IMG/VR virus record: IMGVR_UViG_3300033388_001381
Span: 1 to 22,487 of that record
Origin: a virus
Length of the DNA: 22,487 nt
Strand: one strand, 5' to 3'
Both the position numbers and the translations under genes were made by a program. The number at the start of each line of letters is the position of its first letter. The first letter of the stretch is position 1. Below the pieces are notes generated by a model, which was not told the DNA's origin, did no database searches, and saw nothing but the letters and a program-made list of their open reading frames with translations. This document shows, one piece after another, positions 1-22,487 of this stretch.

Positions 1-1189
1 CGGCACGATCCTTATCAATGACCGCCTGCTCTTTAACCTGCTGGGCGGCCTGAATTTTTTCCTGCCCGATGTCTTCCTCTAGCGCCTTAATCATGCGCTG
101 ACCTTCTTCATGTTTGGCGAACGCTGAATCAACCTCCTCCATAAATTTGGAGGTGTCTTCCATGATCTCTTCTGACCGGGCCTCAAGTTCCAGCTCGGTG
201 GCCCCATCTTCCTCTGCCTGACGATACTCCTCAGCCTTGGCTTCGAGGTCTGCCTTGCGCTGCTTCAGTTTCTCATCACCATCGATGGTCTTGTTGACGT
301 CACCCTTGCTGCGATCACGAACGCCAGCCAGCGTGGCCACAGCAACATCGCCCGGGGTCTGAACAAGCTCGCCGGCCATCTCAGCTAAGATCTCTCCGAC
401 CTTCATCTCCTCGCCTGTGGCAGCCTGTGCGGCCGCCTCACCGGCACCGCCAGCGACAGCCTGCAGTGGCATCTGGGCCGACACGTTGACCAGCTCTTTG
501 GCGATCCCCTTCTTCATCATCTTTGGGGCCAAGGTTTTGGTAGCCAGACCACCAGACAGGGCGTCCATGTAGCCGATGATCAGGGCGCGGGTGTTGGCAT
601 TCTGTTTCATCTCCTGAAAGAATTCAGGCTCACTGATCGCCTTCATCACGGCGGCTTCGCTATTAGTATCAACGCCTTGCGACTGCAGCTTCTCGATCAT
701 AGCTCCATTGAGAGACGCGGCACGCTCCACGGTGAAGGAGCCGGAACCCATGCCGGCAGCAAACCCGACCGGGCCAAATACGGCGGCACCGACAACCCCT
801 TGGACTATTGGTAGCGCCATCATAGGTAAACTACGAACGCCTACCTCGGCAATGAATGAGATCGGATCAATGCTGGCAAGATGCATAGCTTCATCCCAGC
901 TCTCGGCCTTCATGACGGCCTCAGATACTGGCGCACGCGGGATCTCTCCAGCCTCCTTGGTCAGGCGGCGCATGCGTTGGAAACTTTGGGATTTGCGTTT
1001 TTCTAGGAACGCTTTCTCTTTAGGGATGTCGGCCTTATTGTCGGCCATCCATTGTTGAAATCGTTCAGGGGAGTCAGTATAAAGCTGCTCAGCAAAGGAG
1101 CCTTCAGGTAACCCTCTACCGGCTTCAAAGTCGGCGACGATCTTCTCTTTCTCATCGAGCTTTTCGATATCATCCTGCAGCCCAACCAT
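1..1189 (-). CDS. Large internal virion (ejection) protein, main part, truncated by window edge
   Basis: An uninterrupted reading frame of about 396 codons runs from an ATG at 1189 off the left edge; I checked every codon and found no stop. The frame stays open upstream to about 1280. Early residues include YTDSPERFQQWMADN and KAFLEKRKSQSFQRM. Around residues 117-150 there is a hydrophobic Gly/Ala-rich stretch (LPMMALPIVQGVVGAAVFG), suitable for membrane insertion. The last roughly 100 residues are charged and look like coiled coil. Large proteins of this type follow the nozzle gene in many podoviruses and are ejected into the host envelope, sometimes carrying a lytic transglycosylase domain; none is visible here. 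The apparent N-terminus is in another frame (1170-1316), so this gene looks frameshifted or rearranged. The ejection role is inferred from order and composition. Confidence 0.75.
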   Translation of the reverse strand, partial: MVGLQDDIEKLDEKEKIVADFEAGRGLPEGSFAEQLYTDSPERFQQWMADNKADIPKEKAFLEKRKSQSFQRMRRLTKEAGEIPRAPVSEAVMKAESWDEAMHLASIDPISFIAEVGVRSLPMMALPIVQGVVGAAVFGPVGFAAGMGSGSFTVERAASLNGAMIEKLQSQGVDTNSEAAVMKAISEPEFFQEMKQNANTRALIIGYMDALSGGLATKTLAPKMMKKGIAKELVNVSAQMPLQAVAGGAGEAAAQAATGEEMKVGEILAEMAGELVQTPGDVAVATLAGVRDRSKGDVNKTIDGDEKLKQRKADLEAKAEEYRQAEEDGATELELEARSEEIMEDTSKFMEEVDSAFAKHEEGQRMIKALEEDIGQEKIQAAQQVKEQAVIDKDRA

Positions 1190-1316
1190 GGCGCTGGCGC
1201 TTGCTGAGTGGGACAACGGCCTGATTGAAGTAGTTGTCTCGAAAGATTTCCTTGCCTGTGTCGTCAAGACTCTGGAACTCTTCGGACTGAATTAAATCAC
1301 CCCATTTTGGAGCCAT
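1170..1316 (-). pseudogene. N-terminal fragment of the large internal virion protein (out of frame)
   Basis: An ATG at 1316, 13 bases after the stop of the upstream gene, opens a 48-residue frame beginning MAPKWGDLIQSEEFQSL and including FRDNYFNQAVVPL, then ends at a TGA at 1172-1170. The style, a short start followed by 'xxPxFQxLxxxxxxxxRxxYFxxVVxP', is what I expect at the N-terminus of large podovirus internal proteins. The long downstream frame (1-1189) lies in the +1 frame and overlaps this one. The +1 frame is closed by a TAA close to this gene's start, so any switch must lie between there and the TGA. Possible causes are an indel, an out-of-frame deletion of an intervening segment, a sequencing error, or a genuinely separate short gene. 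Confidence 0.6.
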
Positions 1317-1329
1317 AACTGGTACCTAT

Positions 1330-2184
1330 CTAATCGAAGTCGTAGGGGTCTTCAACATCGCCTTCACGCTGTAGCGCCATGGCGGAGTTCTTTGCTTTGC
1401 CTGCTATCTGATCTTCGGTCGGCATGTAGTCAGCCGCACCGCCAGCAGCTGCGGGGGTTGCACTCCCGTTAGGCCCAGACATTGCTCCGCCTGCATGACC
1501 GAACTCGCTCTCCATCCAGCCCATAATCTCCATGACCTGCTCTTTAACCTCAGCCGATTCGATGCCCGGGTTGCCTCTCTGAATCCCAGACGCCAGACTT
1601 TGAGCAATCTTCAGCCTGCTCTCCGGGCTACGTCGTGCTTCACGCCACGCCTCTTCAGGGGTATACGCCTCGCCAGTTGTGGGGTTCTTTAAGTTATTTA
1701 TAATATGGTTATATAGTTTTACATCGGCAGGATCTCCCCGGCCGCCAGCTGTCTTCATGGACTGTAACTCCATGGCACGCTTATGTTTTCCCTCTGGGGT
1801 TTCTAAATCACTGGGCTTAATGCCTGCGGTCAGCATCATGAAACGAGAGTCCATCACCACATCTTCCCCGGTGTTACCATCCTGCCATGAGAATATGGTG
1901 TTGCCCTCGTCATCCTTCTGGGCCTGAATAGAATCAGGAGCAATTTTTTTATTGCCTGACTTATTAAAGCTCTCGATGGCCCCGCTAAAATCACCAACCA
2001 GCATCCGGGTGGCGGCATCTTTGAAGTTCTCACGCTTCATTTCGGACTTGAATTTATCCATCCGAAGTTTGCGTTCCTCGCCAGAGGCCTGAGCCTCAGC
2101 CTGACCAGCGTCTCGACGCTCCTCAACATTTTCCTGTTTAAGGTAGCCCTGAGTTGCCATTCCTGCTGCCATTCCTAAGCTCAT
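1330..2184 (-). CDS. Putative internal virion / DNA-ejection protein
   Basis: 284 residues starting MSLGMAAGMATQGYLKQ, preceded by a good ribosome-binding site (TAGGAGACGATC before ATG). Residues 15-60 are highly charged and probably helical. The middle has no motif I recognise, and the C-terminal 60 residues contain a Gly/Ala/Pro-rich linker and an acidic end (DVEDPYDFD). No signal peptide or clear transmembrane helix is seen. It lies 9 bases after another probable internal protein and just before the large one, the position of the ejection proteins in P22-like and T7-like podoviruses. The role is inferred from position and composition; I do not recognise a named family. Confidence 0.7.
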   Translation of the reverse strand: MSLGMAAGMATQGYLKQENVEERRDAGQAEAQASGEERKLRMDKFKSEMKRENFKDAATRMLVGDFSGAIESFNKSGNKKIAPDSIQAQKDDEGNTIFSWQDGNTGEDVVMDSRFMMLTAGIKPSDLETPEGKHKRAMELQSMKTAGGRGDPADVKLYNHIINNLKNPTTGEAYTPEEAWREARRSPESRLKIAQSLASGIQRGNPGIESAEVKEQVMEIMGWMESEFGHAGGAMSGPNGSATPAAAGGAADYMPTEDQIAGKAKNSAMALQREGDVEDPYDFD

Positions 2185-2193
2185 GATCGTCTC

Positions 2194-2934
2194 CTAATCG
2201 TAGTCAGTGGTGGTGTCGCCATACCCGGCCCCGCCGTAGACGTTGCTTTGAGGTACAGCATAATCAACCCCGGATGTTGGCCCGGACATTCCACCTACCC
2301 CGGTATCTGGTTGTGAGTTGTAGTCATTGATCGACTTGGCGGCCCACTGCCCTGCGGCACCGAAGCCAGCTGCGGCGCCCTCCCCATACTGGGCTGCGCT
2401 TTGTTGATGCATCATGGCCCCAGACTGTAAGGCTCCCATAACCGCCCCAGACTGCCCGGGGATCTCTTTCCCTGTACTGAGCGTCGCCAGCTTGCGTGCA
2501 AACTGCTTGTCATCTTCAGCCTCAGACTTGCGTCTGGCCCCGGTACGCGCACCAATTTCTGATAACGCACGCTCACGGCCTACCTCGTCGACGTCTTCCT
2601 GAAACCGTTCCTGCGATGGATCTATGCCGAGACGACCCAGTGACCGGGTTCGCATTCCCTCACGCTTACCATAAGCCATAGCCACATCGGTAGATGCCTC
2701 ACCCATGAACTGCTGAAGTTTTTCTCCCGGGACATAAGACCCCACCTCTTCGATAAGGCTGGCCTCGATGCCACCGTACATTTCTTTATAATCCGCATAC
2801 TGACTTTTGGCAAAATCAAGCTGCTCTTTCATGAGCGCACGAGATTTTTTACCCTCGCTTCTCGCATCATTACTACCCATCATCCCGCCAATAAGGCTAA
2901 CACCTCCAGCGACCGCTCCAGCTACCCAAGCCAT
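2194..2934 (-). CDS. Putative internal virion protein with N-terminal glycine-rich hydrophobic segment
   Basis: 246 residues. The start is well supported: GGAGGTAACTAATC precedes the ATG, which is 2 bases beyond the upstream stop. Residues 1-20 (MAWVAGAVAGGVSLIGGMMG) form a Gly/Ala-rich hydrophobic segment typical of short podovirus internal proteins that may enter the inner membrane during DNA ejection. Residues 25-160 are charged and helical (KKSRALMKEQLDFAKSQY, DEVGRERALSEIGARTG). The C-terminal 80 residues are Gly/Ala/Gln-rich and end in TTTDYD. The region resembles P22 gp7 and T7 gp14 in position, size and amphipathic composition rather than in a diagnostic motif. Confidence 0.72.
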   Translation of the reverse strand: MAWVAGAVAGGVSLIGGMMGSNDARSEGKKSRALMKEQLDFAKSQYADYKEMYGGIEASLIEEVGSYVPGEKLQQFMGEASTDVAMAYGKREGMRTRSLGRLGIDPSQERFQEDVDEVGRERALSEIGARTGARRKSEAEDDKQFARKLATLSTGKEIPGQSGAVMGALQSGAMMHQQSAAQYGEGAAAGFGAAGQWAAKSINDYNSQPDTGVGGMSGPTSGVDYAVPQSNVYGGAGYGDTTTDYD

Positions 2935-2936
2935 GA

Positions 2937-3410
2937 TTAGTTACCTCCAGCTGCCGTCAAGACCTTGCGAGTCTCTTCGATTATAAAGTGATTGTTCATT
3001 ATATCGCCCTTCGTTTTCAGATACGTGGCAGTGGGGAACTGGCTGTCTCTGCATTGTTGCCAGATTTCCTCTATCCTATCATCAATCTGATTATAGCCAA
3101 CATGCAGCCCATCTTCTTTAACTAGTTCTTCCTGCGCCGCAATAAGAAAATCAATATTAGAGTTTCCAAAAAGTCCACGTAGCGATCTCCTTACCTCGTC
3201 AATATCTCGATGAATGATGACCTTCTTTTCTTCGCCCTTTATGAACTCCTTTATCAACAGGTGTGCAGTTGTGCTGTCCCCTTCGTGGTCTGACTTCATG
3301 AAGTCAGCGTAGTCCGGGTAGTAATACAGCCCCTCATGAACACACCCTAAAAAATTTGCTAACCAGTACGTCCTGCTTCTCGGTAAAGCTAAAACAAAAA
3401 ACTTACTCAC
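2937..3410 (-). CDS. Sulfotransferase-like P-loop protein
   Basis: 157 residues. The N-terminus reads MSKFFVLALPRSRTYWLANF: a beta strand running into PRSRT-x-WL (Pro10 to Leu17), the pattern of the 5'-phosphosulfate-binding loop of PAPS-dependent sulfotransferases (PxxGTTWL and the PRSRTxWL variant). A second segment, VIIHRDIDEVRRSLRGLF (residues 64-81), has the Arg68 and Ser76 arrangement of the 3'-phosphate-binding motif. The protein is shorter than typical cellular sulfotransferases (roughly 250-300 residues), so it is minimal or specialised. Its start overlaps the upstream stop as ATGA, so it is translationally coupled inside the tail/ejection gene run. The substrate is unknown; a virion protein, a host envelope glycan or a small molecule are all possible. 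It could also be a P-loop kinase-like relative without sulfotransfer activity. Confidence 0.75.
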   Translation of the reverse strand: MSKFFVLALPRSRTYWLANFLGCVHEGLYYYPDYADFMKSDHEGDSTTAHLLIKEFIKGEEKKVIIHRDIDEVRRSLRGLFGNSNIDFLIAAQEELVKEDGLHVGYNQIDDRIEEIWQQCRDSQFPTATYLKTKGDIMNNHFIIEETRKVLTAAGGN

Positions 3411-3601
3411 CTCGGTACCTGATCGTCGGTGATAAGACCGAGATCAACAAGATCCTGAAAGGTTGGAACCGCATCAACTTTTCTCGCTGAAGTTTTTCGT
3501 ATACCTGTCATTATTTCTATCGTCTCTTTTATTGGCTCGATGTATTTTTTTAAAGGCTCATCGAACGGGATGTCTGGTATCGCTGGAGGATTAAGAGGCA
3601 T
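3407..3601 (-). CDS. Small tail-module protein, unknown function
   Basis: 64 residues starting MPLNPPAIPDIPFDEPLKKY: a proline-rich head, an amphipathic helix (KKYIEPIKETIEIMTGIR) and a short tail (TFQDLVDLGLITDDQVPR). Small proteins with a 'PPxPD...I.E.LE...G.R....TF.DL..LG' layout occur next to nozzle-type genes in podoviruses. It overlaps the preceding nozzle-like gene by 11 bases and the following sulfotransferase-like gene by 4 (ATGA), so it is a real, coupled member of the operon. A role as a small virion or assembly component is likely but not shown by the sequence. Confidence 0.7.
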   Translation of the reverse strand: MPLNPPAIPDIPFDEPLKKYIEPIKETIEIMTGIRKTSARKVDAVPTFQDLVDLGLITDDQVPR

Positions 3602-5399
3602 ATGCTTTCAACTCCCGAATAGATGTGGCCAACACAACGTCACGCACAGGGAACTGTCCAGAGATCTCAATTTCATATTCATTATATCTCTGCATGATAG
3701 GCACACGGAATGGAGCAACGCTGGTGACAGTTTGCTCAACAAGTAATACCCCATCACCAAAAATCTTTAAAACGTAAGATGAGGTGGTTGGCACAACCGG
3801 CAACAACCACAAACACGATCCATCTATTTCGTATTCATTTATCATGTTCCCGTTGATTGATGAACAGATGTCACCAGACGCAATCAGTGCGGCATTAAGT
3901 ATTTCGAGAGCATCTCTCTCGACTTGTATTTCATCAATTTCTTCCTGAGTTAGCTTCGCCTCATAATCCGCGTTCATCTTGCATGACGTCATCGCAATAA
4001 GTTGCGGCATTAAAAATGATTTAGATCTCCATGTATAAACAAGTCGTCCACCGCCAGCGTTAAATTCTTTTATGCTGGTAGTTAATGCCATCTCGTCATA
4101 GATCGCCATATACAGTCTGTCACCTTCATCATCCTGCCACACTGCGTCGGCATCAATATCAAGAAACGACGGGCCTGTCTGAGCATCAAGCAACATAGCC
4201 TGCTTACGTGAAGTGAAGAAGATAACGTACCTGCCGTCATATTTTTCTGCATGACTTGCTGAAGGAATGAGAGCCTGCCACTCTTCTCTTGTGTAGTAAT
4301 CTTTTGTTAATAGATCGGTGCCATTTTCTCCAACATAAAAAATACCGTCCGGGCATGCATAAGCAACACCTCTCGCAAGGTTAACTATGCTTCGTTTAGA
4401 GACACACGCCTGCCTGACCGGAAGCTTGGCCATCGACATAGACTCTGGTGTGATTCCAGTGATTGAGTATGGGTTAGATTTTGTGGTAACTACCAACGTG
4501 CTACCAAAAGATCCGAGGCCCACGACATCAACTGGTACGGTAAAGGAGTATTTTTCTGGCCACGCATATGGAACATATGGCTCACAGAAATAAATTTTGT
4601 TGTCGACAAACCCGGCGAATATTCCATTGGCCATCTCAGTCAAACCAATCAGGCCAGTTGGCGGATAGTCCCAGTCTTCAGTTGGAAGAACTTCTCCCAA
4701 CGCATCAGTAAGAATTGAATCGTTGTATTGAGGGGAACTTACATTGATTGTTACTTCAGCAACAAACAAATAATCAGCGCCAACAGTTCCAGAAGCTACC
4801 CTATAAATTCTCCACTTGGTTATGGGAACGATGTCACCACCGGGGGCTGCATCAAGACTGGTTAAGTCGATGCTCTCAACATCAAAATCACACGCAACAA
4901 TATTTGATACAGGACTCGGGGCGCTCTCTTCCCCCCAGTCATTTACAAACGTATAAACGTATGCAGTATCAACCGGGGTTACCGGTGATCCAGAAACAAG
5001 TGTTGCTGTTGGTGCGCCCGTCGGGGCAGGAACGCCTAGTATATAAGAGTCTTCCGGGTACTCATCATTCCCGCCTATATCTACCAGAACATTATTTGTT
5101 ACGCGAGGGACGTCGGTGCCGGTGTAATAGTGACGATCGGTTGTATCGTCGGCGAGCTGACTCTTTACAATATCAACATCGACATTCCATTGGAGCCACT
5201 CCCCAGTAGGCATTTTATAAATTGTTTTTATTTCACCAGCTAACGAAATCTCTGCTGTGTCACTGTTAGCTCTCCATGCACGCAACGCGCCACCATCAAG
5301 CCTGCTGTTTAAAGCAACCTGTGATTGATGAGACTTAAGGAATACCGAATCTAACTTCGGTGCAATCCCCGCAAACCCATGAAGTCTTATAATTGACAT
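3591..5399 (-). CDS. Tail nozzle / tail-tube hub-like virion protein
   Basis: 602 residues starting MSIIRLHGFAGIAPKLDSVF. This 'I.l.GF.GiaPrld...L....AQ.A.N..L..G.L.a.R' opening is typical of a podovirus tail protein family placed where T7 gp12-type or P22 gp10-type nozzle proteins sit. Residues about 127-168 look like a fibronectin/Ig-type insert (YTFVNDWGEESAPSPVS). Repeated Tyr/Asp/Gly-rich strand motifs in residues 240-430 suggest a beta-propeller. About residues 480-503 form a charged helix (KLTQEEIDEIQVERDALEIL), followed by beta-rich C-terminal sequence. It lies after the fibre genes and before the internal proteins. The propeller and nozzle call is inference from sequence style and position; a fold prediction would settle it. 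Confidence 0.65.
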   Translation of the reverse strand: MSIIRLHGFAGIAPKLDSVFLKSHQSQVALNSRLDGGALRAWRANSDTAEISLAGEIKTIYKMPTGEWLQWNVDVDIVKSQLADDTTDRHYYTGTDVPRVTNNVLVDIGGNDEYPEDSYILGVPAPTGAPTATLVSGSPVTPVDTAYVYTFVNDWGEESAPSPVSNIVACDFDVESIDLTSLDAAPGGDIVPITKWRIYRVASGTVGADYLFVAEVTINVSSPQYNDSILTDALGEVLPTEDWDYPPTGLIGLTEMANGIFAGFVDNKIYFCEPYVPYAWPEKYSFTVPVDVVGLGSFGSTLVVTTKSNPYSITGITPESMSMAKLPVRQACVSKRSIVNLARGVAYACPDGIFYVGENGTDLLTKDYYTREEWQALIPSASHAEKYDGRYVIFFTSRKQAMLLDAQTGPSFLDIDADAVWQDDEGDRLYMAIYDEMALTTSIKEFNAGGGRLVYTWRSKSFLMPQLIAMTSCKMNADYEAKLTQEEIDEIQVERDALEILNAALIASGDICSSINGNMINEYEIDGSCLWLLPVVPTTSSYVLKIFGDGVLLVEQTVTSVAPFRVPIMQRYNEYEIEISGQFPVRDVVLATSIRELKAYAS

Positions 5400-5405
5400 A
5401 ATTAG

Positions 5406-5726
5406 TTACCAGTAAATCCAGACCATGCCGTCACCGCCAACACCTCCGGCAGAACTGCCGCCAGCACCACCACCACCACCACCAGCTATAGTGGCGGATC
5501 CACCCACTCCAACACCTGAGCCAAGACCCCCGCTACCGTATGGAGTAAAACTTTTCCCATCAAGACCTAACCCATCCCAGTCTGTTGACCCTGTTGTGCC
5601 GCCAGCCGCGCCGGTTGCTCCGGCTGCCCCGCCGGCCGCAATTTGTGGCCCAATGAGTGTCCAAGTCCCGGCCCCTGAGAATGTTCCATACCCGGTGCTG
5701 TTAATACCGTCAAGCTCGAAGACTAA
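5406..5726 (-). pseudogene. C-terminal glycine-rich part of the adhesin, in the +1 frame
   Basis: A 106-residue frame begins directly after a TGA (5729-5727) and ends with a TAA at 5408-5406. It reads VFELDGINSTGYGTFSGAG, then Gly/Ala-rich repeats including a run of six Gly from (GGT)6, and closes with GGDGMVWIYW. No convincing start codon or ribosome-binding site precedes it. It continues, in the +1 frame, the module interrupted at the end of 5710-6594: 'AHDLQTGDM' there and 'LDGINSTGYGTF' here are the expected halves of a common 'aHgL.tGD.i....l.G....G.yt' fibre module. I read it as the C-terminus of the same protein, separated by an indel or joined by +1 frameshifting. Confidence 0.7.
5466..5483 (-). 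repeat. Triplet repeat (GGT)6 encoding polyglycine
   Basis: Six exact ACC triplets on the plus strand equal (GGT)6 on the coding strand, giving six consecutive glycines near the C-terminus of the adhesin. A second, mixed GGC/GGA run encoding seven glycines lies around 5991-6011. Triplet slippage here would change glycine number without breaking the frame. Confidence 0.85.
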
Positions 5727-6594
5727 TCATGTCTCCGGTCTGAAGGTCGTGGGCCGTATCAGTTATCACGCAAGGGTTTGCGTTGGTGGCTGCATCAACG
5801 GTACCGCTTGCGGAGCTAGGCGTATCAATAAAAGTTGTGTCCCCACCAACGGCACCACTAAGCCCTCCAGCCCCTATTGTTATCGGGATAACCGCTCCCG
5901 GGATCACCGTGGTTGTTACTATCCCGGGGACTCCATGATAGCCGCCGCGCCCACCCTGACCACTCTCGTCGTCGTCTGCTCCACCAATTCCTCCGCCGCC
6001 GCCGCCTCCAGCCATAATTAAATTAACTGAAGTAACGCCAACCGGAACTGTAAAATTACCACTAGCGGTGAACAGTTCGCCAACACTATCAACACCAGCA
6101 AGAAGACCGGCGTCAGAAATTGTGCTGAGTAATTGAGATCCTGTGTGGTTGCCTCGTGCGCGATGGTAGGCGCTGTCGTTACCTTCAAGCTGTAAAGCGT
6201 TCGCCACAATAGCTTGCAGAATAGATGATCCATCAAGGGCCAGAAGTTGGTTGGCTGTAGCCACCACTGCGGCGTGAATACCGTCAACCATATCTGCGCT
6301 AACATTAGGAATAACAACGGTGTCACCTTGAGGGATGTTCTCAAGGATGGCCTTAGTGAGACGCATATCAATCGCGTCGCCAGCCAGCCATGACAATGCT
6401 GTTGTGCTTTCTTCGCCACGAGATACTGTTAATTGATCAGCCACCGCCTGCGCCGAACAATAAACAATTTCGATATTCCCAGCAGCATCAGTCAAGGTTA
6501 CTGCAAACCTTTGCCCTGCCGACGGTGATGGAAACTTTGCGCCATCAGAGGTTTGCAGGAAGATGGTCGTATCGGTGTTGTTGATGCCTGACAA
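5710..6594 (-). CDS. Glycine-rich tail fibre / adhesin, N-terminal and central part
   Basis: 294 residues up to a TGA at 5712-5710. Residues 1-85 form a module common in phage fibres (TDTTIFLQTS, FAVTLTDAAGNIEIVYCSA, LTVSRGEESTTALSWLAGD). A fibre-like GNHTGSQLLSTISDAGLL follows at about 147-164. Then comes a C-terminal adhesin-type domain opening with ELFTASGNFTVPVGVTSVNL and a seven-Gly run (AGGGGGGGIGG). Glycine-rich tips of this kind act as receptor-binding adhesins in several phages. The start is uncertain: the only candidate in frame is a TTG at 6594, lying 50 bases inside the upstream gene and without a visible Shine-Dalgarno sequence, so coupling or reinitiation is likely. The reading frame breaks inside a recognisable module, and 106 further residues lie in the +1 frame (5406-5726). 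Confidence 0.75.
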   Translation of the reverse strand: MSGINNTDTTIFLQTSDGAKFPSPSAGQRFAVTLTDAAGNIEIVYCSAQAVADQLTVSRGEESTTALSWLAGDAIDMRLTKAILENIPQGDTVVIPNVSADMVDGIHAAVVATANQLLALDGSSILQAIVANALQLEGNDSAYHRARGNHTGSQLLSTISDAGLLAGVDSVGELFTASGNFTVPVGVTSVNLIMAGGGGGGGIGGADDDESGQGGRGGYHGVPGIVTTTVIPGAVIPITIGAGGLSGAVGGDTTFIDTPSSASGTVDAATNANPCVITDTAHDLQTGDMISLRA

Positions 6595-6925
6595 TAACGT
6601 AGGGGTCGATCAACCCATAAGCCTTCATCAGAGAAAGCGGTGGGTATAGTTTACCCAGCACGTCTTTGATCTCAGTTATGTCTTCGCTTGGCAAATCAAC
6701 ATTACCATCAGCCTTTTCTTTCATTGCGTTATGGATGTCCTGAGACAAAAACCCTCGATGAATTTTCTTGTCAGCGGTCAGATTTACCTCGCTCTTAAAC
6801 TGAGCGTTCAAAGCTGTGATCATCATGTTACCCAACATCTGGAACCCTTTGCTCTCATCATCTTTGTCTTTCGGCATTGGTATATCATCATAATCATTTA
6901 TTGTAGCTTTAACATTTATTCTCAT
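6545..6925 (-). CDS. Conserved small phage structural-module protein
   Basis: 126 residues from ATG 6925. This start is fixed by GAGGAG at 6937-6932 with a 6-base spacer; an in-frame GTG further upstream (6961) overlaps the previous gene and has no such site. The protein begins MRINVKATINDYDDIPMP and contains ALNAQ...EVNLTADKKIHR...DIHNAMK...VDLPSEDITEIKDVLGKLYPPL. This layout (short beta start, 'D..ka.r..La.kI......vdLt.ediaLIk.ligk.y.PLv') matches a small protein family I recall from many phage structural regions, where function is unknown. The last roughly 16 residues overlap the next gene's frame, so the ordinary C-terminus of the family may end around LIDP. Confidence 0.65.
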   Translation of the reverse strand: MRINVKATINDYDDIPMPKDKDDESKGFQMLGNMMITALNAQFKSEVNLTADKKIHRGFLSQDIHNAMKEKADGNVDLPSEDITEIKDVLGKLYPPLSLMKAYGLIDPYVIVRHQQHRYDHLPANL

Positions 6926-6951
6926 ATCGATCTCCTCGGTTTGTTGATTAT

Positions 6952-7494
6952 TTATTCCCACACGTTTGGCAGCATTGCCACACGAAAAATTAACATATAC
7001 CTGTTCTTGCTTCCACTAACCTGAGTAACCTCATGCTGGTGTTTTGATGCTATATAGCAATGTAGTTCTTTCTCTTCCTGCGGACGCTCAACCAGTGGGT
7101 CACCAATGCGTAAAACTCCACCGTCATCCGCCGACTGAATTAATATATTGAATGTCACGGCATCCAAACTGCCCTGCGCTCTCGGGTCGGTGTGCAAATA
7201 AGTATCACCTCCCGGTCTGGTAACAACAGCAATCACACCGCCAACACTAACGTCCTGCTTCGGCCACCGGGCCACATCATACGCCTCAGTAATTCGCCTA
7301 AAGATCTTGCCAACCAAAGCTGGATACTCGAACTCCCTGCTATTGCGCGTAGTGCTTCTTAACTTGTACCCTCTTACCCCTCGGGACAGACCGTCCTTAA
7401 ATACAGACTTGTCATCCTGATACTCCAAAAACCATACTGCCAACTCTTCTCTCTCTAACTCGGTGATAAAATTCTTACAACGCTCAAATCTCAC
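6952..7494 (-). CDS. 2-oxoglutarate/Fe(II)-dependent dioxygenase
   Basis: 180 residues. The double-stranded beta-helix core is visible: H101-T-D103 within GGDTYLHTDPRAQG supplies the first two iron ligands, H154 within SKHQHEVTQVSG the distal one, and R165 (SGSKNRYMLIFRV) the 2-oxoglutarate-binding arginine, 11 residues after the distal His. This is the prolyl-4-hydroxylase-type HxD...H...R pattern, and the length suits a minimal single-domain enzyme. It oxidises a substrate using O2 and 2-oxoglutarate; the substrate cannot be read from the sequence. The start overlaps the upstream cupin-like gene by 4 bases (ATGA), so the two are co-translated. Phage homologues occur in fibre regions, which suggests modification of a virion protein, but DNA or small-molecule substrates remain possible. 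Confidence 0.85.
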   Translation of the reverse strand: MRFERCKNFITELEREELAVWFLEYQDDKSVFKDGLSRGVRGYKLRSTTRNSREFEYPALVGKIFRRITEAYDVARWPKQDVSVGGVIAVVTRPGGDTYLHTDPRAQGSLDAVTFNILIQSADDGGVLRIGDPLVERPQEEKELHCYIASKHQHEVTQVSGSKNRYMLIFRVAMLPNVWE

Positions 7495-7838
7495 GTGTGT
7501 ATAAGAGGTTGCTTTAACCCGCCGCCAATTCTCGGTAAATCTTTGGGGTCAATAATATCCTCAACTTTCTCTCCATCCCTAAGAATATGCAAACAAAACG
7601 CCAGTCCATAATTGCTGGTACACTTTATTGAATGAATTAAGTTTTTCCGTATCACTAATATTCTTGGTGAGCTGTACTCGTAAACCTCACCTTCGATGGT
7701 GACCTCAAATTCCCCGATAGCCAGCAGAGTGTTGTGATCAAAAGTATGGCTATGCCCTTCCATAGTGTCACCGGCAGACATAAACTCCATCTGCTTCACC
7801 CACTGGTTGGATACAACGCTTACTTTACACTCTGGCAT
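7491..7838 (-). CDS. Small cupin-like protein
   Basis: 115 residues, a size that fits a single cupin domain. Motif 1 is seen as G(28)H(29)SH(31)TFDH(35) followed by LLAIGEFEVTIEG, where H35 stands where many cupins have their Glu/Gln ligand. Motif 2 is seen as PRILVIRKNLIHSIKC, with H69. Such proteins bind a metal and act as isomerases, dioxygenases, sugar epimerases or sensors; nothing here identifies the activity. The start overlaps the previous gene by 14 bases, with AAGGG upstream of the ATG. The stop is coupled (ATGA) to the 2OG-Fe(II) dioxygenase, making a paired metal-enzyme unit after the long fibre gene. Confidence 0.72.
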   Translation of the reverse strand: MPECKVSVVSNQWVKQMEFMSAGDTMEGHSHTFDHNTLLAIGEFEVTIEGEVYEYSSPRILVIRKNLIHSIKCTSNYGLAFCLHILRDGEKVEDIIDPKDLPRIGGGLKQPLIHT

Positions 7839-8163
7839 TTTTGAAATCCCTTAGAGGTTTTCTTGACGTAATGAATACTTTTGTTTGCTGAGAAACAACA
7901 ACTTCAGCTTTGCCATTAATAATCTCAACCCTGCTCATCATGTCTCTAGCCCTAACCAACCCTTGGTCATTATCTATATCCACCTCAAACTCATGAATGA
8001 TATATGTGAGAGGAGGGATTGGAGGCTCCCCGGGTATTTCCACGGTCATATCTTGTGGGATTTCTGGCGTTATGTGGTCTATCGCTAACGGCCTGTCGCT
8101 TGACGCCATGTGTGCAATTTCACCAGTTCTGCTGTTCACCCAGCACATACAATAATGTTTCAT
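7825..8163 (-). CDS. Hypothetical protein following the tail fibre gene
   Basis: 112 residues starting MKHYCMCWVNSRTGEIAHMA, with a clear AGGAG six bases before the ATG and 9 bases after the fibre stop. A short strand-rich N-terminus is followed by a proline-rich stretch (EIPGEPPIPPLTYI), an acidic segment (EFEVDIDNDQG) and a basic end (SRKPLRDFKNARV). I do not recognise a family. Genes placed directly after a fibre gene often encode fibre chaperones or attachment proteins, so that role is possible, but no motif supports it. Confidence 0.7.
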   Translation of the reverse strand: MKHYCMCWVNSRTGEIAHMASSDRPLAIDHITPEIPQDMTVEIPGEPPIPPLTYIIHEFEVDIDNDQGLVRARDMMSRVEIINGKAEVVVSQQTKVFITSRKPLRDFKNARV

Positions 8164-8172
8164 GCTGTTCTC

Positions 8173-11100
8173 CTATGCGACCACATATCTGTAATCAATG
8201 TCATATCCTGTTGTTGTTTTTTCACTCGCTCCTAGCGTCGAAAATCTAGGCGCATCAGCACTAACACCATCCGTATCATGTCCAGCCATCATGAACCTAT
8301 CTCCTGAAGTTGAGTGGATCATAGGGAAAAAACAATAAGCCGTTAATGTAAAATTAACGCGGCTCGTATCCGCAGAGCCGGATAAAGATACTGTGCCAGT
8401 ATCAAGCTCAGCCCTCGCAACAGCGCCAGCGCCAATTGCTCCAATCTGAAAGTCAGTTCCTGCGTCATCGGTAAACCACAATTCATTAGGTGTGGTATTT
8501 TTAACCCAAATTTGTCCATAGGCAGCGGTATCAGCCCTTGCTGCCGATATTTCTTTTAATTTAAAGGGCTGTTCAAATTTAGTCTCGGTTGTGCCTATTA
8601 CTATTTCATTAGCCCCGCCACAAATAAGTGACAGGACATTAGTGGATGACCAACCAACCCCTGTGGTTAATTCCGCTTTATTTGGGATAAGAGTTGGATT
8701 AGTTTGAGTAGCTGCCTCATCTACTATTGCGGGGCCAGCCGCATTACTAGCCTGTATAGCAAAAGTATTTAAGTCTAAATTAGCACCAAGCTGTGGAGAT
8801 ACATCTTCAACTATATTACCCAATCCGCCGCCGGCTGCGGCCTCAAAACTCGCAAGGCCTGACGCGAAGTCGTAAGTAAGAACGTAGTTGTCCTGCCCTG
8901 CTCCAAGGGATTGGTCGGCATCAAACTTCATTGTCCCAAGCCATATATTTCCTGAACCATTTGGAAGTATTTTTATCGTGCCATTAACCACTGTGGATAT
9001 CAGGTCATGGGTATCTAGGTCAATGTCACCGCCAAACTTCCAGCTGCCATCGTTGTTCAAGGCAGTCGTGACCCATGATATTGCCGAGCCTAGCGTTGAA
9101 TTGACCGCCGTATTAAAATTGATTACTCCTTGCGCTCCAACAAACTCTATGCCAGAAGCAAATCCTGCAATAATTCTTGAATCTATATTTGAACTGTTGG
9201 CAAATACATTACTGCCAAGCTCAAGACCGGCGGAAGTGTTTGCCCCAGTGATCATTCCCGCGTCACCGAGCTGGATCACTTCACGGGTGGTGTGCCATGT
9301 CTCAAGAGAGTTCGCGCCAACCATTAACTTACCAAGGTTGGTTATATTGAATGTTCCTGCATCTAGGGCGGCACCCAACACCGGGCTAGTGTCCTCAACA
9401 ATATTTTCAAGGTAAACGCCTGAGTGATTGTGATTGCCTATTGCTAATTGACCCGCGCTGGTTCCAACATCACCGTTGGTATCTAGCAGCTCGTAAGTTA
9501 CTGCTCCGGCTAAGATGTAAGACTGTAAATCTGAGATGTCTGCTTCAACAACAGTAATAGTATTGTTGGCTGTATTAATGCCAGCATTAAGAATCTCATT
9601 TGTTTTGAAGTCTGAGTCACCGTCGTTCTTAATCTCTAGTCCATCAATCCATGTGATTGCACCATCAACCAAACCAGCAATGGCAACCCTAAAGAAGTGT
9701 GTTCCATCTTGCTGATAATAATTGGAAGCCTGATCAGCGGCCTGATATTTCCATGTGCCACCAGTATCTAACCAAGCATTTTGATTAAGGAGTAGAGACT
9801 GACCTGCGGCCTCTCCTGTTTGGGCAAGTATAGATGCGGTTCCACCTATCTCCAGCGCAGTGAATCCAGCAATCCATACCTCTATCCCAGTGCTACCAAT
9901 CCCGACATGGCCTCCTGAGAAATAAATATCACTACTAGCTTGCGTCCAGTATTCTGTATCGGTGTAATTCCCAGAGTGAATATCAGTTCCACCCTGATCA
10001 GCCGTCCAGTCAATGTGGTTATTAGCTACGTCATGATCAAACGCCCAGTTAGAACTTATAGGAACAGTAGTGGCGGCATCTACTGGAGTATCATCAATAT
10101 CCGCTATAAGCAGGTAAGTGGCATGAGTATGATTGCCGAGGGCAACGGTTGACCCTGTCGTTCCGGTTGGAACATTTGCAATCGGGATGTTAGTCCATGT
10201 GACAGCCGAGGTAAGGTCATTAACCTCGGCACCAACAGCGGGAGCTTTCCAGCTGGCCGTTGTTGCAGAGTCTGCTGACAGAACCCAACCAGTCGTAAGT
10301 CCAGCCAAGTCGAGCAAGTTCACCTCAGCAGCGAGAGCCGTTACATCAGTGGCGCCAGCGGCCAACAGGTGCGTGTGGGAGAAGTTAGCAACATTTACAC
10401 CAATATCTGCATCCACCAAAACGTCGGCATGGGATGTTTCGCTGGTTGATGTAACGTCTGCGCCATCAGCAACATTAATTATTGTTCTGACATTAGCGGC
10501 AGTCAGGACTTCGACATCTCCTGTAGCTGCAGTTATGCGGCCAAGGATAGAATTGGTTGCCATCTGGGCCATCATGGACAGCGTGACTTTGTTAGCACCT
10601 ATAATTGTGGCGCCATCACCCGTGGACGTTACATCTCCAGTGTGATTCGGGTGCGAGTAAACTGTGTCGGTGTAGTTGTCTGCATGAATGTTGGTGCCTT
10701 GAGTTGCTGCCCAATCGACATGCTCAGCAGTAACAAATCCAACAAGCAAATCATGGTCTACTATTGCTTCAATCTCTCCAGCTGTTTGATCAGCAGTTGA
10801 GCCGTCCTCAACATTGATAATCGTTCTTACGTTGGCTGCAGTAAGGACTTCAACATTTCCAGTAGCGGCTGTAATTCTGCCAAGGATGGAGTTGGTAGCC
10901 ATCGTGTTCATCATGGCTAACGTGACTTTGTTTGCCCCGATGACTGTCGCGCCGTCACCAGTAGAGGTTACATCCCCTGTGTGGTTGGGATGTGAGTACA
11001 CCGTATTGATGTAATTCCCGGCGTGTATATCTGTTCCACCTTGATCAGCCGTCCAGTCAATATGCTCGTTGGTTAAAGCTATATGTGTATCAATCTGAGC

Positions 11101-12894
11101 ATGGGTATTAGTGCCGATGTTACTAAGTAGCGCGTGATCATCGATACCAATGTGAGGAACTGTCGTCCAGTTTACTGCATACACTGTTGTGCTTGGTGAG
11201 TCGACCAAAGCAATAAGCGTATCGCCAATAACAAATGGTTGGCTATCTACTGTGCCGGCCACCGTGACGTTAAACCAGTCACCTTGATTTGTTGCGGCAG
11301 GGAAAGTTCCGGCACTTGCATCCCACACGCCAACGTACTCACCGAAAGCGTATGTCGGGGCAACCACCCACGTGTTCTGGAATCTCACATAATTATTAGA
11401 GTTGTTCGGCGCATCCGAATAATGGAGGTCTGCATCCGAGATATGAGAATCGATAGCTGCGTGGGAGTTCGTGCCAATGTTCGTAATGGCGGTGTGATCA
11501 ATACTTGCTTCGGTAAAATGAGTTGTAGCTACATCATGATCAAACGCCCAATTGGAGCTAATCGGAAATGCAGTAACGCCGTTCACCGGGATGTCGTCAA
11601 CGTCAGCCTGCTTAAGTATTGTGGCATCGTAACCCTCTACGGTCACTCCAATATCAGCCGGCACCAGATAAGCATTAAGGTCAAGGTTGGATGCGCGAGA
11701 CATTAATGTGCCGTTCGACGCATGACTATAAATAACAAACGCAATGGCTAGGCTTAACCCGGATGTTGGCTCTACATTAGTGAGATACCCAACAGTTGTT
11801 GTGCTAATAAATAGTACCTGCCCGTCTACCCATGTTTCTGAGTATAGGGATCCAGAGGTATTGATTGATCGCACTTTACCTACAGTATTAATTTTGCCGT
11901 CCTCACCATTGAGGATTTCTTCCGTGGCTAAACCAAGATAAAACTTTGCGTTGACTGGGTCGGTACCATCCATTGGAGAAATAGTGATACGGCTGCTTGC
12001 CCCAAGGGTGCCGGTAGCCATGACAGGGGTTCCGTCTGTGATCGTACTTCCAGAGTTATTCCTTGCATGGATGTGCATCTCTTGGCCAAGCTGCAGCACA
12101 GACCCATTCTGAATTAAGTCAAGAGTTTCTTCGTTAGTGTTCCAACTAACAATTCCCTGACTGCCGGATCCCCCGCTAAACTGAAGAGAAGCTACCCCTG
12201 TAATATTGTCAGTATCATCTAAAACAACACCACTTGATTGCAAGGTACCATCCAACCCATCGTATCTTGCCAGAGTGTTATCAACTGTGACCGCCGGATG
12301 TTCTTTATGTATAGACAGGTCTGCAATATGCGTATCGATAGCCGCGTGAGTGTTGGTACCGATATTAAGAATCGCCGCGTGGTCGATACTTCCCTCAGTG
12401 AAATGTAAGGTGGCATCTGAAATATGGGTATCGATTTGCGCGTGAGTGTTGGTACCAACATTTAAGATATTGGCGTGGCTTATGCTACCTTCGGTGAAAT
12501 GTTCGGTGGCAGTAAAATCTAAGAGATTATCGTGACTTACTATTGCCTCGATCTCTCCTGCCGTTTGATCTGCGGTGGATCCATCTTCCACATTAATGGC
12601 TGTTCTTACAGCCGCTGCATTAGCACTGGCCAGCAGGTTTGTTCTGGCCCATAGAGTGAGAGCTGTTACATCGTAAGAATTAAGCCCGGTAGCATAGTGG
12701 ATCTCGTTAGCATTTATGGTTACGCCAACCATCCCCAAAAGAACGGCATCCAAAGTAAGGCCGCTATCGATGTCGGTAGCAGCATTATTTAGCTGGATAA
12801 TTATTTCTGCGAAGTTGTCCCGAACGCTCTCGGTCGTCGGGTTACCAAAGACCGGGACGCTTGGATCAATGCCAGATGTATCAATCGAACTCAT
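8173..12894 (-). CDS. Long repeat-containing tail fibre protein
   Basis: 1573 residues, the largest gene here. The start is the ATG at 12894, fused to the upstream stop as ATGA; a TTG six codons earlier is less likely. Residues 1-45 (SSIDTSGIDPSVPVFGNPTT) look like the virion-attachment end. Four copies of an 'NIGTNTHAxIDTHI' motif occur. About residues 268-400 carry a widespread fibre domain (EMHIHARNNSGSTITDGTPV ... IAFVIYSHASNGTL). A 68-residue unit occurs twice (631-698 and 744-811). Later come GNHTH motifs, 'WVLSADSATTASWKAP' and 'SGGHVGIGSTG' segments. The C-terminus ends GYDIDYRYVVA, and no S74 intramolecular chaperone signature is seen. It is a trimeric receptor-binding or side fibre by family knowledge; the receptor is unknown. 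Confidence 0.88.
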   Translation of the reverse strand: MSSIDTSGIDPSVPVFGNPTTESVRDNFAEIIIQLNNAATDIDSGLTLDAVLLGMVGVTINANEIHYATGLNSYDVTALTLWARTNLLASANAAAVRTAINVEDGSTADQTAGEIEAIVSHDNLLDFTATEHFTEGSISHANILNVGTNTHAQIDTHISDATLHFTEGSIDHAAILNIGTNTHAAIDTHIADLSIHKEHPAVTVDNTLARYDGLDGTLQSSGVVLDDTDNITGVASLQFSGGSGSQGIVSWNTNEETLDLIQNGSVLQLGQEMHIHARNNSGSTITDGTPVMATGTLGASSRITISPMDGTDPVNAKFYLGLATEEILNGEDGKINTVGKVRSINTSGSLYSETWVDGQVLFISTTTVGYLTNVEPTSGLSLAIAFVIYSHASNGTLMSRASNLDLNAYLVPADIGVTVEGYDATILKQADVDDIPVNGVTAFPISSNWAFDHDVATTHFTEASIDHTAITNIGTNSHAAIDSHISDADLHYSDAPNNSNNYVRFQNTWVVAPTYAFGEYVGVWDASAGTFPAATNQGDWFNVTVAGTVDSQPFVIGDTLIALVDSPSTTVYAVNWTTVPHIGIDDHALLSNIGTNTHAQIDTHIALTNEHIDWTADQGGTDIHAGNYINTVYSHPNHTGDVTSTGDGATVIGANKVTLAMMNTMATNSILGRITAATGNVEVLTAANVRTIINVEDGSTADQTAGEIEAIVDHDLLVGFVTAEHVDWAATQGTNIHADNYTDTVYSHPNHTGDVTSTGDGATIIGANKVTLSMMAQMATNSILGRITAATGDVEVLTAANVRTIINVADGADVTSTSETSHADVLVDADIGVNVANFSHTHLLAAGATDVTALAAEVNLLDLAGLTTGWVLSADSATTASWKAPAVGAEVNDLTSAVTWTNIPIANVPTGTTGSTVALGNHTHATYLLIADIDDTPVDAATTVPISSNWAFDHDVANNHIDWTADQGGTDIHSGNYTDTEYWTQASSDIYFSGGHVGIGSTGIEVWIAGFTALEIGGTASILAQTGEAAGQSLLLNQNAWLDTGGTWKYQAADQASNYYQQDGTHFFRVAIAGLVDGAITWIDGLEIKNDGDSDFKTNEILNAGINTANNTITVVEADISDLQSYILAGAVTYELLDTNGDVGTSAGQLAIGNHNHSGVYLENIVEDTSPVLGAALDAGTFNITNLGKLMVGANSLETWHTTREVIQLGDAGMITGANTSAGLELGSNVFANSSNIDSRIIAGFASGIEFVGAQGVINFNTAVNSTLGSAISWVTTALNNDGSWKFGGDIDLDTHDLISTVVNGTIKILPNGSGNIWLGTMKFDADQSLGAGQDNYVLTYDFASGLASFEAAAGGGLGNIVEDVSPQLGANLDLNTFAIQASNAAGPAIVDEAATQTNPTLIPNKAELTTGVGWSSTNVLSLICGGANEIVIGTTETKFEQPFKLKEISAARADTAAYGQIWVKNTTPNELWFTDDAGTDFQIGAIGAGAVARAELDTGTVSLSGSADTSRVNFTLTAYCFFPMIHSTSGDRFMMAGHDTDGVSADAPRFSTLGASEKTTTGYDIDYRYVVA
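10462..10665 (-). repeat. Fibre 68-residue repeat, copy 2
   Basis: Encodes residues 744-811 of the fibre (TVYSHPNHTGDVTS ... RTIINVADG). It is the same length as copy 1 (10801-11004) without indels. By eye 62 of 68 residues match, but the DNA differs at many wobble positions. Confidence 0.9.
10801..11004 (-). repeat. Fibre 68-residue repeat, copy 1
   Basis: Encodes residues 631-698 of the fibre (TVYSHPNHTGDVTS ... RTIINVEDG), paired with copy 2 at 10462-10665. The segment following it (STADQTAGEIEAIV) also recurs near the fibre N-terminus after INVEDG. Confidence 0.9.
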
Positions 12895-13211
12895 CTTAAT
12901 TGTGTGTCCCAACGTGATCGTGTTACGCCATTCTCAACGTCCCACTCGCTTAATCCGGCATCCCATACACTGTAAGTAATAACGTATCTTGACTCACCAA
13001 CCATCGCTACAATCTCATCGCTCTCAATGAACGCCCTTATGCGGGGGATAACATGAGCGACAATTTTCAGCGCCGGTTGAACTGACTTTACTACCGCGCT
13101 TATATTTACATAATCAACAAAGGCTACCGTCTTGGTAGCCGCAGCAGGATCTATCGCCTCAACGTGGGCATCGATCTTTACATAATCAACATCGGCACTT
13201 ATGTGTGACAT
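12891..13211 (-). CDS. Small hypothetical virion-module protein
   Basis: 106 residues starting MSHISADVDYVKIDAHVEAI, with a 1-base TAATG overlap to the upstream gene and an ATGA overlap to the fibre gene, so all three are tightly coupled. The sequence is strand-rich with alternating short hydrophobic segments (DYVKIDAHVEAID, DYVNISAVVKSVQ: an apparent internal duplication at about residues 9-21 and 34-46). The C-terminus is Trp/Asp-rich (YSVWDAGLSEWDVENG). It might cap the BppU-like protein or help attach the fibre, judged only by position. No family recognised. Confidence 0.7.
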   Translation of the reverse strand: MSHISADVDYVKIDAHVEAIDPAAATKTVAFVDYVNISAVVKSVQPALKIVAHVIPRIRAFIESDEIVAMVGESRYVITYSVWDAGLSEWDVENGVTRSRWDTQLR

Positions 13212-13561
13212 TAGAAATCATCGCGGATATTAAAATCAACCTGATCGTAAACGGTTTGAATTGTTCCGTTAAAATCAATATACAGCTCGCCCTCATAAAG
13301 GCCTGCCGCCAATCCAGATAAAGCTGTCGCACTCCAGATCATAATAACCTTGCCGTCGGATCCGTCGTTCTCATTAACGCAAGCCATCGTGTCGATAATT
13401 ACATCGCTACCTTTGGCGCGAAACTTCATGTACACGGTATCGTTTGCGTCGGACACATCAATAGGATCCCACGTGTCTGAATCATCTGACTCACCAGTGT
13501 TGGCGTTCTTCAGAGTGATTGCCAGAGCAGGCAAGCCGTCGTTCGATACAAGGTTGATCAT
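13211..13561 (-). CDS. BppU-N-like structural protein
   Basis: 116 residues: a short beta-sandwich-like protein with 'ND.LPAL.ITLK.ANTG...(D/N)PIDVSDAN.TVYMKFR.KG' at residues 7-50 and a C-terminal 'LAAGLYEGELYIDFNGTIQT-VYDQVDFNIRDDF'. This layout matches a small phage family related to the N-terminal domain of baseplate upper proteins, which anchor fibres or receptor-binding proteins to the tail. It sits between neck-type genes and the fibre, consistent with an adaptor or fibre-anchoring role. The start ATG overlaps the upstream stop (ATGA). Family assignment is from pattern recognition, not a search. Confidence 0.68.
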   Translation of the reverse strand: MINLVSNDGLPALAITLKNANTGESDDSDTWDPIDVSDANDTVYMKFRAKGSDVIIDTMACVNENDGSDGKVIMIWSATALSGLAAGLYEGELYIDFNGTIQTVYDQVDFNIRDDF

Positions 13562-14214
13562 GCCAGTGGCCTCATCGTCACTCGTTTAGGCCCACGTGTG
13601 TGGCTTCTCGTTGCCGCGTTACGCACATCACGTACACCGTTATTGAATTTTTTCTCTTCCTTTAAAGCGGCCGCCGGGTCATACCATGTTCGCCCTTTCA
13701 TATCTAACAGCTTCGCTTTAGCCCCACGTGAAACAACCTCAAGGTACTGATCGAATATCCATGTAGGAGCCTCAAATGAATCCTGCGTTGGTTTAACAAA
13801 TATACCGAGGAAGCAGCTGAACTTTGCGTTGGGTGTTACCGCCAGCCGTATCGTTACCGGAGAGAGCATGTACACAAACTTAGGCGTACCTTCAAGCAGT
13901 CGCCAGTTGTCTGCGGAGGCAGCATCGATCTCGTCTTCAGAGACAACAAACAGTTTTGATTTCTCATCCTGCTCACTAACAATATAGCCCCAGTTTATTT
14001 GACATAGCTGCTCGTAGTCATCCATTAATATTTCATAAGTTGGAGTGCTGGCAGACGTATAAAAAGTGGGCAGCTCTTTGCGCCATATTGATGTTGACTG
14101 ACACATCTCAATGACGGCCTCACGTATTTTGTCTTCAGCAACAATCGGCGGGCAACCATCAACGTCAGGGAGAACCTTATACAGGTACGAATCGTAGCCG
14201 GTCATGTCGGTCAT
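13558..14214 (-). CDS. Neck / tail-connector-like structural protein
   Basis: 218 residues starting MTDMTGYDSYLYKVLPDVDG, then CPPIVAEDKIREAVIEMCQS, a mixed strand region, and a basic C-terminus (RSHTRGPKRVTMRPLA). The 'L..vlP.v.GcP......ai...a.eFC..T..wr' opening recurs in podovirus structural proteins between capsid and tail genes. It overlaps the upstream adaptor-like gene by 4 bases (ATGA) and the downstream gene likewise. The exact ring it forms (head-tail connector or upper tail) cannot be told from the sequence. Confidence 0.7.
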   Translation of the reverse strand: MTDMTGYDSYLYKVLPDVDGCPPIVAEDKIREAVIEMCQSTSIWRKELPTFYTSASTPTYEILMDDYEQLCQINWGYIVSEQDEKSKLFVVSEDEIDAASADNWRLLEGTPKFVYMLSPVTIRLAVTPNAKFSCFLGIFVKPTQDSFEAPTWIFDQYLEVVSRGAKAKLLDMKGRTWYDPAAALKEEKKFNNGVRDVRNAATRSHTRGPKRVTMRPLA

Positions 14215-14849
14215 TTCTCAGCTCCCTTCTTTACTTCCGCGCTTGGTGAGTATGCCTTCATGGTCTGCAGCTTAACGCCCATCAGATTAGCAAACGCCGT
14301 GTAGTGGAACTTGGCAAGGTCACGACTCTCCATAGAGTCTGTCTCCTTGCTGTAAGCCATATGCAACATCCAGTGCCTGATGGCGTCGTTATCTACATCG
14401 GTGAAGACCGTCGGGATCTGTGCAACTTTAGCCTCAACAACGACAACCGTTGTCGCATGGATAGGGGGGTACACGTAAAACGTGGCGGGAGTTTTCTCGT
14501 CGTAAACGAAGTTACGCACGACGACTTTCCCAGTCTCACTATGCCACTTGGGTCTGAAAGTATTGAGCGTAGGTTCATCGATAGCCCATATTGGTTTTCC
14601 GGGAGTGGCTCCATCGGCTCCCATGTTACGAACGATATCAAGCAGACGCCGATAGTTTGTTGCCAGCGTCTGCTTGGTACCCGGCTCGAGAGTAAGATTG
14701 ACAATGCCAGAAGATGCGTCGGGCCTTAACTCAGTAATTAACATCTGAGCTTCGTTAAGGTAGTCAGTCAGATTTTCCTTGCTCCATATGCGGAACAGGG
14801 GATCTGTTAACTCTTGTGCAATGTCATTTACAACATCGATAGCTTGCAT
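14211..14849 (-). CDS. Phage head-tail adaptor-like protein (DUF6682-type)
   Basis: 212 residues. The ATG is preceded by GAGGAA within the end of the upstream gene. The N-terminal helical region (DVVNDIAQELTDP...WSKENLTDYLNEAQMLITEL) matches the pattern of phage adaptor proteins, in which a 'RWs..eLl.wlNeaq..iv...P' helix pair precedes a beta insertion. The middle carries LTLEPGTKQTLATNYRRLLDIV and IWAIDEPTLNTFRPKWHSETG, then FYVYPPI. The C-terminal helices include an aromatic-rich stretch (IRHWMLHMAYSKETDS). Proteins like this assemble below the portal and begin the tail. Family name is from memory of the pattern; placement after the capsid gene supports it. Confidence 0.72.
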   Translation of the reverse strand: MQAIDVVNDIAQELTDPLFRIWSKENLTDYLNEAQMLITELRPDASSGIVNLTLEPGTKQTLATNYRRLLDIVRNMGADGATPGKPIWAIDEPTLNTFRPKWHSETGKVVVRNFVYDEKTPATFYVYPPIHATTVVVVEAKVAQIPTVFTDVDNDAIRHWMLHMAYSKETDSMESRDLAKFHYTAFANLMGVKLQTMKAYSPSAEVKKGAEK

Positions 14850-14855
14850 TAGCTA

Positions 14856-15758
14856 TTATTCCTCGACTTTGTCGCCGCCCTTGTTATCTGATTCATCACC
14901 AGACTTGTCAGTGATATCAGAACTTTCACCACCTTCATCAGAACCACCGCCATCAACATCAGCGTCTGAATGTGAACTCTGGTCATCGCCTTTCTTATCA
15001 TCGCTGCCAGATCCCTTCACTTCAGGTTCACTGTTTTCTTTCTGGTCGGCCCGGATCTCTTCCAGATAGTCTTCATCACTATCAGCAAGGATTTTGAACC
15101 CCTCAACCATGGCTTCGTGTTCAACTTCGGCATCCATCTTAATGCCAAACTCTTTCAGTGCCATGGCTGCAATTTCTTCAACTGTTGCTCGACCTAATAC
15201 CAAGTCACGAACTTGTTCTTCGAGATCTTCGATACTGTCATTAACGTCAAGATCAACATCGAACTGTGCTTTAACGCCAGCAACATAAATTACTTTTTGT
15301 GCCTGAGTGTCTTCAAGCCCAGTGAACTCAGCTCGCATCTCTTTCAGCCCCTGATCCTGAGAGATGTCTACACCAAACAGTTTGCTACCTTCGTCAGCAA
15401 TCTTCTGCTTGGTTGCCTTATTTAATACAAATCGGTCATCGGCTTTCTTGCCTGCCTTGCCCGGCTTGTAGTCATACAAAAATTCCATATCGCCGCGTTC
15501 ACAAAGAGCTTCTGATGCAATAAACACACGCCCCTCTTTGTTACGCACGTGTCCCGGCATACCGCGTTTTTCCAGAAGATCCAAGTTGCTATTGATCTTC
15601 TTAATTTCTTCAGGGTCACCATCAAAAATTGGTCGCATGTCTTCTTTTTCAAGTAGTGCTGGTGTTGCAATAAACACACGGCCTTCCTTGTTTTGTACAT
15701 GCGTTGCTACGCGGCCCTTATCATCTGCCGCAGGCTTATCTTCTCCACGTAATGACAT
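14856..15758 (-). CDS. Duplicated-module protein with acidic Ser/Asp/Gly-rich tail
   Basis: 300 residues from the ATG at 15758. This start is chosen because GGAG (15769-15766) is 7 bases away; the ATG two codons upstream (15764) would leave only 1 base. Two copies of a roughly 31-residue module, 'HVxNKEGRVFIAxxALxExxDM', lie at about residues 19-49 and 69-99, exactly 50 residues apart. A mixed helical region follows to about 240. The last roughly 58 residues are almost only Ser, Asp, Gly, Glu and Lys (SGSDDKKGDDQSSHSDADVD) and likely disordered. It is the first gene after the capsid terminator. The N-terminal modules resemble short motifs seen in phage head proteins, but I cannot assign a function; a capsid-decoration or assembly role is possible. 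Confidence 0.78.
   Translation of the reverse strand: MSLRGEDKPAADDKGRVATHVQNKEGRVFIATPALLEKEDMRPIFDGDPEEIKKINSNLDLLEKRGMPGHVRNKEGRVFIASEALCERGDMEFLYDYKPGKAGKKADDRFVLNKATKQKIADEGSKLFGVDISQDQGLKEMRAEFTGLEDTQAQKVIYVAGVKAQFDVDLDVNDSIEDLEEQVRDLVLGRATVEEIAAMALKEFGIKMDAEVEHEAMVEGFKILADSDEDYLEEIRADQKENSEPEVKGSGSDDKKGDDQSSHSDADVDGGGSDEGGESSDITDKSGDESDNKGGDKVEE
15462..15554 (-). repeat. Second copy of the NKEGRVFIA module
   Basis: Encodes GHVRNKEGRVFIASEALCER and the following DM motif. It shares the 15-base stretch CGTGTGTTTATTGCA with the first copy at 15612-15704. Confidence 0.85.
15612..15704 (-). repeat. First copy of the NKEGRVFIA module
   Basis: Encodes THVQNKEGRVFIATPALLEK and the following DM motif, 50 codons upstream of the second copy. 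Confidence 0.85.
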
Positions 15759-15783
15759 ATCCATTCTCCAGTCTCAGTTAAGT

Positions 15784-15814
15784 AAAAAACTACGGGGAGG
15801 ATCTCTCCCCGCAG
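15784..15814 (-). terminator. Intrinsic terminator after the major capsid gene
   Basis: On the minus strand a 10-base-pair stem (CTGCGGGGAG / CTCCCCGTAG, one G-T pair) with the loop AGATC is followed at once by six T. It starts 13 bases after the capsid stop codon and is the only convincing intrinsic terminator in the window. Because the downstream head, fibre and tail genes show no obvious strong promoter of their own, it may be a leaky terminator that lowers their expression relative to the capsid gene. Confidence 0.9.
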
Positions 15815-15827
15815 TTCGTCGTAGCTA

Positions 15828-16763
15828 CTAGCCTTTCTTAGCGTACAGGTGAGTGAGGTAATTACCCTCGATCACTTTGTAGCCGTACACATTCAGACCA
15901 CGGATCAACTGACCGAAGCTGGATGGGTTAGGCAATGTTTCCATCTTAGTCATTTGAGCGGCGAATGTTAAGCCGGACTTGTGACCAGAGATGATGTTGT
16001 AGACGGTATCAGCGCCATCAACAGTAGTAGCGATGTTATTGCTCATGTAAAGCATAAAGCGATCGATCATTCCGACACGACCGTTACGCATGATGGACGC
16101 GCCATCACCAGCCAAGGAAGCATCCTTGAGGTCGGACTTCTTGATCATGCCGCATGCCCATGCAGGCAACACCAACCAGCGACCAGTTTCTGGAATGTTC
16201 TGCTCATCCATAACCGTACCCAGATCAACAATGTAATCAAGGATATTGGCTTTAGTCAGCGCAACAGGTGCGCCGGTATCGCCAAGGTTAAAGGAGGCAG
16301 ACTTACGTCCAGCGGTCAGACCTGCATTCACAGCAGCGACATCGGTGTAGATGTTGGCTAACAGGTCAGTGTCAATGGCGATCTTCATCTGCTCGCCACC
16401 GTCGCCGGCCCAGTCATCCATGATGTCGATATCTGCTTGATATTCGTCAACGTCATCAACAGCGAAGGCAAAATACTTACCCTTGTCGATGGCCAACTCT
16501 ACAGCAGGACTGGTTGGATTTTCGTAGTTGAGGTTCTGGCCGATCTTGTAATCACGGATCGTCAGAGATGGGGTAGTACGGATGTTAACCGTGTCGCCCA
16601 TATTTTTGATTTCGCCTTCGTAGTCCGTGGATGCGATTTCACCGAACACGGTGGCATCGTAGAACTTCTCGACGAGTTTGCCCGACCAGATTGCCGGGAT
16701 GAATTTACCGGAAGACGTTGAACTTAGGTCAACATATCCAGAGTCGCGTATAATACCAGCCAT
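15828..16763 (-). CDS. Major capsid protein
   Basis: 311 residues starting MAGIIRDSGYVDLSSTSSGK. It has the layout of HK97-fold coat proteins of the P22 coat/N4 gp56-like type: an N-terminal arm (KFIPAIWSGKLVEKFYDATV), a P-domain style strand region (NMGDTVNIRTTPSLTIRDY), a long spine-helix candidate (GDGGEQMKIAIDTDLLANIY), then ALTKANILDYIVDLGTVMDE and PETGRWLVLPAWACGMIKKS. The C-terminus ends in RGLNVYGYKVIEGNYLTHLY. It follows a scaffold-like gene, has a strong AGGAG site and is followed by a terminator, as expected for the most abundant virion protein. The ribosome-binding site and start codon are inside a perfect hairpin (16761-16785). Confidence 0.92.
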   Translation of the reverse strand: MAGIIRDSGYVDLSSTSSGKFIPAIWSGKLVEKFYDATVFGEIASTDYEGEIKNMGDTVNIRTTPSLTIRDYKIGQNLNYENPTSPAVELAIDKGKYFAFAVDDVDEYQADIDIMDDWAGDGGEQMKIAIDTDLLANIYTDVAAVNAGLTAGRKSASFNLGDTGAPVALTKANILDYIVDLGTVMDEQNIPETGRWLVLPAWACGMIKKSDLKDASLAGDGASIMRNGRVGMIDRFMLYMSNNIATTVDGADTVYNIISGHKSGLTFAAQMTKMETLPNPSSFGQLIRGLNVYGYKVIEGNYLTHLYAKKG

Positions 16764-16785
16764 GTTATAACACTCCTATAACATG
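16761..16785 (-). promoter_or_regulatory. Hairpin enclosing the capsid ribosome-binding site and start codon
   Basis: On the minus strand, CATGTTATA (16785-16777), loop GGAGTGT (16776-16770), then TATAACATG (16769-16761): a perfect 9-base-pair inverted repeat. The Shine-Dalgarno GGAG begins the 7-base loop, and the capsid AUG (16763-16761) forms the far end of the stem. Such an RNA hairpin would present the Shine-Dalgarno sequence but pair the start codon. Only three of nine pairs are G-C, so it should be easily melted. A regulatory role is inference. Confidence 0.8.
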
Positions 16786-16802
16786 ACATCAGAGCTTCAG
16801 CG

Positions 16803-17894
16803 TTAAGACAGTTCCTTATCTGTAAACTTCATAGAGCGTTCATACGCTTTATCAGAAAGAATCCTGCCTTCTCGACCTGCAGCGAAGATGTCTTTTTCAA
16901 GTATCTTCGCCTCTTCCTCTTTGCCTTTGTATTTCCCAGTAGACTTGTCGTGATAAAACTTATTGACCTCAGCCGTTGAGTAATACTTTTGCTCCTCCGC
17001 TGGAGGAATCCCGCTGCCTGAATTTTTGGGTGTGATTAGTTCTTCCGGCACATCCAGATCAGACTTTGGTAGCTCAGAGTCCAGAGACGAACCCTGTGGC
17101 GCAACACTTGTGAAGTCCTTAAAGATGCGGATCACCTTCCCTACGTCAAGTCGCTCTCTCGCTGTATCGAGAAAGTGCCTGCGATTATGTCCGGTGTAAG
17201 CCACCTCTTCTTCCAGAAACTGGTGGAAATCGGCGGAGTCATTAATCTCTCCCCAATTTTCAATCTCTGCTGTCAGTGTTGAGAAAAACTTTTGCTCGTC
17301 ACTAACGGCAGAATGCTCCACCATCTGCTTCTGGCCGATCTTCACTTCTGAGAGTTCTTGCTGCAGGTCGATTACTTGCTTTGCTAATTCCGAACCATTA
17401 CTGAGAGCTATCTTCTCCATCATGGCAATCAGGCCGGGGCCGTACTGCTCACGTTCTTCGTCGGATAAATCAAGCTCCACCGGTTCATCTATCAGCTCAG
17501 CTGGCTTGCTGATTAAGGCCTTGAGTTCATCGATCTGCCCCTGAAGGCCGTCGATACTCGTGTAGGCTGTTTGCAACTCACCACGCAGTTTTGGCACATC
17601 ACGGTCATAAACGGCTTGCAGCCCTTTGAACCGTGCTTTCCAGTCGTTATCTGCCAGAGTAGGCTCCGCGCCTGCTTCCGGGGATTTATTGTCTGGATCT
17701 AAATTCTGTTTGGCTTTGTCGGATGCCTCCAACTCAGCTTTCTTTTTTGCTTCAGCCTCAGCTGCTGCTGTTGCCTCTGCCTGTGCCTGATCATCGTCAC
17801 CACTGCCTGCGGCTTCTCTGATCAATCGGTCTGCTTCTTCGCCCTGCTTTTTAGCGTTCCTGTTGGGAACTGAACTCACTGTTGCACCACTCAT
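16803..17894 (-). CDS. Putative capsid scaffolding protein
   Basis: 363 residues starting MSGATVSSVPNRNAKKQGEE. Residues 1-85 are low-complexity, Ala/Glu/Asp/Lys-rich (QAQAEATAAAEAEAKKKAEL). A coiled-coil segment follows at about 85-130 (FKGLQAVYDRDVPKLRGELQ, SIDGLQGQIDELKALI), then acidic helical sequence and a charged C-terminal third (KYYSTAEVNKFYHDKSTGKY). Acidic, helical, low-complexity proteins directly upstream of a capsid gene are typical scaffolds. AGGAG lies upstream of the ATG, which overlaps the stop of a tiny ORF as ATGA. There is no protease domain, so scaffold removal or processing would need another factor. Confidence 0.85.
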   Translation of the reverse strand: MSGATVSSVPNRNAKKQGEEADRLIREAAGSGDDDQAQAEATAAAEAEAKKKAELEASDKAKQNLDPDNKSPEAGAEPTLADNDWKARFKGLQAVYDRDVPKLRGELQTAYTSIDGLQGQIDELKALISKPAELIDEPVELDLSDEEREQYGPGLIAMMEKIALSNGSELAKQVIDLQQELSEVKIGQKQMVEHSAVSDEQKFFSTLTAEIENWGEINDSADFHQFLEEEVAYTGHNRRHFLDTARERLDVGKVIRIFKDFTSVAPQGSSLDSELPKSDLDVPEELITPKNSGSGIPPAEEQKYYSTAEVNKFYHDKSTGKYKGKEEEAKILEKDIFAAGREGRILSDKAYERSMKFTDKELS

Positions 17895-17956
17895 TTTCTT
17901 CTCTCTCCTGCGAGCCTTACGCGCATGTACGGGATGTAGTGCGCTTCCGGTGTCAC
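17891..17956 (-). CDS. Tiny ORF upstream of the scaffold, possible C-terminal half of a split gene
   Basis: From a GTG at 17956 the frame reads VTPEAHYIPYMRVRLAGERRK and ends at a TGA overlapping the scaffold ATG (ATGA). It carries the scaffold's Shine-Dalgarno region. It overlaps the end of the 17953-18009 ORF and lies in its -1 frame. Joined, the two would give a 39-residue basic protein filling the whole gap between the flanking genes with coupled junctions at both ends, which supports a single small gene that has lost one base. Independent translation is also possible. Confidence 0.4.
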   Translation of the reverse strand: MTPEAHYIPYMRVRLAGERRK

Positions 17957-18009
17957 AATCTACTCACCAAAGCCCGAGGGTGTTCGGCAAATAAACTTAT
18001 GTTGATCAT
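17953..18009 (-). CDS. Tiny coupled ORF, possible N-terminal half of a split gene
   Basis: The ATG at 18009 overlaps the stop of the preceding small protein (ATGA) and encodes MINISLFAEHPRALVSRL, 18 residues, ending at a TGA (17955-17953). The ATGA coupling argues that it is translated. The -1 frame directly beyond continues in a plausible basic peptide (17891-17956). Too short for family assignment. Confidence 0.4.
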   Translation of the reverse strand: MINISLFAEHPRALVSRL

Positions 18010-18209
18010 AGTGCATTCCTTGCGTTGTTGGCAAGTTCAACAATTTCTTCTAATTCCTGAGCCGCGCCCTGAGATCTGTACAATAAATTGCCTTCCATAT
18101 TTCGGCAATCTGCGTCTTTCACTGCGAGACACTGCTTTAAAAAACCAAGGATTACCTGCCCCTGTGGGGTCAGGAATGTTTGCATAACTCTCTTGTCTGC
18201 CTTAACCAT
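18006..18209 (-). CDS. Small Bbp19-like phage protein
   Basis: 67 residues starting MVKADKRVMQTFLTPQGQVI. The pattern 'F.TPqGq.iL.fLk..c......d.......lyrsqGaaq.l..iv.La' fits the small Bbp19-type family found near portal and capsid genes in short-tailed phages: an N-terminal 'F.t..G..vL..L' helix and a second helix opened by a Gly-containing turn (YRSQGAAQELEEIVELAN). Function in that family is not established. The gene starts immediately after the upstream stop and its own stop is fused to the next ATG. Confidence 0.65.
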   Translation of the reverse strand: MVKADKRVMQTFLTPQGQVILGFLKQCLAVKDADCRNMEGNLLYRSQGAAQELEEIVELANNARNAL

Positions 18210-18707
18210 TTACGCCTCCGCCATGATGATAATTAATGCCAGTTCATCATCCTCTCTCACGAGTGATAATTTGAATTCTTTCGCTGCACGCAGTTCCTTG
18301 ACCGCCCGTTTCTTCAGCGCCTTAATTGCCTGCTTCTCTGTGACTCCAAGCTCCTCTCTAACCGCCTTTATTTTCGCAGCCAGCTCGGTAGAAGGAAGCA
18401 TCTTCAGGGCGGCCTCTCCTGTCGGCATACGCCCACCCTGCACCAGATAAGGCTCCCCTTCCACCACAACCTCGGTGGCCTTTATTAAGATCTCCTCAAC
18501 TTCCTCTGGCCTAATATCCGCCAATCTCAGCGTCGGCTCGCCAACCTTAGATCGAATGAATATCCTACGCGGCATCACCTCGAACTTACTGCCCCGACCA
18601 AGCTCATCGTCTGGGGCTGGAGGGAAAATTATGAATGCGGTATATGTGCCTAACCCATGAGTACAAATATTGTTAGACGACCCCAATCCTCTCGTTGCTA
18701 GTGTCAC
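18210..18707 (-). CDS. Hypothetical head-module protein, GTG start
   Basis: 165 residues. I choose the GTG at 18707, which overlaps the upstream stop as GTGA; an ATG 22 codons earlier lies deep inside the upstream gene. The N-terminus (VTLATRGLGSSNNICTHGLG) has a repeated 'RGLG/HGLG' style seen in small phage structural proteins, followed by TAFIIFPPAPDDE. Residues 75-165 are helical and charged (PEEVEEILIKATEVVVEGEP, ELGVTEKQAIKALKKRAVKE), ending in a hydrophobic strand (DDELALIIIMAEA). No confident family. It is likely a virion or assembly protein of the module upstream of the scaffold. Confidence 0.7.
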   Translation of the reverse strand: MTLATRGLGSSNNICTHGLGTYTAFIIFPPAPDDELGRGSKFEVMPRRIFIRSKVGEPTLRLADIRPEEVEEILIKATEVVVEGEPYLVQGGRMPTGEAALKMLPSTELAAKIKAVREELGVTEKQAIKALKKRAVKELRAAKEFKLSLVREDDELALIIIMAEA

Positions 18708-19366
18708 GTTAGTCGATCTCTGCGATTCACAGCGTTGCCTCCATAAGGAGTCGTTGCCCCTACATTCTCCCATATGTTGGTAGTGTATAACGGGGTGACA
18801 TCGTCCTTGGCAAAGATAGTCATAACCCCTGTCACCGGGTTTGTTTCAGTGCGATTAATTAAGACGTTATCAATAATAGTTAGCTCGTCGGATATAAATT
18901 CACCCATCGATCCGGGCGTAGCTTCCGCCGTTGATTTAGCTAACGCCCAGACAGCCGCAGCAATAGCAGCAGCCGTCTCACCACCCCCGCCAGCAACAAT
19001 AAGGCCAGCTGAGTTACCCGGGATGACCTGCACCTGATTTTGATTCAGGATACCGTTCTCGATATCGAATATATTGTTGTTTGATCCAGCCAGCCTCACA
19101 GACCACTGACTGTCTGGGGTAAAGGTAATTGAATAGCTGTTGATCATTTCGATAAACCGGGCGTAGGTTACGCCAGCCACAGTCACCTCGGTGTTATGAC
19201 TAATTGGATCCGGCATCCAAATATAGTCCTCATCATCCATTAGTTGATTGATGATCTGACGGAAATCAACCTCAGTATCCATCTCATACAGGGTGCCGGA
19301 AATAAAGGTTAAGTCGGCCTGCGGCACGCTGATTACTCTGGTTTCTGGGTTAAGAGTGATCGCCAT
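18704..19366 (-). CDS. Putative minor virion protein
   Basis: 220 residues starting MAITLNPETRVISVPQADLT, with GGAG about 10 bases before the ATG, which itself follows the upstream stop by one base. The N-terminal half is strand-rich (VTVAGVTYARFIEMINSYSI, FTPDSQWSVRLAGSNNNIFD). A Gly-rich linker (VAGGGGETAAAIAAAVWALA) leads to 'STAEATPGSMGEFI', a motif style common in phage virion proteins where 'AIAAAVW....TPGtmG' precedes a small C-terminal beta domain (TNPVTGVMTIFAKDDVTPLY). A virion component is likely; location unknown. Confidence 0.7.
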   Translation of the reverse strand: MAITLNPETRVISVPQADLTFISGTLYEMDTEVDFRQIINQLMDDEDYIWMPDPISHNTEVTVAGVTYARFIEMINSYSITFTPDSQWSVRLAGSNNNIFDIENGILNQNQVQVIPGNSAGLIVAGGGGETAAAIAAAVWALAKSTAEATPGSMGEFISDELTIIDNVLINRTETNPVTGVMTIFAKDDVTPLYTTNIWENVGATTPYGGNAVNRRDRLT

Positions 19367-19367
19367 C

Positions 19368-19685
19368 TTACTCTCCGGGGGTAGTGGATCCGCCGTTCAC
19401 TTTCATTTGCAGTTCTTTGATTCGCTGATTTTTAAATTGAGTGAACTCATTATCAAGCGTCTGGTACATCCCGATAATTCTCCTCAGCTGCTCATGTGTA
19501 ATTTCCAGCTGCTGGCGAAGGACATCTTGGTTGGCTATCACGCCCTCCAGTGTCGCCTTCTCGTTGAGCGACATCCTCGCCCTCTCCAATGCCTTCATCC
19601 CCTCACGAAGCTGCTCAGGGGTCTTTAGATCTTCATCCTGAATAAAATCAGGTTCCTTGCCAACTGTTGCGCCTATTCCGCTCAT
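19368..19685 (-). CDS. Small coiled-coil protein
   Basis: 105 residues starting MSGIGATVGKEPDFIQDEDL. Residues 22-92 are almost wholly helical with heptad-like hydrophobic spacing (LREGMKALERARMSLNEKAT, LRQQLEITHEQLRRIIGMYQ, FTQFKNQRIKELQMKVNG), so a coiled-coil oligomer is expected. The ends are flexible. It begins 3 bases after the upstream stop and ends one base before the next start. No enzymatic motif. It could be a small assembly factor; no family recognised. Confidence 0.7.
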   Translation of the reverse strand: MSGIGATVGKEPDFIQDEDLKTPEQLREGMKALERARMSLNEKATLEGVIANQDVLRQQLEITHEQLRRIIGMYQTLDNEFTQFKNQRIKELQMKVNGGSTTPGE

Positions 19686-19688
19686 AAT

Positions 19689-21590
19689 TTATTCATCCGA
19701 TTGTAGTGATACGAGGAGATCAGTTCCGCCACTTGCGTCAGAAATACTGACAGCCGTCTGCTTGAAAAGTGGGCTTGCTGTACTCTTTCTAACCCACCCT
19801 TTAAGTGCCTGCGATGCTGGCCATGATTTGGATGATGTGACCTCTCCATTAACATCAGTCAAACCGCTGAGCGGCATATAGGAAAATACCGGAGTGCCGC
19901 CAGCAGGGGTTGTTGCCCCTGAATCGACAGTATAGGTGAACACGGTGGTGCTAGTCACGGTGATCTGGGCCGTTCGATTGTAATCCTCAACTCCGGCTCC
20001 TCGAATCACCACCCAGTCATTTGTTGCAAGCCCATGTACGGCGCTGGCTGTGAGTGTCGCCACCCCTGCCGATTGAGTCAGTGAGCTGGTTGCAGCCTCA
20101 AACGGGAACCCAGCACCACCACCATTATCTGCGGTTTCAATGAATACCCGGACGTTCTCGATAAGTGTTCCGTCAGCCTCAGCGCAGGTAATTTTGGTAG
20201 AGACTGGAGCGATAACCAGATTAATAGTTGCGCCCTCATCCCTGACCGAAAAGCCGCTGACAGGCGCAGTGCAATCGATGAGATTTACGGTGATTGTTCC
20301 AGTGGTATCAAGGAAGTGAAACACTGATCCATCGTTATTGTCTGACGCAGAATATCCTGTGAAATCACAACCTCTTAGCGTGATCGTTGCTGGGATGTCA
20401 GCACCAAACTCGATGGCGTGGGTCGCCGCTGTCCCTTGGGCGAATGACATCTCATCCATTTCCCCATCGGGATCCAATGCTTCGTTGTAAATCAAAGCTG
20501 AGGTGTTTGCTGTCCCCTCATACCCTGAGATGCTGCAGCCGTTCATTGATGCGCCGTTATGCGTAACCTGCCCACAGCTTGAGAAAATTGTATTCGTGCA
20601 GAACCGGCTAGTGCCACCTGAGCTTGGCGCACCAACATCTCCCAGCCCGGTCATTGAGCAGCCATTCATCTCCAATATATCGATATTGGCATCGTCCATC
20701 AGGAACTCGGCTGGGGTACCCGTGTTCACGATTACCGTGTTGGATACCACCCATGACCCGATATCCGTTGCGTTACCTACAACTCGGAAAGGAAAGTGAG
20801 TGGCGCCAACCGCATGACCGCCAGAGTTATCACCAAGCCAATACCACTGCTCGCCATCGGCAGTGAAGTAATGGTCTGCATTAGCAGCTGATTCACCCCA
20901 TTCAGTTGGAGCAAAGAATGTGTATTGCTCCCCAAGTGGGTTCCCGGTCATCATCCAACCGTTGGTGACATCATCAGCCACCAAGTCTGCCATAGTCTCT
21001 GGGGTGCCAACGGTGCCGCCATTGATCGTTAAAGCGTATGCATCATTAGCTATGTAATAAAATCCATCAAGCCAACAGTTCACGATTGACCCCGCCGCCT
21101 TGCCTTGATGTAGCGACCCATATCCCACTATGGTCACGGCAGCTTGATCAAGCGAGGCTTCGCTGCCTGCGAAATCATTACTGGATTCCGGTGATGCCAC
21201 CTGAACTGAAATATCTAATTTGAAGCAGGTAAAAAATGAAGGTAATCCCGGCAAACCAACAGCATCATCCCCGCCAGTATAGTATCCGGTACGGTTGGTG
21301 CCGTCCCCAACAACAAGCATCGCCCCACCGCTGGCGTAATCAGCAATCAGATTATCTTTAATTACCCCGTACAGGGTCATGTCAGACATATCTACATTGA
21401 AGGTCGCCCCAGCTGAGTCGCCGGAAGTGTAGGTGTCATCAAATACGTTGGAGTGCTGAGTATCAACGGACGCCGCCCCCTCAATAAAAGAACCGGCCAG
21501 CGTTGACGTCCCAAGCTGTGCGCCTGTGGTGGCGAATGTTTGCCCGTCATCTTCACAATCATTAAGAAAAGTACGATTGTCTGAACTCAT
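19689..21590 (-). CDS. Probable beta-helix virion protein
   Basis: 633 residues starting MSSDNRTFLNDCEDDGQTFA. Residues 60-260 are Asp/Gly/Thr-rich and strand-like. Residues about 290-480 show repeated short strands with Asn/Ser turns (DILEMNGCSMTGLG, ASMNGCSISGYEG, ITLRGCDFTGYSASDNNDG), the appearance of a right-handed parallel beta-helix. At about 500-570 there is a common phage module (GVATLTASAVHGLATNDWVV then IRGAGVEDYNRTAQITVTST). The C-terminus looks like a small Ig-type domain (LSGLTDVNGEVTSSKSWPAS). Beta-helix virion proteins often bind or cleave glycans, but I see no catalytic residues to prove that. It lies upstream of the scaffold, so it may be a head decoration or spike rather than a tail protein. 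The start is coupled (ATGA) to the SPOUT-like gene. Confidence 0.75.
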   Translation of the reverse strand: MSSDNRTFLNDCEDDGQTFATTGAQLGTSTLAGSFIEGAASVDTQHSNVFDDTYTSGDSAGATFNVDMSDMTLYGVIKDNLIADYASGGAMLVVGDGTNRTGYYTGGDDAVGLPGLPSFFTCFKLDISVQVASPESSNDFAGSEASLDQAAVTIVGYGSLHQGKAAGSIVNCWLDGFYYIANDAYALTINGGTVGTPETMADLVADDVTNGWMMTGNPLGEQYTFFAPTEWGESAANADHYFTADGEQWYWLGDNSGGHAVGATHFPFRVVGNATDIGSWVVSNTVIVNTGTPAEFLMDDANIDILEMNGCSMTGLGDVGAPSSGGTSRFCTNTIFSSCGQVTHNGASMNGCSISGYEGTANTSALIYNEALDPDGEMDEMSFAQGTAATHAIEFGADIPATITLRGCDFTGYSASDNNDGSVFHFLDTTGTITVNLIDCTAPVSGFSVRDEGATINLVIAPVSTKITCAEADGTLIENVRVFIETADNGGGAGFPFEAATSSLTQSAGVATLTASAVHGLATNDWVVIRGAGVEDYNRTAQITVTSTTVFTYTVDSGATTPAGGTPVFSYMPLSGLTDVNGEVTSSKSWPASQALKGWVRKSTASPLFKQTAVSISDASGGTDLLVSLQSDE

Positions 21591-21985
21591 TGCTTATGCC
21601 AGAACGCCAATGCAATAGCCGCAGCACACGTTGGATACATACTGGTTTCCATAGGCTCCTTGATTGAATATGAGTCAGCCGGGGTGGTGTGTGCCTGATT
21701 GTGCATGGTGGTATTGCCAAGAATAAATACCACGTCCTCATCCCGAGGAGGCAGGTCTGTCATTCCCTTTTTACCGGTAGCCTCAAGAAACACTTTGTTC
21801 CCGGTCGCCGCCGCCAATGCCTCTTCCATTGTGGCGTATTGCTCGATGTCAATCTGCTCGAACCCGGGCGCGATAGGGACAAAGATGAACTTGTTAATAC
21901 CAAAGTTCTTCAGTTGTCTCCATACGCGCCACTCGGTATCGGGCAACATCTGGGAGTCCTCCCATCTTGATACGATCGTAATCAT
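21587..21985 (-). CDS. SPOUT (SpoU/TrmL)-like protein, possibly degenerate
   Basis: 132 residues. Compared from memory with TrmL-type SPOUT methyltransferases the order of elements matches: an N-terminal 'xIV' strand (MITIVSRWED), a 'PxT...R' helix and 'FG(I)..FIFVP' strand, 'ATMEEALAAA', a 'VFLEATGKKGMTDLP' strand, then 'DVVFILGNT' where SpoU proteins have 'lvfGxE', and 'IKEPMETSMYPTCAAAIALA' where they have 'IPM...SLNvsvAaai'. The usual N-x-G-x-x-x-R and S-L-N residues are altered (PDTEWRVWR, SMYPT) and it is slightly short. An active 2'-O-methyltransferase is therefore uncertain; a structural or RNA-binding derivative is equally possible. It is embedded between virion genes, coupled to the 633-residue gene. 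Confidence 0.55.
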   Translation of the reverse strand: MITIVSRWEDSQMLPDTEWRVWRQLKNFGINKFIFVPIAPGFEQIDIEQYATMEEALAAATGNKVFLEATGKKGMTDLPPRDEDVVFILGNTTMHNQAHTTPADSYSIKEPMETSMYPTCAAAIALAFWHKQ

Positions 21986-21986
21986 A

Positions 21987-22487
21987 TTAAGCGTCAGGTA
22001 TCGTGCTTACTGATGCAACCCCACCAGTTGAGGTCATGTTGCCAGTGGCTTCCGCCGTCTTAATTGGCGTAGCGCCATTACGCACTCTCAGGAAATGTGT
22101 TCTCGGTGCTGAATAAACATATGAGAACTGCTCTTGCGTGAGCGCGGTTACCAGATCAAGGTACGACACAAAGACATTAAACGGTGTCGTTGCTGGGCCA
22201 TTACCCGGATCCGTGTTGGTAAGAAAATCAGAGGACGGGATAGTGAACACATCCGTGCCTCCATCAAACGAAGTATATCGATGCAGGCTGTAAAGGCCTG
22301 AGTCTCGCTCGACTCGAATACCACCAACTGTGCCAGCGTTCAGAGGCGTGTCACTTGGGATCGCCACCACAGATATCGTGGTCTGGGTAGCCGAGTTGGC
22401 TGTCGTGTCCGAGGTCATCTGGGCAAGGTTGATGTCGCCGCCATTGTCCTCGGTACAGAGAACATAATCGCCAGAGACGAAACCGGA
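21987..22487 (-). CDS. Minor structural protein, N-terminus outside the window
   Basis: The frame is open from the right edge (SGFVSGDYVLCTEDNGGDIN...) to a TAA at 21987, giving at least 166 residues; an internal ATG at 22418 is not the likely start because coding-like sequence continues upstream of it. Strand-rich content includes SLHRYTSFDGGTDVFTIPSS, FNVFVSYLDLVTALTQEQFS and YVYSAPRTHFLRVRNGATPI, the last a frequent pattern in phage virion proteins ('F.V.Y...R.lfvRVRdGg.tPIk.....g'). It ends one base before the next start. A head or connector protein is likely by context. Confidence 0.75.
   Translation of the reverse strand, partial: SGFVSGDYVLCTEDNGGDINLAQMTSDTTANSATQTTISVVAIPSDTPLNAGTVGGIRVERDSGLYSLHRYTSFDGGTDVFTIPSSDFLTNTDPGNGPATTPFNVFVSYLDLVTALTQEQFSYVYSAPRTHFLRVRNGATPIKTAEATGNMTSTGGVASVSTIPDA

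Follow-up and report, generated by a model that had tools for sequence, protein, structure and literature searches.

The window analyzed here, the whole 22,487-nucleotide stretch of DNA (positions 1 to 22,487 of IMG/VR record IMGVR_UViG_3300033388_001381), belongs to a virus record of 28,415 bases. On its minus strand, at 2937..3410, lies a compact sulfotransferase-like gene that starts with a GTG at position 3410 and encodes a protein of 157 amino acids (MSKFFVLALPRSRTYWLANFLGCVHEG...). The start overlaps by 4 nt (3407..3410, minus) an upstream ORF of 64 amino acids (3407..3601, minus), an arrangement typical of translational coupling, and the stop codon lies 2 nt ahead of the ATG of the next gene. 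That gene (2194..2934, minus) encodes the first ejection-type protein, which has a hydrophobic N-terminus and matches PHROG 8003 (‘virion structural protein’) and PHROG 21132 (‘DNA ejection’); it is followed by the next gene of the ejection run (1330..2184, minus). On the upstream side, a large virion protein (3591..5399, minus) matches PHROG 511 (‘internal virion protein’) with an E-value of 3e-143. An earlier note, made from the sequence alone, had placed the gene inside a tail/ejection run and described it as translationally coupled to its neighbors, and both observations hold.

The closest relatives of the encoded protein (58%) are found in two viral loci, L011 and L012, which share with the window the GTG start, the 4-nt overlap, and the neighboring genes in the same order, including the coupled 64-residue ORF (65%) and the gene at 1330..2184, and differ from it by one additional gene straight after the sulfotransferase-like gene. 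Between the window and L012, differences at codon positions 1, 2 and 3 number 53, 30 and 80 over 156 codons, indicating coding constraint in a pattern of purifying selection. The ORF at 2937..3410 is a real gene.

The two motifs reported in the earlier note, PRSRTYWL at residues 10-17 and R68...S76, are located exactly as described. The former (3360..3383, minus) corresponds to the 5'-phosphosulfate-binding (5'-PSB) loop of sulfotransferases that employ PAPS as the donor, and the latter, which reads RDIDEVRRS (3183..3209, minus), to their 3'-phosphate-binding (3'-PB) motif. The PAP-binding residues of SULT2A8 are Lys44, Ser45, Thr47 and Trp49 in the 5'-PSB and Arg121 and Ser129 in the 3'-PB (PMC8134075), and the spacing within each of the motifs R11-S12-x-T14-x-W16 and R68-x7-S76 is identical to that of these cofactor-binding residues. 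The 3'-PB consensus of PF00685 is RxxxDxxxS, and Stf0 has Arg in place of Lys in the loop (PMC11625862). The window protein carries the [KR]SxTxW loop with Arg instead of the usual Lys, as does Stf0, and a 3'-PB motif of the form RxxxExxxS, in which the acidic residue at +4 is Glu at the position of the consensus Asp. These motifs occur beyond chance: the pattern P[RK]SxTxW appeared twice in 200,000 shuffles of the window protein and never together with the second pattern, and outside the family it was found once among 4330 ORFs of at least 100 amino acids.

Conservation was counted over 117 unique sequences of phage relatives. P10, R11, W16, H25 and G44 show no variation, and S12 (113/117), T14 (116/117) and C23 (114/117) are nearly invariant, such that 113 of the 117 family members contain the loop P-R-S-x-T-x-W. 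The 3'-PB residues are less strictly kept, R68 in 96 and S76 in 89 sequences. The invariant His25 (3336..3338, minus), which has an acidic residue directly after it throughout the family, is a candidate catalytic base; sulfotransferases employ either His or Glu in this capacity (PMC11625862). His25 lies close behind the loop, in contrast to the catalytic His of the SULTs, which is positioned elsewhere. A point against a sulfotransferase is that, where 57 of 63 relatives have a conserved C-terminal Arg, the window protein has Thr129.

Searched alone, the window protein reached no Pfam or NCBIfam model and gave one clear profile match, to PHROG 10855 (‘hydrolase’, E 2.6e-8, residues 3-127), a profile that was matched by all 57 aligned family members. 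With this protein as the sole query, a search of viral contigs retrieved nothing, and a PDB sequence search returned only chance helical matches; its relatives came from alignment searches, which yielded 73 and 71 viral loci in partially overlapping sets. Distant relatives are present in Pseudomonas, Stenotrophomonas, Xanthomonas and Variovorax phages, where they are annotated either as ‘nucleotide triphosphate hydrolase’ or as ‘similar to sulfotransferase’. A first scan of bacterial genomes detected no family members, and a second detected seven, mostly in metagenome bins. Among the 57 members, 45 matched the Pfam family Sulfotransfer_3 (best E 6.9e-7) and 35 matched Sulfotransfer_1, with a single stray kinase match. 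Five relatives checked singly all fell below the curated cut-offs of these two families and the window protein matched neither, so it is not filed under Sulfotransfer_1 or Sulfotransfer_3, unlike the enzymes of PF00685 and PF13469. Profile matches to solved sulfotransferases were individually weak, but aligned the Arg with Arg and the Ser with Ser; widening the profile (A10) did not improve the matches to the PDB.

The earlier note remarked that 157 residues is small for a sulfotransferase, and indeed this is about half the length of the cytosolic and bacterial PAPS sulfotransferases (about 250-300 amino acids); within the phage family, however, small size is a shared trait, most members being about 150-185 amino acids long. 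PHROG 10855, which includes proteins of Pamexvirus, Nipunavirus and related Pseudomonas phages, represents the same sequence family as the window protein; in the Pseudomonas phages, identity to the latter is 28-33%, the loop reads PRSGTTW or PRSATTW, and the gene lies by DNA-metabolism genes. These observations suggest that the label ‘hydrolase’ is uninformative and hides a likely enzyme class. The label may have been propagated by annotation from the name of the fold, ‘P-loop NTP hydrolase’, in a family that resembles sulfotransferases.

An AlphaFold2 model of the window protein, built with 57 sequences, had a pLDDT of 92 and a pTM of 0.88 and matches the alpha/beta P-loop fold of sulfotransferases along its entire length. 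The best VIA-align match was Teg12 (Z 10.1, 136 residues, 3.0 A), followed by many SULTs with Z-scores of 9-10 over about 140-154 residues, and the model thus shares its fold with members of PF00685 (Sulfotransfer_1) and PF13469 (Sulfotransfer_3), such as SULT2A and Teg12. Foldseek matches to the PDB were weak (best E 2e-3). The best viral fold match (E 2.5e-6) was A0A6J5NPC3, an equally small protein (156 amino acids) of an uncultured member of Caudovirales, automatically annotated as ‘Sulfotransferase family’; in the literature searched, no setting or function has been described for proteins of this type.

Shikimate kinases aligned with the model at Z 9.0-9.7, within one Z unit of the sulfotransferases and effectively tied with them, so that the fold alone is not decisive. 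A nucleotide or sugar kinase, or an NTP hydrolase, would be compatible with these scores as well as with the PHROG 10855 match and the GenBank annotations. The kinases, however, align over 114-124 residues compared to 134-154 for the sulfotransferases, and the members of the family match sulfotransferase models in Pfam. What decides is the sequence of the loop, because the Walker A motif GxxxxGK[ST] is absent from both the window protein and the family loop, and the loop of the PAPS type hardly varies. Given the absence of Walker A, we rejected the kinase/hydrolase assignment, which we consider very improbable. The finding that, according to the earlier note, would have spoken against a sulfotransferase, namely a kinase fold lacking a PAPS pocket, did not materialize: kinases follow close behind, but the ATP-binding loop is missing.

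The position of the gene is recurrent. In podovirus-like phages, it lies between a DNA-stabilizing or tail gene and the gene for the first DNA-ejection protein, and the order large tail/DNA-stabilizing protein, gene, first ejection protein is seen in L011-L015, L029, L034, L041 and many other loci. This slot resembles the gene order gp10-...-gp7-gp20-gp16 of phage P22. The PHROG assignments of the neighbors were scanned with one member per 70%-identity cluster. Downstream, 15 of 67 proteins matched PHROG 598 (‘DNA ejection’) and smaller numbers matched other ejection PHROGs; upstream, 15 of 42 proteins, which we picked from 73 as the clearer tail-side neighbors, matched ‘head closure Hc3’, and internal virion proteins were also seen. 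The first ejection protein in the slot typically has an A/G/V-rich start (for example, MPWGAAAAVGG), and by a composition test such an N-terminus follows the gene in 32 of 67 cases compared to 21 of 566 background genes (Fisher p about 1e-21, uncorrected for relatedness). As a side observation, the same gene occurs twice, 32.7 kb apart, on one 64.75-kb contig (IMGVR_UViG_3300026519_000012; L013 and L014), which may represent a genome of about 32.7 kb that was assembled in duplicate.

In some of the relatives, the gene has a companion that encodes an Asp/Asn beta-hydroxylase; three members matched PF05118 above the cut-off, with E-values of about 1e-10 to 1e-9. Of 105 unique relatives, 29 have the hydroxylase gene as a direct neighbor (13 of 66 at 70% non-redundancy), and only four have it elsewhere in the locus. 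Examples are at 6447-7010 in L012, 6446-7015 in L013 and 6431-7021 in L015, with further matches in L093-L168. Phage hydroxylases of this family, for which 80 viral loci were retrieved, recur directly ahead of the first ejection protein, both in phages that have the sulfotransferase and in phages that lack it. In the hydroxylase-only phages, the same slot is occupied and a cupin is often added.

These associations bear on the acceptor. Apart from a virion protein, an active sulfotransferase might act on a host cell-surface glycan or lipid, blocking re-adsorption or altering the receptor late in infection, or on a small metabolite. Such activity would have precedents in NodH and Stf0, bacterial sulfotransferases that act on glycolipids (PMC11625862), and some family members are encoded away from virion genes: in L018-L032 the gene sits beside lysis-type genes, and in the NP1-like siphophages NP1 and PaMx28 it is located among DNA-metabolism genes, which makes a virion substrate less natural there. 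The recurrent position right before the ejection proteins in divergent phages would, however, be unexpected for an enzyme modifying surface glycans, as would the pairing with an Asp/Asn hydroxylase, whose enzyme type uses proteins as substrates. We regard a host molecule as the main competing possibility, only slightly less likely than a virion protein.

Not all family members retain the complete set of cofactor-binding residues. In 20 sequences (L093-L095 and most of L171-L190), R68 is replaced by Ser, Gly, Thr or Asn and S76 by Phe or Tyr, with the P-loop, His25 and the genomic slot all retained. In the phylogenetic tree, these sequences form one clade (support 99/98), which also contains L192, where the Arg is kept, and which adjoins the clade of the window protein with modest support (95/75). 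Most simply, the Arg and Ser would have been lost within this lineage. The loss of these residues in homologs, named in the earlier note as evidence against a sulfotransferase, is thus found in a derived clade alone, about 20 of the 117 sequences, whereas the clade of the window protein keeps both. Judged from these replacements, the clade shows that canonical 3'-phosphate binding is apparently dispensable in some members and that the slot would not strictly need canonical PAPS binding; the donor or the function may have changed. A related reading is that the gene of the window encodes a P-loop protein with lost or changed chemistry, such as a nucleotide-binding assembly factor or an enzyme using another donor, which the ejection module has retained. 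The presence of all cofactor residues in the clade of the window protein runs counter to it, and the invariance of His25 even where R68 is missing argues for catalysis, so we deem it improbable. The reading of the window protein is untouched by the divergent clade.

Taken together, the window protein quite likely possesses sulfotransferase activity, with PAPS-dependent sulfo transfer during late infection as its most probable function. The earlier note had already proposed a PAPS sulfotransferase, and the proposal is strengthened by the SULT2A8-like motif spacing, the grouping of the model with sulfotransferases and the matches to Sulfotransfer_3. The 5'-phosphosulfate of PAPS would be held by R11 together with the backbone of the PRSRT loop, and R68 and S76 would hold the 3'-phosphate, with S76 additionally steadying R11; His25 would deprotonate the acceptor hydroxyl, which would attack the sulfur in line, releasing PAP. 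By eye, we recognized no sulfate-activation or PAPS genes among the ORFs of the window and the rest of the 28-kb record, so that the host must supply PAPS if the protein is a sulfotransferase. The acceptor may be a side chain in one of the late virion proteins, from the tail or ejection apparatus, encoded on the same transcript, and in relatives the adjacent Asp/Asn beta-hydroxylase may make or modify the acceptor beforehand. The position beside ejection genes, the coupled translation and the hydroxylase in relatives together favor a virion protein, which is our best single, if tentative, guess, although gene neighborhood is no proof of substrate. As a whole, the explanation that we favor on balance is a compact PAPS-dependent sulfotransferase of an ejection-module phage family that acts, most likely, on a virion protein.

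Phage sulfotransferases are already known by annotation, and the literature searched provides annotation mentions only. One paper, on OM43 phages, calls the function unclear (PMC10580990), and another lists one such gene as a metabolic gene (PMC8290583). The sulfotransferases noted as auxiliary metabolic genes in OM43 and glacier-ice phages are PAPS-type enzymes in phage genomes, compared here by description, and the passages on them mention no conserved slot. The compact family, the slot, the hydroxylase pairing and the clade devoid of R68 appear to be new, in that we found no description of them in the open-access literature searched. More than 100 phage sulfotransferase-like proteins, whose genes lie repeatedly beside those for the DNA-injection channel proteins and often next to a hydroxylase gene, suggest that chemical modification late in infection, perhaps of the phage particle itself, may be carried out by many phages, and turn the question of why phages carry sulfotransferases into one that mass spectrometry of a single isolate could answer.

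A more speculative and, in our view, unlikely generalization is that podovirus-like phages possess, ahead of their ejection genes, a dedicated cassette, comprising the sulfotransferase, often the Asp/Asn beta-hydroxylase and sometimes the cupin, that hydroxylates and sulfates tail/ejection proteins. If so, sulfated virion proteins would be a widespread, unrecognized feature of phage particles; to our knowledge, there are few reports of sulfated proteins from bacteria and none from phage particles.

The ejection slot of the window contains no hydroxylase. At 7491..7838 (minus), away from this slot, the window encodes a cupin from the family seen alongside the Asp/Asn hydroxylases of phages (E 1.8e-15 with a profile that did not include it). 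Along with it, a possible 2OG-Fe(II) oxygenase (6952..7494, minus) displays, by eye, an HxD motif (HTD) and a distal His/Arg, with a match to PF13640 below the cut-off (E 0.067); searches of phages and viral contigs recovered no relatives of it, and an AlphaFold model from the single sequence (pLDDT 31) is uninformative. Identity of this protein with the hydroxylase of L012-L015 was considered, but the hydroxylase profile does not detect it. The cupin gene adjoins a gene for a 1579-residue fiber-like protein (8173-12912, minus) with many repeats of the type NIGTNTHAQIDTHI. Finally, a cultured isolate and possible experimental system, Lysobacter gilvus HX-5-24, harbors a prophage-like region (L242, 4231-6099) with, in this order, genes for the hydroxylase, a sulfotransferase in which Cys replaces S76, and ejection proteins.
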